This document shows, piece after piece, positions 1 to 64,000 of a stretch of DNA of 64,000 nucleotides. This DNA is from Synechococcus sp. HK01-R (GTDB taxonomy: Bacteria > Cyanobacteriota > Cyanobacteriia > PCC-6307 > Cyanobiaceae). Where the stretch lies: NCBI RefSeq assembly GCF_014217855.1, contig NZ_CP059059.1:2046001-2110000 (forward strand). Direction: 5' to 3'. The notes beneath the pieces were generated by a model. That model was not told the origin of the DNA, made no database searches, and worked only from the letters and a program-made list of their open reading frames with translations. Positions within the stretch are counted from its first letter, which is position 1, and every line of letters starts with the position of its first letter. Made by a program: the position numbers and the translations under genes.

Positions 1-537
1 TTGCTGAAGGTCGGCCACGGCCAAGGGATCGACCCCGGCAAACGGTTCATCCAGCAGGAGATATCGAGGTCCCTCAAGACCGACGGCAAGGGCACGGGCG
101 ACTTCACAACGACGGCGTTCCCCACCCGAGAGCTGATAACCACGGCGGTCCAGGAAAGGACCGAGGTGAAAGTCATCAACCAGCTGATGCAAGCGCTCGC
201 GACATTGCGGGCGGGGGAGACAGCTTTGTGCCAGAACCAATTCCAAGTTCTCCCGCACCGTGAGCTGACGGAAAACACTCGGTTCCTGAGGCAAATAACC
301 AATACCGAGTCTCGCCCGCTGAGGCATCGCCAAACCGGCGATCGGGTGACCATCGAGAAGGACCTGACCACGGTCAGGACGCAGGAGTCCGATCACCAGA
401 TTGAAGGTGGTGGTCTTGCCAGCGCCATTCGGTCCAAGCAGGCCGATCACCTCGCCAGGATCAAGGGAGATGGAGAGGTCACGAACCAACGGCCTGCCAC
501 CAAGGGTGAGGGCCACCCGTTCCAGGGAGAGACTCAT
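1..537 (-). CDS. lptB: LPS export ABC transporter ATP-binding protein LptB (3' end outside window)
   Basis: ATPase of the Lpt complex, which extracts lipopolysaccharide from the inner membrane for transport to the outer membrane. The first 179 residues are visible. Walker A is LGPNGAGKTTT near residues 36-46, the ABC signature LSGGERRRCEVARAL lies near 137-151, and Walker B runs into LLLDEPFAGVDP, all typical of LptB. The ATG overlaps the lptA stop codon as ATGA, so the two are translationally coupled. The C-terminus lies beyond the left edge of the window. Confidence 0.93.
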   Translation of the reverse strand, partial: MSLSLERVALTLGGRPLVRDLSISLDPGEVIGLLGPNGAGKTTTFNLVIGLLRPDRGQVLLDGHPIAGLAMPQRARLGIGYLPQEPSVFRQLTVRENLELVLAQSCLPRPQCRERLHQLVDDFHLGPFLDRRGYQLSGGERRRCEVARALAVGLEGPRYLLLDEPFAGVDPLAVADLQQ

Positions 538-1034
538 GGGGTGAATGGGGTTTGAGCTGGGCCTACCCCGGGGGGTTTCTTGGTTTCAGTAGCGGGTTGA
601 CGAATCACCATCTGACTAAACACCTGCGCTCCCTTGGCTGGTTCAGCGACGGCGCGCTCGTCATCGAGCAGATAGACCACACGCTCCGCCCTCAAGGTGT
701 TGCCGCCCTCCTGAATCACGTCAACATCACCGCTGAGCACCAGGCGACCCTCTTTGCTGAAGTACTGAGCCTGTCGTGATGTGGCCACCATCTTGCGGGC
801 TGGATAAACGATCCGCACATTGCCAAGGGCGGTCACCACACCGGTGATGTTGTCCGCGCTCTGGGTGTCCGATTCAATCGTGATCAAACCTTTGGGACCG
901 TCTGAAGCCTGAACAGCTGGGGCAGGTCCGGCCGAAACTTGGGCTGGCTGCGGTTCGGCCTTGACACCGCCAATGAGCAGCATCTGAACCAAAAGTGGTG
1001 CCAGTGCTGTCAGCCGGGAGACGAAAGCTGGCAA
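534..1034 (-). CDS. lptA: LptA/OstA-like periplasmic LPS transport protein
   Basis: Small OstA-domain protein that would bridge lipopolysaccharide across the periplasm, working with the adjacent lptB product. The first 25 or so residues form a signal peptide with one arginine followed by a hydrophobic stretch ending VKA. The rest (about residues 50-140) has the OstA pattern: IESDTQSADN, VVTALGNVRI, and LSGDVDVIQEGGNTLRAERVVY. The start is a TTG; an internal ATG at 983 would cut the signal peptide in half, so TTG is preferred. The family is short and variable, so the assignment also rests on coupling to lptB. Confidence 0.85.
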   Translation of the reverse strand: MPAFVSRLTALAPLLVQMLLIGGVKAEPQPAQVSAGPAPAVQASDGPKGLITIESDTQSADNITGVVTALGNVRIVYPARKMVATSRQAQYFSKEGRLVLSGDVDVIQEGGNTLRAERVVYLLDDERAVAEPAKGAQVFSQMVIRQPATETKKPPGVGPAQTPFTP

Positions 1035-1074
1035 AGGGGGCCATCAGCGAATCGCCAATGTACTGACAACCCGA

Positions 1075-1476
1075 TCAGCGTGGATACAGGGTTGGGGCCT
1101 CCAGAACATCCGGGTCCTCCCCGTGCTGCAACGCCTTTAAACGTGCTGTCACCTGGTGCTGCAGCGTCAGAAGGTCGAGACCAAGATCGGGGGCTGAAGG
1201 GGAAGCGAACCGACCAAGCCCCTCGCCGAGCAGGATCGTCGCCCCTCGCTGATTGCCATTCTGAAGATGCACGTGGGCCACTGCCACCTGAATCAGGCCC
1301 TGTAAAACGCGGCGCTCAGGCCCTGATGTCTCGTGCCAGAGCTCTTCGAGAACATCGTGGGCTGCGTACCACTCCTTCCTGTTGAAGAGCGCGATGCCCT
1401 CACAGAAACGGGGATCCGACTGAATGGTCAGCGAATCCCCTGAACTCTGCTCACGATTGGAGGGCGACGAACTCAA
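1075..1476 (-). CDS. DUF309 family protein
   Basis: A 133-residue protein of the DUF309 family. The hallmark helix is visible at about residues 24-50: FCEGIALFNRKEWYAAHDVLEELW, followed by an ERRVLQGLIQVAVAHVH segment. The family is all-helical with a conserved H/E pair, and its function is unknown to me. The ATG overlaps the typA stop (ATGA), placing it second in a typA, DUF309, lptA, lptB unit. Confidence 0.85.
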   Translation of the reverse strand: MSSSPSNREQSSGDSLTIQSDPRFCEGIALFNRKEWYAAHDVLEELWHETSGPERRVLQGLIQVAVAHVHLQNGNQRGATILLGEGLGRFASPSAPDLGLDLLTLQHQVTARLKALQHGEDPDVLEAPTLYPR

Positions 1477-3275
1477 CGCTTCGCCATCTTCTTGGCTGGA
1501 AGCTTGCGAAGACGAATCGATTCCGGAGTCACCTCCAGCATTTCGTCAGGTCCGATGTATTCAAGGGCCCTTTCCAGGGTCATCTGAATGGGCGCCTGCA
1601 GGGTATCGAGTTCATCAGCACCGGCCGAGCGCATGTTGGTGAGCTGCTTGGCCTTGCAGATATTGATCTCCAAATCCTGGGGGCGGTTGTTCTCGCCGAT
1701 GATCATTCCCTTGTAGACCTTCGTACCAGGTGAGATGAAGAATTGACCGCGATCTTCAGCATTCTTCAGGGCATAGAAGGTGGCAGTTCCCTCCTCGAAG
1801 GCAATCAGGACGCCGTTCCTGCGGGTATCGAAGTCACCAAGCATCGGCCTGTATTCGAAGAAGGAGTGGCTCATGATCCCTTCGCCCCTGGTGGCACGAA
1901 TGAACTCACCTCGGAACCCGATCAGACCACGGGAGGGAACGATGAACTCCAGCTGGGTGCGTCCGTCCTGTCCGGTCTCCATGTTCTGCATCTCGCCTTT
2001 ACGGGTTCCGAGCTTCTCGATGCAGGCCCCGACGGATTCCTCGGGGACATCCATCACCAGAGTTTCCACAGGCTCACAGGGGGTGCCATCGATCGTGCGG
2101 AAGATCACCTGAGGCTGCGACACCTGGAACTCATACCCCTCGCGACGCATGGTCTCAATAAGGATGCCGAGGTGGAGTTCACCGCGTCCGCTCACAGCAA
2201 AGCGGTCGGGGGAGTCGGTGTCTTCCACCCGCAGAGCCACGTTGGTGAGCAGCTCCCTCTGCAGACGGTCGCGAACCTGACGGCTGGTGACGAACTTTCC
2301 TTCCTTTCCGGCGAAAGGGGAATCGTTGACCACAAAGGTCATCTGCAAGGTGGGTTCATCCACCTTGATCAGAGGCAGAGCTTTCGGTTCGTCCGGGCAG
2401 GCGATGGTCTCGCCGATGTTCACATCGTCGAAACCTGCCACGGCAACGAGGTCTCCGGCGGAAGCCTCCTCAATCTCAACCCGCTGCAAACCTTCGAATC
2501 CGAGCAGTTTGCTGATCCGGCCACGCTTGACGCTGCCGTCGTCCTTAATCAGAGAGGCGCTCTGACCCTGCCGAATCACACCGTTATGGACGCGTCCGAT
2601 AATGATGCGACCTAGGAAATCGGAGTAGTCAAGAGTCGTGATCTGAAGCTGAAGGGGCTTCTCAGGATCACCGACCGGCGGCGGAACATGACGCAGGATC
2701 GCGTCGAACAGCGGCCGCATGTTGTCGCTTTCGGTCTTCATATCGGGCTTGGCGAAGCCGCCAAGACCACTGCCGAACAAATAAGGGAAATCACACTGAT
2801 CGTCATCGGCACCAAGCTCAATGAACAGATCGAGCACCTTGTCGACCGCCGTTTCGGGATCAACCCGAGCGCGATCGATTTTGTTCACGAACACGATCGG
2901 GCGAAGGCCCTGCTCCAGGGCCTTTTTGAGCACGAAGCGGGTCTGGGGCATGGGCCCCTCGTTGGCATCCACGATCAGCAGGCATCCATCCACCATGCCC
3001 AGCACACGCTCCACTTCACCACCAAAATCGGCGTGACCAGGGGTGTCAACGATGTTGATACGCGTGTCGTTGTAGGTGACCGCTGTGTTCTTCGACAGGA
3101 TCGTGATACCGCGCTCACGCTCCAGGTCGTTGGAGTCCATCACGCAGGTCGGCACCGCCTCGTTGTCACGGAAAATCCCGGACTGACTGAGCAGGGCGTC
3201 GACCAGGGTCGTCTTGCCGTGGTCAACGTGGGCGATGATCGCGATGTTGCGAATCGCCTTGTTCGGGGCGCTCAT
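1473..3275 (-). CDS. typA: Ribosome-associated GTPase TypA/BipA
   Basis: Translational GTPase of the EF-G/LepA class that binds the ribosome and is needed for ribosome assembly and stress growth in other bacteria. At 600 residues it has the family's usual length. G motifs are visible at the N-terminus: [12 protein letters not shown] (residues 15-26), the switch I threonine in [17 protein letters not shown] and [10 protein letters not shown]. The C-terminal half has the BipA-type [11 protein letters not shown] and the long '[11 protein letters not shown]' region. It heads the unit that ends in lptB; no Shine-Dalgarno is obvious before the ATG. Confidence 0.96.
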
Positions 3276-3356
3276 TGGGGTCCGTGACGGTCTGAAAAGA
3301 AGGCTGGGAGTCGCCCGCAGGCGCAGCCGGCCCAGGCTATCTCAACGTGAGATCGG

Positions 3357-5939
3357 TCAGGATCCAAGCTGACTGGTGCGCTCCGGCCGCTCCGCCCGCA
3401 GACTGCCCCGGGTCACCCCAAGCCGGTGGTCGATGCGCTCACGTCGCCAGACAGCCTGGGAGGGAATCTCACCAGTCAGGGCCTGGGCGTAGAGCCGAAC
3501 ACGACGGAGCGTCGACGGCCCGTCTTCATCCAAAAGCTCCAGGCGGAGGTGACGCACACCAGCGGCGAGCAGATCAGGAAGGGCTTCCACCCCACTTTGG
3601 GCCCGACCGTTGAACAAGGTGTTGCGGCAGCCGAGATCGGCCTGGAGCGGATGCTCAACACCGCTGCGGTCACGCAGATGCACCACGTGGTGTTCGCAAG
3701 GCCTTCCGCAATCGGTGTGATCGTGCCCTTCAGAGAGGAAGGCGCAGAAGAGGCAGTGCTCCATATGAAACAGCGGCATGTGCTGATGGAGGGTCACCTC
3801 AAGCGCGCCTGGGTCCACCCCGGTGATGAGATCCAACAACTGATCAAGATTGAGGTCATAGCTCGCGGTCAGGCGCTGGAGCCCCCACTGATCGCTGTAC
3901 CAGCGATGGGTGAGTGGATTCGCCGTGTTCAAGGAAAAATCGCCGATGCAGGGAGCGAGGGGAGTGAGGGTCTCCAGCTGATCGGCATTGCGCACCAGAT
4001 AGCCCTCCGGATTGGCACGGATCAGTGGCTCAAGGCTCCAACGTTCATCCGGTCGAGTGATCCGTGGCCCGGCGAGACGCAAACCGTCAGGCCAAAGACC
4101 ACGCCCGATGGAAACCGCCGTTTTCAGATCGGCCGGTGCTTCGAGATCGGCGACCACTCCGGCCAGCGGGAGTCCATCAGATTCAGAAGCGAGCGCGCGC
4201 AACTGCTCAAGACTGCGCACCAGCACATGCAGAGACGGGGGCCGACTCCTCGAGTCAGTCGAAACAGAATCGGTGCTGTGGCGCGGCAGACAATGCTCCA
4301 GCGCCTGGGCGATGACGCGCTGATCGGACTCTGGACTCGCTGGCGAAGAGTTTGTGAACGAAGGGGCATTGCAGGAAGCAAGACCCATATCCAACTGATC
4401 CAACAGCTCCCGACGCAAGCGGTTGAGCTCTGCGAGGGGAAGAAACAGTGCGTCAGGCAGATCGATCTCCAGGTGATCCAAGCGCCAACCACTTCCTCCC
4501 AGCCGGCCGATCTGACGTTCAAGCCGCTGGCGATCCAGGCCCTGATCTCTAGCCGCTTGGAGGGGCATGCTGCTGCGCACGCTGAGGCGAGCCCCAGAGG
4601 ATGGAACAGGCTCGAGCAACTCCAGCGTCAACGGATGGCCATCCGTTCCGGTGACGCGGAGCCTGAGAGCCCGCTCTTGAATGGGCGTCTCCCTGCCAAC
4701 CTGCCGCAGCCAGTAGCTCTGCCATTGGGGATCTCCCGTAAGCCAGATCGGCGCACCCGGGAGAAGTCCGCGCAAATCGAGACGCCCCGGACCGAGACGC
4801 AACCGCAAGAAAGCCGCGCCACAGGGCTCCACGCGCATAATCCGGCCACCCACCTCAAGAGGCGGCCGCAATGCTTCACCAGCACCAGCTTGCACTTCCA
4901 TGACCAGCCCCTGACCGCATGTCAAGGGTTCGTCCGTCCGGACCACAAGCCAGCCCTGCGCTTCCACGCGCTCAAGCTGACCCACCACGGGGCCACGTTT
5001 CTTGCTCCAGCGGCCGTGCACCAAACGACGGTGATTGACCCCTGCCAACCAACCACTGGATAGACCACGAGAGAAGCCGAGCTCAAGCTGGCGCTGAACG
5101 GCGATGGGGTCAGGCTCCAGACCATCCAGCTGCTGGCGATAGGCCTGGGTCACCGAGGCCACGTAGGTGGGGTCTTTAAGGCGGCCTTCAATTTTGAAAC
5201 TGGCGATCCCCAGATCCACGAGCTCCGGAAGCAGGGTCCAGGCCGATAAATCCTGCGGGGACAGGAGGTAGCGCTGATCCCCGAGGTCACGGGCCTCACC
5301 ATCGACAATCAGCTCATAAGGAAGACGGCAGGCCTGAGCGCACTCGCCCCGATTGGCACTCCGCTGCCCAAGGGATTCACTGGTGAGGCACTGTCCCGAG
5401 TAAGCCACACACAGGGCACCGTGGACGAACACCTCCAGGGGCATGGACAGATCGCGATCCTGCAGCTGGTTCTGAAGTCGGCGAAGGTCCTTGAGCGCTA
5501 GTTCACGGGCCAACACCACCCGTTGGCAACCAGCTGCTGCCGCCTGGGCCACCCCCGCTGCACTGGTGATCGACATCTGAGTCGACGCATGCAGCGCCAT
5601 GGAAGGCACAAGCTGCTGGGCTAACAAACAAAGCCCCAGGTCCTGAACGATCAAGGCATCGACACCGGCCCGGTGCGCAGCCAACAGAAGGGACGCGGCT
5701 GCCTCCAACTCATCGCTGAACACCAGCACGTTGAAGGTGAGGAAGCCCTTGACACCTCTGGCGTGCAACCACTCCATGATCTCTGGCAGGTCCGCAAGTC
5801 GGAAGTTCTCAGCACGGAGCCGGGCGTTGAAGGCCTCCACGCCGAAATAGACCGCATCAGCACCCTGGGCCACGGCAGCCTTCAGAGACGACCAATCACC
5901 GGCGGGGGCCAGCAGCTCAGGGAGCAGCGAAGCTCTCAA
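3357..5939 (-). CDS. U32 family peptidase, long form (DUF3656 type)
   Basis: An 860-residue U32 protein. The N-terminal TIM-barrel part starts LLPELLAPAGDW, and the family signature EVFVHGALCVAYSGQCLTS with its cysteine pair lies near residues 168-187. The extra length fits the RlhA-like group with an added DUF3656 region; E. coli RlhA hydroxylates C2501 of 23S rRNA and needs iron-sulfur cofactors. Further cysteines near the C-terminus (HCLFCAFL, DCGRPCEHH) agree with a metal or cluster site. Its ATG overlaps the preceding peptidase gene by four bases. RNA modification is a family-based inference. Confidence 0.87.
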   Translation of the reverse strand: MRASLLPELLAPAGDWSSLKAAVAQGADAVYFGVEAFNARLRAENFRLADLPEIMEWLHARGVKGFLTFNVLVFSDELEAAASLLLAAHRAGVDALIVQDLGLCLLAQQLVPSMALHASTQMSITSAAGVAQAAAAGCQRVVLARELALKDLRRLQNQLQDRDLSMPLEVFVHGALCVAYSGQCLTSESLGQRSANRGECAQACRLPYELIVDGEARDLGDQRYLLSPQDLSAWTLLPELVDLGIASFKIEGRLKDPTYVASVTQAYRQQLDGLEPDPIAVQRQLELGFSRGLSSGWLAGVNHRRLVHGRWSKKRGPVVGQLERVEAQGWLVVRTDEPLTCGQGLVMEVQAGAGEALRPPLEVGGRIMRVEPCGAAFLRLRLGPGRLDLRGLLPGAPIWLTGDPQWQSYWLRQVGRETPIQERALRLRVTGTDGHPLTLELLEPVPSSGARLSVRSSMPLQAARDQGLDRQRLERQIGRLGGSGWRLDHLEIDLPDALFLPLAELNRLRRELLDQLDMGLASCNAPSFTNSSPASPESDQRVIAQALEHCLPRHSTDSVSTDSRSRPPSLHVLVRSLEQLRALASESDGLPLAGVVADLEAPADLKTAVSIGRGLWPDGLRLAGPRITRPDERWSLEPLIRANPEGYLVRNADQLETLTPLAPCIGDFSLNTANPLTHRWYSDQWGLQRLTASYDLNLDQLLDLITGVDPGALEVTLHQHMPLFHMEHCLFCAFLSEGHDHTDCGRPCEHHVVHLRDRSGVEHPLQADLGCRNTLFNGRAQSGVEALPDLLAAGVRHLRLELLDEDGPSTLRRVRLYAQALTGEIPSQAVWRRERIDHRLGVTRGSLRAERPERTSQLGS

Positions 5940-6694
5940 GATCCCTGCGCGAGACGACGGGCGGGCTCAAATTCGCGGAGCGCCTCCGACGAGCCCTCGA
6001 AACGCCAATGCCAGGGTTCGTAGCTCACACCCTGCGCATTACCGTCCGGAAAGGAAAGGGTGAAGTGATAACTGGCGGCGTGATCCTGAAGCCAGCGGAA
6101 GGCCCGAGTGCTTTCAAAAGACTGGGAGAGATTGGTGCCCGGATCATCACCATCTCCCACATCAACGGCGAAGCCGGTGCTGTGCTCCGAATAACCCGGA
6201 GGAGCACTGACCTTGGCGCGCTCGCTTGCGGTCTGATTACGAGCGGATTTCACATCGAAGAAAATCCCCTTCTGAAGCGCATGGGAGCGATAGCCGCTCA
6301 GCAAGCGCAAATCCACACCATCGGCAGCCGCCGCTTGCTGTAGAGCCCGGAAGGCCTCGGCGGCATCTTTATGCAGTTCGATGCCCGCCTCAACACCGAC
6401 ACGATCCACCACAGGCACCTCGGGATAAGGGAAGTGACCGAGAAGGCGTCCATCTCCTGAAGGCTGTTCGACGATGCCTTCGACAACGGAAGACGGTGCA
6501 GAAAGACGAGCCAGCAGAGAAGGTCCAAACAGGACCGCTGCCAAGGCACCACTAAAGACCAATCCACAGGACAGCACGAGGGCTGCACCTCCACCGCCAC
6601 CCGCACCTGCTCCGCTGCGGCGACCAGCGCGCGTGCGTCGTGCGACGGGAATGTCGTCCCGGCTGGTGCGACGGGGCGCAACGGCGCGAGCCAC
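5936..6694 (-). CDS. VanY-like D-alanyl-D-alanine carboxypeptidase (M15B)
   Basis: Trims the terminal D-Ala of peptidoglycan stem peptides. A basic, Gly-rich N-terminus is followed by one hydrophobic segment (about residues 38-58), so it is probably membrane-anchored with the catalytic domain in the periplasm. The M15 zinc site is readable as the S-x-H-x(6)-D run in GYSEHSTGFAVDVGD plus the late EPWHWRFEG, and LLSGYRSHALQ is also family-typical. The GTG at 6694 is my choice of start; another in-frame GTG lies about 20 codons upstream near the divergent chlP. The frame stays open far upstream, antisense to chlP, which is coincidental. Confidence 0.82.
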   Translation of the reverse strand: MARAVAPRRTSRDDIPVARRTRAGRRSGAGAGGGGGAALVLSCGLVFSGALAAVLFGPSLLARLSAPSSVVEGIVEQPSGDGRLLGHFPYPEVPVVDRVGVEAGIELHKDAAEAFRALQQAAAADGVDLRLLSGYRSHALQKGIFFDVKSARNQTASERAKVSAPPGYSEHSTGFAVDVGDGDDPGTNLSQSFESTRAFRWLQDHAASYHFTLSFPDGNAQGVSYEPWHWRFEGSSEALREFEPARRLAQGS

Positions 6695-6805
6695 AGCTTT
6701 GATGCAGTCTTGTGACGATCGTAAGGGGGGGCGCCAGACCCGTTCCACAGCGAAGGTTCCGGCGGTGGTAGCTTCGCCACAACAATCCAGCGGAGTCAGG
6801 CTGAG

Positions 6806-8155
6806 ATGCTTCGAGTTGCCGTCGTCGGCGGTGGTCCTTCTGGGTCCTGCGCCGCTGAAGTACTCGCCAAAGCCGGTATTCAGACTTGGCTGTTCGAGCG
6901 AAAACTCGACAATGCCAAGCCTTGTGGAGGTGCGATCCCCCTCTGCATGGTGGATGAGTTCGACATCCCAGACGAGATCATTGACCGCAAGGTCCGCAAC
7001 ATGAAGATGATCTCCCCCTCCAACCGTGAGGTGGATATCAAGCTTGATCCTCTCGGCTACGACCGCAACGCCTACATCGGCATGTGTCGCCGCGAAGTGT
7101 TTGATGCCTTCCTGCGCAATCGCGCTGCAGATCTCGGCACCACCCTGATCAATGGACTTGTCCAGAAGATCGACACCGGCAACAACCGACAGGGTCCCTA
7201 CACACTTCATTACGCGGACTACAGCTCTGGCGGCCCCACAGGCGAGCTCAAAACCCTCGAGGTCGACCTGATCATCGGAGCCGACGGAGCGAACTCCCGG
7301 GTGGCCAAAGCGATGGATGCCGGCGATTACAACGTCGCCATCGCCTTCCAGGAACGGATCAAGCTTCCTGCGGAGGAGATGGCCTATTACGAAGATCTCG
7401 CCGAGATGTATGTGGGTACCGACGTGTCCCCCGACTTCTACGCCTGGGTGTTCCCCAAATTTGACCATGTGGCTGTCGGCACCGGCACCATGCAGCAGAA
7501 CCAGTCGCTGATCAAGGGTCTTCAGAAGGGCATTCGCGAACGCGCTAGCAAGCGACTGTTCAAAGGTGAAGTGATCAAGGTCGAAGCCCACCCCATTCCT
7601 GAACATCCACGGCCCCGTCGTGTGGTGGGGCGCATGGCGCTGGTGGGTGATGCAGCTGGCTACGTGACCAAGAGTTCCGGCGAGGGTATCTACTTCGCCG
7701 CCAAGAGCGGTCGCATGTGCGCCGAGGCCATCGTCGAAATCTCCAATAAGGGCTCTCGCATTCCCACAGAAAAGGAGATCAAGTCGACCTATCTGAAGCG
7801 CTGGGACCGCAAATACGGTGCCACCTACGCCGTGCTCGACATTCTGCAACGCATCTTCTATCGCAACGACGCGGCACGCGAGGCCTTCGTCGAAATGTGT
7901 GATGACCGTGATGTACAGAAGTTGACCTTCGACAGCTATTTGTACAAGCGAGTGGTGCTGATGAATCCATGGCAGCAAATCAAGCTGACGCTTCGCACAC
8001 TCGGAAGCCTGCTCCGTGGTGAAGCTCTAGCGCCTTCTGATTACGGTCCCGTTCCTTCTGCTGTCGGTCGCTCCGATGGTGACTTCCTTGCAGAAGAAGC
8101 TGCGCAAGCGATCAAGGCACAGGCAAAAGAGAAAGAAACCGCGGAAGTCAGCTGA
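6806..8155 (+). CDS. chlP: Geranylgeranyl reductase ChlP
   Basis: Reduces geranylgeranyl groups to phytyl for chlorophyll a and tocopherol, using NADPH. The 449-residue protein starts with the FAD-binding Rossmann motif VAVVGGGPSGSCAAEVLAKAG. The CGGAIPLCM segment and the second FAD motif GRMALVGDAAGYVTKSSGEGIYFA are characteristic of cyanobacterial and plant ChlP. It is monocistronic by position: the VanY-like gene is divergent, and a strong terminator follows within 40 bases of the stop. Confidence 0.96.
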   Translation: MLRVAVVGGGPSGSCAAEVLAKAGIQTWLFERKLDNAKPCGGAIPLCMVDEFDIPDEIIDRKVRNMKMISPSNREVDIKLDPLGYDRNAYIGMCRREVFDAFLRNRAADLGTTLINGLVQKIDTGNNRQGPYTLHYADYSSGGPTGELKTLEVDLIIGADGANSRVAKAMDAGDYNVAIAFQERIKLPAEEMAYYEDLAEMYVGTDVSPDFYAWVFPKFDHVAVGTGTMQQNQSLIKGLQKGIRERASKRLFKGEVIKVEAHPIPEHPRPRRVVGRMALVGDAAGYVTKSSGEGIYFAAKSGRMCAEAIVEISNKGSRIPTEKEIKSTYLKRWDRKYGATYAVLDILQRIFYRNDAAREAFVEMCDDRDVQKLTFDSYLYKRVVLMNPWQQIKLTLRTLGSLLRGEALAPSDYGPVPSAVGRSDGDFLAEEAAQAIKAQAKEKETAEVS

Positions 8156-8194
8156 AGCTTTTCGCTTCAGCAATGAGCCCCTCATGAAAAAATC

Positions 8195-8228
8195 AAGCTG
8201 GAGTCACTTCAATGACTCCAGCTTTTTT
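8195..8228. terminator. Intrinsic terminator between chlP and glyS
   Basis: A perfect 12-bp stem (8195-8206 with 8213-8224) and a 6-base loop, followed by six T on the plus strand; a run of A upstream lets it also work for glyS from the other side. A second perfect 8-bp hairpin (8151-8158 with 8164-8171) begins at the chlP stop codon, so the chlP transcript ends in two stacked hairpins. Confidence 0.9.
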
Positions 8229-8229
8229 G

Positions 8230-10389
8230 TCAGGACTGAATCAGTTCGAAACGGGCCAGTTGCGAGGCCTGGTTACGCAGTACAGCGAGAAGATTGAGGC
8301 GGTTATCGCGAAGCTGGGGGTCATCGGCCATCACCATCACGCTCTGATCACCATCAAAGAACGCCTCGAGGGCAGGCGTAGCCTCGTCTAGGGCACTGGC
8401 AAGCGCCTGGTAATCCCTCGACAACGCCAGGGGAAGCAAGCGAGTCACGACATCAAACATCGCCTGTTCACTGGGCGACTCGAACCGTGCCGGATCGACC
8501 ACGCCACTGGCATCAAGCACGGAGCTCGCCAAGTCTCCTTTTTCCGCCAGACGAGCGGCACGCTGAACCACAGCCTGCACACCCCCAAGTCGCCCCTGCT
8601 GGCGCAGGCTTGCCAGCAAACGAATGCGATCAAGCACATCCATCGGATCCGACAAGAGACGTCCATCGGTCACGCCCTCGCCGGCAACCGCCTGGACGAG
8701 ATCGACGCCGTGGCCATCCTCCTCCAATTGCGACTGGATCCGCTGACGCAGAAGCAGCACTAGATCTGCGACTAAACCACTGGTATTCACTTGAAACGCC
8801 GGGAACAGTGCGCTCCAGTGATCGGCTGCGGCCTGCAGAAGTTGGAGTAAATCCAGCCGCCAACCCTGATTCCAGAGGATCTGAAGGACACCATTTCCGG
8901 CACGACGCAGTGCGTAGGGATCAGACGAGCCACTGGGGCGTTCCCCCTTGGCAAAGATGCTGAGCAACAGCTCCAGCCGTTCGGCCAGGGCCACAACGGC
9001 GCCAGCATCACTGCTGGGGAGGTGATCACCAGCCCCTCGCGGCAGGTAATGCTCCACAACCGCCAGGGCCACAGAACGCGGCTCCCCCTCCTCCAGCAGA
9101 TACTTACCACCCATCAACCCTTGTAACTCAGGGAATTCACCAACCATCTGGCTGACCAGATCGTGCTTGCAGAGGTGCGCGGCACGGATTGCAGCAGATT
9201 GCGCCGCGGCATCAAGACTGAGCTGATCCAGCAACTGGGCTGTGAGCCATTCGATTCGATCAACGCGATCACGCAGACTTCCCAGCCCCTCGGCAAACGT
9301 GACCCGGTCGAGGGCGTCACGGCGCTCGGCACTGGGCTGACGGCGATCAACGGTGAGGAAAAACTCGGCATCGGCCAGCCGGGCACTGAGAACACGCTCA
9401 TTACCGCGGCAAATGCGCTCTGCAGCAGCATCCAATCCATTACTGACCAGCAGGAAATCAGCACAGAGCACCTCTCGGGCTGTGAGCCGCAACGGATCAG
9501 TGGCCACATCCGGACGTCGAAGAGGGACGTAGCGCTGATGGGACTGCATCACGGTGACGATCACCTCAGGTGGAAGATCGAGGAAGCGATCAGCAATCGC
9601 CCCTGCAAGCACCGTCGGTGACTCCACAAGATCGACGAGCTCCTCAAAAAGCGAGTCCGGGCAGTCGGGTTCACCCTGCAAAGCCTGAGCCTTGGCACCC
9701 AAGGCTTCCCGAATCACCTGAGCACGCTGGTCGCGATTCACCAGGACACCCGCTGCAGCCATCGCGGATGCATAGGTCCCGGCGTTGGAGAGCTCGACAA
9801 CCTCAGAGCTAAGGCGGTGGGGGCGACTGCAACGTCCGCTGTTCACCACTGGATCGCTCCCCTGCAGAGCCACAGGAATGATCTGGTCGCCCTGGAGGGC
9901 CACTAACCAACGCACGGGCCGACTGAAACGCTGGTCACCTGAGCCCCAACGCATGAAGCGCCTGCCCTGGAGAGCATCGATCCAAGTCGGAATGGCGTTC
10001 TGGAGCAGCTCACGGGTCGTTTGCCCCTTCACGAGGACGGAAGCGAAGACACAATCACCCTTCGGAGTGGGGCGGACCTCCAGAGCTGAAGGGTCCACAC
10101 CACAACGACGAGCAAAACCAATGGCGGCCGGTCCCGGCTCGCCGTTCACGAAGGCCTGGGCCACAGGGGGGCCCTTGCGCTCCTCCTGGAGATCATCCTG
10201 CCCATCGGCCAAGTTCTCGACCAGCACGGCCAGGCGCCTCGGGGTGCTGGTGACCTGGATGTCACCGTGATCCAGCCTCCACTCCTTCAGATCACGCTGC
10301 AGGCGCTCCCGTAGCTGGGGTAAGGCCAGACGCGCAAAATCGGCAGGCAGTTCCTCGGTACCGATCTCGAGCAGAAAGGTTGCAGCCAC
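8230..10389 (-). CDS. glyS: Glycyl-tRNA synthetase beta subunit
   Basis: Beta chain of the bacterial alpha2-beta2 glycyl-tRNA synthetase, responsible mainly for tRNA binding. The N-terminus (TFLLEIGTEELPADFA) is the family signature, and the 719-residue length is normal. Other landmarks are FMRWGSGDQRFSRPVRWLVAL, the FADRFLDLPPEVI-type segment, QSHQRYVPL and SDPYALRRAGNG. The start is GTG. The alpha subunit gene is not in this window. The 3' end abuts the shared terminator. Confidence 0.95.
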   Translation of the reverse strand: MAATFLLEIGTEELPADFARLALPQLRERLQRDLKEWRLDHGDIQVTSTPRRLAVLVENLADGQDDLQEERKGPPVAQAFVNGEPGPAAIGFARRCGVDPSALEVRPTPKGDCVFASVLVKGQTTRELLQNAIPTWIDALQGRRFMRWGSGDQRFSRPVRWLVALQGDQIIPVALQGSDPVVNSGRCSRPHRLSSEVVELSNAGTYASAMAAAGVLVNRDQRAQVIREALGAKAQALQGEPDCPDSLFEELVDLVESPTVLAGAIADRFLDLPPEVIVTVMQSHQRYVPLRRPDVATDPLRLTAREVLCADFLLVSNGLDAAAERICRGNERVLSARLADAEFFLTVDRRQPSAERRDALDRVTFAEGLGSLRDRVDRIEWLTAQLLDQLSLDAAAQSAAIRAAHLCKHDLVSQMVGEFPELQGLMGGKYLLEEGEPRSVALAVVEHYLPRGAGDHLPSSDAGAVVALAERLELLLSIFAKGERPSGSSDPYALRRAGNGVLQILWNQGWRLDLLQLLQAAADHWSALFPAFQVNTSGLVADLVLLLRQRIQSQLEEDGHGVDLVQAVAGEGVTDGRLLSDPMDVLDRIRLLASLRQQGRLGGVQAVVQRAARLAEKGDLASSVLDASGVVDPARFESPSEQAMFDVVTRLLPLALSRDYQALASALDEATPALEAFFDGDQSVMVMADDPQLRDNRLNLLAVLRNQASQLARFELIQS

Positions 10390-10459
10390 GCCGTTGAGCT
10401 CATCCAGTGGCTGACTGTATTGGAAGCCGTTTCGCTACCTTCAATAGGGATTGATCCGA

Positions 10460-12244
10460 GTGCCAGTGAGCCAGAGCGACGTCGATGCTTCAAAGGGTCT
10501 CGAAGACCAGGGCAGCGGCGCGGTCTCCCAGGCTCTGCCGAAGGCCGAACAGCGCAAGCTCGACAGCGATTATCTGCGAGAGCCCCTGCTGACGGAGCTG
10601 AAAAACGAGCTGCCGCAGTTCAGTGAAGACGCCCTGCAGATCCTTAAATTCCACGGCAGTTATCAGCAAGATGATCGCGACCGCCGCGAAAAGGGTCGTG
10701 ACAAGCACTGGCAGATGATGCTGCGGCTGCGCAGCCCAGGTGGCCGCATCCCCGCTGATCTGTTCCTGGCACTGGATGATCTTTCGGATCGCCTCGGTGA
10801 TGGCAGCCTTCGGGCCACGACGCGCCAGGCATTCCAGATGCATGGGGTGGCCAAATCTGACCTCAAAGAGGTCATCGGAACGATCATCCGTCAAATGGGC
10901 TCAACGCTTGCGGCCTGTGGAGACATCAACCGCAACGTGATGGCTCCGGCGGCCCCATTTGAAAAAGATGGCTACCCAGCGGCACGACAACTGGCCGACG
11001 AGATTGCTGACCTGCTCAGTCCTGAAGCTGCTGAAGGCTCCTATCTAGACCTTTGGGTGGATGGAGACCTCAGCTATCGCATCAAACCCAGTCGTGGCGT
11101 GAAAGCGGCCAGACAAAGGCAAAAGGAAGGTGGTGTGAACTCAGGGAGTGAGCAAGAGCCCCTCTACGGCGACACTTATCTGCCACGCAAATTCAAAGTG
11201 GCCGTCACCGTGCCCGGTGACAATTCCGTCGACCTGCTGACCCAGGACATTGGTCTTGTCGCCTTTGCCGATGCCACAGGAGCCCTGAAGGGTTGCAACG
11301 TGTACGTGGGCGGAGGCATGGGTCGAACCCATAACAAGGAGGAGACCTTTGCCCGCGTCGCTGACCCCCTTGGTTACGTAGCAGCCGATCAGGTGTTTGA
11401 CCTGGTTCAGTCGATTCTTGCCCTCCAGAGGGACCACGGAGATCGCCGGCTGCGTCGCCATGCCCGAATGAAGTATCTGCTTCACGACCGGGGGGTGCAG
11501 TGGTTCAAGCAAGAGCTCAAGACACGCTATTTCCAAGGAGAGCTCAAATCACTCCGCAATGAGCCCAAGGCCAAGCTCGTGGATTATCTGGGCTGGCACC
11601 GCCATCGTGCCGGGATGTGGTTCGTTGGGATTCCCCTCCTTTGCGGGCGCTTGCAGGGCGAACTCAAAGCCGGCCTGCGTCGGATCGTGGAGACGTATCA
11701 GCTCGAGATTCGCCTGACCCCCAATCAAGACCTTCTCCTCTGCAATATCGGCACACCGCAACGGGCCGGAGTGCGTCAGGCCCTTGCGGCCCTTGGCATC
11801 GAGACACCTGAATCCCCTGAGGCCCTGGCACGCCACGCCATTGCCTGCCCGGCACTGCCGACCTGCGGCCTGGCGATCACTGAATCAGAGCGAATTCTTC
11901 CGGAGGTCCTCAACCGGCTCAACACCCAACTGGAACGCCTGGCGATCAGTAAACCGATCCTGGTGCGGATGACGGGATGCCCGAACGGTTGTGCACGCCC
12001 CTACATGGCGGAACTCGGACTCGTCGGCAGCGGGGTCAATCAGTATCAACTCTGGTTGGGTGGAAGCGCCAATCTGCAGCGCCTGGCTCGTCCCTTCCTG
12101 GACAAGATGCCGTTGGAATCGCTGGAAACCACCCTTGAGCCTCTGCTGATCAGTTGGCGCGAAGCCGGAGGTCGGCGCACCCTTGGTGATCACATCAGCA
12201 AGCTGGGCGATGCAGCGGTGAGCGAGCTGCTCGCCAGCACCTAA
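10460..12244 (+). CDS. sir: Ferredoxin-dependent sulfite reductase
   Basis: Siroheme and 4Fe-4S enzyme reducing sulfite to sulfide for cysteine synthesis, with ferredoxin as donor. The protein (about 594 residues) has the two-fold repeat of the family: RSPGGRIPADLFLALDD and RATTRQAFQMHG early, and the cluster-binding cysteines in CPALPTCGLA and MTGCPNGCARPYMAELGLVG late. The central GCNVYVGGGMGRTH also fits sulfite reductase better than nitrite reductase. I chose the GTG at 10460 because AGGGA lies nine bases upstream; an in-frame TTG (10451) and GTG (10466) are alternatives. Confidence 0.93.
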   Translation: MPVSQSDVDASKGLEDQGSGAVSQALPKAEQRKLDSDYLREPLLTELKNELPQFSEDALQILKFHGSYQQDDRDRREKGRDKHWQMMLRLRSPGGRIPADLFLALDDLSDRLGDGSLRATTRQAFQMHGVAKSDLKEVIGTIIRQMGSTLAACGDINRNVMAPAAPFEKDGYPAARQLADEIADLLSPEAAEGSYLDLWVDGDLSYRIKPSRGVKAARQRQKEGGVNSGSEQEPLYGDTYLPRKFKVAVTVPGDNSVDLLTQDIGLVAFADATGALKGCNVYVGGGMGRTHNKEETFARVADPLGYVAADQVFDLVQSILALQRDHGDRRLRRHARMKYLLHDRGVQWFKQELKTRYFQGELKSLRNEPKAKLVDYLGWHRHRAGMWFVGIPLLCGRLQGELKAGLRRIVETYQLEIRLTPNQDLLLCNIGTPQRAGVRQALAALGIETPESPEALARHAIACPALPTCGLAITESERILPEVLNRLNTQLERLAISKPILVRMTGCPNGCARPYMAELGLVGSGVNQYQLWLGGSANLQRLARPFLDKMPLESLETTLEPLLISWREAGGRRTLGDHISKLGDAAVSELLAST

Positions 12245-12948
12245 TCCGAGCGTCCGTAGACCGCCTCAGCAGCCGCTGTACGCCAAGCCCACAGTTGATC
12301 TCCGTAACTGAAGTGCCACCACTCATTCGGGTGACGCACGAATCCCGCCACGCTCAGACATGACGCGAGAAGCTCACGGCGTTCATGCCAGACCGCTTCG
12401 GCTGAGTCGGGATTCCGATGCGCGAGCTCCGAGTAGAAGTGCGGCTCTGAGACAGCACCGATCGCATCAATCTCCCCCCCCATATCGAGAGGCATGCCCG
12501 CCTCGGAGACGAGCGTGAGATCCACAGCAGCTCCGGTGCTGTGGGGAGGGGGCGTTGTCGGGTCTGAAGAAGGGGGAGCCCAGAAGCGCTCAACAAGCTG
12601 TCTCACCTCCTCATGCCTCGAGGCCTGGCTTGGTTGACTGGCATCCAACTGTCGGCGCCTGCATTCCTCTAGGAACGCATGCTCCACCATGAAGGACTGA
12701 ACAACCACTGGCCTCCAGGCATCGAAAATGCCGAGCCGCAGGGACGGCTGAAGCCGCTGAAGCTCATCCTGGGCCAGGAGCAATCGCTGCCGAACCCCCT
12801 GCCGCAACCGGAAGGGATCGGAGCCGGGACCGTAGGGAGCCCCCAGAGACGCATAGGGATGCGGCCGCAAACAAAGGAGAGCGGGCTCCAAGGGCAGCAG
12901 AGGCTCACCGCAGTCCCTGATTGGACAATCACGCCAGGGCCTGACCAT
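12241..12948 (-). CDS. VanX-like D-alanyl-D-alanine dipeptidase (M15D)
   Basis: Predicted to hydrolyse D-Ala-D-Ala, here most likely for cell-wall recycling, since no vancomycin-resistance genes are nearby. The VanX zinc-site pattern is visible as STGAAVDLTLV (with an upstream arginine in IFDAWRP) and HPNEWWHFSYGD, in a chain of about 235 residues. The gene converges on sir and overlaps it by four bases. The ATG at 12948 lacks a ribosome site, while a TTG at 12987 has GAGGG upstream, so the N-terminus is uncertain. Confidence 0.85.
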   Translation of the reverse strand: MVRPWRDCPIRDCGEPLLPLEPALLCLRPHPYASLGAPYGPGSDPFRLRQGVRQRLLLAQDELQRLQPSLRLGIFDAWRPVVVQSFMVEHAFLEECRRRQLDASQPSQASRHEEVRQLVERFWAPPSSDPTTPPPHSTGAAVDLTLVSEAGMPLDMGGEIDAIGAVSEPHFYSELAHRNPDSAEAVWHERRELLASCLSVAGFVRHPNEWWHFSYGDQLWAWRTAAAEAVYGRSD

Positions 12949-13389
12949 CAGGACAAGGGTCGTTGCGGCCAGATTGCCAGACCTCAATGCATCGCCCTCA
13001 ACAAGAATGCAAAAGCCGCATCATTTCCACAGAAGGACAGGCGTTTTCCCCAGATTGAGTCTCACGCGGCTCAAGCCCAGGCCAGTCGTCAACCAGACAA
13101 CAGGCGGGGATCTTCCAAAAATCTTGACAAGTCCGAAGAAATTCTTTCATCTCAAAAACAACGAGAGGCCCTGCCCTGAAAACGAAGGCCAACACTGAAA
13201 TCCCTTCGTTTCAACAAAACCAATGCGCGGAATCGACAATGGGCAAACATCGCTGCAACAGGCCCCAAAACGGTGTTGCAAAACACAGAAATCAGAGGGC
13301 AACAGTGGCGCAAGTCTCAGAAGAGACTCAAGCCTGTGGAGAACGCTGTCAGCTGAGCGTGGCCAGTGAGCGGTGTCAGCTGAGCGGTC
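12949..13389. other. Gene-free interval between vanX-like gene and recG
   Basis: About 440 bases without a convincing gene. It is richer in A than its flanks. It contains a 9-bp perfect inverted repeat (13180-13188 with 13203-13211) followed on the minus strand by TTTT, which could end recG transcription. On the plus strand there is TTGACA (13124-13129) with a weak -10-like TCATCT 17 bases on. Two copies of a 13-base repeat TGTCAGCTGAGCG (13347 and 13374) lie just past the recG stop. I see no tRNA-like or known small-RNA signature. Confidence 0.5.
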
Positions 13390-15861
13390 TCAGTTCAGCT
13401 GGCCTGCTGCGGTCAGACGACGTTGCTGTTCCTCAAGCAATTGACGCAGAGTCGGGTACTGCTCCAAAGCGGGATCCTGGCGAATGAGGCTTGAAGCCTC
13501 CTCCCGCGCTTCCTCGAGCACACTGCCATCATCCGCAAGACTGGCCAGGGCGAGATCAGGCAGGCCCGACTGGCGTGTTCCAAGCACCTGTCCTGGTCCG
13601 CGCAAGCGCAGATCCATCTCAGCGATCTCGAAGCCGTCATGGGAGCGCACCAACACCTCAAGTCGCTGACGAGCCAGCAGATTGCGGCTGTCATTCACCA
13701 GGAGACAGTGGGACGCTGCAGCACCGCGCCCGACACGTCCGCGCAGTTGATGCAATTGGGCCAGACCGAAACGATCGGCATGATCAATCATCATCACGCT
13801 GGCTTCCGGCACATCAACACCCACCTCCACCACGGTCGTAGACACGAGCACATCACAACGCCCTTCTGCAAACGCTCGGATCACAGACTGCTTGTCAGCA
13901 CTGTTCAATCGGCCATGCAATAAGCCCACGGATCGATCTGGAAAGATCTCCTCACTCAACTGGCGATGCACATCCACCGCTGATCGCAGATCAAGTTTTT
14001 CCGATTCCTCCACCAGCGGCAGAACCACGTAGGCCCGTTGTCCCTTGGCGATCTCACTGGCGATGAGGTCATAGGCCTCCTGGCGAGATGTTGACGCCAG
14101 TAGCTGCGTCTGGATCGGGGTGCGTCCTGGTGGTAGTTCGTCGATCTGACTGACATCGAGATCACCGTGGAGGGAGAGCGCCAACGTGCGGGGGATCGGA
14201 GTCGCCGTCATCGTGAGCAGGTGGGGTTGCAACCCTTTGGCAAGCAATCGGTTGCGCTGCTTCACCCCGAACCGATGTTGCTCATCCACCACGACCAGCC
14301 CAAGGCGAGAAAAATCCACAGGATCTTCAATCAACGCGTGGGTTCCAACCAGAATCTGCAGAGTTCCGTTCGCCAGATCAGTCAGCATTCGCCGCCGAGC
14401 GGGCCTTGGCGTTGAGCCTGTCAACAGTTCCACCGTGACATTGAGTGGGATCAACCAACGACAAAGACCGCGATAGTGCTGCTCTGCAAGGACCTCGGTC
14501 GGTGCCATCAGAGCCCCTTGCCAACCTGACTCAACCGCCTTGAGAAGGGCCGCGATGGCCACCACGGTTTTGCCACTGCCCACATCCCCCTGGACCAATC
14601 GCGCCATCGGTTCCGCGCGAGCCAGATCCTGCTCAATCTCCGCCAACACACGCTGCTGTGCAGCCGTGAATTGAAAGGGCAGCTGCTCGAGAAACCGACC
14701 AACCAAGCCATCCCGCTGGCCAGCAATCGACAACACCGGAGCCTGTCGCTGGCGCCAACGAGACCGACGCTGCATCAGACCGAGCTGTAGCAACAGGAAT
14801 TCGTCGAACACAAGACGGCGGCGGGCTTGTTGCAGTTGCTCCCGGTCGCTGGGTTGGTGGATCACACGCAGGGCGTCCGGTCTAGGCATGAGCTGCCGGC
14901 GGCGTTGCGTCTCAATTGGCAGCGGGTCCGACCATTGGGATGAAGCCGGCAGGACCGTCTCCACGAGACTGCGCATGCGATCAGCACTCAGTCCCTCTGT
15001 GAGTGCATAAACCGGGATTAATCGACCGATCTGGCGGGAACGCAAGGGAGAACTGGCGCTCTCCATGACTTCAATCAGCGGATCCTGAAAACTCACGCCA
15101 TAGGGGCCAGTTTTCACCAAACCACTGACGGCCACCGTGGCACCCGGTGGATAAAGACGCGCCTGAGCATGAAGGGCAGCAGGTGAACTGAAGCGACGAC
15201 CGGCTAAGAAGCGTGTGACTTTCAAGCGGCCGGTGGGATCTTGCAGCTGCAGTTCGAGGATCGAAAGGTTGGGATTACGCGGACTCGTGAAGCCATGGCA
15301 ACGACGCACTGTGGCCACAATCGTCGCCGTCTCCCCTGGCTCAAGGGCTTCGATCCGTCGCAATGCTGAGTAATCGACGTAGTCGCGGGGGAAATACAGC
15401 AAAAGGTCCCGCACCACAAGCAAACCAAGAGCGGCCAATCGTTCAGCAAGCTTTGGTCCAATCCCGCGAACCTTGGAGAGGGCTGCGTCCAAGGCCAGCG
15501 ACTCACGGCCGTTCCCTGTTGAAGACGACACTGGGGCCGCCTGAACACGGAGACGCGGCGGGGCCATGGGAGTGGAGGGCTCCAAGCGTTGGCGAAGGCC
15601 GTGGAGCCACTGACGCGTGGTGGTCACCAATCGCCGTCGAGACGGTTCCTCCAGCTCCGGATAGCCGGCGAACTCCTGGGCCAACGTCGCCAAACGGTGA
15701 AGGCTGTCCTGCGGCAGGGGACAGGGGGGAGGAGCAGCGCACTGTCGACTCAGGAACGCATGAAAACGCTCCTGACGCCCTTGCAGATTGGAGAAACCCC
15801 GATCCGCTTCGAGGCCGAGGGCGGTCTGCAAAGGCTGCAGCCATGCCTTCAGAACATCCAT
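13390..15861 (-). CDS. recG: ATP-dependent DNA helicase RecG
   Basis: Superfamily 2 helicase that regresses stalled forks and processes Holliday junctions. An OB-fold wedge domain (around VVRDLLLYFPRDYVDYS) is followed by the helicase core: Walker A VQGDVGSGKTVVA, DEQHRFG for motif II (DEQH), TATPIPRTLA and the C-terminal RGRVGRG. The reading frame extends upstream into the preceding gene; the ATG at 15861 gives 823 residues and avoids overlap, while a GTG at 15927 would give about 845. It is the last gene of the rpsB, tsf, unknown, recG series. Confidence 0.93.
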   Translation of the reverse strand: MDVLKAWLQPLQTALGLEADRGFSNLQGRQERFHAFLSRQCAAPPPCPLPQDSLHRLATLAQEFAGYPELEEPSRRRLVTTTRQWLHGLRQRLEPSTPMAPPRLRVQAAPVSSSTGNGRESLALDAALSKVRGIGPKLAERLAALGLLVVRDLLLYFPRDYVDYSALRRIEALEPGETATIVATVRRCHGFTSPRNPNLSILELQLQDPTGRLKVTRFLAGRRFSSPAALHAQARLYPPGATVAVSGLVKTGPYGVSFQDPLIEVMESASSPLRSRQIGRLIPVYALTEGLSADRMRSLVETVLPASSQWSDPLPIETQRRRQLMPRPDALRVIHQPSDREQLQQARRRLVFDEFLLLQLGLMQRRSRWRQRQAPVLSIAGQRDGLVGRFLEQLPFQFTAAQQRVLAEIEQDLARAEPMARLVQGDVGSGKTVVAIAALLKAVESGWQGALMAPTEVLAEQHYRGLCRWLIPLNVTVELLTGSTPRPARRRMLTDLANGTLQILVGTHALIEDPVDFSRLGLVVVDEQHRFGVKQRNRLLAKGLQPHLLTMTATPIPRTLALSLHGDLDVSQIDELPPGRTPIQTQLLASTSRQEAYDLIASEIAKGQRAYVVLPLVEESEKLDLRSAVDVHRQLSEEIFPDRSVGLLHGRLNSADKQSVIRAFAEGRCDVLVSTTVVEVGVDVPEASVMMIDHADRFGLAQLHQLRGRVGRGAAASHCLLVNDSRNLLARQRLEVLVRSHDGFEIAEMDLRLRGPGQVLGTRQSGLPDLALASLADDGSVLEEAREEASSLIRQDPALEQYPTLRQLLEEQQRRLTAAGQLN

Positions 15862-15884
15862 CTCCCGCGCCGAGAGCGCAGGCT

Positions 15885-17084
15885 TCAGGCTCTCGTCTGG
15901 GGGTCGCTCGGAGGGCTGGGCCACCACTGCTCTTGCACCTGCCGGATCGTGGAACGCCGCTGCCAGTGGCGTTGCTTTTGCACCATTGTGAGCAGTTCCC
16001 GCCGCCGATGACGCAGACGCATGCGACAACGACGCAGCTCAGCGTGATCAAATTCCAGCTCTGAGGGACGAAGCAGCAGGCAGCTGAGTTCGACCCACTG
16101 ATCCACAGAGGCTTCAGGGAGTGGAACACGAAGCCTCAGAAGGTTGGATGCGGCCGGGAGACTCTCGACCTGACCACTCAGCGCTGCATCGAGCAGGCTG
16201 ATGGGCAACAGGCTGGAGGCCAATCCTGAGCGCATCAGCTCAACATTCAACGCGTGGGACAAATTGCGCAGACGCCTCAACAAAGCACGATCAAGACCGT
16301 CCAACCAACGCACAAGCTCCCTGGGCATGGCTGGCAACAGACCAGACCCCGCCTCAGTTGAGGGGAGGGAACGGGGCCATGAATCCTGCTCTGAACCCCC
16401 TGAAGACTCGGCAGCAACCATCGCCTGGCCTGCCATCACGAACAACGAGCGCAACATCGCCAAATCAGATGTGGCTCCCTGCCCAGACCACTCACTCTGC
16501 AGCGAGTCGTCGTCCTCAATCTCGTCCTCCTCTGGAAGGCTCTGCTCCGTGGGGATCTCCTCGTGGTCTGCCTGCTCGAGCTCAGCCAAATCCATCTCGC
16601 TGTCCTCCTGCCCACCGTTAGGCAGGAGACCCTGAAGCAGCGAGGGCTGCTGGATCGGAGGATCCAGGCTCAGTTGGATCGACTGCGTCGCCCTAGGGCC
16701 TGAATCAGTCGGTGACAGCTCAGGGTGAACCGCGTCAGTCGGCCGATCCTCCAGCAACGCTTTCTGGGCTTGCTGGACTCTGACCACCTGTTCGCGCGAG
16801 ATCTGACGGGAGAGATCCATCAGCTGCTCAATGGTGAGAAGAGAACAGCAGCGCTGAACCAGCGCATCAATCCTTCCCTGAATCTCGGCCCGTCGCGCCA
16901 CGTCGATTGCCGCCAGACGCTGACCGTCATCAGCAGTCAATAGCGTGGCCAGAGACGCACGGACAGCTGGTGGGAGCAGATCTCGAAGGATCTGCAGATA
17001 AAGCGCCTGCTCGCGATAAAGACGTGGGGCCATGGACTGCCCCCACGTCTCAAGACGGGCAAGTTGTTCGCTGGGATCGGGCAA
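15885..17084 (-). CDS. Conserved picocyanobacterial protein of unknown function
   Basis: A 399-residue soluble, mostly helical protein that I do not recognise. The N-terminal 120 residues are Leu/Arg/Gln-rich and look alpha-helical. A central acidic linker (about 160-215, rich in D and E, e.g. PEEDEIEDDDS) separates them from a second helical domain with paired basic stretches near the C-terminus (RRCRMRLRHRRREL). No signal peptide or membrane segment is visible. It lies 32 bases after tsf and 23 bases before recG, so it is probably co-transcribed with both. Confidence 0.72.
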   Translation of the reverse strand: MPDPSEQLARLETWGQSMAPRLYREQALYLQILRDLLPPAVRASLATLLTADDGQRLAAIDVARRAEIQGRIDALVQRCCSLLTIEQLMDLSRQISREQVVRVQQAQKALLEDRPTDAVHPELSPTDSGPRATQSIQLSLDPPIQQPSLLQGLLPNGGQEDSEMDLAELEQADHEEIPTEQSLPEEDEIEDDDSLQSEWSGQGATSDLAMLRSLFVMAGQAMVAAESSGGSEQDSWPRSLPSTEAGSGLLPAMPRELVRWLDGLDRALLRRLRNLSHALNVELMRSGLASSLLPISLLDAALSGQVESLPAASNLLRLRVPLPEASVDQWVELSCLLLRPSELEFDHAELRRCRMRLRHRRRELLTMVQKQRHWQRRSTIRQVQEQWWPSPPSDPQTRA

Positions 17085-17116
17085 CGGGGAAGAAATGCCG
17101 TATCTCGGCAGGCTGA

Positions 17117-17773
17117 TCAGCCAGCCGTCATGGAGGCGACTTCAGTGGCGAAGTCCACCTGCTCAATCTCGATACCCTCGCCAAGGGTGTAACGGGTGAA
17201 GCGACGCACCTTGACGTTTTCACCAATCTTGCCGGCGGCCTGCTTAACCAGCTCAGCAACAGTGATCGAGCTGTCCTTGATGAAGGGCTGCTCCATCAGA
17301 GCAAGCTCCTTGAGGCGCTTGCCGATACGGCCCTCAACGATCTTCTCCTTCATCGCTTCAGGCTTGCCATCCAGGTCGTCACGACCCATCTCAATCGCCT
17401 TTTCGCGGTCGCGAATCTCGTCAGGGATCTCGTCAGTGGTGACGTATTCGACGTTGGGGCATGCGGCCACCTGCATGGCCACATCGCGGAGCAGCTCCTG
17501 GAACATGTCGCCACGTGCCACAAAGTCGGTCTCGCAGTTCACCTCAACCAGAACACCCACGCGGGCGCCGGTGTGGATGTAGCTGCCGATCGAGCCCTCA
17601 GCGGCGGTACGGCCGGACTTCTTCTCAGCGCTGGCAATGCCCTTCTGCCGCAACCACTCAATGGCCTTATCGCAATCACCATCGGTCGCTGCAAGGGCTT
17701 TCTTGCAATCCATCATTCCCGCGCCGGTCTTATCGCGCAGGTCCTTGACAAGCTTGGCGGAAACGGCAGCCAT
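17117..17773 (-). CDS. tsf: Translation elongation factor Ts
   Basis: Guanine nucleotide exchange factor for EF-Tu. At 218 residues it is the short cyanobacterial form. The N-terminal UBA-like signature [18 protein letters not shown] is intact, as is the core [16 protein letters not shown]. It follows rpsB with an 88-base spacer that contains a long hairpin, the arrangement in which many bacteria tune the S2:EF-Ts ratio. Confidence 0.97.
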
Positions 17774-17809
17774 CGTGAAGAGGTGGTGGTGGGAACTGGA
17801 AATGGAGAA

Positions 17810-17837
17810 CCGCCGACCCGCTCAAGCGGAACGGCGG
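17810..17837 (-). promoter_or_regulatory. Hairpin in the rpsB-tsf spacer
   Basis: Inverted repeat with two perfect blocks, CCGCCG/CGGCGG outside and CCGC/GCGG inside, separated by one 2x2 internal loop and closed by a four-base loop. No T-run follows on the minus strand, so it is not a classical terminator. It may be a processing site, a partial attenuator or a 3' stabiliser for rpsB mRNA. Confidence 0.7.
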
Positions 17838-17861
17838 CGTGAACTTAGCGGTTCGAGGACC

Positions 17862-18581
17862 TCAGCCTTCGGCGTCGTCGGCACCGCGCTGATCATTGGC
17901 ACCGTGACGGCCCTCATTGATCGCATCGGCAAGGCGGCTGAGCACGAGCTGAACGGAGCGGACAGCGTCGTCATTGCAAGGAATCGGCACCTCGCACAGA
18001 TCAGGGTCGCAATTGGTGTCCAGCATCGACACCAGAGGAATATCAAGCTTGCGTGCCTCGAGCACAGCATTGGTCTCGCGTCGCTGATCGACAAGAACCA
18101 CAACATCCGGGAGGCGGCGCATGTTCTTCAGACCACCCAGATATTTCTGGAGTCGATCGAGCTCACGACGGAGAACAGCGGCCTCTTTCTTGGGGCGCAT
18201 GGCGATGGCTCCGCTGGATTCCATGCGCTCAAGATCCTTGAGGCGATCAATCCGGGCCTTCATGGTGGTCCAGTTGGTGAGCATGCCGCCCAGCCAGCGC
18301 TGGTTCACATAGGACGCTCCGCAACGGGCGGCTTCGAGAGCCACCACTTCGGACGCCTGCTTTTTAGTGCCGACAAACAGAAACCGCTTGCCGCTGCGTG
18401 CAGCGGAGCGAACCCACTTGTAGGCGTTGTTCATGCAGACAGCGGTCTGCACGAGGTCAATAATGTGCACCCCGTTGCGCGCGCAATAGATGTAGCGCGA
18501 CATCTTGGGGTTCCAGCGACGGGTCTGGTGCCCAAAGTGGGCGCCAGCTTCCATCATCTCAGCGAGAGTGACAACAGCCAT
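17862..18581 (-). CDS. rpsB: 30S ribosomal protein S2
   Basis: Small-subunit protein S2, 239 residues. Diagnostic segments are [20 protein letters not shown] at the N-terminus, [22 protein letters not shown] and the late [19 protein letters not shown]. The ten bases before the ATG contain no Shine-Dalgarno sequence; immediately upstream of them is a highly structured leader, described separately, that may control translation. Confidence 0.97.
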
Positions 18582-18591
18582 GGGAGTTGAG

Positions 18592-18654
18592 GTTTCGGGT
18601 TCGCCTCCACCTGTCAGGGATGGTCATGGGACCAGCACCCGAAACAGACAGGTG
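18592..18654 (-). promoter_or_regulatory. Predicted pseudoknot/switch in the rpsB leader
   Basis: Reading the minus strand 5' to 3': arm a CACCTGTC (18654-18647), arm b GTTTCGGGT (18645-18637), a 21-base loop, arm a' GACAGGTG (18615-18608), seven bases, and arm b' ACCCGAAAC (18600-18592). Both pairs are perfect (8 and 9 bp) and they interleave, so the RNA can form an H-type pseudoknot or two mutually exclusive hairpins. The 21-base loop itself contains a perfect 5-bp hairpin (18634-18630 with 18625-18621). Arm b' ends ten bases before the rpsB ATG. In E. coli, S2 represses its own operon through the leader, so autoregulation is the natural hypothesis. Confidence 0.65.
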
Positions 18655-18694
18655 TGCGGTTTGAAAGGACCAGATGAACCTACCAAAGCAAGGT

Positions 18695-19627
18695 TCAAGC
18701 CATCCCTTGCTGGCGAGCTTCAAGCGCCATAGCCCGCACCCCGATCCGATTGAGGGGTAGCCGGAGCAATTCCATCGCCAGATCGGGCCGCCCGCGGCGA
18801 ATGAGCCAGGCAAGCAGCGGCCTCAGGGAGCGTTCGTTCAGCAGACCGCCAAGGGTGAGCAGCTCCCAAAGCAAGCGATGCAACCAGGTGAACTGAATGA
18901 TGAATCGCACCCGGCGGCTGGGGTGCTTGCGATAAAAAACCAGCCCCATCTTGGCTCGCTCACGCTCCACCCTGATCAAATCGGGGATCTGCTCAAGACG
19001 GAATGCCGGATGCCAGTGATACCCCACCGCCTGAGGGCACTTGACGAGAACAACACCCATCTGGCGGAGTCGCTCACCGAGTTCAAGATCCTCCCAGCCG
19101 TAAAGGCGGAAACCGGTGTCGAAGAGTCCAGACCGTTCCAGGACCTGTCGATCGATCGCCACATTGCCAGTGGCGAAATAGGCCCAGGACAAATCGCGGA
19201 GTTTGTGTCGTTCAGCGGTGGGGCTCTCAAAATTGGCGGTGTTGATCACAGCGCCATAGGTGAAACAAAGCCGATCACCGCGCTGACTCCAGGACTGTTT
19301 CAAGGCCGCCGCGTGGGAGGCCAGAAATGTGGGAGTGACCACAAGATCGCTATCGATGAAAACAATCACGTCACCACGAGCGTGATCGACACCCCGGTTC
19401 CGCCCCTCCGCGGGCCCGCCATGGGCCTGCTCCACCAGACGCACATGCGGAAAGCGACCAGCGTCCCGACGCAGCCAGTCAGGCGTGCCATCACTGGAGC
19501 CGTCATCGACCACCACCACCTCATAGGCCTCGAGGTCGGTAGTCAGGCGCTGATCCTCCAAGGCCAGCAGACACTTCTCCAGGATCGGCCGCCGGTTGTA
19601 GGTGGGGATGACGACGCTGGCAAACAT
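18695..19627 (-). CDS. Family 2 glycosyltransferase
   Basis: A GT-A fold sugar transferase, about 310 residues from the ATG at 19627. The N-terminal half has SVVIPTYNRRPILEKC, VVVDDGSSDGTPDW for nucleotide binding and VIVFIDSDLVV carrying the metal-binding DxD-type motif. The mid-region FATGNVAIDRQVLERSGLFD and GWEDLELGERLRQMG match glycosyltransferases that build surface polysaccharides. The C-terminus is amphipathic rather than clearly membrane-spanning. The acceptor is unknown. The gene stands alone between a terminator and the rpsB leader. Confidence 0.85.
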   Translation of the reverse strand: MFASVVIPTYNRRPILEKCLLALEDQRLTTDLEAYEVVVVDDGSSDGTPDWLRRDAGRFPHVRLVEQAHGGPAEGRNRGVDHARGDVIVFIDSDLVVTPTFLASHAAALKQSWSQRGDRLCFTYGAVINTANFESPTAERHKLRDLSWAYFATGNVAIDRQVLERSGLFDTGFRLYGWEDLELGERLRQMGVVLVKCPQAVGYHWHPAFRLEQIPDLIRVERERAKMGLVFYRKHPSRRVRFIIQFTWLHRLLWELLTLGGLLNERSLRPLLAWLIRRGRPDLAMELLRLPLNRIGVRAMALEARQQGMA

Positions 19628-19666
19628 CCGCACAGGACCGGCAAGGACCCACAGCCTAAAGACATG

Positions 19667-19689
19667 AAAAAAGGGGGCCAAGGCCCCCC
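19667..19689 (-). terminator. Intrinsic terminator after the 51-residue gene
   Basis: A perfect GC-only stem (19673-19679 with 19682-19688) with a tight loop, followed on the minus strand by six T. It ends the transcript of the small basic protein gene just upstream and separates it from the glycosyltransferase. Confidence 0.85.
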
Positions 19690-19712
19690 TGAAACGAAAG
19701 CAAGAACGGAAT

Positions 19713-19868
19713 TCAGTCGGCTGCGCCACCGTTGTTGGCCGTACCGGTCACACCATTGCCGGCACCTTCTCCACGGCCGTCGTTGCGGAGCTTGCGCTTC
19801 TTGAACTTACGGGCGTAAGCGCGGTTGCGCTCTTGCTTTTCCTTCTTGAGATTTCTGCGCTTGGCCAT
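19713..19868 (-). CDS. Small basic conserved cyanobacterial protein
   Basis: A 51-residue protein of unknown function. The first 28 residues are strongly basic (MAKRRNLKKEKQERNRAYAR, then KFKKRK), the rest is Gly/Asn/Ala-rich and probably disordered. The composition suggests RNA or ribosome binding, but that is inference. A start codon close to a strong terminator downstream, and basic ends seen in similar picocyanobacterial proteins, support it as a real gene. Confidence 0.75.
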   Translation of the reverse strand: MAKRRNLKKEKQERNRAYARKFKKRKLRNDGRGEGAGNGVTGTANNGGAAD

Positions 19869-19906
19869 GCGAAAGGGGCTGGACGACGACTGGGACTCCT
19901 ACCAAC

Positions 19907-20650
19907 CTACTCTTCCGCCTTGAACAGGCGACCGTCCTCCATCCGCACCAACCGATCAGCTAGATCGAGAATGCGAGGGTCATGGGTCACCATCAGCACC
20001 GAGCAGGACTGTTCACGGGCCAAGCGACGCAGCAATTCCACCACCTCGCGGCCCGTGGTGCTGTCCAGCGCGGCTGTCGGTTCATCAGCGAGCAGCAGCT
20101 GTGGCCTGGCCGCCAGCGCCCGGGCGATCGCGACGCGTTGCTTCTGCCCACCGGAGAGATCGTGGGGCCGCTTGGCCATGTGGTCATCCAGACCGACCGC
20201 CCGAAGCCATTCCCGTGCCTGATCACGACGGGCGCGGTAGGAGAGCCCCTCAAGAAGATCAGAGCCCATCTGCACGTTCTGTTCCGCCGAGAGGCAGCGC
20301 AGCAGGTTATGGCCCTGAAAAATCATGCCGATCCGACGGCGCAATCTCTGCCTCTGGCCGCGGCCAGCCCCCCGGAGCTGCTGTCCGAACACCCAAAGAT
20401 CCCCTTGCTGCACCTGGCGCAGGGCTCCGATCAGGGTGAGCAAGGTGGTCTTCCCGCAGCCCGAAGGTCCCGTCAGGAGGACCACCTCTCCGGGTTCAAT
20501 CCTCAGATCCACAGCCTGAAGAACCTGCCGGCGGGTGGAGCCGCGGCCATACCAGTGGCTCAGCCCCTGGATCTCAACCGTGAACGACGCGGTTGGCTTG
20601 GCTGGCTCGGGCTGCCGAGAACGAATCAGCTGATCGGACGGGCTGGACAT
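19907..20650 (-). CDS. devA: DevA-type ABC exporter ATP-binding protein
   Basis: ATPase of a MacB/DevBCA-like exporter. Walker A is LLTGPSGCGKTTLLTL, the signature DLSGGQKQRVAIARAL and Walker B LLLADEPTAALD are intact, with the typical MacB-group 'HNLLRCLSAEQNVQMG' Q-loop region. It begins three bases after the devC stop. In Anabaena, DevBCA exports heterocyst glycolipids; picocyanobacteria make no heterocysts, so the substrate here must be different. Confidence 0.9.
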   Translation of the reverse strand: MSSPSDQLIRSRQPEPAKPTASFTVEIQGLSHWYGRGSTRRQVLQAVDLRIEPGEVVLLTGPSGCGKTTLLTLIGALRQVQQGDLWVFGQQLRGAGRGQRQRLRRRIGMIFQGHNLLRCLSAEQNVQMGSDLLEGLSYRARRDQAREWLRAVGLDDHMAKRPHDLSGGQKQRVAIARALAARPQLLLADEPTAALDSTTGREVVELLRRLAREQSCSVLMVTHDPRILDLADRLVRMEDGRLFKAEE

Positions 20651-20653
20651 GGG

Positions 20654-21823
20654 TCAGAAGATCTCAGCTGGGTCTGCATCGACCAATCGGCGCATGGCCA
20701 GGCAGGCGGACACCATGCACATGACAAGGATCATCGTGAAGACCGTCAGAGCACGGCTGAGGTCCATACCGACAGGTAAACGCGTGGCCTCACGGACAAA
20801 CCAATACAGACCCTGGCCGGCCAGGTAGGCGGGCACGTAGCCGAACATGGCCAGCAGCAACCCTTCGCGAACAACAACCCCGAGCAACGTGGGGAGGCGG
20901 TAGCCCATGGCCATCAAGGTGGCGTATTCCGGCAGGTGGTCGCTCACGTCTGTGTAGAGCACCTGATACACAATCACGCACCCCACCACGAATCCCATGG
21001 CGGCACCGAGGGTGAAGATGAATCCGATGGACGTACTGCTTCGCCAGTAGTTCTGTTCGAAATCAATGAACCCCTGCTTGGTCAGCACACGCACATCCTC
21101 AGGCAGCAAAGCCTGGAGCCTCTGACGCACCTGTTCAGGGTCGGCGCCAGGAAGCAGACGAATCAGACCGAGTTCGATGCTGCCCGAGGGGGTGTTGGGC
21201 ATGAGATCCAAGAAGGTTTCCGAACTCGTCAGCAGATTGCCGTCTGCGCCGAAACTGGTGCCGAGGGCAACCAGACCGGCCACTCTCACTCGATTACCGC
21301 CGATTTCACTCTCAACGGTGCGACCCTCCCGAAACCAAGCAGCAACTGGGCCGAATTCCGGACGGGAACGCTCATCGAACAAGACCCGGCCCTTCTGAGA
21401 CAGCAATCTCGCCTTGGCGGGTAAATCTGGATCGGTAAAAAAAGGATCGTCTGGGTCAAATCCGAGCGCCAGGATCGAACGGGTGTGACGGGTCTCAGGA
21501 TTGCGCCAGAGCATGAGGCTCCAGTGCACTGGAGTGATGCCCTCAACAGCAGGATCGGCCATGGTTTGAATCAAACGCCGCCTGGGAAAGCCAGCCATCC
21601 GCACCGAACTGGTGGAGCGGGGGCTGATCAGGACCAGATCCGCATCAAACCGTCGATGCACCGTGACGCTGGCATCGAAGAGGCCATCGCGGAATCCCAG
21701 CTGCATGAACATCAGGATCCCAGCGAAACTGATCCCGGCGAGGGCCACGACCAACCGCACCGGCTGGCGGATCAGCATCAGGGAGGCCAGGGGAATTCGC
21801 CGCCACCACCAGAAAGGACGCAT
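20654..21823 (-). CDS. devC: DevC-type ABC exporter permease
   Basis: FtsX-like permease of about 389 residues. One transmembrane helix lies near the N-terminus (residues 25-45), followed by a large periplasmic domain, then three helices in the last third (around AAMGFVVGCVIVYQVLY, LPTLLGVVVREGLLLAMFG and LTVFTMILVMCMVSACLAM). This is the standard MacB/DevC topology. The ATG at 21823 is preceded directly by an in-frame GTG. It is the middle gene of pcyA-devB-devC-devA. Confidence 0.9.
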   Translation of the reverse strand: MRPFWWWRRIPLASLMLIRQPVRLVVALAGISFAGILMFMQLGFRDGLFDASVTVHRRFDADLVLISPRSTSSVRMAGFPRRRLIQTMADPAVEGITPVHWSLMLWRNPETRHTRSILALGFDPDDPFFTDPDLPAKARLLSQKGRVLFDERSRPEFGPVAAWFREGRTVESEIGGNRVRVAGLVALGTSFGADGNLLTSSETFLDLMPNTPSGSIELGLIRLLPGADPEQVRQRLQALLPEDVRVLTKQGFIDFEQNYWRSSTSIGFIFTLGAAMGFVVGCVIVYQVLYTDVSDHLPEYATLMAMGYRLPTLLGVVVREGLLLAMFGYVPAYLAGQGLYWFVREATRLPVGMDLSRALTVFTMILVMCMVSACLAMRRLVDADPAEIF

Positions 21824-21836
21824 CACAGCAACCAGC

Positions 21837-22742
21837 TCAGGGGTTCTGGAAGCGAGCGATGACCTTCATACCGGCCAAACGGGTCACCCGAGCTGCGGAT
21901 TCAGCGTTCAAGCGAACCCTGACCTCCACGATCCGAGCATCAGCATCACCCGTGGGATCAGTGGAGAGCACCCGCCGCTGTCGCACCTGGGGACTGATCC
22001 GCATCACCTCGCCCTCAAGACGTCCGCTAAAGCCGCCGTTCTCACTCACCAGAGTGACCGCCTGACCGAGGCGAATGCGATTGACATCCGATTCGTAAAC
22101 CTCAATCAGAGCTTCCATCTCCTGGCTAGCCCCAACCTCAAGCACCCCATCGGTACCGGAACGCTCCCCCACCCTGGTGATCACTTTCAGCACCACACCA
22201 TCAATCGGAGAGCGCAACTCACTGTCCTTGAGATCAGCCTGCAATTTGCGCTCACGGGCCAGGGTTTCCCGACGCTCCCCTTCCAGACGCACCAGTTCAT
22301 CCTGTTTGTCTTCGAGGAGAACAAGGGCGGCCGCACCTTCACGAGCGGCCGCGGCGTAGCGGGAGACCTCACGCTTCTGCATCCGGATCTCAATGTCCAA
22401 CGTGCGCAATGTCTCTTGCACACCAGAAAGATCCGCCAGAATTTGGGGGCGGCTGTCGAAGCTGGCCAGCACGTCGCCGCGACGAACTCTGTCCCCCTCC
22501 CTCACCAACAGTTGGGCGACTCGAGGGGTGCCGCCAAAACCACTGACCGGCGCCGCAAGGCGGCGGACATCACCGGCGGGTTCAAGCTGACCTAAGGCTG
22601 CGACAGCTTCGGGTGGCCGAACAGTCACCGGGTTTGCCGGTGCCGGCTGTGAGGGAACGGATGGCCGCCGTAGCACCGCAAACAGGCCCAGCAACACGAG
22701 CAGTCCCAGGCCACCAGCAAGCCAGGGGAGTCGCCCAGACAT
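21837..22742 (-). CDS. devB: DevB-type membrane fusion protein (HlyD family)
   Basis: Periplasmic adaptor for the DevCA exporter, about 301 residues. It has an N-terminal membrane anchor (residues 5-25), a split biotinyl/lipoyl domain (VAALGQLEPAGDVRRLAAP and later LRSPIDGVVLKVITRVGE), a helical hairpin between them, and a beta-barrel region ending LAGMKVIARFQNP. The ATG lies two bases after the pcyA stop, so translation of the exporter is tied to that of the bilin reductase. Confidence 0.9.
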   Translation of the reverse strand: MSGRLPWLAGGLGLLVLLGLFAVLRRPSVPSQPAPANPVTVRPPEAVAALGQLEPAGDVRRLAAPVSGFGGTPRVAQLLVREGDRVRRGDVLASFDSRPQILADLSGVQETLRTLDIEIRMQKREVSRYAAAAREGAAALVLLEDKQDELVRLEGERRETLARERKLQADLKDSELRSPIDGVVLKVITRVGERSGTDGVLEVGASQEMEALIEVYESDVNRIRLGQAVTLVSENGGFSGRLEGEVMRISPQVRQRRVLSTDPTGDADARIVEVRVRLNAESAARVTRLAGMKVIARFQNP

Positions 22743-22744
22743 GG

Positions 22745-23452
22745 TCAAGGCTCGGGGGGATTGTCGAAGAGAAGCTCCTCGATGTAACGATCCGCCCACT
22801 CCGGACTGAAGGCCTTCTCGAGAACCCGCCGGGTCTTGTCGTTGCGCTTCTGTTGCAGGCAATAGGAGAGCTGACCCTGGTGACGTTGAACTGTAGGAAG
22901 CGCATCAGCGGCGTCGGGCTCGCCCTGCCTGATCGCTGTGGCCAGGATCTCGAGATAGCGACCCACCAGATCCACAAACCACCCTTCCTCCTCGGCATCG
23001 ACGGGGCGAATGAAGCGAACGAATGGGGAGAAGATCGACCCCCAGGCCGGCAGCTCGCGCACCTGCTGGAAGGGCGGCAACACCAGGTCTTCCAGCGGAC
23101 TGCGCACCGAGTCCGGCAGATGGGCTGTCACCGGCGAGAGATCGACGATCGCTGCGGAGATCCCCGCAGGACTGGCGACGATATCGGCACCGAAGACGGG
23201 CAGGTCGTAGCGAGGATCAGGAAAAAACACGCAGTGCAGGATCTGGAGGCCAAGCCCAAGGCGAGCGGTCTCGAGATGCAACTTGCGCAGCCCTCGGCAC
23301 TGATGCAGTTCGTTGCGGATGAACAGAGCCTCGCCGTCAAGCGTGGCGGTGATCGCCTCCAAATCGGGGTCGACCGCAAGGGGGGCAAGATCGGGCAGAT
23401 CCTGACGACAGATCCGGATCCGATCGGCCAGGGCATCCACCAGGGGATGCAT
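22745..23452 (-). CDS. pcyA: Phycocyanobilin:ferredoxin oxidoreductase
   Basis: Four-electron reduction of biliverdin IX-alpha to phycocyanobilin, the chromophore of phycocyanin and allophycocyanin. The ATG at 23452 gives 235 residues, the normal length; the longer open frame upstream looks non-coding. Family segments visible are [48 protein letters not shown] with the catalytic-region aspartate, and [34 protein letters not shown] at the C-terminus. Confidence 0.95.
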
Positions 23453-23588
23453 GGAGAGATCCGAATCGCTGATGGTCGTCGGCACAGGTGCGATGCAGCA
23501 CAGAATGGGACTTTGACACGGGATCCTGAGCCACTCCACCCCCGGCCCTGAACTGCTGCATCAGACCCTGGCGAACGGCAGCCGCTGC

Positions 23589-24794
23589 GTGATCGCCCCC
23601 ATGCCGGAGAGCACACTCACCTGTCTTGATTTCTGGTGTAAAGCCGGAAGTGCCAGCGAAGCAACCGGTGAGGAAGGGATCGCCCATTTCCTGGAACACA
23701 TGGTGTTCAAGGGCAGCCAACGGCTTGGGCCAGGGCAATTCGATCGACGCATCGAAGCGCTGGGTGGCAGCAGCAATGCCGCCACTGGGTTCGACGATGT
23801 GCATTTCCATGCCCTCGTACCTCCAGAAGCCGCTGCGGAGGGGCTCGACCTCCTACTCGACTTGGTGCTGGAGCCGGCCCTTGAGGCAGACGCCTATGCG
23901 ATGGAACGGGACGTGGTGCTGGAGGAGATCGCTCAATACCGGGACCAACCCGATGACCAGGTGATCCAGCAGCTGCTGACACGCTGCTGCCCAGATCAGG
24001 CCTACGGACGGCCGATTCTTGGCTGGGAAACCAGCCTTCTATCCAGCACTCCAGCACTGATGCGGCGCTTCCACGAACGGCGCTACCAAGGCAGCCATTG
24101 CTGTCTGGCGGTGGCCGGTGCGCTTCCGGCAGGGCTTGAGAGCCGACTGACGGGCAGTGCCATGGCTGCACTGCCAAACAAAGAGGTCGAAGGCGGAGGA
24201 GTCCAAAGAACCACGCCCCTGCGTTTCAAGGCTGGGCACGCTGCCATCCAGGTGCCCAGGCTGGAGGCCGCAAGGGTGCTCATGGCCTGGCCGGCCGCCC
24301 CGGCTGAGGACCAGCTGGCCGTGATGGGAATGGACCTCGCCACAACGGTGCTGGCCGAGGGACGGCGCAGCCGCCTCGTGCAGCACCTGCGCGAGGAGCT
24401 GCAAATCGTGGAATCCATCGACATGGACCTGACCGTTTTGGAACAGGGCAGCCTGGTCATGCTCGAGGCCTGCTGCCCGCCCGACTTGGTGGAGCAAGTG
24501 GAGCAGGAGGTGCAGATCGTGCTCGCTGCGGTAGCCGCAGAACCAATTCATGCGAACGAGCTGGAACGGGCGAGACAGCTCGTGGGGAACGGTCTGCGCT
24601 TCAGCCTGGAGGCACCTGGTGCTGTGGCCGGGATTGCCGGAGCGCAAACGCTTTGGGGACATTCAAAGTCGCTGCTTGAGCCGTTGATCCATCTGGATCA
24701 CTGGGAGCCTGAGACCCTGAGAACTTCGGTGTTCTCCCAGTTACAAACCGAACAGGCCTTCACGCTCGTGGCCCTGCCTGGTGATGAGGACTGA
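23589..24794 (+). CDS. M16 peptidase, catalytic subunit
   Basis: Zinc metallopeptidase of the M16B (processing-peptidase-like) family. The inverted zinc motif HFLEH is present (GIAHFLEHMVFKGS) with the distal glutamate region VVLEEIAQYRDQPDDQ. The first usual start codon is GTG at 23589, giving 401 residues, but family-typical sequence (LANGSRCVIAPMP) begins upstream of it, and the frame is open only back to 23517 with no ATG, GTG or TTG. The true start may be an unusual codon such as CTG at 23526. It overlaps the next gene by one base (TGATG). Confidence 0.9.
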   Translation: MIAPMPESTLTCLDFWCKAGSASEATGEEGIAHFLEHMVFKGSQRLGPGQFDRRIEALGGSSNAATGFDDVHFHALVPPEAAAEGLDLLLDLVLEPALEADAYAMERDVVLEEIAQYRDQPDDQVIQQLLTRCCPDQAYGRPILGWETSLLSSTPALMRRFHERRYQGSHCCLAVAGALPAGLESRLTGSAMAALPNKEVEGGGVQRTTPLRFKAGHAAIQVPRLEAARVLMAWPAAPAEDQLAVMGMDLATTVLAEGRRSRLVQHLREELQIVESIDMDLTVLEQGSLVMLEACCPPDLVEQVEQEVQIVLAAVAAEPIHANELERARQLVGNGLRFSLEAPGAVAGIAGAQTLWGHSKSLLEPLIHLDHWEPETLRTSVFSQLQTEQAFTLVALPGDED

Positions 24795-26065
24795 TGCCCC
24801 TACCTGATCTGATTCTCGACCCCGTCAACACGCCCGGGGTGATGGCCGCCAAACTTTGGATCCGTCGCGGTAGCGGTGCGGATCCCGACGGCGAACGTGG
24901 AGCGCATCAACTGCTGGGCTCCAGCCTCACCCGAGGCTGTGGACCGCTTGATCACCTGGCATTGGCGGATCTGGTGGAGGGCTGCGGCGCAGGCCTGCGC
25001 TGCGATACCCATGAAGACGGCATGCTCATCAGCCTCAAGTGCCGTGACACCGACGCTGCGGAACTTCTGCCTGTGCTGGGCTGGATGCTCAGCGCCCCCC
25101 AACTCCGTCCCGAGCAGGTGATTCTGGAGCGGGACTTAAGCCTTCAAGCCCTACAGCGTCAGCGGGAGGACCCCTTTCACCTCGCCTACGACGGCTGGCG
25201 TCAGCTGGCCTATGGCACAGGTCCCTATGGACACGATCCCCTCGGGGTCAGCGACGAGTTGCAGGTCCTCGATGCACAAAGTCTGCGCCCCCTCGCCGAG
25301 CAGTTGACGTGCCATGGAAGCGTTCTCGCCCTCTCGGGAACGATTCCGACGGAACTGCTCAGCGGACTGGAGGATAGGCCTGCTTTTCAGTCGCTCCAGA
25401 CAGGCCAGGGGCTGAACCAGGCGGGGCCCGACCTGGACGATCAGTGTGCGACTGAAACGTTCACACCTCAACCACAAGGAGCGATCAGCCTTCACCCTCT
25501 GGCCACCGAACAGGTGGTGATGATGCTGGGGCGGCCCACTTGCCCCCATGGTCATCCCGACGATCTAGCCCTGCAATTACTCCAGGTCCATCTAGGGGTT
25601 GGCATGTCAAGCCTGCTGTTCCGGCGCCTGCGGGAGGACCACGGCGTCGCTTACGACGTGGGAGTCCACCACCCCGCCCGTGCAGCCGCCGCCCCGTTTG
25701 TCCTGCACGCCTCCAGCAGTGTGGAACGGGCTCGGTTGAGCCTGCGGCTGCTTTATCAAAGCTGGCAGGAACTGACTGAACGATTACTAAACGAGGAGGA
25801 TCTCGAGCTAGCCCGCGCGAAATTCCGCGGACAGCTCGCCCACGCCACCCAGACCACTGGGCAGAGAGCAGAGCGACGCGCCCAGCTGCGGGCCCTCGGT
25901 CTTGACGATGCGCACGATCAGAGAAGCCTGGAGCAACTCAAAAAGCTTGATGCCGAGGTGCTGCGGACAACCGCCGCCCGTTGTCTCCAGACGCCTTTGC
26001 TCAGCCTCTGCGGCCCCAAGGAGTCGCTCCACACCCTCGCGGAGGACTGGCGCAAACTGATCTGA
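24794..26065 (+). CDS. M16 peptidase, non-catalytic subunit
   Basis: A 423-residue partner of the upstream M16 protein. The position of the zinc motif reads GAHQLLGSSLTRG, so HxxEH is lost, while the C-terminal R/Y substrate-binding pair survives in RRLREDHGVAYDVGV. This division of labour (one subunit with zinc, one with the R/Y pair) is known for heterodimeric M16B enzymes. The one-base overlap of the two genes fits equimolar production. Substrates are unknown. Confidence 0.9.
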   Translation: MPLPDLILDPVNTPGVMAAKLWIRRGSGADPDGERGAHQLLGSSLTRGCGPLDHLALADLVEGCGAGLRCDTHEDGMLISLKCRDTDAAELLPVLGWMLSAPQLRPEQVILERDLSLQALQRQREDPFHLAYDGWRQLAYGTGPYGHDPLGVSDELQVLDAQSLRPLAEQLTCHGSVLALSGTIPTELLSGLEDRPAFQSLQTGQGLNQAGPDLDDQCATETFTPQPQGAISLHPLATEQVVMMLGRPTCPHGHPDDLALQLLQVHLGVGMSSLLFRRLREDHGVAYDVGVHHPARAAAAPFVLHASSSVERARLSLRLLYQSWQELTERLLNEEDLELARAKFRGQLAHATQTTGQRAERRAQLRALGLDDAHDQRSLEQLKKLDAEVLRTTAARCLQTPLLSLCGPKESLHTLAEDWRKLI

Positions 26066-26076
26066 AACGACGCAGC

Positions 26077-26301
26077 TCAGTCGGATGTTGCATCAAGCAC
26101 CCGCAGATACTCGAGCGGGATCAGAAAGGTGCCTCTCCGAAAACGAACGGCAGCCATCTGCATTGGACGCAGGCCCACGACATCCCCCAATTCCTCCGTT
26201 GTGACGAGGTCAGGTGGGCGAAGCATCGGCATGGGATCGGCCGTCTTCAGGTACGGCAGTGGTCGTACCAGCTGAACGCGGTCACCAATCGCGGCGGTCA
26301 T
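26077..26301 (-). CDS. sipA: SipA-like regulatory protein (DUF3148)
   Basis: A 74-residue SH3-like protein. The block LPYLKTADPMPMLRPPDLV is the hallmark of DUF3148, whose Synechococcus elongatus member SipA binds the histidine kinase NblS, the sensor for high light and nutrient stress. The remaining part (GLRPMQMAAVRFRRGTFLIP) follows the family pattern. It converges on the M16 genes with an 11-base gap and is divergent from bioY. Confidence 0.88.
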   Translation of the reverse strand: MTAAIGDRVQLVRPLPYLKTADPMPMLRPPDLVTTEELGDVVGLRPMQMAAVRFRRGTFLIPLEYLRVLDATSD

Positions 26302-26357
26302 GATCCCTGGGCAATGCTCCTCTCCTACTGCAGGATGGGTCGAGCTGACTTCTGCCC

Positions 26358-26924
26358 GTGCGGGCTTTGGCCACCTGGAGCGGCGCGACTGCCGGTCTGA
26401 TGCTGATTCTCGTCGGCAGTTTGATGCCGGCGGCCCTTGTGCTGCCGCTCGTCCCCCCCCCTGTGGTGTCTTTACCCAGCACCTGGCAGGTGCCAGCCCT
26501 GTTAGCTGTTGCCCTGATCTGCGGACCCAGGGCTGGAGTCATGGCCGCCGTCGCCTATCTGACCATCGGATTGTTCGACATGCCGGTGTTTCACGACGGT
26601 GGCGGGTTGGCCTATCTGCTGAATCCAGGTTTTGGGTATCTGGCTGGCTTCGTTCCCGCTGCCTGGCTCAGTGGTCGACTCGCCCAACAGCGAGGCATGA
26701 ACAACCTGGGCCGCCTGACCCTTGCAGCGATTGCCGGATTGCTCACGATTCAGATCTGCGGACTGCTCAATCTGTTGCTTGGCAGCTTGGTCGGGCGTTG
26801 GAGTGAGCCGCTTCCCCAGCTCCTGTTCAGCTATTCCCTGGGCCCCCTTGGGGCGCAGATCCTGCTTTGCATCGCTGCGGCCCTGGTCGCTCGACTGATG
26901 CGCAAGCTTCTGGTCATCGAATGA
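26358..26924 (+). CDS. bioY: Biotin transporter BioY
   Basis: S-component of an ECF-type biotin uptake system. About six hydrophobic segments span the 188 residues. Family motifs are the early ALLAVALICGPRAGVMAAVAYLTIGLFDMPVF and LLNPGFGYLAGFVPAAWLSGRL. A GTG start at 26358 is used; an ATG at 26400 would drop the first helix. The stop overlaps the lspA start (ATGA), making it first in an envelope-related operon. No ECF A/T components are nearby. Confidence 0.88.
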   Translation: MRALATWSGATAGLMLILVGSLMPAALVLPLVPPPVVSLPSTWQVPALLAVALICGPRAGVMAAVAYLTIGLFDMPVFHDGGGLAYLLNPGFGYLAGFVPAAWLSGRLAQQRGMNNLGRLTLAAIAGLLTIQICGLLNLLLGSLVGRWSEPLPQLLFSYSLGPLGAQILLCIAAALVARLMRKLLVIE

Positions 26925-27424
26925 ATGGAGTTCCGATGATTCACGCGGGTGGCCAGCGACGCTTGAGACGGGTCTATTTGCTCCTGGCATTGCTGGTCGT
27001 GCTCGCTGATCAATTCAGCAAAGCCTGGGTCCGCGATCAGCTGTTGCCTGGCGTGGCCACGCCCTGGATCCCAGGGTTGCTGCAACTGCGCTGGGTTCGC
27101 AACAGCGGCGCCGCGTTCAGCCTGTTGACCGATGCGACGGTCCTGCTCGGGCTGCTCAGCCTGGTGGTGGCGATCGTCTTGCTCATCTGGATTTGGAAAG
27201 CGCCACGACTGGGAGCTTGGCAAGGCTTAGCCCTAGCCCTGTTGCTCGGCGGGACCGTGGGCAACGGACTCGATCGCTGGCGGCTTGGTCATGTCACCGA
27301 CTTCCTGGAACTGGTGCCGATCTCGTTTCCCATCTTCAATGGGGCCGATATCGCCATCAATCTTGCGGTCGCCTGCTTCGCCATCGACGCCCTCAGCCGA
27401 CGCCATGATTCGGGACGAGCCTGA
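26921..27424 (+). CDS. lspA: Lipoprotein signal peptidase (signal peptidase II)
   Basis: Aspartyl protease that removes signal peptides from lipoproteins. Four transmembrane segments are visible in 167 residues. The two catalytic aspartates fall in VRNSGAAFSLL...GNGLDRWRLGHVTDFLE and FNGADIAINLAV, both family blocks (NxxD and FNxAD). The start chosen is the ATG overlapping the bioY stop; a second ATG five codons on is possible. Confidence 0.95.
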   Translation: MNGVPMIHAGGQRRLRRVYLLLALLVVLADQFSKAWVRDQLLPGVATPWIPGLLQLRWVRNSGAAFSLLTDATVLLGLLSLVVAIVLLIWIWKAPRLGAWQGLALALLLGGTVGNGLDRWRLGHVTDFLELVPISFPIFNGADIAINLAVACFAIDALSRRHDSGRA

Positions 27425-27440
27425 ACGCACAAGGTTGGCG

Positions 27441-29564
27441 ATGCTGACCTTGCGACAGCCCAACCAGCCGGATCGCCAGCTGGTGCTCCATGGAGAGGCC
27501 TATCGGCTCGGCCGTGATGAGGGACTGGAGATCGCCGTAGAGCACCCGGCAGTCAGTCGTCAGCATGCTCTTCTGCGCCGCCAAGGCCGCCATTGGATGC
27601 TGATCGACCTGGACTCCACCAATGGACTGTGGTGGAGAGGCCGACGGATCCGCGAGTTGGAACTACGGGACGGGGATCGTGTCAGCCTCGCGCCCGCCAC
27701 GGAAGCCGGTGCCCCCACCCTTCACTTCCACAACCCTGCTGAACGAGGACTCCGGCGCCTCGAACAGTGGATCGCCCGAGGGCTGCTTCTCGCCCTCGGG
27801 GGTGGTGGCCTGGTTCTCAGTCTCGCGGCCCTGCAGGTTCCCGTCCGGGGGCGACTCGCGAGCGTGCAGGGACCAATCGCGATTTATGACCGCAACAACA
27901 AACCCCTGGATTCGGTTGATTCCAGCCGACACCGTGAGTTGCAGTCGATCGGATCCTTCTCCCCTGATCTGGTTCATGCGCTGCTGAGCAGCGAGGACAA
28001 CCGCTTCTGGTGGCACCCGGGTGTTGACCCAGTGGGCACGCTCAGAGCCTTCGCCACCAATCTGACGGGGGGGCGCCTCATGGAAGGGGGCAGCAGCCTG
28101 ACCCAGCAGCTGGCCCGCAGCCTCTACCCCGATCAGGTGGGGCAGGGAGACACCCTGGGGCGCAAATGGAGGGAGCTGTTGGTGGCCCTGCAGCTGGAGA
28201 GCCGATTCAGCAAAGGGGATTTGCTGCTCAGTTACCTCAACCGGGTCTACTTGGGGGTGGGCTGGGGCTTCGAGGACGCAGCCAGAACCTATTTCGGGAA
28301 GTCCGCCTCGCAACTCAGCCTGGAGGAATCGGCACTGTTGGTGGGGCTGCTTCCTTCACCGAATGGGCATGACCCCTGCCAGTACCCCCAGCGGGCGCTG
28401 GAAGCGAGAAACCGCGTGCTCAACAAGATGGCCGACGCTGGACGCTTGTCCCTCGACCAGGCTCGCCAAGCACGCCGCCGGCCGATTCAGCTGTCGAAAT
28501 CTGCCTGCAGCCAACAATCCACGCGCCGCTCAGCACCCTTCTATACCGATCAGGTGCGTCGAGATCTCAGCGCCCTCGTTGGCCCTGAAGTCGCAGCCGA
28601 AGGAAATTTCCTGGTGGAAACACACCTCGACCCGCTGCTACAGGCGGTCTTGGAGCGACAACTGCAACGGCTGCTCAACGAAGCCCAGGGGCTCGGGGTC
28701 CGAGAGGGGGCTGCCGTGGTGATCGATCAGCGCAACGGGGGCGTGCTTGCCATCACGGGCGGCAAGGACTACCGCTTCAGTCAGTTCAACAGGGCGACCA
28801 TGGCCCTGCGTCAGCCGGGGAGCACCTTCAAGCTGATGACCTACCTGGCGGCATTGCAACGGGGAATCAAAGCTGGAGATGCTGTTGACTGTGGCCCTCT
28901 GGACTGGGGCGGCCAACGCTTTGAGAGCACCTGTGGTGGTCAGCTCAGCCTCACAAGTGCCTTCGCCTCCAGCAGCAATACAGCCGCCCTGAGGCTGGCT
29001 CGGCGCGTGGGACTTGAACAGGTGGTGCGACAGGCCAGAGCCCTCGGAATCAACACCCCACTGGACCCAGTGCCCGGGCTGGCTCTCGGGCAGAGCGAAG
29101 TGCGACTGATCGATCTGACAGCCGCCTATGCAGCCGTGGCCAACGATGGGCTCTGGAACCCACCGACAACGATCCGCAGACTGCTGGATGCAGAAAGCTG
29201 TGCGGCCGAAAAGGTCAAGCGCTGCGGCAGCCTCACCGGCACCGACAACACTCGGGTGACCAGCGCCCGGCGCGCCCTGCGCAAGGACGTGGCCAAAAGC
29301 ATGCAGGCCATGTTGCGGAGCGTTGTCCGGGCAGGCACTGGAACGGCGGCCTCCCTTGGAGGCCAGGAAGGGGGCAAGACCGGCACCACGAATGACGGCC
29401 GGGACCTGCTGTTCATCGGCTATGAACCTAGCCGCCACTGGGTGCTGGGGATCTGGCTCGGAAACGATGACAACAGCCCCACGGCCAGCTCCAGTGCCCT
29501 GGCAGCCTCCCTCTGGGGAGACATCATGCGTGCAGCGGGACGTGGCAGCAAGGAGACGCCTTGA
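27441..29564 (+). CDS. FHA-domain class A penicillin-binding protein
   Basis: Bifunctional peptidoglycan synthase fused to a cytoplasmic phosphopeptide-binding domain. From the ATG at 27441 (AAGG seven bases upstream) it has an FHA domain at about residues 15-90 (YRLGRDEG, SRQHALL, DLDSTNGLWW), one transmembrane helix near 110-130, the GT51 glycosyltransferase (SSEDNRFWWHPGVDPVG, EGGSSLTQQLARSLY) and a transpeptidase with STFK, SSN and KTG in place. An ATG at 27405 overlapping lspA is an alternative. The FHA domain suggests control of wall synthesis by Ser/Thr phosphorylation. Confidence 0.92.
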   Translation: MLTLRQPNQPDRQLVLHGEAYRLGRDEGLEIAVEHPAVSRQHALLRRQGRHWMLIDLDSTNGLWWRGRRIRELELRDGDRVSLAPATEAGAPTLHFHNPAERGLRRLEQWIARGLLLALGGGGLVLSLAALQVPVRGRLASVQGPIAIYDRNNKPLDSVDSSRHRELQSIGSFSPDLVHALLSSEDNRFWWHPGVDPVGTLRAFATNLTGGRLMEGGSSLTQQLARSLYPDQVGQGDTLGRKWRELLVALQLESRFSKGDLLLSYLNRVYLGVGWGFEDAARTYFGKSASQLSLEESALLVGLLPSPNGHDPCQYPQRALEARNRVLNKMADAGRLSLDQARQARRRPIQLSKSACSQQSTRRSAPFYTDQVRRDLSALVGPEVAAEGNFLVETHLDPLLQAVLERQLQRLLNEAQGLGVREGAAVVIDQRNGGVLAITGGKDYRFSQFNRATMALRQPGSTFKLMTYLAALQRGIKAGDAVDCGPLDWGGQRFESTCGGQLSLTSAFASSSNTAALRLARRVGLEQVVRQARALGINTPLDPVPGLALGQSEVRLIDLTAAYAAVANDGLWNPPTTIRRLLDAESCAAEKVKRCGSLTGTDNTRVTSARRALRKDVAKSMQAMLRSVVRAGTGTAASLGGQEGGKTGTTNDGRDLLFIGYEPSRHWVLGIWLGNDDNSPTASSSALAASLWGDIMRAAGRGSKETP

Positions 29565-31168
29565 AGCTTCGACAGTCGTGGATCCTGTGGGCCGTTGGTG
29601 GCCTGATCGCGCTCGTGGTGGTGGGGATGGTTCTGCAGGCCATCCGGAGCCTGCTTTGGGATCTCAGCTACCTGCTTCCAGCCTGGCTGATCGGACCCGT
29701 GCTGCTCATCGGCACGCTGCTGGTGGTGGCGGTGATCCTGCAGGTGGGATGGCCCTGGTGGCGCGCCTGGCGCCAACGACAAGTTGGTTCAGGGCAGAAT
29801 CGTGGACATGCGGGCTCCACCCCAGCACCACCCGACAGCCGCCGGCAAGCAGCTGAACAAAGCCTCGAAAGCATTGATCGACTGCTCGAGAAGCTTGAAG
29901 ACGCCGTGGCACGGGAAGGACTTCGCCAGGAACGTGAACGGGTCGAGCAGGAGCTCCAACGCGGCGACCTGACCGTGGTGGTCTTCGGCACAGGCTCCAG
30001 TGGAAAGACCTCCCTGATCCGAGCGCTGCTGCAAGAGATGGTCGGAGAGGTGGGAGCAGCGATGGGGAGCACGAGCGAAACCCATCGCTACCGACTCCGC
30101 CTCAAGGGTTTAAAGCGGGGCCTGCAACTGGTGGACACACCAGGAATCCTCGAGAGTGGGCGGGATGGACGGGAGCGGGAGATCGAGGCACGCCGTCAGG
30201 CCAGTCGTGCCGACCTGATGCTTGTGGTTGTGGATGGGGATCTGAGGGCGGCTGAGCTGGAGGTCACCCGCCATCTGGCAGGGCTAGGGAAGCGCCTCCT
30301 GCTGGTGCTCAACAAATGCGATCTTCGTGGCGAGGAGGAGGAGCGACGCCTGCTGATGCTGCTCAGGCAGCGCTGCGGTGATCTACTTGGCGCCGACGAC
30401 GTTGTGCCTGCGAGCGCTTCACCGCAATCAGTCCCCCGACCGGGACAGCAGCCTTGGCAACCTCCGGCGGAGGTGGAGCGCCTGCTGCGACGGTTGGCCA
30501 GCGTGCTCCATCAGGACGGTGAAGAACTGCTGGCCGACAACATCCTTCTGCAATGCAGGCATCTGGGGGAATCCGGACGACGCCTTCTCGATCAGCAGCG
30601 GATGCAGGAAGCACGACGTTGCGTGGATCGCTACAGCTGGATCAGTGGAGGCGTCGTGGCCGCCACGCCTCTTCCAGGCATTGATCTGCTCGGCACGGCG
30701 GCGGTGAATGCCCAGATGGTGATGGAAATCGCTGGTGTCTACGGCGTTCAGCTCACTCGCAGCCGCGCCCAGGAACTGGCGGTATCCGTGGGGCGGACCC
30801 TCGCCGGCCTCGGGATTGTTAAAGGAGGAATGTCTTTGATTGGCACGGCCCTGAGCCTCAACCTGCCGACCCTGTTACTGGGTCGAGCCATCCAGGGCGT
30901 TGCCGCCGCATGGCTGACGCGCATCGCTGGGGCCAGCTTCATGACCTACTTCCAACAGGATCAGGACTGGGGCGATGGTGGCGTGCAGGACGTGGTCCAA
31001 CACCATTACGACCTCAACCGCCGGGAGACATCCCTGCAGCATTTTCTTGCCCAAGCGCTTCAGCGGGTCGTGGAGCCGCTGCAGCGTCGGGAGGCGAAAC
31101 AACTACCGCCGAGACCAGGGCCTCGGGCGGGGGAGGGCGCATGGGACCGCGAGAATCGAGAACGGTGA
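29561..31168 (+). CDS. Membrane-anchored GTPase with DUF697 domain
   Basis: A 535-residue protein with two N-terminal transmembrane helices (about 8-25 and 38-62), a Ras-like GTPase domain (G1 FGTGSSGKTSLIRALL, G3 DTPGILESGRDG, G4 LNKCDLRGEEEE) and a hydrophobic C-terminal DUF697 region (GVVAATPLPGIDLLGTAAVNAQMVMEIAGVYG). The start is a TTG overlapping the stop of the penicillin-binding protein gene (TTGA). The last 155 bases are overlapped on the other strand by a small gene. Coupling suggests an envelope role; the biochemical function is unknown. Confidence 0.88.
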   Translation: MKLRQSWILWAVGGLIALVVVGMVLQAIRSLLWDLSYLLPAWLIGPVLLIGTLLVVAVILQVGWPWWRAWRQRQVGSGQNRGHAGSTPAPPDSRRQAAEQSLESIDRLLEKLEDAVAREGLRQERERVEQELQRGDLTVVVFGTGSSGKTSLIRALLQEMVGEVGAAMGSTSETHRYRLRLKGLKRGLQLVDTPGILESGRDGREREIEARRQASRADLMLVVVDGDLRAAELEVTRHLAGLGKRLLLVLNKCDLRGEEEERRLLMLLRQRCGDLLGADDVVPASASPQSVPRPGQQPWQPPAEVERLLRRLASVLHQDGEELLADNILLQCRHLGESGRRLLDQQRMQEARRCVDRYSWISGGVVAATPLPGIDLLGTAAVNAQMVMEIAGVYGVQLTRSRAQELAVSVGRTLAGLGIVKGGMSLIGTALSLNLPTLLLGRAIQGVAAAWLTRIAGASFMTYFQQDQDWGDGGVQDVVQHHYDLNRRETSLQHFLAQALQRVVEPLQRREAKQLPPRPGPRAGEGAWDRENRER

Positions 31169-31259
31169 TCAACAACAGATAGATCACCCCGATTGCCACA
31201 GAGAGCGCACCGGTGACGATGGCGACCCAGCGACCACGAGCCGGAGCCGGTGTTGACAT
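31014..31259 (-). CDS. Small single-pass membrane protein antisense to the GTPase 3' end
   Basis: An 81-residue protein with one hydrophobic helix (about residues 10-33, VAIVTGALSVAIGVIYLLLITV) followed by LDSRGPMRPPPPEAL and a Pro/Ala-rich tail. The ATG shares one base with the stop of the upstream decarboxylase gene (TGATG), strong evidence for translation. About two thirds of the gene runs antisense to the GTPase coding sequence. The helix plus proline block looks conserved in picocyanobacteria from memory; the tail probably varies. Function unknown. Confidence 0.6.
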   Translation of the reverse strand: MSTPAPARGRWVAIVTGALSVAIGVIYLLLITVLDSRGPMRPPPPEALVSAVVVSPPDAAAAPRPAEALGQENAAGMSPGG

Positions 31260-32695
31260 CAAGGCACCTCCTGCACAGACCCGTTGAGCATGGCGGCCAG
31301 CTGCTCGAGGTGGGGGGCCTGGGTATGGGGATTACCCAGCACCGCCTTGAGGTGATGACAGCCCGCATACAGGGGTCTGGAGAGCATGAACTGGTGGTCA
31401 AGCAACAGGGCCCTGGTGGAGGCCGACCAGGCATCCACCGCGTCATGGTCAGCGTGCATTGGCCGGCAGGCCAACAGATGGAGAGGCCCACTCAGCAGCT
31501 GAAGCCGCTCTGCATCGAGGTGATCGAGAAGGAATTGCTTGCGCTGCAGGGCTCCCTCCAACAGCTGCTCAATGCCCTGATCGCCCAGTTGGCGCAGCCC
31601 AAGCCAGAGCTTGAGGATTTCCGCTGGGCGAGATCCCTGCAAGCCCTGTTCGCCGCCATGGGCTTCACCCCAGGGAGATTCCATGTAGGGGAGGCCGGTG
31701 GCAAAGGTGCGGCTGAGCAACCCTCGATCAGCCACCAACAGCAACGAGGAGGTCTTGGTGATGCCCAGCAGTTTCTGAGGGTTGATCGTGATCGAATCCG
31801 CACGCTCCACTCCACTGAGCAAAGCCGCAGTGGTCGGAGAAAGGCCATAGGCACCACCAATGGCTGCATCGACGTGAAGCCAAAGGTGATGTCGCGCGCA
31901 GAGATCCGCGAGGGCTTGCAGGGGATCCACCGCACCGCGCACGGTGGTGCCAGCGGTGGCGACAACCGCGAGGCAGGAACGTCCTTGCTGACGAAGCTTC
32001 AACAGCAGAGCCTCAAGGGCCTCCACCTGCAAGGCACCGCTGCCATCAACAGGAACGGTTTGAAGCGCATCGGCTCGGAGACCCATCACCCGCACGGCCT
32101 TGGCCAAAGACACGTGGGCATCCGCACTGGCAAGCACGACCGCATCGGCATCGGAGCCAAGACCGGCCTGCTGACGAGCCACCACAAGCGCCATCAGGTT
32201 GCTGAGGCTGCCGCCGCTAGCAGGAACGCCACCGGCCGACTCGGGCATGCCGAGACGATGGGCAACCCAGGTACAAAGCTGACGCTCGAGATTGCTGAGG
32301 CTGGGGGCTAGCTCTTCGGCCAGGAGATTGTTGTTGAGGCCGGCACAGACAAGATCCGCGGCGATCGAGGCAGTGAGCGGAGGTGGGTCCAGGTGGGCGA
32401 GAGCACCGGGATGGGAAGGGCGATAGGCGCCGTCCATCACCAGCTGCAGGTCATCCAGCAATTGCGTGAACGACCGGGGGCCCCCCTCAGGCTCAATGGA
32501 AGGAAGTACCGCAAGCGTGGGCAATGGGCCTCGTGCCTGAGCCTCCCCCAGCCAGCGACAGAGCTTGGCGGAGGTCAGATCAAGAAAGTCCTGCAGCTGC
32601 GGATCGAGCCCATCCGGTGAGGCGAATGGGGCAAGCGGCAGCGACGAATGAATCGCAGGGTTGCCAACCAAGGGCATCGCCAGATCAGGTGTCAT
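31259..32695 (-). CDS. PLP-dependent group II decarboxylase
   Basis: Pyridoxal-phosphate enzyme of the group II amino acid decarboxylase family (aromatic-amino-acid, glutamate and diaminobutyrate decarboxylases), about 478 residues. Readable landmarks are PASGGSLSNLMALVVAR, ATAGTTVRGAVDPL, the cofactor-binding aspartate in LWLHVDAAIGGAYGL and the Schiff-base lysine in ITINPQKLLG. The usual HKW is NPQK-L here, so substrate cannot be inferred. The ATG at 32695 has AAGGGAG directly upstream, which rules out the longer open frame. Confidence 0.88.
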   Translation of the reverse strand: MTPDLAMPLVGNPAIHSSLPLAPFASPDGLDPQLQDFLDLTSAKLCRWLGEAQARGPLPTLAVLPSIEPEGGPRSFTQLLDDLQLVMDGAYRPSHPGALAHLDPPPLTASIAADLVCAGLNNNLLAEELAPSLSNLERQLCTWVAHRLGMPESAGGVPASGGSLSNLMALVVARQQAGLGSDADAVVLASADAHVSLAKAVRVMGLRADALQTVPVDGSGALQVEALEALLLKLRQQGRSCLAVVATAGTTVRGAVDPLQALADLCARHHLWLHVDAAIGGAYGLSPTTAALLSGVERADSITINPQKLLGITKTSSLLLVADRGLLSRTFATGLPYMESPWGEAHGGEQGLQGSRPAEILKLWLGLRQLGDQGIEQLLEGALQRKQFLLDHLDAERLQLLSGPLHLLACRPMHADHDAVDAWSASTRALLLDHQFMLSRPLYAGCHHLKAVLGNPHTQAPHLEQLAAMLNGSVQEVP

Positions 32696-32757
32696 TCTCC
32701 CTTGCGGTGGCACATTGAAGGTGGACGTGGCCTTGATGGCGCGTTGGGGAGGCAGCC

Positions 32758-33246
32758 GTGAGCGCACCACTGACATTGACTGAGCATCAGTGCCGACTGT
32801 GGATGGGACGCCTGCTGCGGCGAGCCAACCGGGTCGGCGACAGCGGTGAAGTGCCTGTGGCAGCACTCGTTCTGGATCGCCACGGCCGCTGCATTGGCTA
32901 TGGCGTCAACCGGCGCGAACGTGATCAGGACCCCCTGGGCCATGCCGAGCTGGTGGCCCTGCAACAGGCCACCAGCATCAGGGGGGACTGGCGTTGCAAC
33001 AGCTGCACCCTGCTTGTGACGCTTGAGCCGTGCCCAATGTGTGCTGGAGCCCTGGTTCAGGCCCGCATGGGGCAAGTGATCTTCGCCGCCAGGGATCCGA
33101 AGCGTGGGGCTATGGGGGGCACAATCGATCTCAGCAGCCATGAGAGCGCCCACCACCACATGCGAGTGATCGGGGGCGTTCTCGAGCGTGAAGCCAGCCA
33201 GATGCTGGAGTGCTGGTTCAGGCAGCGACGGCGGCGGTCTGTTTGA
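32758..33246 (+). CDS. tadA: tRNA-specific adenosine deaminase TadA
   Basis: Converts A34 of tRNA-Arg(ACG) to inosine. The 162-residue protein has the deaminase zinc site HAELVALQQA (His and catalytic Glu) and LEPCPMCAGALVQARMGQVIFAARDPKRGAMGG, whose PCxxC supplies the cysteines. It starts from GTG at 32758, is divergent from the decarboxylase and overlaps the next gene's 3' end by 29 bases. Confidence 0.94.
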   Translation: MSAPLTLTEHQCRLWMGRLLRRANRVGDSGEVPVAALVLDRHGRCIGYGVNRRERDQDPLGHAELVALQQATSIRGDWRCNSCTLLVTLEPCPMCAGALVQARMGQVIFAARDPKRGAMGGTIDLSSHESAHHHMRVIGGVLEREASQMLECWFRQRRRRSV

Positions 33247-34402
33247 AACGGGGCAATTCCGTTTCAAACAGATTGAGCAGTCGATCGACGTTTTCGGGAG
33301 TGGAGTTGTATCCCATCAGGCCAATTCGCCAGATCTTGCCGGCCAGCACGCCTAATCCGCCACCCACCTCGATGCCGTGATTGTTCAGGAGGTGCTGACT
33401 GAAAGCCTTGCCATCGACACCTTCTGGAATGCGCACGGTGGTGAGGGTGGGCAGGCGCAGCTCCAGGGGTGCATGCATGACCAAGCCGAGACCTTCAAGA
33501 CCGGACCAGAGGGCCTCGGCATTGCGGCGATGGCGGGCCCAGGCCTGCTCAAGCCCCTCTTCGGCAAGAAGCCGAAGTGCCTCGCGCATCCCAAAGTTCA
33601 TGTTCACGGGCGCCGTGTGGTGATACACCCTGTCGCTTCCCCAGTACTGATTCAGCAGGGACACGTCGAGGTACCAATTGGGCACCTTGGTGGTGCGGGC
33701 CGAAAGCTTCTGTTCGGCCCTCGGTCCCATCGTGAAAGGACCAAGTCCGGGAGGACAACTCAGACCTTTCTGACTGCAGCTGTACGCGAGGTCGACTTTC
33801 CAGGCATCGAGATGCAACGGAACTCCACCCAAGGAGGTGACCGTGTCGAGGAGCAGGAGGCAATTGTGCTTCCGACAAAGATCCCCGACACCCTCCATGG
33901 GTTGGCAGATCCCTGTGGACGTTTCTGCATGAACCATCGCCAGAATCGCCGGGCGATGCTCGATCAGAGCGGCTTCGAGCTCATCGAGAGAGAACGCTTC
34001 CCCCCAAGGCTTCTCGATCACCCGGACATCGGCCTGATAGCGGCCGGCCATGTCAACAAGACGAAGGCCGAAATAACCCTTGACGGCCACCAGCACCCGA
34101 TCACCAGGCTCAACGGTGTTGGCCAGGGTGGCTTCCATGGCGGCACTACCAGTGCCACTCATCGGAAGGGTGAGTCGGTTGTCGGTTTGCCAGGCGTAGC
34201 GAAGCAATTCCTGTACTTCACCCATCAGCTCCACATAAAGCGGATCGAGATGACCGATCGGTGTGCGGGACAGGGCCTCCAGCACGGTCGGATGGGCATT
34301 GGAAGGGCCAGGACCAAGCAAGAGCCGATCTGGCGTTGCGATCGGAGCCAGATCTCGGCGATGGCTCGAATCAATCTGGAGATGGGAGGGCGCTATCGCC
34401 AA
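33218..34402 (-). CDS. Alanine-glyoxylate / serine-glyoxylate-type aminotransferase
   Basis: Class V PLP aminotransferase of 394 residues, likely acting on glyoxylate from photorespiration. The N-terminus RLLLGPGPSNAHPTVLEAL is typical, followed by LPMSGTGSAAMEA, LLLLDTVTSLGGVPLHLDAW and the PLP lysine in AYSCSQKGLSCPPGLG. The only plausible start in frame is a TTG at 34402, as no ATG or GTG precedes the conserved region. Donor amino acid (Ala or Ser) cannot be decided from sequence alone. Confidence 0.9.
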   Translation of the reverse strand: MAIAPSHLQIDSSHRRDLAPIATPDRLLLGPGPSNAHPTVLEALSRTPIGHLDPLYVELMGEVQELLRYAWQTDNRLTLPMSGTGSAAMEATLANTVEPGDRVLVAVKGYFGLRLVDMAGRYQADVRVIEKPWGEAFSLDELEAALIEHRPAILAMVHAETSTGICQPMEGVGDLCRKHNCLLLLDTVTSLGGVPLHLDAWKVDLAYSCSQKGLSCPPGLGPFTMGPRAEQKLSARTTKVPNWYLDVSLLNQYWGSDRVYHHTAPVNMNFGMREALRLLAEEGLEQAWARHRRNAEALWSGLEGLGLVMHAPLELRLPTLTTVRIPEGVDGKAFSQHLLNNHGIEVGGGLGVLAGKIWRIGLMGYNSTPENVDRLLNLFETELPRFKQTAAVAA

Positions 34403-34481
34403 GGACTGACGGGAAAATCGTTGGCGAAAAGCCTACGCAGTCATCCCTCCATCAGGGGAGGAGATGAGGGAATGCAACGGC

Positions 34482-35006
34482 CTAACGCTGGCGGACGTCG
34501 GTGGCCGCCAGACCGGAGGCCATGTGCTCGAAGGGCTGACGCACCACTGGGCAGCGATCAAACTCCACCCCCTCAGCCACCAGTCGCTCGCAAAGCACAT
34601 CGCCCAAGAGAACAATGCTGCGAACCGTGGGTCCCGTCGGCACTCCGAGACTCTTGTACGTGTCGTCAAGACCGTTGAGCACCCGTTCATTCAGGATGGT
34701 GCTGTCTCCGGCCACCAGGGCGTAGCTGGCGTAGCGCAGGAAGTAATCCATGTCTCGCAGGCATGCTGCGAGACGCCGGGTGGTGTAAGCGTTGCCCCCA
34801 GGAAGCAGCAGCTCAGGGTCGTCAAGGAAGAGACGCTGACTGGCCTCTCGGACGATTTCAGCCGCCTGACGGTTGATCAGTTCGACAGCCTTGAGCCTGA
34901 GGGCTGCTTCAGAGAGATAGCCATCGATGCTGTCCATGGCGGAGCGATCGAGATAACGACCGAGCTGGTCGTATCGACCGATCAACCCGGTGATGGCATC
35001 ACGCAT
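34482..35006 (-). CDS. apcF: Allophycocyanin beta-18 subunit
   Basis: Minor beta-like allophycocyanin of the phycobilisome core, part of the terminal emitter trimer that passes energy to the photosystems. The start MRDAITGLIGRYDQLGRYLD is typical of ApcF rather than ApcB. The chromophore-binding cysteine lies in TRRLAACLRDMDYFLRYASYALVAGD near residue 81. The chain is 174 residues, a few longer than usual because of a C-terminal extension after FDRCPVVRQPFEH. It stands alone, away from the main apc cluster. Confidence 0.93.
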   Translation of the reverse strand: MRDAITGLIGRYDQLGRYLDRSAMDSIDGYLSEAALRLKAVELINRQAAEIVREASQRLFLDDPELLLPGGNAYTTRRLAACLRDMDYFLRYASYALVAGDSTILNERVLNGLDDTYKSLGVPTGPTVRSIVLLGDVLCERLVAEGVEFDRCPVVRQPFEHMASGLAATDVRQR

Positions 35007-35347
35007 GGCTCAGGCTTGAACAGTGTCAAACTGGAAAGTAACACCAGCTTTCCCAGCAGAACGCTCTCTGCAGCTGCGTTATGGGCAAGTTGACAGAAAC
35101 GGTTACTAACGGGCAGGAGTGGAACAGCCTCCACGACCTTCATCAACGGGTTGATGCCGCGATGCGGTGAGCATTCAGAAAGCGCAGAGGGGGCAAAAAA
35201 GGAAGCCGTCCCAATGGATCAAGAGGGTCCAAGACGATCGAGGCGGCATCGGCGCGAAGCAGAAAATGTACCCATTGATACAAAACGAGTCCCAAGGGCT
35301 GACTACGGTCCGCCCTGACTATTGGCCCCCTGCCATCTATTGCACCC
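35007..35347. other. Divergent control region between apcF and glnA
   Basis: A 341-base gene-free region. The glnA-proximal end holds the NtcA promoter listed separately. Nearer apcF there is TTGACA on the plus strand (around 35093) and a short GTTA-C-TAAC dyad. On the minus strand CATAAC could be an apcF -10 element, but without a good -35. I found no small gene, and no sign of the glutamine aptamer known from some cyanobacteria. Confidence 0.6.
35268..35309 (+). promoter_or_regulatory. NtcA-activated promoter of glnA
   Basis: A perfect NtcA box GTA-N8-TAC (35268-35281), then exactly 22 bases, then TACGGT (35304-35309) matching the TAN3T -10 element. This is the canonical class II NtcA promoter, expected to be active under nitrogen limitation when 2-oxoglutarate is high. 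The glnA ATG follows 38 bases after the -10 box. Confidence 0.9.
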
Positions 35348-36769
35348 ATGGGCAAGACCGCACAGGACGTTCTCCGTCAGATCAAGGACGAAGGGATTGA
35401 GCTGATCGACCTCAAATTCACTGATCTTCACGGGAAGTGGCAACACCTGACCGTCTGCGCCGACATGGTGGACGAGGCAGCCTTCAGCGAAGGACTGGCC
35501 TTTGACGGATCCTCAATTCGCGGCTGGAAGGCGATCAATGCCTCCGATATGGCGATGGTTCCCGATCCCGCCACCGCCTGGATCGATCCCTTTTATCGCC
35601 ACAAAACCCTGAGCCTGATCTGCTCGATTCAGGATCCGCGCACGGGGCAGGCCTATGACCGCTGCCCGCGCGCACTCGCTCAGAAAGCACTTGCCTATCT
35701 GGCTGGCACTGGTCTTGCTGACACGGCTTTCTTCGGACCGGAGCCTGAGTTCTTCCTGTTCGACGACGTTCGCTACAACTCCAGCGAGGGTGGCTGCTTC
35801 TACAGCGTCGACACCATCGAGGCCGGTTGGAACACAGGCCGCCTGGAGGAAGGCGGAAATCTGGCTTACAAAATCCAAACCAAAGAGGGCTATTTCCCTG
35901 TTGCCCCCAACGACACCGCCCAGGACATTCGTTCCGAGATGCTGCTGCTGATGGGGCAGCTGGGTGTTCCGATCGAAAAGCACCACCACGAAGTAGCCGG
36001 CGCCGGTCAGCACGAGCTCGGCATCAAATTCGCCGAACTCATCCAGGCCGCCGACAACGTCATGACGTACAAGTACGTCGTGAGAAATGTCGCCAAGAAA
36101 TACGGCAAGACAGCCACGTTCATGCCCAAGCCAGTGTTTAACGACAACGGCAGCGGCATGCACGTCCACCAGAGCCTCTGGAAGGGTGGTCAGCCCCTTT
36201 TCTTCGGAGAAGGCACCTACGCCAACCTCTCCCAGACCGCCCGCTGGTACATCGGCGGCATCCTCAAGCACGCCCCCTCCTTCCTGGCCTTCACCAACCC
36301 GACCACCAACAGCTACAAGCGCCTGGTTCCCGGATTTGAAGCGCCCGTCAATCTGGTGTATTCGGAAGGCAACCGCTCAGCGGCGGTGCGCATCCCGCTC
36401 ACCGGCCCAAGCCCCAAGGCCAAGCGCCTGGAATTCCGCTCCGGTGATGCCCTTGCCAATCCCTATCTCGCCTTCAGCGCGATGATGATGGCTGGCATTG
36501 ACGGCATCAAAAACCAGATCGACCCTGGCGAAGGGGTGGACGTTGACCTGTTCGAACTTCCGGCCGATCAGCTCGCCAATATCGCCACGGTGCCGGCATC
36601 CCTCAACGGCGCCCTTGAAGCCCTCAACGCTGATAAGCACTACCTCATGGAAGGAGGTGTCTTCAGCGAAGACTTCATCAACAACTGGATCGATCTCAAA
36701 TATGAGGAGGTGCAGCAATTGCGCCAGCGCCCTCATCCCCATGAGTTTGTGATGTACTACGACGCCTGA
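35348..36769 (+). CDS. glnA: Glutamine synthetase, type I
   Basis: ATP-dependent condensation of glutamate and ammonium, the entry point of nitrogen assimilation with GOGAT. Length of 473 residues is standard GSI. Active-site blocks are [30 protein letters not shown], the metal-binding [14 protein letters not shown], the [14 protein letters not shown] histidine region, and [16 protein letters not shown]. It has its own NtcA promoter and terminator, so it is monocistronic. Confidence 0.98.
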
Positions 36770-36801
36770 TCAAAGGGAGTTGGTCAAAGGCAACAGGACG
36801 A

Positions 36802-36827
36802 ATGGGGGGCAAAGCCCCCCATTTTTT
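36802..36827 (+). terminator. glnA intrinsic terminator
   Basis: Perfect 9-bp stem (36802-36810 with 36814-36822, core GGGGGGC/GCCCCCC), a three-base loop, and a T-run at 36822-36827. It lies about 35 bases after the glnA stop. On the minus strand there is no T-run, so it is largely one-way. Confidence 0.9.
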
Positions 36828-36830
36828 GGT

Positions 36831-37076
36831 TCAACGATGTCTCAACTGGGCCAAAGCGCTGTCATGGAGATGCCGACAATGATCCTGGCGTCGAGACCAT
36901 GCCCTCTGCTGCGCGATCGCATTGCGCTGATCAAGGGCATCGGGATGGGTCTCGATCTGGGCGAGCCCTGCCTCACGCCGACGACGCTCATGGGCATGGT
37001 GATCTGACCAGGAGACAAATTCGACGGCCGCACGACGGCGCCGATCGAGAACGTTGACTGGATGAACATCAGACAT
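36831..37076 (-). CDS. Small Arg/His-rich protein beside glnA
   Basis: An 81-residue protein I do not recognise. It has 15 Arg, 9 His and no Lys, with clusters LDRRRRAAVEF, AHERRRREAG and SRRQDHCRHLH; a single Cys; no membrane segment. The ATG at 37076 has AGGAG seven bases upstream, which favours this frame over two other open frames here. It converges on glnA, ending four bases beyond the glnA terminator. An NtcA-type dyad lies 30 bases before the ATG. Glutamine synthetase inactivating factors of other cyanobacteria are small, arginine-rich and NtcA-repressed; similarity to them is in character only. Confidence 0.68.
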   Translation of the reverse strand: MSDVHPVNVLDRRRRAAVEFVSWSDHHAHERRRREAGLAQIETHPDALDQRNAIAQQRAWSRRQDHCRHLHDSALAQLRHR

Positions 37077-37104
37077 GGCGCATCTCCTCTTTCACTGAAG
37101 TCAG

Positions 37105-37124
37105 TCTGTAGCAACCGCTACAGA
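37105..37124 (-). promoter_or_regulatory. NtcA-type dyad upstream of the Arg/His-rich gene
   Basis: A perfect 8-bp inverted repeat with a four-base centre (TCTGTAGC, AACC, GCTACAGA) that contains GTA-N8-TAC. Its centre is about 38 bases from the small gene's ATG, too close for NtcA activation with a -10 box 22 bases on; no TAN3T is found there in either direction. A -10-like TACAGACT on the minus strand overlaps the box, so repression is the more likely mode. Confidence 0.6.
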
Positions 37125-37237
37125 ATCTCGCGTTACTACACGAATCTTTCCAGCCAATGGATCAGCCAGGCACGAAAGCCACAGAGAGGGCGGTCGGTGA
37201 GCTGGAATAGACAACCTTTGGTCCGCAGGCACCCTCG

Positions 37238-38299
37238 ATGGCGACGCCCAGCATCACCGAGATCGCCTACCGCACCCTTCAACAGAGCCGCAGCATCGCC
37301 GGACTGGCTCACAAGCAATTCAGCACCAGGCTGATGGAATGGGTCGCGCCGGACGCCGTACCAAGCACGGAAACCGTGCCGGAGGCCATGTTCATGGAGC
37401 TGCGTCGCTCCCTCGCCTCCCTGGAGGACACTGACTGGCAGGAGGCCGAATCCGGGCTTTATCCCAAACGTCAGCTGTTCGATCAGCCCTGGATCGACTG
37501 GGCGGCCCGCTACCCCCGTCTCTGGCTGGACCTTCCCTCCACCTGGATGCGTCGCCAAAAGAGAAATGTCCGTGACCTCCCGGATGAGGCAAGCGAAACG
37601 CTCTACCCCGACTACTACCTACAGAACTTCCACCATCAGACCGACGGTTACCTGAGTGATCACTCCGCGGAGCTCTATGACCTCCAAGTGGACATCCTGT
37701 TCAATGGCGCAGCAGATGCAATGCGCAGGCGTGTCCTGGCACCTCTCCTCCGCGGTCTGCGTCGCTTTGAGGACCGACCTGCAGCCAGCCTCAGGGTCCT
37801 CGATGTGGCCACGGGAACGGGCAGAACCCTGCATCAGATCCGTGCAGCCCTGCCTGAAGCGACGCTGACTGGCATCGACCTCTCTGAGGCGTATCTGAGG
37901 CAGGCCAACCGATGGCTCAACCAGGGGCGCCAAGGTCTGGTGCAACTCCTGAAGGGGAATGGCGAACACCTTCCCTTCGCGGATGGAAGCATGCAAGCCG
38001 TCACCTGCGTGTTTCTGCTCCACGAGCTACCAGCTCAAGCCAGACAGGCCGTGTTGGAGGAGTGCTATCGCGTCCTGGAACCCGGTGGTGTTCTGGTGCT
38101 GGCCGATTCGATTCAGTTGGCCGACTCACCGCAGTTCAGCGTGGCGATGGAAAACTTCCGCCGCGCTTTCCACGAGCCTTATTACGCCGATTACATCCGT
38201 GATGACATCGAAGCGCGTCTCAGCCAAGCCGGCTTCCGTGGCATCACCGGCGAGTCTCACTTCATGGCAAGGGTCTGGTCGGCCAGTAAAGGGGCATAG
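37238..38299 (+). CDS. SAM-dependent methyltransferase (UbiE-like)
   Basis: A 353-residue protein with a class I methyltransferase domain in the second half: motif I VLDVATGTGRTLHQIR, acidic motif II TGIDLSEAYLRQA, PFADGSMQAVTCVFLLHEL and VLEPGGVLVLADSIQL. The N-terminal 150 residues are a cyanobacterial extension without recognised motifs. A quinone, lipid or pigment substrate is possible, but nothing in the context decides it. Confidence 0.85.
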   Translation: MATPSITEIAYRTLQQSRSIAGLAHKQFSTRLMEWVAPDAVPSTETVPEAMFMELRRSLASLEDTDWQEAESGLYPKRQLFDQPWIDWAARYPRLWLDLPSTWMRRQKRNVRDLPDEASETLYPDYYLQNFHHQTDGYLSDHSAELYDLQVDILFNGAADAMRRRVLAPLLRGLRRFEDRPAASLRVLDVATGTGRTLHQIRAALPEATLTGIDLSEAYLRQANRWLNQGRQGLVQLLKGNGEHLPFADGSMQAVTCVFLLHELPAQARQAVLEECYRVLEPGGVLVLADSIQLADSPQFSVAMENFRRAFHEPYYADYIRDDIEARLSQAGFRGITGESHFMARVWSASKGA

Positions 38300-38369
38300 G
38301 CATTCCCTGACATGTGCGCTTGCGCACGGAGTCGCGCCCCATAGGGTGCCCCTATCCCTCGTGGGGTCC

Positions 38370-38687
38370 ATGTCCAATCCTTTCCGTCTGCGCTGGCTTC
38401 AGGGCTGGACCTTCCAGCTCGTTCTGATGGAAGGGAAGGTTCAGGTGGAAGCCCATGGCTTTGGCATCTGTCTCAGGACAGCCCTGTTTCCGGGTGAAAG
38501 CCCCCAGGCAGCTGCCGACAGGCTCGTGCTTGCCGAGGACAAGCGCAGGCGTGCCCTGCATCAAGCTTGGATCCGCGGTCAGGACCTCACGCGCAGTGCC
38601 ACGGACGAGGCCCCAGCTCTAGAAGAAGCGCGTCAGGAGGGACCCGGGTCCCTGGTGGTGGTCCACCCCCAACCCCTGGCAGCCTGA
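38370..38687 (+). CDS. Conserved hypothetical protein
   Basis: A 105-residue soluble protein of unknown function. It starts MSNPFRLRWLQGWTFQLVLMEG, has one Cys, and a helical basic middle (RLVLAEDKRRRALHQAWIRGQDL); the tail is acidic then Pro-rich. I chose the internal ATG at 38370 because the upstream part of the open frame overlaps the methyltransferase gene out of phase. No family assignment. Confidence 0.6.
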   Translation: MSNPFRLRWLQGWTFQLVLMEGKVQVEAHGFGICLRTALFPGESPQAAADRLVLAEDKRRRALHQAWIRGQDLTRSATDEAPALEEARQEGPGSLVVVHPQPLAA

Positions 38688-38713
38688 CTGCCTGGCAGCT
38701 TGAGAGGAGCGAC

Positions 38714-39031
38714 TTAAAGGCGAGCCAGTAGCCATCCCAGCAGCAGTCCTGGACCACCCCAGCGCATCGCTCTCCAGAACCACCATCCCGACGGTGCTGG
38801 CCTGAAGACCTCTTGACTCGGCTGACCCTCAAGAACCTGACGCATCAGGGCAGAGCGCTGACGCCAGCGCAAACGGTGATGACGTCCCAGACGTTTTGAA
38901 GGGCGCATCATCAGCTGACGTTCCAGCGTCAACCAGAAGGCCAGACGCTTCAGGGCACCGGTGGGCGTCCGAAGACAGTTCCTCAGTGCGTGACGGTTTC
39001 GACGGGGGCAGAGGCCTCGGGCGGATGTCAT
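38714..39031 (-). CDS. Small basic protein with C-terminal hydrophobic helix
   Basis: A 105-residue Arg-rich protein (RPSKRLGRHHRLRWRQRSALMRQ) that ends in a short hydrophobic stretch (GGPGLLLGWLLARL), perhaps a tail anchor. It starts from ATG at 39031 with GAAGG nearby; internal ATGs at residues 41-42 are alternatives. Divergent from the 86-residue gene next to it. Function unknown, and its reality rests mainly on frame, spacing and ribosome site. Confidence 0.5.
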   Translation of the reverse strand: MTSARGLCPRRNRHALRNCLRTPTGALKRLAFWLTLERQLMMRPSKRLGRHHRLRWRQRSALMRQVLEGQPSQEVFRPAPSGWWFWRAMRWGGPGLLLGWLLARL

Positions 39032-39084
39032 GCCTTCGCACGCACGCTGCTAGCGCCAGGATAGAAACAGCTTTGCCCACCGCC

Positions 39085-39345
39085 ATGGCCACCCGCAGTC
39101 CAGCCCCCTGGCCTGATGAAGCAGCGCCTCTCGCCCAGGAACTGCACGGCCAATTGCGACTGGATGATCGCGACTGGCACCGATTGAAAAGCAACGCCGA
39201 TCGTCGTGCTGCTGAACTGCTCTCAGGAGCACTGGTGCAACTTCTTCAGGGCGGGGAGAGGGCCGATGTGGAGGCTCTCATCAACCAGGGACTGCTCTGG
39301 CTCAGGCGGGAACTGAAGGACCCAGGCTGTCCCCAGCACCGCTGA
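39085..39345 (+). CDS. Small conserved cyanobacterial protein (possibly DUF6439)
   Basis: An 86-residue helical protein: LAQELHGQLRLDDRDWHRLK, RRAAELLSGALVQLLQGGERADVEALINQGLLWLRRELKDPGC. It resembles a cyanobacteria-specific family that I recall as DUF6439, but I cannot confirm this here. The last 44 bases overlap the convergent HATPase gene. Confidence 0.65.
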   Translation: MATRSPAPWPDEAAPLAQELHGQLRLDDRDWHRLKSNADRRAAELLSGALVQLLQGGERADVEALINQGLLWLRRELKDPGCPQHR

Positions 39346-39814
39346 CCACGGGAGCAGGCGTTTGATAGCGCCTGCAGGCCAGCTGAAGGCGATTGCCGCG
39401 CCGGCTCCAGCGCACGTCATCGAAACACTGATGAATCAGAAACAGGCCCCGCCCCTGATTGGCGTCCAGACGATCGGGAAGGGAAGCGGATCGAGCCTGA
39501 GGCGGTAGCCCAATCCCTTCATCCTGGATCTGCCAGATCAACCAGTTGGGCGTGAGGATGCGGCGAACACGCAAACATTTGGATGGATCGCCTGCGTTGC
39601 CGTGGCGCACAGCATTAACGAGAGCCTCCTGAAGACCCAGTTGAAGGCGACAGCAGGTATCAGGACAGGAGACAGGCTCTAACAAGATCTCCAGCAGTGG
39701 GCTGAGCTGGAGTGTCGAGGGAAGGATGAAGTCGGCCCAGCGGAACACAGGAGCGGCACCGATGGACTGCAACAACAACTGCAGCGGATCGACGGACTTA
39801 TGCCCGGATGCCAT
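39302..39814 (-). CDS. RsbW-like ATP-binding regulatory protein
   Basis: A 170-residue single-domain GHKL ATPase of the anti-sigma-factor kinase type. The N box LGLQEALVNAVRHGNAGD, G1 box QIQDEGIGLPP and G2 box NQGRGLFLIHQCFDD are all present, and there is no sensor or dimerisation domain. Such proteins phosphorylate anti-sigma antagonists or act as switch proteins. It follows gun4 on the same strand after 51 bases. No partner STAS or PP2C gene is in the window. Confidence 0.82.
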   Translation of the reverse strand: MASGHKSVDPLQLLLQSIGAAPVFRWADFILPSTLQLSPLLEILLEPVSCPDTCCRLQLGLQEALVNAVRHGNAGDPSKCLRVRRILTPNWLIWQIQDEGIGLPPQARSASLPDRLDANQGRGLFLIHQCFDDVRWSRRGNRLQLACRRYQTPAPVVSGAGDSLGPSVPA

Positions 39815-39865
39815 CGGAAACGCTGCACTCTTTTTCGACCATACCGGGATGCGGGAGGGTTGCCA

Positions 39866-40594
39866 CTACCGGCTTGCAGTGGAGCGACGGGCCTGCAGAG
39901 ATGGGTGGTCAAGCAGGGCGTCCATCAGACGCACGCCGCGGAGCTGATTAATCAGGGGCATGTGACCTTCTGGGGCATCCATGGCCCACTGAAAGGCGCC
40001 CGGATAACGGGTCCAAACTCCCTCATGCTTCCAGCCAATCCGTGGCCAGAGCCGTTCGTAGCGACCATCAAGACCAGCGAGCAACCTGGCCTGAACACTG
40101 AAGCCGAAACGCCCCTGGGAATAGGCCATCCAAAGCCGGTCAAGGGTGGCGAGATCCAGCCCCTCCATCGCCGGGACTTCACTGAAATAAACGTAACCAC
40201 GCCGTTCAGCCTGGGGGCCGGCAAGGCTGCGAAGCGCCGCACTGGTGAAGCGATCCGCTTCTTCGAACCGTTCAGCGAGCAAATCCCGCTGCAGAGGGCC
40301 GTAGTCGATGCCCGCTGCTGAAGACGCCTCAAACCAACCATCCCTGCTTCCGATGAGTGCCGGGAGCGCCTGAGGTTGATGACGCTGGAACACCTGCAGT
40401 AACCAGCCAGCCTCCCAGGCATCCCCCTTGGGATCGAACGGAGCGAGGGCCGCGGAACCCAGAGCCGCCAACTCAGCAGCCCTCGATTCAATCGTTGGAA
40501 TCAAAGCGCGCCGCTGACGGGTCGACCCTGTGGAGAAACGCTCCAGCAGTTGGTCTACGGGCAGGCTTGTGGTGGAAGGAGAACCGGAAAGCAT
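39866..40594 (-). CDS. gun4: GUN4 tetrapyrrole-binding protein
   Basis: Porphyrin-binding activator of magnesium chelatase in chlorophyll synthesis. An N-terminal helical region (residues 1-90) is followed by the GUN4 core: DYGPLQRDLLAERFEEADRFT, LDRLWMAYSQGRFGFSVQARL and FQWAMDAPEGHMPLINQLRGVRLMDALL. Length of 242 residues is normal for cyanobacterial Gun4. It is divergent from mnmH. Confidence 0.94.
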   Translation of the reverse strand: MLSGSPSTTSLPVDQLLERFSTGSTRQRRALIPTIESRAAELAALGSAALAPFDPKGDAWEAGWLLQVFQRHQPQALPALIGSRDGWFEASSAAGIDYGPLQRDLLAERFEEADRFTSAALRSLAGPQAERRGYVYFSEVPAMEGLDLATLDRLWMAYSQGRFGFSVQARLLAGLDGRYERLWPRIGWKHEGVWTRYPGAFQWAMDAPEGHMPLINQLRGVRLMDALLDHPSLQARRSTASR

Positions 40595-40656
40595 GGATCA
40601 GGGCCGGCTCTGACAGGCTCGGCGTTGGCCCACTATGTCAGGCATGGGCCTGATCG

Positions 40657-41727
40657 ATGCAGTCGTTGGTGATGGTGGTGGGTGATGGCGTGGCTGGTGA
40701 AGGCGTGGACCTGAGGCACTTCCGTGCAGCAGCAGGGCCGATCGTGGACGTGCGCAGCCCCTCGGAATTCGCGCAAGGCCATTGGCCGGGGTCGGTCAAC
40801 ATTCCGCTTTTCAACGACGACCAGCGTGCTGAGGTGGGACTGACCTACAAAGAGGGAGGGCGACTGGCGGCCACCCAGCTCGGGCTGGCCGCGATAGGGC
40901 CTCAGTTGGCGGATCTTGCCGATGCCCTGCGCTGCGCCGCAGGAGCCGATGGTCAACTGCGGCTCTACTGCTGGCGGGGGGGACTGCGCTCCAACAGTGT
41001 GGCCTGGTTGGCACGACTGGTTGATCTGAATCCCACTCGTCTGGACGGTGGCTACAAAAGCTACCGACGCTGGGTGCTGGCCAGTTTTGAGGAGCCCTGG
41101 CCGCTGCGCCTGCTGGGAGGACGCACGGGCACAGGAAAGACTGATTTGCTGCTCGCCCTCGCCCAGCGGGAGGTGGCGGTGGTGGATCTGGAAGGTCTCG
41201 CCCATCACCGGGGCAGCAGTTTCGGTGGCCTGGGCCTTCCGGAGCAGCCCAGCACGGAGCATTACGAGAATCGACTCGCCGAAGCCCTGGATCTTGCGCG
41301 CCATCAAGGAGCTGATCAGATCTGGCTCGAGGCCGAAAGTGCGCAAGTGGGCCGTTGCCGCATTCCCAATGCACTGTTTCGCCAGATGCAATCCGCACCG
41401 GTCCTGGAGATCCGGCGCAATCTTGAAGAGCGTGTCGCGCAGCTGGTCACGGTCTACGGATCCCAGGGACGCGAACCCCTGCTTGCCGCAACGGAACGCA
41501 TCAGCCGCAGACTCGGGCCCCAGCGCACCAGGGAGGCGATCGATGCCATCCAGGAGCAGGACTGGGCGAGGGCCTGCAGGGCCATGCTCGACTATTACGA
41601 CCGTTGCTATGAGCACGAGTTAGCCCGTTCCCCAGCTCGGCAAAGCGTTGATCTGGACGGCCTGAGTGCTGATCAAGCCGCCGATGCTCTGCTGCATCGA
41701 CAGCTGATCGAGCCTCGCCAACGCTGA
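40657..41727 (+). CDS. mnmH: tRNA 2-selenouridine synthase MnmH
   Basis: Replaces sulfur by selenium in wobble 2-thiouridine, via a geranylated intermediate. An N-terminal rhodanese domain ([24 protein letters not shown]) carries the catalytic cysteine in [14 protein letters not shown], and a P-loop domain follows ([17 protein letters not shown]). The protein is 356 residues. Full activity requires selenophosphate from SelD, which is not in this window. The first start in frame is ATG at 40657; later GTGs could also serve. Confidence 0.93.
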
Positions 41728-41785
41728 GCACAACCTGGAAGAGCTGGCTCTAAAGTCACCCTTTGGTCAGCTGGGGACAAACGAC

Positions 41786-42190
41786 ATGGCAGAGGCGGCA
41801 AGCACCGGTGGCCAGGCGACAGCGGCGATTCAGTTTTTCCGTGGGGTCGATGAGCCGGTGGTGCCGGATATCCGCCTCACCCGCAGCCGCGATGGACGCA
41901 CCGGCCAGGCCCTGTTCGTGTTTGAGCAGCCCGATGCCCTGGCCCCCGAGAGCATGGGCGACATCACCGGCATGTTCCTGGTGGATGAGGAAGGCACCCT
42001 GGTCACCCGTGAGGTGAAGGCCCGTTTCGTGAATGGCAAGGCCAGTGCCCTGGAGGCCACTTACACCTGGAAGAGTGAGGTGGACTTCGAACGCTTCATG
42101 CGCTTTGCCCAGCGCTACGCCGACAGCCACGACCTGGGCTATTCCCAGAATTCCGGCGACAATGCCGAGGACAACGACAGCGACGGGTGA
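41786..42190 (+). CDS. psb28: Photosystem II assembly protein Psb28
   Basis: Binds the RC47 intermediate during photosystem II biogenesis and repair. The 134-residue protein has the family pattern [47 protein letters not shown] and [19 protein letters not shown], plus a short acidic Asn/Asp tail. Its stop overlaps the GTG of the next gene. Confidence 0.96.
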
Positions 42191-43287
42191 AATTTCCCCA
42201 GTGGATTGGGCTCGCCGCCCTTGGCGCTGCAGTGGTCCTGCTCTGGACGCTCAAGGACGTTCTCATCCACCTGTTTGCAGCAGTGGTGCTGGCCATGGCG
42301 CTCTGCACGCTGGTGGGAACACTCCGGGCCCGTTGGCCGATTCCCAGACCTGTCGCCCTGCTGATCTGTCTGGTTGGCCTGCTGGTGGTCATCGGCCTCG
42401 GAGCAGCCGTCGTCGTCCCCCCATTCACCAGCCAGTTTCATCAGCTGCTGCTTCAACTCCCGGCTGCTGCAGGTGAGCTGAAGACCCTGGCGATCAATGC
42501 CATCAATGTCATCTCCGGCTGGGTCTACGGAAGCGGAGCCAGCGGCAGCTGGAGTGATCGACTGTTTGCCAACGGCGTCACATCACTCCCAGACAGCTCC
42601 ACCTTGGCGAGCGGTCTCGGGGGGGGGCTCCAGAGCCTCCTCGGTCTCGCCGGAAACCTTGGCAGCGGACTGGTGCAGCTCTTGTTTGTACTCGCCGTCA
42701 GCCTGATGGTTGCTGTGCAGCCCAACGCCTACCGCAACGTGGCGATTCTTCTGGTGCCGTCGTTTTATCGACGCCGTGCCCAGGGAATCCTTGATCAGTG
42801 CGGAAACGCGCTGAGCAGCTGGATGGTGGGGGTGCTGATCAGCTCCCTCTGTGTTGCGTTGCTGGCTGGCATCGGTCTCTCGCTCCTCGGCGTGAAGCTG
42901 GTGATGGCCAATGCTCTGCTGGCCGGTCTGCTCAACGTGATTCCCAACGTTGGCCCAACGATGAGCACGATTTTTCCGATGGCAGTCGCTCTGCTGGATT
43001 CCCCCTGGAAAGCGCTGGCGGTGCTTGGGCTCTACGTGATCGTGCAGAACCTGGAAAGCTATGTGATCACACCATCGGTGATGCACCATCAGGTCAAACT
43101 GCTGCCGGGACTGACCCTGACGGCACAGTTTGTCTTCACGGTGGTGTTCGGTCCCCTTGGGCTGCTGCTGGCCCTTCCACTCGCTGTGGTGCTTCAGGTG
43201 CTGATCCGTGAAATCGTGATTCACGACCTGTTCGATCGCTGGAAGTCGGAAGGACGCCTCCGTCTCTCCAGGCAAAGCACACCATGA
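42187..43287 (+). CDS. AI-2E family permease (first copy)
   Basis: A 366-residue membrane protein of the PerM/AI-2E family with about eight transmembrane helices: pairs at the N-terminus ([18 protein letters not shown] and [23 protein letters not shown]), then a periplasmic region, then a C-terminal set including [21 protein letters not shown], the family's conserved segment. Members include ion antiporters as well as the proposed AI-2 exporter TqsA, so the substrate is open. GTG start overlapping psb28. Confidence 0.88.
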
Positions 43288-44282
43288 GTGCCCGGAACCT
43301 GCTGGCCGCCCTCACCCTTGTGGTGCTCTGCCTGTTGGTGTGGGAGCTGCGCTGGGTGTTGCTGGTGCTGTTCGGCGCCGTGGTGCTGGCCGTGGCCTTA
43401 GACGTGCCGATCCGCAAACTCATGCAATTAGGGCTACCGAGGCACCTGTCGCTGCTCGTGGTGCTGGCCCTGCTGATTCTGGGCGGTGCACTGGTGATTC
43501 AGCTGCTCGTACCGGAACTGCTCACCCAGCTCCAACAGCTGACCTCCCTGCTCCCGAGTTTGGTTGAAAAACTTCGCTCCATCATCGCGAGCCAGCCGAG
43601 GCTGTCCGAGCTGGAGCAATCGATTCCGGAGCAGTTCAGCTGGGAGCGAATCCAACCCGTTGGCTTCCAGCTGCTTGGGGTCGCTGGCGGTGCAGCGAAC
43701 GGGCTGATCCAGCTCCTGCTGATGAGCCTCTTGGCGGTGCTCATGGCCCTCGACCCTGGCTCCCATCGCCGCATGGTGATCGCTGCAACCCCCAGGCCAG
43801 CTCGACCGATGATGAAACGGGTTCTCGATCAATGTCGAGCGGCCCTGGGCGGCTGGCTTGCGGGCATGACCCTGTCTGCAACGGCCGTGTTTCTTCTCAC
43901 TTGGCTGGGTCTGGTGCTGTTAAAAGCGCCGCTTGCTCTGCTCAGCGCGCTGATCTGCGGCCTGCTGACCTTCGTGCCAACCATCGGTCCAACAGCGGCC
44001 ACCCTGCTGCCGCTTGGCCTGGCACTGCTGATCTCGCCGACACTGACCCTTCAGGTGCTGATCCTGCGGCTGGTGCTGCAAAACCTGGAGGCTTTCCTGC
44101 TCACGCCGCTTCTGTTACGGCGTACGGTGAACCTGCTGCCGACCGTGGCACTGATGGCTCAGTTAAGCCTGGGCGCCCTGCTCGGCCTGCCTGGAGTTCT
44201 GCTGGCCCTCCCTCTCGTGGTGGTTCTGCAGGTGGGAATGGAACTGGTCGTGGTGCGTCAGATCATGGATCGCTGGAGCTGA
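43284..44282 (+). CDS. AI-2E family permease (second copy)
   Basis: A 332-residue paralogue of the upstream permease, joined to it by an ATGA overlap. The same topology is visible, with GLLTFVPTIGPTAATLLPLGLALL at the conserved position. The two sequences differ widely apart from that block, which suggests an old duplication or a functional heteromer rather than a recent copy. Confidence 0.88.
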   Translation: MSARNLLAALTLVVLCLLVWELRWVLLVLFGAVVLAVALDVPIRKLMQLGLPRHLSLLVVLALLILGGALVIQLLVPELLTQLQQLTSLLPSLVEKLRSIIASQPRLSELEQSIPEQFSWERIQPVGFQLLGVAGGAANGLIQLLLMSLLAVLMALDPGSHRRMVIAATPRPARPMMKRVLDQCRAALGGWLAGMTLSATAVFLLTWLGLVLLKAPLALLSALICGLLTFVPTIGPTAATLLPLGLALLISPTLTLQVLILRLVLQNLEAFLLTPLLLRRTVNLLPTVALMAQLSLGALLGLPGVLLALPLVVVLQVGMELVVVRQIMDRWS

Positions 44283-44296
44283 TCCACCCCCTTGTC

Positions 44297-44497
44297 TTAG
44301 GGGCGCGACGGTCCCGTCTTCACCTGACGGATGGTATTGCGAGGGCTGGTGCGCACCGGATTCAGGCTGGACGGTCGCACTTTCGCCGGTTGAGCTCTGG
44401 GGCGATGGGGCTGGAACTGGGACTGGGTTCTGGCGATGAGCACCACGCCGACGAGGCCCACGAGAAGCAACACAGCCCAGTAACGCTTCAGCGCCAT
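44297..44497 (-). CDS. Small single-pass membrane protein
   Basis: A 66-residue protein from the ATG at 44497: one N-terminal helix (YWAVLLLVGLVGVVLIA) and a basic, Ser/Pro/Arg-rich tail. The tail ends 15 bases from the second AI-2E gene stop on the other strand. It follows the 70-residue membrane gene on the same strand. Function unknown. Confidence 0.5.
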   Translation of the reverse strand: MALKRYWAVLLLVGLVGVVLIARTQSQFQPHRPRAQPAKVRPSSLNPVRTSPRNTIRQVKTGPSRP

Positions 44498-44530
44498 GGC
44501 ACAACCTCCAGCGCAACCTCCAGCCACGAC

Positions 44531-44743
44531 TCAATCTCCTGAGCGAGGCCCGTACCGACGCCAGAGCGAAGGAATGGCACAGAGCACAGCAATCGCGAGG
44601 GCATGATGCCGGATCGCGTAAGACACGGCTGTGACTGTGACGTGGTCACGGAGCAGAAGCAGTTCAGTGCGTAGATCCAGCAGCGCCAAAATCAGGAGCA
44701 ACGCTGGAAACCATCGATCGCTGCTGCGACGGGGAGAACCCAC
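44531..44743 (-). CDS. Small membrane protein following secF
   Basis: A 70-residue protein with one or two hydrophobic segments (WFPALLLILALLDLRTELLLL and HALAIAVLCAIPSLW). It starts from GTG three bases after the secF stop, so it is probably the third gene of secD-secF. The DLRTELLLLRDHVTVTAV segment looks constrained. A SecDF accessory role is possible but unproven. Confidence 0.62.
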   Translation of the reverse strand: MGSPRRSSDRWFPALLLILALLDLRTELLLLRDHVTVTAVSYAIRHHALAIAVLCAIPSLWRRYGPRSGD

Positions 44744-44746
44744 GGA

Positions 44747-45712
44747 TCAACTCGCGCGACTGGGGGCGACGGCGCGTCTGGACCAGAGCGTGAGAAGCGA
44801 CGGAGCCAGGGCGATGCTCGACCAGCTACCGACGATGACGCCGGCTGCAAGAGCCACTGCAAACCACACCAGGGTGCTTCCCCCGAAGAGGATCAGGGCG
44901 AACAGGGGCATCAAGGTGGTGCCACTGGTGTAAAGCGTGCGCGTGAGGGTCGCAGTGACCGCATTGTCGACTTGCTCACCAATCGGACGATCGCCTTCCA
45001 GGCGCTGCCGTTCACGAATGCGGTCAAACACGACCACGGTGTCGTTGACCGAATAACCGGCAATTGTGAGCAGAGCCACTGCAAAAAGACTGTCGACCTC
45101 CAGGGCGATCAGCAGGCCCAGCCAGGCGAACAGGCCACAGACGATCACCACATCATGGGCAAGGGCCAGAAGCGCGAGCACGGCGTAGCGCCTGTCGTAG
45201 CGAATGCTGATGTAGAGCGCGATTCCCGCGAAGGCGACCAGCAGGGAGATGAGACTGCTGCGCAACAACTGACTACCGAGGGTGGGACCGATCGTGTCAA
45301 CCGCCTGTCCACCGGGCAGAAACGGTCCGGCCACAGGCGTGAGCGCAGCGATCACGGCCTGGCCCTGGGCCGCACTGAGGGTGGGCATGCGCAGCACCAG
45401 AGACTTGCCGCGATCGAGAAGCTGAACGCGTGCGGACGCAAGATTTGGTGCTGGCGCATCGGCATCGTCTGGCAATGGAGCCGCCGCAAGGACGTTCTGA
45501 AGCTCAGAGACCTTCAGTGCGCCACAGCTGGTCCCACAACGGCGCTCCAACTGGATCTGAGTACCGCCGGTGAAATCAAGGCCGGGGCGAAGGGGAGCAT
45601 GAATCTGAGGGTTGGTCCAGCTGAGGAGGATGCCGATGACGCTGACCGCAATCATCAGAAACGACACCCACCAGACACGACGACGAAGACGACTGACGTT
45701 GAAGACGACCAT
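44747..45712 (-). CDS. secF: Protein translocase subunit SecF
   Basis: Partner of SecD in proton-driven late-stage protein export across the plasma and thylakoid membranes. The 321 residues show one N-terminal helix, the periplasmic signature PGLDFTGGTQIQLE, and five C-terminal helices with SVNDTVVVFDRIRE and LFGGSTLVWFAVALAAGVIVGSWSSI. The ATG lies three bases after the secD stop. Confidence 0.95.
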   Translation of the reverse strand: MVVFNVSRLRRRVWWVSFLMIAVSVIGILLSWTNPQIHAPLRPGLDFTGGTQIQLERRCGTSCGALKVSELQNVLAAAPLPDDADAPAPNLASARVQLLDRGKSLVLRMPTLSAAQGQAVIAALTPVAGPFLPGGQAVDTIGPTLGSQLLRSSLISLLVAFAGIALYISIRYDRRYAVLALLALAHDVVIVCGLFAWLGLLIALEVDSLFAVALLTIAGYSVNDTVVVFDRIRERQRLEGDRPIGEQVDNAVTATLTRTLYTSGTTLMPLFALILFGGSTLVWFAVALAAGVIVGSWSSIALAPSLLTLWSRRAVAPSRAS

Positions 45713-45715
45713 GGC

Positions 45716-47206
45716 TCAGACAGGAGACGTGGGGAGCTGTCGCTCTGGAATGAAATTGCTGATACGCCTCAGGCCCTGATAACTCATCAGGAAGCGCAAG
45801 AGCGTACGGGTGCAGGTGAGGGCGGTAAACAGGCTGAGCAAGACGCCGATTCCCAGGGTGGCGGCAAAGCCTTTCACGAGACCGGTGCCGAGGAAGAACA
45901 GAGCCGCACAACTGATCAAGGTGGTGAGGTGACCATCGACGATGGAGGAGAAGGCTTCGGAAAAGCCCGTCTCGATGGAACGGATCAGGGTGTTGCCCCG
46001 CCGCAACTCATCCTTGATGCGCTCAAAAATCAGCACATTGGCATCGACCGCCATGCCAACGCTGAGGATGAATCCAGCAATGCCTGGCAGGGTCAATGTG
46101 ACGGGTAGAAGGGCGTAGATCGCGAGGTTGAACAACGCATAAAGGCTGAGAGCGAGCACGGCAACGAAGCCCGCCAACCGGTAAACCACCACCATGAAGA
46201 CGGCCACGAGCGCCAGCCCAGAAAGGGCAGCAATCAAGCTGCGCCTGACGTTCTCGGCCCCAAGGCTGGGACCGATCGTGCGCACCTCAAGGATCTTCAC
46301 GGGAAGAGGCAGCGATCCCCCCCGCAGCTGCACCTCAAGATCCCTCGCCTCTTCGGCGCTGAAATTGCCCGTGATCGAGGCTGCCCCCCCGGTGATGCCA
46401 GCCGCTTTGAACTGTTCACCGACGCTCGCCTCACTGATCGGCTGACCATCGAGGACAATGCCAAGCAAACGCCCTGTCCCGGCGATGGAGCGGGTGAGTT
46501 CAGCAAAGGCATCTCCCCCCTCACGATTAAAGGAAAGGGTCACTTCCCAGCCGGGGGTATTGGGCTGCTGCTGACGACCTGCCGTCACAAGATCCTTGCC
46601 GGTGAGTGCTGCAGGCTCAAAACGGGCCACGATCTCCTGGTTGACCTTCTCCAGCAGCTGCTCGAGTTGCTGCTGCTCACTTCCGGCACTGCCACTGAGA
46701 CCAAGAGCCTTCTGGGCCTTCGCGAGCTGTTCGAGATCGAGATCCTCGTTTTGCTGGGGGGGTTGTGCCGATTCGGCTCGAGCCTGACGCGCCGCAAGGA
46801 TGGCCTTGGTCTGAGCGCGAAGCTCGCGCAGACCCCGCATGTCCTCTTCTGTGCCGGGCTTCTGGGCACGGAATTCAAGTAGGGCCGTGCTGCCGAGCAC
46901 CTTGGCGGCCCGGGAGGGGTCGGTCTTCTCCCCAGGCAGCTGCAGAACCAGTTGATCGTCACCAATGGTCTGAAGAGTCGACTCGGAGACTCCCAATCCA
47001 TTGACCCGGCGGTCGAGGACCGCCTTCACCGCCTCCAGTTGCTCGGGCTTGACGGTTTTGATCTCACCGCCGGGCTGCACCTCGAGGGTGAGCTGACTGC
47101 CGCCGCGTAAATCAAGACCAAGCTGCAAAGGGAAGCTGGCAAGCACCGATGCCGCCGCAATCGCTAGGGCGAGGATGAGGGCAAACCAGCCCTGCTGACG
47201 CGCCAT
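45716..47206 (-). CDS. secD: Protein translocase subunit SecD
   Basis: Periplasmic pulling factor of the Sec system, 496 residues. The D1 motif LGLDLRGGSQLTLEV follows the first helix; the P1 head domain is extended by a Gln/Glu-rich insert (about residues 135-185); and the C-terminal six-helix bundle includes SVGMAVDANVLIFERIKDELRRG with the proton-relay aspartate. It starts three bases after the pdhB stop, linking it to that gene. Confidence 0.95.
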   Translation of the reverse strand: MARQQGWFALILALAIAAASVLASFPLQLGLDLRGGSQLTLEVQPGGEIKTVKPEQLEAVKAVLDRRVNGLGVSESTLQTIGDDQLVLQLPGEKTDPSRAAKVLGSTALLEFRAQKPGTEEDMRGLRELRAQTKAILAARQARAESAQPPQQNEDLDLEQLAKAQKALGLSGSAGSEQQQLEQLLEKVNQEIVARFEPAALTGKDLVTAGRQQQPNTPGWEVTLSFNREGGDAFAELTRSIAGTGRLLGIVLDGQPISEASVGEQFKAAGITGGAASITGNFSAEEARDLEVQLRGGSLPLPVKILEVRTIGPSLGAENVRRSLIAALSGLALVAVFMVVVYRLAGFVAVLALSLYALFNLAIYALLPVTLTLPGIAGFILSVGMAVDANVLIFERIKDELRRGNTLIRSIETGFSEAFSSIVDGHLTTLISCAALFFLGTGLVKGFAATLGIGVLLSLFTALTCTRTLLRFLMSYQGLRRISNFIPERQLPTSPV

Positions 47207-47209
47207 TGA

Positions 47210-48193
47210 TCAGATCCCCACGCGAACGATCTGCTGAGCCGCCTCAACGATCTGATGGGGCTGAATGATCGTGAGGTTCTCGAGATTTCCGTTGTAGGGG
47301 GTAGGGATGTCCTGGCTGGAGAGACGCACAGGGCGAGCATCGAGATCATCGAAGCACTGCTCGGTGATCAGGGCGATCAGTTCGGCACCGATGCCGCCGG
47401 TCTTCATGCACTCCTCCACCACGATCACCCGATGGGTTTTACGGATCGAGCGGGCGATCGTTTCCATATCAAAGGGTTTGAGGCTGATCAAATCGATCAA
47501 CTCCACGCTGATGCCATCGGCTTCCAGCTGTTCCACAGCCTTGAGGCAGTGGTGACGCATGCGTGAGTAAGTGAGGATCGTGACGTCAGTCCCCTCTTGC
47601 ACCAGGTCGGCCTGATCGAGTGCACAGGTGTACTCACCCTCTGGCAACTCTTCACTCAGGTTGTAGAGGAGCACATGCTCGAAGAAGAGCACAGGGTTGT
47701 TATCGCGGATCGCCGCCTTCATCAACCCCTTGGCATTGGTGGGCGTACTGCAGGCCACGATCTTGATGCCGGGCACGGCATGGAAGTAGGCCTCAAGTCG
47801 CTGGCTGTGCTCGGCACCGAGCTGGCGGCCTACACCACCGGGGCCACGCACGACCGTAGGAATCGTGAAGTTGCCGCCGCTGGTGTAGCGGAGCATGCCC
47901 ATGTTGTTTGAGATCTGATTGAAGGCGAGCAACAGAAAGCCCATATTCATGCCTTCCACGATGGGGCGAAGGCCCGTCATCGCTGCTCCGACGGCCATGC
48001 CGGTGAAGCTGTTTTCAGCAATCGGGGTGTCGAGCACCCTCAGCTCGCCGTACTTCTCGTAGAGATCCTTGGTGACCTTGTAGGAACCGCCGTACTGACC
48101 GACGTCCTCTCCCATCACGCAGACATGGGGATCTCGAGCCATCTCCTCGTCGATGGCTTCACGGAGTGCGTTGAAAAGAAGCGTCCCTGCCAC
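47210..48193 (-). CDS. pdhB: Pyruvate dehydrogenase E1 component, beta subunit
   Basis: Thiamine-diphosphate enzyme half that, with the alpha chain, decarboxylates pyruvate and feeds acetyl-CoA to fatty acid synthesis. At 327 residues it has the expected [63 protein letters not shown] and the C-terminal [16 protein letters not shown]. The start is GTG. The alpha subunit gene is elsewhere. Confidence 0.95.
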
Positions 48194-48255
48194 GGCGTTG
48201 CTGTCGGTCCGGCCTTGCCGGCATCAGCGGCCAAGCTATCTCAGTCCGGGCGCCT

Positions 48256-48351
48256 TCACCCTCCGGCGGCGAAGGTTGTGAGCAGCAGCACCGAGAGGAG
48301 CAGGCCCGGAGACAGAAGCAAAACCAGCTGACCGAGATCGTGGGGCGTCAT
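48256..48351 (-). CDS. Putative 31-residue hydrophobic peptide
   Basis: An ATG-started frame of 31 codons in the gap between the DUF3082 gene and pdhB. The product is almost entirely one hydrophobic helix: MTPHDLGQLVLLLSPGLLLS followed by VLLLTTFAAGG. Size and shape resemble the small photosystem and cytochrome subunits, but it matches none that I know (PsaI, PsaM, PsbM, PsbX, PetN, PetM, Ycf12). The ribosome site is weak (AGGG 11 bases upstream). It needs conservation data to be accepted. Confidence 0.45.
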   Translation of the reverse strand: MTPHDLGQLVLLLSPGLLLSVLLLTTFAAGG

Positions 48352-48393
48352 GGAAGAACGTCGCCCTAGAAGCGATGAGGGCACGGTCAGACG

Positions 48394-48705
48394 CTAGGCA
48401 GCATCGGGCTCCTGGCCTGTGAAGAGACTGCGAAGAAACACCAGAAACAAGCCCAAGCCGATGAAGGCAAAGCTGAAGGTGGCCAGGAAACACATGCCGA
48501 TCAACAGGGTTTTGAGCGCCGTGGCAATGCTTTGGGCAATCGGTGAGCTGTAGTTCGGAGGATGGGCTGCGAAATAGAGCACCATGCGCTTGCTGAGGCC
48601 GAGGCTCAACCAGGCGAGCAACAGGCTTGTGAGGGAACCCGAGACGAAGCTGAGGGGACCCTTGCGCCTCTCCTCATTCGGTTGACCGCTGTTCTTGCTG
48701 TTCAT
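48394..48705 (-). CDS. DUF3082 family membrane protein
   Basis: A 103-residue protein with two hydrophobic segments ([19 protein letters not shown] and [23 protein letters not shown]) separated by [22 protein letters not shown], the pattern of the cyanobacterial and plastid DUF3082 family. Function is unknown. Its ATG overlaps the ispE stop (ATGA). Confidence 0.8.
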
Positions 48706-49634
48706 GCCGCCAGCTTGGCCCCATGGCCCAGAAAGGAACAACTCCAGGCTTCCAGCCCTGCGTCATGGAACTGGTCCCGATGCTGTTCAAGGGCAAGATC
48801 CGCAGCGCTGCGATCGGGGAACAGAGCGAAACAGCTCGGGCCGGAACCACTCATGGCCACCCGCAGCTGTCCAGGGAGGTCCGCGAGCAGCTGCAGAGCG
48901 ATTGGCACCGCAGGGGTCTGGGGGGCGACGACCTCCTGCAGGTCGTTGCGCAATGGAGGAGTCCGCAGGTCGTCATGGGGCTGCAGCCAGGGCGCCTGAC
49001 GCAAAGCCTGACGGCGATCCTCAAAGGCCGACTCGTCGTCGAGGTAGGTGGCCCCGCGCAGGCGTCGACATTCGCCGTAAGCCCAAGGGGTCGAGACGCT
49101 GACCAGGGGATCCTTGACGAGCACGACCCCAAAACGATGGCAACCAGCCACCAGAGGCTCCAGGGTTTCACCGCGGCCGAAGCAAAGCTGGCTGCCTCCG
49201 GCAATGCAGAAGGGCATATCGGAACCCAGGTCTGCCGCCATGCACTCGAGCTCGGCCTGGCTGTGGCCCAAGCCCCAAAGGGTGTTGAGCGCCACCAGGG
49301 CGGCTGCACCGTCACTGGAGCCGCCGGCCAGACCTGCCCCGATCGGGATTCGCTTGCTGAGATGAAGCCTGGCGCCCAGTTCACCAAAGCCAGAGCGCTG
49401 GCGGAGCAATTCCGCAGCCCTCACGATCAGATTGTCGCGCCCGCAGCTCAGATCGTCGCAATCACAGGTGAGATGCAAGCTGCCGTCTGCGGTGTTGATG
49501 CAGGAGAGCTCATCGGCCAGATCGATGCTCTGCATCACCATCGCCAGCTCATGAAAGCCATCGGCTCGGAGGCCAAGCACCTCCAGGTGCAGATTGATTT
49601 TGGCTGGGGCGCTGACGCGAACCGTGGCCGTCAT
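48702..49634 (-). CDS. ispE: 4-diphosphocytidyl-2-C-methyl-D-erythritol kinase
   Basis: GHMP kinase of the MEP pathway for isoprenoids (carotenoids, phytol, quinones). The 310 residues open with [25 protein letters not shown]; the ATP-binding motif is [23 protein letters not shown] and the third GHMP motif [12 protein letters not shown] is near the C-terminus. Translationally coupled on both sides: rsmA upstream, DUF3082 downstream. Confidence 0.96.
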
Positions 49635-50473
49635 GACGTCGTTGAGGCGATGACGGCCTGATTCAAACCCCTAGCGAAGCGGACCCAGGCCTCGGGTGCG
49701 ATCTCCTGAGGGCGCTGCTGCAGCTGAATTCCCGCTGATGCAGTCAGATCCTGAAGCTGTTCAGGTGCACAGAGGCCAGCCAGAGTGTTGCGCAGCATCT
49801 TGCGTCGAGCGAGAAACGCCATACGCAATAAGCGCTCAACCGTGCGGGCCAGCTCCGGCTCCAGGCGCTGGTTGATCGGCAGAGGATCGAGGCGGATCAC
49901 CTCCGACTGCACCTTCGGCGGCGGCTGAAAACAGCGGGGAGGCACCGCACAAACGGACTGGCAGCTGGCCAGCAGCTGCATCCGCACGCTCAGGGCGCTG
50001 AAGCTGCTGGCACCGGGGCGGGCGCGAACCCGTTCGGCCACCTCCTTCTGCACGAGCAGCACCAACGATTGATAGGGAGGATCAACAGGCCGATCGAGGC
50101 GTCCGATCAGGCGCTCCAGCAAAGGGCCAGTGATGTTGTAAGGGATGTTGGCCACCACCTTGGTGGCTGGTGCATCGTCGGGAAGGGTGAGTGGCCCTTC
50201 CAGCACATCTCCCTGCCTCAGAGAGAAACGGGAATCACCTGCGAAGCGTTCCTGCAGGCCCGCCACAAGATCACGGTCGAGCTCAATGGCATGAACTCGG
50301 GCCGCTGGCGATGCCAGCAGTCGCTCGGTGAGGGCGCCCCGACCGGGCCCAACCTCCAGCACACGATCCTCGGGCTGGAGATCAGCAGCGCTGAGAATCT
50401 GATCCAACACGCGCTCATCGGTGAGCCAGTGCTGTCCGAAGCGCTTGCGGGTGGTGTGGCCGGAGAAGCTCAT
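49631..50473 (-). CDS. rsmA: 16S rRNA dimethyladenosine transferase RsmA
   Basis: Methylates A1518 and A1519 in 16S rRNA. From the ATG at 50473 it has 280 residues: [24 protein letters not shown] motif [16 protein letters not shown], catalytic [14 protein letters not shown] and the late [15 protein letters not shown]. It overlaps the YraN gene stop by four bases. The order yraN-rsmA-ispE-DUF3082 is one coupled chain. Confidence 0.95.
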
Positions 50474-50886
50474 GATTCCTGGGACCATCCTTCACTGTGC
50501 AGGAACGCAGCCACCCGGATCCATCGCACCGGTTTGATACTGGGGGGCAAGGGCACCAAGGCCAGCACCACCTCTAGACCCGTGCTGGACCAAAGGGGAT
50601 TTTCGACCTGCCAGCAGGCCAGCGCCCTGCCCAAGCAACTGCGCTTGCGATAACCGAAAGCATGCAGGCCCCATCCATCCAAACCGGCTGAGCTCCGACC
50701 CTTGACCTCCACCGCCAGTAACCGCCCCTGCGGTGGCGCTCCCTTGGCCATCACAAGATCGATCTCACCCCAGCGGCAACGCCAGCGCTGCGCCAAACAG
50801 CGCCAGCCCTGCTGGCGTAGTAGGCGCAGCGCCCTGCGTTCGGCCCACTGGCCCTGATCCGGAGGCTGCACCGCTCTTGAGCCCAT
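50470..50886 (-). CDS. YraN/UPF0102 family nuclease-like protein
   Basis: A 138-residue protein with a restriction-endonuclease-like fold: EIDLVM and LAVEVKGRSS provide the D...ExK-type acidic and lysine residues after RWRCRWG. The family's function is not settled; a role in DNA processing is suspected. I used ATG at 50886, since the longer frame adds sequence unlike the family. Confidence 0.82.
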   Translation of the reverse strand: MGSRAVQPPDQGQWAERRALRLLRQQGWRCLAQRWRCRWGEIDLVMAKGAPPQGRLLAVEVKGRSSAGLDGWGLHAFGYRKRSCLGRALACWQVENPLWSSTGLEVVLALVPLPPSIKPVRWIRVAAFLHSEGWSQES

Positions 50887-50964
50887 GACCGACACCCCTG
50901 GATCAGCACTGCCGAGACAAAGCATTCCCCCCAACCATTGCCGAGGCTGCATGACACGTTTTCG

Positions 50965-50975
50965 CGTTAATAACG
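50965..50975. repeat. Short dyad in the yraN/pentapeptide intergenic region
   Basis: CGTTA-A-TAACG, a 5-bp inverted repeat with a one-base centre, flanked by two copies of TTCGCG (50961-50966 and 50983-50988). It sits between divergent genes and could be an operator, though it is short enough to occur by chance. Confidence 0.35.
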
Positions 50976-51007
50976 TTACGAATTCGCGCTATTCAAGAGC
51001 ACTTCAG

Positions 51008-51046
51008 CGCCACCTCAACGCCACCTCAACGCCACCTCAACGCCAC
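51008..51046. repeat. 11-base tandem repeat
   Basis: Three perfect copies of CGCCACCTCAA (51008-51018, 51019-51029, 51030-51040) plus a six-base partial copy. The array ends about 60 bases before the start of the pentapeptide-repeat gene, inside its probable promoter or leader. Period 11 is close to one DNA helical turn. The flanks do not share the unit. Confidence 0.85.
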
Positions 51047-51108
51047 TGCGCACTCGCCAACCGATCCAGCCCTTCAGAATGGCGATATCTCCGGAATCGC
51101 AGCGGTCC

Positions 51109-51591
51109 ATGCGTTCACGCCTGCTTGTGCTTCTGATCGGCCTGCTGCTGCCCCTCTCCCTCGTGCTGCAGCCGGCACCAGCCCTGGCGGCCATGGACTA
51201 CGCCAAGCAGGTGCTGATCGGCGCAGACTTCTCAGGACGGGAGATGCAGGGCGTCACCTTCAACCTCACCAACCTGCGCGAAGCCGATTTATCAGGCAGT
51301 GATCTACAGGGAGCCAGCTTGTTCGGCGCCAAGCTGCAGGATGCCGATCTCAGCAACACCAATCTTCGCGACGCCACCCTCGATTCCGCCGTGCTGGATG
51401 GCACCAACCTCAGCAATGCGGTCTTGGAGGACGCCTTCGCCTTCAACACTCGCTTCATCAACGTGACGATCAGTGGCGCTGACTTCACGAACGTGCCCCT
51501 GCGTGGCGATGTGCTCAAAACCCTCTGCGCAGCCGCTGAAGGCACCAATCCGGTGACCGGCCGCAACACCCGCGACACCCTCGGCTGCTGA
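51109..51591 (+). CDS. Lumenal pentapeptide repeat protein
   Basis: A secreted right-handed beta-helix protein of 160 residues. The N-terminus MRSRLLVLLIGLLLPLSLVL ending PALA is a signal peptide, probably for the thylakoid lumen or periplasm. About 15 A(D/N)LXX repeats follow (GADFS, NLTNLREADLSGSDLQGASL, AKLQDADLSNTNLRDATL), then a C-terminal cap with two cysteines (KTLCAAAEG and DTLGC). An ATG at 51079 would add ten residues. The stop shares a base with the next ATG (TGATG). Confidence 0.87.
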   Translation: MRSRLLVLLIGLLLPLSLVLQPAPALAAMDYAKQVLIGADFSGREMQGVTFNLTNLREADLSGSDLQGASLFGAKLQDADLSNTNLRDATLDSAVLDGTNLSNAVLEDAFAFNTRFINVTISGADFTNVPLRGDVLKTLCAAAEGTNPVTGRNTRDTLGC

Positions 51592-52010
51592 TGAGCTTCG
51601 ATCCCCGCAGCCTGGAACGCCTGAAGGAGTTGGGCCGGAGCCTTCCCCAGGCCCTGCCCGCGCCCGAGGCGAAACCAGCACCATCGCCGAAGGCCAGTGA
51701 GCGACGCCACAAGGTGGAAACGGAGCAGAACCCGGAGCAGCTGTTTCGCGAACTGATGCACGTGAGCCCCGATGGCACGGTGCCCGAGCACCTGATGCAG
51801 CGCCTGAAGGAAGCGGAAGAGCGCACCAAGCTCGAACGTCGCCCTCCCCCGGCAACCACCAGCTCCCCCTTACCGCCGACGACCAGTCAACGGCCGAACA
51901 AAGGCAAAACCACCCGCGCCCAGCGCCCCCCCGTCACGCCGGGCAGCGAAGAGGAAAGCCTCTATGTGGCCTTCGGGCAGTTGCTACTGGAAGACGAGGA
52001 AGAGGATTGA
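51591..52010 (+). CDS. Conserved picocyanobacterial hypothetical protein
   Basis: A 139-residue, probably disordered protein. An N-terminal helix ([21 protein letters not shown]) and a middle block [28 protein letters not shown] appear folded; the rest is Pro/Thr/Arg-rich with a strongly acidic tail ending LLEDEEED. Overlap with both neighbours (TGATG before, TTGA after) supports expression. Function unknown. Confidence 0.7.
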
Positions 52011-52441
52011 ATCCCTCCCGCTGCCGGATCATCGCCGTCGGCAAGGTGCGCAAGGGCTGGGTGCAGGAAGGGGTGGAGCTCTACCTCAAGCGACTCCCTG
52101 GGCTCACCGTGGTGGAACTCAAGGACAGCAGCAGAGAGAAGGAGGCGGAGGCGATCCGTGCCGCCCTGCGATCCGATGAACTCCCGGTGATGCTGATGGA
52201 GCAGGGTGACACCCTCGCCTCGGTGCCCTTCGCCACGCGACTCGACCAGTTCGGCAACGAACGCCTGGCCTTTGTGATTGGCGGCGCCGATGGGCTGACC
52301 GATGAGCTCAAAGCTGCCGCCCGCTGGCAACTGAGCCTCTCACCCATGACCTTCCCCCATGAATTGGCCCGGCTCCTGCTGCTCGAGCAGCTTTACCGAG
52401 CCCAGGCGATCCTGCAGGGGAGCCCCTATCACCGGGCTTGA
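52007..52441 (+). CDS. rlmH: 23S rRNA pseudouridine1915 N3-methyltransferase RlmH
   Basis: SPOUT-class methyltransferase acting on helix 69 of the large subunit. The 144 residues show [24 protein letters not shown], the knotted SAM site [14 protein letters not shown] and the C-terminal [24 protein letters not shown] with YHRA end. The start is TTG, overlapping the previous stop. Confidence 0.94.
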
Positions 52442-52465
52442 CCCCTGATCCAGGCATCCAGGCGC

Positions 52466-52591
52466 ATGGCCATCTCAGGCGCCCACTCTCTGGGCAAAAG
52501 CACCTTGGTGAACGACTGGGTGCAAGCCCACCCTGAGTCCATCAGAGAAGAGGAACCATTTCGCGCCCTCGCCCTCGTCACCAAGCCGTAA
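52466..52591 (+). pseudogene. Remnant of a P-loop ATPase/kinase (AAA_28-like)
   Basis: A 41-codon fragment beginning MAISGAHSLGKSTLVNDWVQ and continuing AHPESIREEEPFRAL before it runs out at TAA. This is the exact N-terminus of a nucleoside-kinase-like P-loop family (Walker A GAHSLGKST, then the REEEPxRAL block); intact members are about 180-200 residues. Everything after the EEP block is missing, and the fragment's end overlaps the 3' end of the convergent hypothetical gene, so the deletion joined the two. Confidence 0.7.
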
Positions 52592-52964
52592 GGGTCAGCG
52601 GCTGGAACTTGGCGACGCTCAGAGTCCAGCCGCGGCCGGCCATCGCCCGAAGGCCGGCCTGGAACGCTGGGGTATCCCCCGTGTTCAGCCAGGCGGCCTT
52701 GAGAGCCGGCAAGTCTTCCGGCAACCGCTCCATCGGCAACTCCACCAGCAGCAGACTGTCCAGACCACAGACACGGCGAATCGGCCCCTCGTCACTCCGT
52801 TGCCACACACGCAGCAACAGCTCCAGCGCCAGGGCATGGGCCACCTCCACGGGCTGCTCAGCAGCGGCGGCCTCGGCCGTGAGCGAACGACCGGCGAGGG
52901 GCAAGGCCCGCCGCCCCTCCTGCTCGATCAGAGCTAGAGCGACGAGATAAGGAGCCTCAGCCAT
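52578..52964 (-). CDS. Conserved hypothetical protein divergent from umuD
   Basis: A 128-residue soluble protein of unknown function (MAEAPYLVALALIEQEGRRA at the start, then ALALELLLRVWQRSDEGPIRRVCGLDSLLLVELPMERLP). I used the ATG at 52964; a GTG at 53009 would add 15 residues and place the start seven bases from the LexA box. If that box is real, this gene could share SOS control with umuDC. Confidence 0.6.
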   Translation of the reverse strand: MAEAPYLVALALIEQEGRRALPLAGRSLTAEAAAAEQPVEVAHALALELLLRVWQRSDEGPIRRVCGLDSLLLVELPMERLPEDLPALKAAWLNTGDTPAFQAGLRAMAGRGWTLSVAKFQPLTLTAW

Positions 52965-53015
52965 CGGGAACAGAGCAATGGGCGCATCCTCACCGATCCC
53001 AAGAGCCACAAAGCC

Positions 53016-53029
53016 AGAACATCTGTACT
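53016..53029. promoter_or_regulatory. Probable LexA (SOS) box upstream of umuD
   Basis: AGAACATCTGTACT matches the cyanobacterial LexA consensus RGTACNNNDGTWCB at 13 of 14 positions (A for the first T). It lies 25 bases before the umuD start and between two divergent genes, as expected for an SOS operator. Confidence 0.65.
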
Positions 53030-53054
53030 ATTCCATGGAGTCGGATGGTCTCCA

Positions 53055-53498
53055 TTGCCGGTCGATCGCTCCTCTCTTCAAGCAGCACAGCCCCTGCGCC
53101 TCCAGCGCCATCCGCTCCACCTGCCCCTGGCTAGCGAACGGGTGGCCGCCGGCTTTCCCTCTCCCGCGGACGATTACGTGGAGGTGGGGATCGACCTGAA
53201 TGAACAACTGATCCGCCATCCCACCAGCACCTTCTTTCTAAGAGTGAGCGGCGACTCCATGACCGGCGCCGGCATTCATGACGGCGATCTGCTTGTGGTG
53301 GACCGCAGCCTCGATCCCAGGCCGGGTCGGGTGGTGGTGGCGGTGCTTGATGGCGGTTTCACCCTCAAGCGACTGGCACGCCATCGCGGCCAGCTGCGCC
53401 TGGAGGCCGCTAATCCCGACTATCCGCCCCTCGACCTGCATCGCTGCGGCGATGTGCAGATCTGGGGAGTGGCGATCCATGTCATTCACCCGCTCTGA
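53055..53498 (+). CDS. umuD: UmuD-like SOS mutagenesis protein
   Basis: Self-cleaving partner of the UmuC polymerase. The 147 residues contain the cleavage dipeptide in ERVAAGFPSPADDYVE (A-G), the catalytic serine in FFLRVSGDSMTGAGI and lysine in GGFTLKRLARH, all in LexA/UmuD order. The start is TTG at 53055, since the ATGs nearby are out of frame. umuC follows after 19 bases. Confidence 0.92.
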   Translation: MPVDRSSLQAAQPLRLQRHPLHLPLASERVAAGFPSPADDYVEVGIDLNEQLIRHPTSTFFLRVSGDSMTGAGIHDGDLLVVDRSLDPRPGRVVVAVLDGGFTLKRLARHRGQLRLEAANPDYPPLDLHRCGDVQIWGVAIHVIHPL

Positions 53499-53517
53499 AC
53501 CCTCAGGGGCAAGTCCC

Positions 53518-54792
53518 ATGCCTGCTGTCACGGCCCTCATTGATGCCAACAATTTCTATGCCTCTTGCGAGCAGAGCCTTGATCCAGCCCTGATCGGCAG
53601 ACCGGTGGTGGTGCTCTCCAACAACGACGGCTGCATCGTGGCCCGCAGCGCCGAAGCCCGAGCCCTAGGCATTGCCATGGGCACCCCCTATTTCCAAGCC
53701 AAGCGCGACCTGGAACGCCATGACGTGGTGGTGCGCAGCTCCAACTACGCCCTCTACGCCGATATGAGCCAGCGGCTGATGAGCCTGCTGGAAGGGGAGG
53801 TGGAGGAGCTGGAGATCTATTCAATCGACGAGGCCTTCGCCCGGCTCAGCCGACCGGCCGACGGCGATCTCCTGCCCTGGGGGAGACGCCTGCGCGCCCT
53901 GGCCCGACGCAACCTGGGCTTACCAATCGCCATTGGACTTGGCTCCAGCAAAGGGCAGGCCAAACTCGCCAACCGCTTGGCCAAGGTGGAACCGGCCCAT
54001 GCCGGCCTGTTTGATCTAGTGCGCTGCTGTGATGTCGACCGATGGCTGGAAACAATCGCCATCGAAGACGTGTGGGGAATCGGCCGCAAGCTGGCCCACT
54101 GGTGCCGGCTGCGGGGCGTGAGCAATGCCCGCCAGCTGCGCGATATGCCCAGCGGTGAACTGCGGGCCAAAGCCGGCGTGGTGGGTGTGCGGCTGCAACG
54201 GGAACTGCAGGGCTACAGCTGCCTACCCCTTGATCTGGCCCCCTCCGCCAAGCAGGAGACCTGCGTAAGCCGCAGCTTCAGCCGACCCATCACCAGCCTG
54301 GAGGAACTGTGCGAAGCAGTGGCCACCTACGTGGTGCGCGCCGCCGAGAAACTACGCAAGCAACAGCAACGGGCAGCCGCCCTCACGGTGTTCACACGCA
54401 CCAGTCCCTTCGTCCCTGGCTTCTACAGCCAGGCCGCCAGCACTCGCCTAGACCTACCCAGCAACGACACCCAAACACTGCTCAACGCCGCTTTGCCTCT
54501 GGTGGAGCGAATCTTCCAGCCGCACCGCCAGCTCGCCAAAGCCGGGGTACTGATGCAGCACCTGCAGAGCAGCGAGCAGCTGCAGCATCACCTGCTGGTG
54601 CCCTGCAGCGAAGCCGAGCAGCAACGGCGCGACAACTTGATGAACACAATCGACCGACTGAACCAGCGCTACGGCCGTGGCACCGTGCAATGGGCTGCCT
54701 GCGGACTGGATCCCAGTTGGGCCATGCGCCGGGAGCGACTGGGACGAGCCGCCACCACTCGGCTCAGTGATGTGCCGGTCGTGCGGGCCTAA
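53518..54792 (+). CDS. umuC: UmuC-like Y-family DNA polymerase V
   Basis: Error-prone translesion polymerase, 424 residues. The catalytic blocks are ALIDANNFYASCEQSLDP, VLSNNDGCIVARS, and EIYSIDEAFARLS with the SIDE motif. The DNA-binding little-finger region follows, including SRSFSRPITSLEEL. A complete umuDC unit is intact here, so the strain should be capable of SOS mutagenesis if LexA is present elsewhere. Confidence 0.95.
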   Translation: MPAVTALIDANNFYASCEQSLDPALIGRPVVVLSNNDGCIVARSAEARALGIAMGTPYFQAKRDLERHDVVVRSSNYALYADMSQRLMSLLEGEVEELEIYSIDEAFARLSRPADGDLLPWGRRLRALARRNLGLPIAIGLGSSKGQAKLANRLAKVEPAHAGLFDLVRCCDVDRWLETIAIEDVWGIGRKLAHWCRLRGVSNARQLRDMPSGELRAKAGVVGVRLQRELQGYSCLPLDLAPSAKQETCVSRSFSRPITSLEELCEAVATYVVRAAEKLRKQQQRAAALTVFTRTSPFVPGFYSQAASTRLDLPSNDTQTLLNAALPLVERIFQPHRQLAKAGVLMQHLQSSEQLQHHLLVPCSEAEQQRRDNLMNTIDRLNQRYGRGTVQWAACGLDPSWAMRRERLGRAATTRLSDVPVVRA

Positions 54793-54870
54793 ACAGTCAA
54801 AGTGATGCCTCTGAATCAACCGCTGAACGTGACGGTTCTGAAGCCCTCCTGAGCCCTGATCAACGAAGGA

Positions 54871-55167
54871 TCAGACCTGTTGAAGCAACTGCACAGCCTT
54901 CTCACGGCGGCTGCATAGCAACACCATCCGCTCCCCATGGGCGTTAAGACCGGTCTGCTCCCGGAGCAAATCAGTGCTGGCCAAAGCCAAGCCGCAGGTT
55001 TCACAAAACAGCACCGGCAGGGTACCTCCATGGCCTGACATCCCCTGGAGGTCCAGCGCCTGACGCACCGCCCGTTGGGCCTTGTCGGTGCCGAGCCGCT
55101 CGACCATGGCAGGCCAGAGGTGATTCACCGGTTGGGTGTCGGAGAAATCAATCGATGGGGAGGGCAT
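54871..55167 (-). CDS. Small conserved hypothetical protein
   Basis: A 98-residue protein from the ATG at 55167 (start MPSPSIDFSDTQPVNHLWPA). It has a CETC pair (VLFCETCGLALAS) and one more cysteine, which could bind metal, and a helical C-terminus. It shares one base with the preceding gene's stop (TGATG). Function unknown; position downstream of an arsenite permease is the only hint. Confidence 0.62.
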   Translation of the reverse strand: MPSPSIDFSDTQPVNHLWPAMVERLGTDKAQRAVRQALDLQGMSGHGGTLPVLFCETCGLALASTDLLREQTGLNAHGERMVLLCSRREKAVQLLQQV

Positions 55168-55424
55168 CAGAGAGGCAGCTGCTCCAGCGCAACCACGATC
55201 ATCTGTGGGGTCACAGGGATCGTCTCCAGGGCTTCGGCGTTGTCGAGATAGGCCTCGAAGGAGGCAAAACGCTCGATCCTGGGATCCGCACCCTCGGCCG
55301 CACAGGCAGCAATCCAATCATTGTCGTCGGGCTTGACGGCCACATAGGCCTGCAGGGCCTCGTCTAGATCGGCACCGTCACCGATGCCATCGCCATGCCA
55401 GATGGTCTCGAAGAATTCAGACAT
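55167..55424 (-). CDS. Small acidic conserved hypothetical protein
   Basis: An 85-residue acidic protein (MSEFFETIWHGDGIGDGADL at the start; later PDDNDWIAACAAEGADPRIERF). No membrane segment or known motif. It begins one base after the stop of the arsenite permease gene and is coupled to the next gene, so the three form one unit following dnaG. Confidence 0.65.
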   Translation of the reverse strand: MSEFFETIWHGDGIGDGADLDEALQAYVAVKPDDNDWIAACAAEGADPRIERFASFEAYLDNAEALETIPVTPQMIVVALEQLPL

Positions 55425-55425
55425 C

Positions 55426-56436
55426 TCAGGCGGGAAAGAGACGGCGGTTGCGATTGGCGATGGCCACCAGCGACAGCATCACGGGAACCTCCACCAACAC
55501 GCCCACCACCGTGGCCAGGGCAGCGCCCGATTGCAACCCGAACAGGCTGATCGCCACAGCGACGGCCAATTCAAAGAAATTGGAGGCGCCGATCATCGCC
55601 CCCGGCGCGGCAATGGCACGGGGCTGGCCCCAGAGGCGCATCCACTGGGCGCTGATCCAGAAGATCAGATAGGTCTGCAGGATCAGAGGAACAGCAATCA
55701 ACAGGATCGCCAGCGGCTCAGCAAGGATCGAGCGGGCCTGCACCATGAACAGCAGCAGCACCGTACCGATCAAGCAAACAATGGAGAGTGGCTTGAGGCG
55801 CTGTTCGAGACGCTCAATCCGGCCAGGGGAGCGGAGCAACAGCCGAGTGAGGCAGCCGGCCGCCAAGGGCACCACGACAAACAGCCCGACAGCAGCGAAC
55901 AGCGTGTCCCAGGGCACCAAGACCTCACTGACCCCCAGCAGAAGGGCAGCGATCGGTGCAAAGGCGAACACCATGATCAGATCGTTGACCGCCACCTGCA
56001 CCAGGGTGTAATTGGGATCGCCGTCGCTGAGACGGCTCCAGACGAAGACCATGGCCGTGCAGGGGGCCACGCCAAGCAGGATCATGCCGGCCACGTATTG
56101 ATCCCCCAGCTCCACGGGAATCCAACTGGAGAAGAGTCCGCGGATGAACACCCAGGCGAGGGCCGTCATCGTGAGTGGCTTGATCAGCCAGTTCACCACC
56201 ACGGTGATGAGCAAACCGCGCGGCTGACGGCTGAGACCTCCGATCGCGGAGAAATCCACCGCCAGCATCATCGGATAAATCATTCCCCAGATCAGCAGAG
56301 CGATCGGCAGGTTGATTCCGGCCAACTCGAGGCTCGACAAGGTATCGGGCAGGGAGGGCACCAGGGCGCCGATGGCGACCCCAGCCACGATCGCCAAAGC
56401 AATCCAAAGGGAAAGAAACCGCTCAAAAAGCCCCAT
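55426..56436 (-). CDS. ACR3-family arsenite efflux permease
   Basis: A 336-residue transporter with ten predicted helices that exports arsenite. Family landmarks are [21 protein letters not shown], the conserved cysteine in [24 protein letters not shown] (Cys site of ACR3) and [23 protein letters not shown]. Its ATG shares a base with the dnaG stop (TGATG). No arsR or arsC gene lies alongside. Confidence 0.92.
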
Positions 56437-58505
56437 CAGGCCGCTGGTGGCAACGCATCAGTCTGCGGGATCGCGCTCACGGTGTAGCCGGCGCAACGCT
56501 GCTGGTCGAGATGGGCCAGGTGTTTGCGTTCGCTGTAATACAGATCCTGGAAGCGCAATGCATCCGCGTTCAGCTCCTCAAACATGGTCTGGATGCGCGC
56601 CTCCATGTCGATGGCAACGTCGGACTCGGGCTGCACCTGACTGATCAGAGAGGCGATGCAGCGCTCAAGAGTCTCCAGCCGTTGACCACCCCAGGCTTCC
56701 AAGAGATGGCGGCAACGTTTGATGCTCTTCTGCCGCTCGAGCATGGCGGCGGTGCCGCGCAGCTGCTGGATCGGATTCGCCAACGCCAGCATCTGCAACT
56801 CACCCGGCTCCAACAGGGGGGTCAGACGCGACACCAGCGCGCTGTTCTCAAGAATGAGCTGATCGGTGAGCAACCGGGGCAGATCCAGATCCGCAAGTGC
56901 ATGCCCGGGATCCTCCCCCCTGCTGATGGCCTCCAGCTGGCCAGCATCCAGGTTGGTTTCCTCCAGCTCACTGATGGCAGACCAGAGCAAGCGGTGATGT
57001 TGAAGTCCAAAGTCCTCCAATTCCCTCTGCCGCAACTCCCTGCGGATCACACCGCGATGCGATGGGCAATGCAGGTAAAGGCGCAGGAGCTCCGCTTCAC
57101 AGCGCTCACGCTGACTGGATTCCCCCGGTTGCTCGAACCGGGCTGAGCGCCCATGCCAGCGCTGCCCCTTGACCTGCTGGCGTAGATCGTCCTCGAGCTG
57201 AAGCGCCACACGCCCCTGGCCGCCGCTGAGCCGTTCAGCGACCTGCTGCAGGTAATGGGTACGGATGGCTGACTGGGGCAACTTGCCCAGGAGTTGCACC
57301 AGGGCGGCAACAGCTTGCTGAAACTGATCGGCTTTTGCCAGATCACGTCCCTCGAGCACTTGCTCGATCTGCCAATCAAGCCAGAGAGGAGCCTGATCGA
57401 GCAGGGCGCGATAGTCGCCGGCGCCGTGCTCCTTGAGGTACTCATCAGGATCCTTGCCCGAGGGCAGATGCAGCACCCTCAGCTCGAGCTGCCCCTGCAA
57501 GGCCAGCTGCTCCACCTCACCGATGGCCCGGTTGGCGGCCCGCACCCCGGCACCGTCTGCATCGAAATTGAGCACGATGCGTTTGCCGTCACTGCAGCGA
57601 CAGAGTTGGGTGATCTGCTGACTGCTGAGGGCCGTCCCCAGGGAGGCGACTGCATTGGTAATTCCGGCCGCATGGAGTGCGATCACATCGAAATAGCCCT
57701 CCACCACAACGGCGCGGTCGTCCTTACGGATCGGATTGGCAGCCCGATCCAGGCCAAAAAGATGCTTGCCCTTCTCAAACACCTCCGTTTCAGGGGAGTT
57801 GAGGTATTTCGGTTCCGAACCATCCAGGCTGCGGCCACCGAACCCGATCACGCGACCCTGCCGGTCGCGGATCGGCACCATCACCCGGTGGCGGAAACGG
57901 TCATAGAAGCCGTTGCCGCCCTTACGGGGCACGACGAGACCGGCCGCTTCCAGCAATTCGGGAGGCATCCCCTCCACCTGCTGCAGATGGCTCAGCAGAC
58001 CATCCCAGTGATCGGGGGCATAGCCAAGTTCAAAACTCTCGAGGGTGGCCTCACTCAACCCTCTGGACTCACGCAGATAGGCCAGCGCCTCAGCGCCGAC
58101 AGGCTGCTTGAGCTGACTTCGGAACCATCCCGCCGCCAGGGCTAAGGCGCGGTGAAGACGATCACGGCGCGAGAGCTGCTGCCTCAGACGCTCCTGTTGG
58201 GGCCCCTCGACCGTTTCGACCGGCAACTGATATTTCCGAGCGAGATCCAGGACCACATCGCCGAAACTCTGACGCTGCAACTCCATCAAAAACTTGATGG
58301 AGTTCCCTCCGGCCCCGCAGGAAAAGCAGTAATAGAACTGCTTGGCGGGCGACACCGTCATCGACGGCTTGCTGTCGTCGTGAAACGGGCAAATGCCGAC
58401 GAACTCACGCCCCTTCTTCTTGAGCACAACGTGCTCACCAACCACATCAACGATGTCGGCACGCTCCTTGACGGCTTCAATCGTGCGGGGGTGGAGCCGG
58501 GGCAT
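56436..58505 (-). CDS. dnaG: DNA primase DnaG
   Basis: Synthesises RNA primers for replication. From the ATG at 58505 it has 689 residues: the CHC2 zinc finger (CPFHDD and FSCGAGG near residues 35-60), the TOPRIM catalytic core (VVEGYFDVI and [13 protein letters not shown]), and a C-terminal helicase-binding region. An ATG two codons earlier (58511) is also possible. It leads a unit containing the arsenite permease. Confidence 0.95.
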
Positions 58506-58572
58506 CGCCATCGGTCCATTCTGCGGGACCTGACACCGGGTGGCATGGTTGAGCGGTGATCGCCGGCAATCC

Positions 58573-59520
58573 ATGGGAGCCCTGCTCAACGCGATCCGAG
58601 CGCGTCAGTCAGCGACGCAATGGAGAGCCTGCGGACTCCTGATCGCCTGCTCGCTGGCTTTCAGCCTGATGACCGTTTGCGTCAAGCATCTCGGGGGCCA
58701 ACTGCCCGTCGCGGAAATCGTGCTCGTGCGCTCCTTCATCAGCATCGCCATCACGCTGAGCATGCTGCGCCAGGCGCAGGTCTCGCCCTGGGGCCAACGG
58801 CGGGGACTCCTCCTGCTGCGTGGTGCGCTCGGCACCACGGCTCTGCTGTTCTTCTTCGAAGCCCTCGCTCGCCTACCCCTGGCGGCGGCGACCCTGATCC
58901 AATACACCTATCCCACGCTCACAGCTCTGTCCGCCTGGCTGATGTTGGGAGAACCCTTGCGTAAGCGAATCAGCATCGCCGTGCTGCTGGGCTGGCTAGG
59001 GGTGACCCTGGTGGTACAGCCCCAATGGATCGCCAACGCTGGAGCTGACCTGACGGCAGTGCAAAACCTGTCGATGGTGGCCGTGCTGATCGGCCTCGGT
59101 GGGGCTTTGCTCACGGCGCTGGCTTACGTGAGCGTGCGTCAGCTCTCCAGGAGCGAACACCCCCTTGTGATCGTCTTCTACTTTCCGCTTGTCTCCGTGC
59201 CCGCCACCCTTCCCTTTCTGTGGCATTCGGCAGTGTGGCCCTCCGCGACCCAGTGGCTCTGGCTGGTCGGCGTTGGTCTCTTCACCCAACTGGGCCAGGT
59301 CTGGCTGACGGAGGGCCTGGCCGCACTGCCGGCGGCACGCGCCACCTCCATCAACTACGTCCAGGTGGTCTTTGCCACGATCTGGGGGGTGCTGTTCTTC
59401 GCAGAGCCGGTCACCAGCACGGTGGTACTCGGTGCAACCTGCGTCCTTGGGGCGACCCTGATCAGCTTGAGCGCCCGCCAACCTCCCCCTGATCAGGTGG
59501 GGTCGATCGGCAGCGGATAA
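58573..59520 (+). CDS. DMT-superfamily permease (EamA)
   Basis: A 315-residue protein of two EamA repeats with ten helices. The first repeat includes FSLMTVCVKHLGGQLPVAEIVLVRS and ALARLPLAAATLIQYTYPTLTALSAWL; the second has EGLAALPAARATSINYVQVVFATIWGVLFFAEP. Substrate is unknown; metabolite or drug export is usual. A GTG at 58540 would add 11 residues. The last 28 bases overlap the next gene on the other strand. Confidence 0.86.
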   Translation: MGALLNAIRARQSATQWRACGLLIACSLAFSLMTVCVKHLGGQLPVAEIVLVRSFISIAITLSMLRQAQVSPWGQRRGLLLLRGALGTTALLFFFEALARLPLAAATLIQYTYPTLTALSAWLMLGEPLRKRISIAVLLGWLGVTLVVQPQWIANAGADLTAVQNLSMVAVLIGLGGALLTALAYVSVRQLSRSEHPLVIVFYFPLVSVPATLPFLWHSAVWPSATQWLWLVGVGLFTQLGQVWLTEGLAALPAARATSINYVQVVFATIWGVLFFAEPVTSTVVLGATCVLGATLISLSARQPPPDQVGSIGSG

Positions 59521-59954
59521 GTGACCCACTCCTGGGAGCTTCCATCACTGGAGCCCACGGGTTGAGCCAGTCGCCAGCTCTCACCGCGTTCCCCCCGCTC
59601 CAGAAACAGCTCAAACGGGCTGTCGACCCTGACCCGATCGCCCGGGAGCTGCCAGTCAAAGCGTCCGGTGAGATGAAGGCCGCGGTGGTCACCAAGGCGG
59701 ATCGAGTCCTGATCCTCGACGCGCACCCGACTCACCTCCGGATCCCCGGCTGCGTCTAAATCGAGTGAGCGCGCAATCGCCGACTGCGTCAGGGTGATCT
59801 GAAGCCCAAGCGCGCGAAGAAGCACGGCACGGGGTGGCTGTGAACTGGCAGTGCAGGCTGAGAGCGTCAGGGCCAGAACGGCGCTGAACACCAACGCAAA
59901 CCACCGCCTGAAAGCGAAGACCCCCTGGGGGAACGGCGTCGGGTCGGGCAGCAT
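59493..59954 (-). CDS. Putative lipoprotein
   Basis: A 153-residue protein from the ATG at 59954 with a signal peptide ending in the lipobox LTLSACTA, so the mature form is anchored by a lipidated Cys. The mature part has a beta-rich pattern (LHLTGRFDWQLPGDRVRVDSPFELFLERG) suggesting an outer-membrane or periplasmic lipid-facing domain. Function unknown. It would be a substrate of the lspA and Lpt/Lgt systems in general. Confidence 0.75.
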   Translation of the reverse strand: MLPDPTPFPQGVFAFRRWFALVFSAVLALTLSACTASSQPPRAVLLRALGLQITLTQSAIARSLDLDAAGDPEVSRVRVEDQDSIRLGDHRGLHLTGRFDWQLPGDRVRVDSPFELFLERGERGESWRLAQPVGSSDGSSQEWVTYPLPIDPT

Positions 59955-59976
59955 GGGCGCAGAGAGGAACGTCCCC

Positions 59977-60627
59977 ATGATCGGCTGGCTGCAAGGGGAG
60001 CGCATCGACAGCTGGGAACAGGGCAGCCGCAAGGGGCTTCTGATCAACTGCTCAGGGGTCGGCTACGAAGTGCAGCTGGCAGAACGGCATCTGCACCGAC
60101 TGAGCGATGGCAGCCACTGCACCCTCTGGATTCACCAGGTGCAAAAAGACGACGGTTGCAGCCTGTTCGGCTTTCCCGAGCGGCACGAACGGGACCTCTT
60201 CCGGATTCTGATCGCCGTCAACGGAGTGGGACCTCAGATGGGACTTTCGCTGCTGGAGTGCTGCAATCCGGAGGAACTGGTCAACGCGATTCTTGAGGGA
60301 GACCTACGGCGTCTCAGCCAGGCCCAAGGGGTAGGCAAACGGACGGCTGAACGGTTGGCGGTGGAACTGCGCGAGCGGCTGGCGAGCTGGAGTCAGCGCA
60401 GTGAAGCGCCCCTCTCCCTGGTGGACCGTAGTGACGTGAAGGCCCTACCAATCCAGGCGGAAGCCCTGCAGGAGCTTGAGGTCACCCTGATGGCGCTGGG
60501 CTACGAAGACCTGGAGATCCGCCGGGCCCTCAGGGCGGTGGCAGCGGAAGAGTCAAAACCAGAGGCCTCGGATGGGGATGCCTGGCTGAGGGAAAGCCTG
60601 CGGCGTCTCAGCCTTGAAGCCGGCTGA
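59977..60627 (+). CDS. ruvA: Holliday junction complex subunit RuvA
   Basis: Binds four-way junctions and loads the RuvB motor. The 216 residues show the OB fold with MIGWLQGERIDSWE start and GYEVQLAERHL, two helix-hairpin-helix motifs (AVNGVGPQMGLSLLE and AQGVGKRTAERLAVELRE) and the C-terminal RuvB-binding domain (ELEVTLMALGYEDLEIRRALRAV). The start chosen begins at MIGWL, the canonical N-terminus. RuvB is not in the window. Confidence 0.95.
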   Translation: MIGWLQGERIDSWEQGSRKGLLINCSGVGYEVQLAERHLHRLSDGSHCTLWIHQVQKDDGCSLFGFPERHERDLFRILIAVNGVGPQMGLSLLECCNPEELVNAILEGDLRRLSQAQGVGKRTAERLAVELRERLASWSQRSEAPLSLVDRSDVKALPIQAEALQELEVTLMALGYEDLEIRRALRAVAAEESKPEASDGDAWLRESLRRLSLEAG

Positions 60628-60700
60628 GGCGCGACTGACCTTGCAGGGGCCCATGAGGAGGTAAATTGGTTGTTTGCACTGTCAGGGCCAGACGCCGCGC

Positions 60701-60970
60701 ATGTCGCTCGATACCACCGAAAAGCAGCAACTGATCAACACCCATCAGACTCACGCCACCGACACCGGATCGGCTGAGGTCCAGGTGGCGATGCTGAGCG
60801 AGCGCATCTCCAAGCTCAGCAGCCACCTCCAGCAGAACATCCACGACTTCTCCTCTCGCCAGGGCCTGCTCAAGATGATCGGCCGCCGGAAGCGCCTGCT
60901 CAGCTACGTGCGTGGCAAGAGCGAGGAGCGCTACAGCAGCCTGATCGCCAAACTGGGGATCCGCGGCTGA
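60701..60970 (+). CDS. rpsO: 30S ribosomal protein S15
   Basis: Early-binding small-subunit protein of 89 residues: [42 protein letters not shown], and [18 protein letters not shown] are diagnostic. The ATG has no Shine-Dalgarno, but a perfect AGGAGGT lies 38 bases upstream (60656-60662), and TAAATT (60662-60667) there could instead be a -10 element. S15 often represses its own mRNA in other bacteria. Confidence 0.96.
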
Positions 60971-61001
60971 AGAGCTGCGGTCCGCCCAAGCTCTTGACGT
61001 C

Positions 61002-61388
61002 ATGGCCGACCCCCGAAATCCTCTGCCCTTCGAGCCTCGCAAGGGAGGACCATCGGGAGGTCGGCCTAAGGCAACAGAAGCCATTCCGAAGCATGTCGCC
61101 AACCGGATGGCACGGCGGGTCGTGATCGCCACGGGTATTCCCTCTGTGATGGGAATGGCTGTCTTTGTGGTCAGCTACCTGCTGGTCAGTCGCGGAATCA
61201 TGGACATTCCCCCCGGACTCACCTTGGTGAGCTCTGGGGCTTTTTTCTTGCTGGGTCTTGGCGGACTCAGCTACGGCGTGCTCTCCGCCAGCTGGGAACC
61301 CACCCCTGGCACTCTGTTGGGCTTTGAAAATCTTCGGCCGAACCTCCAACGGATGCGAGCGTCGATCAAGGCCCAGAAGCAGGGATGA
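61002..61388 (+). CDS. PAM68-like photosystem II assembly protein (DUF3464)
   Basis: A 128-residue membrane protein with two helices (VVIATGIPSVMGMAVFVVSYLLV and LVSSGAFFLLGLGGLSYGVLSA), a basic N-terminus and the GTLLGFENL segment seen in PAM68 homologues. In plants PAM68 acts early in photosystem II assembly. It is 31 bases after rpsO and converges on dnaE. Confidence 0.85.
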   Translation: MADPRNPLPFEPRKGGPSGGRPKATEAIPKHVANRMARRVVIATGIPSVMGMAVFVVSYLLVSRGIMDIPPGLTLVSSGAFFLLGLGGLSYGVLSASWEPTPGTLLGFENLRPNLQRMRASIKAQKQG

Positions 61389-61408
61389 GTCAGCGCTAGG
61401 CCGGGAAC

Positions 61409-64000
61409 TCAGCGCAGCAGCGGTTCACTGCATCGGGCCGCAAACGATTGCTGTTCCAGAGCAGTAGCGGCCAGCTGAGCATCCCGAACGCAGAACTGGG
61501 ACCCCAGGCGCACATAGCGCACATCAGCCCCCTGACGCACTGCTGCCACCACAGGCACCCTCACCCCCAGTTCGTCCTGCTGGGGGCGATGCACCTGCAG
61601 GCATTCGCGCAGTTTGTGCTGAATCGCCACATCACTGGCCTGCTCGGGGTTGAGCTCCACCAGCAACAACCGCAGATCATCAATCGCCCTGCAGTCGTCA
61701 ACAATCAGCTGCACGCGCTCGTCGCGACGGTCGACAGAGGCCCAAACGAGCAGCCGTGCCTCGGCAAGCAGATGATCGGAGAGACGCGCATAGCTCTTAG
61801 GGAAGACCACCGCCTCACAGCTACCGGTGAGATCCTCCAGCTGGAGAACCGCCATCCGATCTCCCTTGCGCGTCGTCACCTGACGGAGCTCGCTGATCAT
61901 CGCGATTGCACTGACTTTGGCCTTATCGGCCTGCTCCTGAAGGCTGCCCAAACCGATTGGGGCGAGCAGCCGTGCTGGAGGAGTCAGCTGCTTCAGGGGA
62001 TGATCAGAGAGATAGAAGCCCACGAGTTCCTTCTCAAGCCGAAGCTTCACGGAGGGGTGGTAGTCAGGCACCGGTGACGCCTTGGGAGCCAGGCTGAGAT
62101 CAGCTCCGCCCTGGCCGTCATCATCAGAGGAGGCCGCCATGAGATCAAACAGATTCCCCTGACCGCGTTCCCGATCCTTGGCTCGGGATGAGGCCCAATC
62201 AAGCAGCAGATCAAGGTCGGCCATCAGCTGGGCACGATTCGCCTGCGGCTCAAGGGCATCCATCGCTCCGCAGTGAATCAACGATTCCAAGCTGCGGCGA
62301 TTCAGCACTGACGAGGGCAGGCGATCACAGAGATCGGCAAGCGACTGGAACGGTCCATCAGCCTCACGGCTGGCGATGAGCTGGCGGATGGCGCCATCGC
62401 CCAAATTACGCACAGCGGAAAGGCCAAACAGGATGCGCTCACCTGTAGGGGTGAAGTCTGTGCCAGAGGCATTCACATCCGGCGGCATCACCTCAATGCC
62501 CATGGCATTGCAATTGGAGATGTAGCGCTGCACCTTGTCGCTGGCACCAGCATTAACGGTGAGCAGCGCCGCCATGTAAGCGACCGGATAGTGCGCCTTG
62601 AGATAAGCGGTCTGATATGTCACCGCGCCATAGGCGGTGGAATGACTTTTGTTGAAGCAATATTCGGCGAAGAGAACCATCTGGTCAAAGAGCTCATCGG
62701 CGACTTTTTCGTCAACCCCACGCTCACAGGCACCCTTCACGAAAATGCCACGATGCTTTTGCATTTCCGACACTTTTTTCTTGCCCATCGCCCGTCGAAG
62801 CAGATCAGCTTCCCCCAGGGAATAGCCGGCCAGATCCTGCGCAATTCGCATGATCTGCTCCTGATACACCATGATCCCGTAGGTTTCTTGAAGAATCGGC
62901 TCCAGAGACTGATGGGCAAAGTCGATCGCTTCGCGACCGTGCTTACGGTTGATGAATTTTGGAATCAGACCTGCGTCCAAAGGCCCCGGACGATAAAGCG
63001 CGAGAATGGATGAAATATCTTCTAACGATGATGGCTTGAGATCACGGACGATCTGGCGCATGCCAGTGGATTCAAGCTGAAAAATACCTTCCAGATCTCC
63101 CCGTGCCAACAAAGCAAAAGTTGCATCATCCTGCGGCGGTAATTGATCGGGATCAATTCGTTGCCCCAGGCTGGACTCCACCAGCTCGAGGGTCTTATCA
63201 ATCATGGTGAGATTCTTGAGGCCAAGGAAATCCATCTTCAGGAGCCCCATCGACTCCACATCCTCCATGAAATATTGGGTGATCACCTGGCCATCGTTGT
63301 TGCGCTGCAACGGCACAAGCTCATCAAGGGGATCAGCGGCAATCACTACACCTGCAGCGTGCACCCCGAAGGTTTTGTTCGTACCCTCGATCCGCATGGC
63401 CATATCAACCCAGCGCTTCACGACTGGGTCACTTTCATATTTCTGACGGAATTCAGGATTGGGAGATTCGTCGCCAATCATTGCGGCTAGCTTGGCTGGC
63501 TTACCCCGCACCACAGGGATTAATTTCGCCAGCCGATCAGCATCGCCATAGGGAATATCCAACACGCGCGCCACATCCTTCAGGACGGCCTTTGATGTCA
63601 TCCGGTTGAACGTAATGATCTGAGCCACCTTGTCGTCGCCATAGCGCTGGGTGACGTAATCAATCACCTCACTACGACGCTCGATGCAGAAATCCGTATC
63701 GATATCAGGCATCGACTTACGTTCCGGATTGAGGAATCGCTCAAACAGCAAGCCATTACTCACCGGGTCGATATTGGTGATCCCTAGGGCATAGGCCACG
63801 AGGGACCCTGCCGCAGAACCACGGCCCGGGCCAACAGGAATGCCCTGTTCTCGAGCAAAGCGGATGTAATCCCAGACCACCAAGAAGTAGGTGGGGAACC
63901 CCATCTGCTCCATGATCCCAAGCTCATAGGTGAGCCTCTTGCCATAGAGAGGATCAATGGCAGCGGAATCATCGAGACCAAGACGATGCCGGAGCCCCTG
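61409..64000 (-). CDS. dnaE: DNA polymerase III alpha subunit (5' end outside window)
   Basis: Replicative polymerase; the last 863 codons are visible, with the N-terminal PHP domain beyond the right edge. The polymerase core has [16 protein letters not shown], the catalytic [12 protein letters not shown], and [13 protein letters not shown]. Helix-hairpin-helix ([14 protein letters not shown]) and OB domain ([30 protein letters not shown]) follow. Frame is open to the last base of the window. Confidence 0.97.

Follow-up and report, generated by a model that had tools for sequence, protein, structure and literature searches.

A conserved rpsB leader able to form a pseudoknot in Synechococcus sp. 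HK01-R and its relatives: the probable cyanobacterial form of the S2 leader

The gene for ribosomal protein S2, rpsB, lies on the minus strand of the window, by which is meant the whole stretch of 64,000 nucleotides of Synechococcus sp. HK01-R DNA that was analysed. The rpsB product has a single match in its own genome, and its best 80 named relatives, which include Synechococcus, Prochlorococcus, and Cyanobium, are 93-97% identical. The next gene downstream is tsf, whose product we take to be elongation factor Ts (EF-Ts) from its N-terminal motif. The leader element itself occupies 18592-18654, with its mRNA on the minus strand, and the locus contains the following features:

17117..17773, minus strand: tsf, elongation factor Ts (presumed), the next gene downstream of rpsB (open reading frame)
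17862..18581, minus strand: rpsB, ribosomal protein S2, 239 aa (open reading frame; single match in its own genome)
18582..18591, minus strand: ten-base spacer without a Shine-Dalgarno sequence, between the predicted pseudoknot and the ATG
18592..18600, minus strand: 3' strand of the predicted pseudoknot, ACCCGAAAC, at -11 to -19 from the start codon (parse and alignment)
18601..18607, minus strand: loop GAGGCGA between the two 3' strands, starting with GAGG as in E. coli
18608..18615, minus strand: P1 3' strand, GACAGGTG (parse, covariation, and RNAalifold)
18616..18620, minus strand: TCCCT element, flanked by P3 and the P1 3' strand, a possible partner of the GGG in the pseudoknot 5' strand
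18621..18634, minus strand: P3 hairpin, TGGTC-CCAT-GACCA, whose length and sequence differ among genomes
18637..18645, minus strand: 5' strand of the predicted pseudoknot, GTTTCGGGT (J2-3 of the rpsB motif), fully paired (9 positions) in 108 of 109 family leaders
18646..18646, minus strand: one-base linker from P1 to the pseudoknot 5' strand (the site of P2 in E. coli)
18647..18654, minus strand: P1 5' strand, CACCTGTC (RNAalifold on a sequence-only alignment)
18655..18659, minus strand: conserved 5' flank CCGCA directly before P1 (leader comparison)

The element is built from two perfect inverted repeats. The 9-bp repeat joins 18592-18600 (gtttcgggt) with 18637-18645 (acccgaaac), the 8-bp repeat joins 18608-18615 with 18647-18654, and a 5-bp hairpin (tggtc/gacca) spans 18621-18634. 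Along the mRNA the order is CACCTGTC-T-GTTTCGGGT-P3 hairpin-GACAGGTG-GAGGCGA-ACCCGAAAC, then ten bases and the ATG; the full leader reads CCGCA-CACCTGTC-T-GTTTCGGGT-GC-TGGTCCCATGACCA-TCCCT-GACAGGTG-GAGGCGA-ACCCGAAAC-CTCAACTCCC-ATG. A 1-base gap at 18646 separates the two 5' arms, and the final arm ends at 18592, ten bases 5' of the ATG at 18581. The 8-bp repeat corresponds to a stem P1, the 9-bp repeat to a second stem, and the hairpin to P3; together the two repeats can form a pseudoknot. An earlier note on this DNA had described the two perfect repeats, the hairpin, the ten-base distance to the ATG, and the 1-base gap, and all of these are confirmed. The ATG had also been described as having no Shine-Dalgarno sequence, and this lack is real. 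When Shine-Dalgarno-like is defined as GGAG, AGGA, GAGG or GGGG at -18 to -4, no such 4-mer precedes HK01-R rpsB, and tsf shows the same lack in the Prochlorococcus/Synechococcus/Cyanobium family of the window's organism (hereafter, the family). A GGAGG does occur at 18604-18608, 22 bases from the ATG, within the loop between the two 3' arms.

None of 5000 dinucleotide shuffles made from the 113-base leader contained an interleaved pair of perfect 8-bp repeats within about 63 bases. Across the window, the interleaved layout by itself is only moderately rare, and 3 of 20 shuffled 64-kb windows contain at least one. Apart from the rpsB leader, just one site in the window has such an interleaved pair of perfect 8-bp repeats, a GC-rich stretch at 50779-50830; since 3 of the 20 shuffled windows hold such layouts, this one is probably due to chance. 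The same frequency in shuffled windows is what could be said for regarding the rpsB repeats, too, as chance, or as an element that works at the level of DNA, such as an operator or a terminator. Against such an origin stand the 5000 leader shuffles and a promoter and terminator scan of 18560-18860, in which no terminator-like or promoter-like site was seen. It is conservation, not the rarity of the layout, that decides whether the element is real.

Of 121 family genomes, 110 have an rpsB match, as do 144 of 145 genomes in a sample of the class, 130 of these non-family. The leaders compared (n = 165) come from 109 of the 110 family genomes and 56 of the 130 non-family genomes with an rpsB match; the counts leave out L110-L119, which are repeat loci of genomes already included, and G080. 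All 165 leaders parse into the layout, but a best parse always exists, so that a shuffle control is needed. Parser scores have a minimum of 36.4 and a median of 52.1, and 159 of the 165 leaders lie above the maximum of 43.6 reached by 495 shuffled leaders; with the parser's bonus for known motif letters switched off, the number exceeding the best shuffle (37.2) is 117 of 165. Scores below 40 are confined to three leaders (L145, L153, and L163). P1 and the core of the second stem co-occur throughout the parsed leaders, a GGGT/ACCC core is present in 164 of 165 (the parser favours ACCC), and the loop starts with GAGG in 142 (100 of 109 in the family and 42 of 56 outside). The flank before P1 reads CGCA or CACA in most leaders printed, and CACA in E. 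coli. The linker between P1 and the pseudoknot strand is 1 base long in 107 of 109 family leaders and 2 bases long in the other 2, leaving no P2; outside the family it is 0-2 bases in 55 of 56 leaders and 23 bases in one. This last case, L153 (genome G139), is one of those scoring below 40, and its 23-base insert between P1 and the pseudoknot strand is perhaps a P2 hairpin like that of E. coli. Among a further best 80 named relatives (Synechococcus, Prochlorococcus, Cyanobium, Vulcanococcus, and others), 2 loci were too short and 78 of 78 have the layout, all with the arm ACCCGAAAC, a count that is not independent given its overlap with the 109 family genomes.

A covariance model was built from a sequence-only alignment of 71 cyanobacterial leaders, with no E. 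coli sequence included. In the window's own genome it finds a single significant site, the rpsB leader (E 1.9e-16), and the runner-up has an E of 0.27. The best match of this model has E <= 1e-3 in 124 of 145 class genomes, each time just upstream of rpsB as judged by eye; the search includes the training genomes, and at least 71 of the 124 are not among them (39 outside-family rows and 14 family genomes being subtracted). Fifteen class genomes have no match at 0.1, and six have weaker matches only: one beside rpsB (G249, E 0.0014), two about 100 bases upstream of it (G146 and G221), and three located elsewhere (G148, G153, and G161). Among these 21 genomes without a strong match, the parser reads the layout in G123, G135, G146, G148, and G153 with scores of about 41-47, and two of these five leaders do not exceed the best shuffle. 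A further 20 leaders came from other classes of the phylum; they gave one model match at rpsB (L261, E 1.7e-5) and one weak off-site match (L267, E 0.042). One more leader, L265, parses at 45.7, compared with the shuffled cyanobacterial maximum of 43.6, and the remaining leaders either have no such element or give an ambiguous reading. Five leaders from these classes (L258, L264, L267, L269, and L273) have in common agcccgtagtac, about 25 bases before rpsB.

The earlier note had proposed that compensatory changes be sought in the leaders of picocyanobacteria. This was done on parser rows from 39 distinct family leaders and 53 distinct other leaders and, since these rows are picked by a parser that rewards pairing, repeated on a sequence-only MAFFT alignment of 71 leaders (every third family leader, 32, plus 39 others, with loops of <=52 bases). 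On the parser rows, 98.3% of family cells are paired versus a shuffled mean of 93.1%, and 91.1% of other cells versus 79.7%. The family rows contain 5 pairs with two-sided changes, all in P1, a number reached by 65 of 500 shuffles; the cells with two-sided changes number 36 versus 9.9 in shuffles, and no shuffle reaches this value. On the 71-leader alignment RNAalifold finds P1 unaided, with two-sided changes at 7 of 8 pairs. When the pseudoknot is written in, 93.9% of cells pair versus 80.4% in shuffles, and two-sided changes are present at 12 of 17 pairs versus 8.2 in shuffles. A shift of the partners by one column lowers pairing to 51%. P1 accounts for 161 of the 190 cells with a two-sided change.

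The compensatory-change check thus bears out P1, which covaries strongly, and gives a divided answer for the second stem, which hardly varies in the family and does covary outside it. Within the family, 7 of the 9 second-stem pairs never vary and none has two-sided changes, so family data alone cannot separate pairing from a constraint on sequence. Among non-family leaders, 5 of 9 pairs show two-sided changes, and the sequence-only alignment gives that number too. Outside the family, and not within it, the outer pairs co-vary, as in L148, which has TACGGGT with ACCCGTA. All 9 pairs are formed in 108 of 109 family leaders; the outermost is G-C in 109 of 109, whereas a pair of any kind is found at this position in 15 of 56 leaders outside. 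The eighth P1 pair is open in 31 of 109 family leaders. The P3 loop folds with a stem of at least 3 bp in 108 of 109 family leaders, a raw count that carries no shuffle control. The base of P3 covaries in the 79 of 109 family leaders that share one register (65 distinct rows), where three pairs exceed 1000 of 1000 shuffles; in a second register (16 leaders, 14 rows) covariation is seen at one pair only, and 14 leaders were left out of this analysis. Both the compensatory changes and the model matches adjoining rpsB in 124 of 145 genomes argue against the repeats being a product of chance or a DNA-level element. Chance is already refuted by this conservation, and either origin must now be regarded as extremely improbable. 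A conserved, structured rpsB leader that is able to form a pseudoknot is strongly supported.

An element with these properties has a published counterpart. The rpsB motif section of Meyer et al. 2009 (PMC2704228) describes a stem P1 leading to a junction that carries P2 and P3; J2-3 forms a pseudoknot with a 3' extension of P1. The hosts given there are proteobacteria, some Firmicutes, and Cyanobacteria, and P2 is said to be absent or very short in Cyanobacteria. The earlier note's statement that no cyanobacterial counterpart of this form had been described is therefore mistaken, since that section presents a pseudoknotted rpsB motif and names Cyanobacteria. The HK01-R leader shares with the section's description a position upstream of rpsB, P1, the lack of P2, a variable P3, the pseudoknot, and a cyanobacterial host; it lies directly upstream of rpsB, its P1 covaries, and it has the pseudoknot and a variable P3 without P2. 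It differs in that the pseudoknot has 5 bp in the published description and 9 bp in the family, and the section makes no mention of an absent Shine-Dalgarno sequence, a 9-bp stem, or the CC element discussed below. The element had been observed correctly but is not new in kind: it is a cyanobacterial S2 leader. The HK01-R feature is in all likelihood the published rpsB motif in its cyanobacterial form, and probably an S2-dependent brake on the synthesis of S2 and EF-Ts.

The relationship extends to E. coli, the one species from beyond the phylum Cyanobacteria that was compared. In E. coli the order is CACACACGTATC, a P2 hairpin, CTTTGGGGT, P3, GATACGTG, GAGGCATA, and ACCCC. P1 is formed by CACGTATC/GATACGTG, the loop is GAGGCATA, and GGGGT can pair with ACCCC; the pseudoknot core is CGGGT/ACCCG in HK01-R versus GGGGT/ACCCC in E. 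coli. The two leaders thus have the same order of P1, pseudoknot strand, P1', GAGG, and ACCC, while the E. coli 5' UTR of rpsB-tsf differs in having a 20-base P2 insert, a shorter pseudoknot, and AGAGG before the ATG. Because the cyanobacterial 71-leader model matches the E. coli rpsB leader (E 4.8e-6 over 12,021 bases; these E-values are rough), the two are very probably the same element. Rfam holds a related entry, RF00127 t44 (E. coli tff, b4414), which matches the window leader from end to end (22.6 bits, E 0.0091 in 201 bases) and whose alignment places CACAC and GUGGAGGC against it; it differs in being filed as an sRNA, and the HK01-R match of 22.6 bits compares with a gathering score of 44. 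At the gathering score, Rfam has no match in the whole window. A t44 search of 59 class genomes gave no match over the cut-off and a match of any kind at E <= 10 in five, with filters that lose weak matches; the window's own genome is not among the five, and only G122 has its match at rpsB. In E. coli, tff adjoins rpsB upstream, and positions 413-548 of L176 are annotated as "tff, putative small RNA T44" even though they overlap the rpsB leader. In the accessible part of a 2020 survey of new ribosomal leaders (PMC7247131), the terms "uS2" and "cyanobacteria" are absent and rpsB appears once, in the row for L13. A literature search of open-licence papers found no binding or expression data for a cyanobacterial S2 leader.

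The two repeats had been thought to allow either a pseudoknot or a switch between two exclusive hairpins. The evidence favours the pseudoknot: the two stems use different nucleotides and so are not mutually exclusive by base pairing, and two hairpins formed from the two repeats, having no bases in common, were rejected as the main reading. The co-occurrence of P1 and the second-stem core in 165 leaders, again with no shared bases, likewise favours a pseudoknot over exclusive hairpins. The 1-base gap, from which the earlier note had argued that a coaxial fold would be strained and a switch as likely, is real, but the evidence favours the pseudoknot over the two exclusive hairpins and does not bear out an equal likelihood. 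The geometric worry raised by a one-base linker may be softened by the open eighth P1 pair and by the insertion of P3 between the stems. Evaluated apart, P1 with P3 has an energy of -16.7 kcal/mol and the second stem with P3 one of -16.0 kcal/mol. At -21.7 kcal/mol, the most stable nested fold of the window core lies lower; it contains no pseudoknot and pairs the GGG of the 18637-18645 arm locally, with CCU at 18616-18618.

This local pairing raises the possibility of a different two-state switch within the family, one in which the GGG would pair either with ACCC, giving a blocked state, or with the CC(U) beside P1, giving an open state with an extended P3, and S2 would choose between them. 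The five bases that precede the P1 3' strand contain CC in 108 of 109 family leaders versus 13 of 56 outside; when the preceding six bases are considered, CCC is present in 87 of 109 versus 2 of 56. In addition, three or more of the five pseudoknot-core bases have a local partner in the nested minimum-energy fold of 104 of 109 family leaders. Both TCCCT and TACCT seem to permit extension of P3 with a one-base bulge. Local nested pairing is found in 35 of 56 outside leaders as well, however, and the count covers any partner. The GGG is invariant, so that covariation with the CC element cannot show, and the CC element could instead contact protein or form triples. Judged from these predicted folds, the CC element could compete with the pseudoknot and is a real candidate for such a switch, but that the family's leader works in this way is, on balance, rather unlikely.

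The family is set apart from other cyanobacteria by its start sites. A Shine-Dalgarno-like 4-mer precedes rpsB in 0 of 109 family leaders versus 56 of 56 other cyanobacterial leaders; a looser criterion of 3-mers raises the family count to 4 of 109 and leaves the other at 56 of 56. In many other cyanobacteria the 3' strand of the second stem runs into the Shine-Dalgarno sequence (ACCCGAAAGGAG), whereas the same site in the family reads ACCCGAAACC or similar. A further, rather unlikely reading is that in the family an old S2 leader has been rebuilt for initiation without a Shine-Dalgarno sequence: the pseudoknot stem would have grown to a fixed 9 bp, with its 3' strand at the former Shine-Dalgarno site, and with a CC(C) beside P1 able to take up the GGG, a two-state switch would replace masking. 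The tsf starts bear on this. Among those located, none of 30 and none of 77 in the family have a Shine-Dalgarno-like 4-mer, compared with 7 of 11 outside it. Because family tsf also lacks a Shine-Dalgarno sequence, the idea that the pseudoknot replaced masking is weakened and must be considered doubtful. For the same reason, Shine-Dalgarno loss as an adaptation specific to rpsB, which had been a candidate explanation, is weakened. In the examples printed, family tsf starts (L001-L030 and L177-L256) are pyrimidine-rich before the start codon.

A pseudoknot before such a start codon might also aid initiation, either as a docking or standby platform or by bringing the GGAGG of the loop near the start codon. 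As this proposal would have it, 100 of the 109 family leaders have a loop starting with GAGG and none has a normally placed Shine-Dalgarno-like 4-mer. But the GAGG loop start is also present in 42 of 56 outside leaders, all with a normal Shine-Dalgarno sequence, and in E. coli, and family tsf does without a Shine-Dalgarno sequence as well. Its presence outside the family and in E. coli indicates that the loop GAGG, despite its resemblance to a misplaced Shine-Dalgarno sequence, is by sequence comparison a long-standing component of the motif rather than a replacement, and a role for the pseudoknot in aiding initiation seems very unlikely.

There remains repression by S2, which is the preferred reading. 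A review states that E. coli S2 autoregulates through the rpsB 5' UTR, as the earlier note had said, with surplus S2 repressing with the help of S1. The regulation of E. coli rpsB-tsf is reported in that review as tested, whereas for the cyanobacterial counterpart we infer it. By this analogy, the leader is most likely an S2-dependent translational repressor, a function reported for E. coli only, and control of S2 and EF-Ts synthesis by the leader is the best inference. In the proposed process, the P1 strands would pair around the variable P3, and the strand between P1 and P3 would pair just downstream of P1, generating the pseudoknot. S2 in surplus over its 16S rRNA sites, perhaps together with S1, would then bind the leader and stabilise the pseudoknot. 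The stabilised pseudoknot would block initiation, cutting back S2 and, via the shared message, EF-Ts too. The stretch of mRNA from -11 to -19 is occupied by the 30S subunit at initiation. Since the 3' strand of the pseudoknot falls within it, a direct block of initiation is plausible in the HK01-R family. However, the review places the E. coli ribosome binding site outside the operator, so that a direct block lacks an E. coli precedent, and repression in E. coli may take a different route.

Taken together, these comparisons document an E. coli-type S2 leader, pseudoknot included, across the sampled cyanobacteria, where Rfam t44 reaches its cut-off in 0 of 59 genomes. What remains of particular interest is the family's version of this leader, with no Shine-Dalgarno sequence and with a possible competing pairing. 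Given that the E. coli ribosome binding site is reported in the review to lie outside the operator, this version bears on how S2 represses, and in Prochlorococcus and Synechococcus nature provides a test of the way in which an S2 leader can act on a message that has no Shine-Dalgarno sequence.
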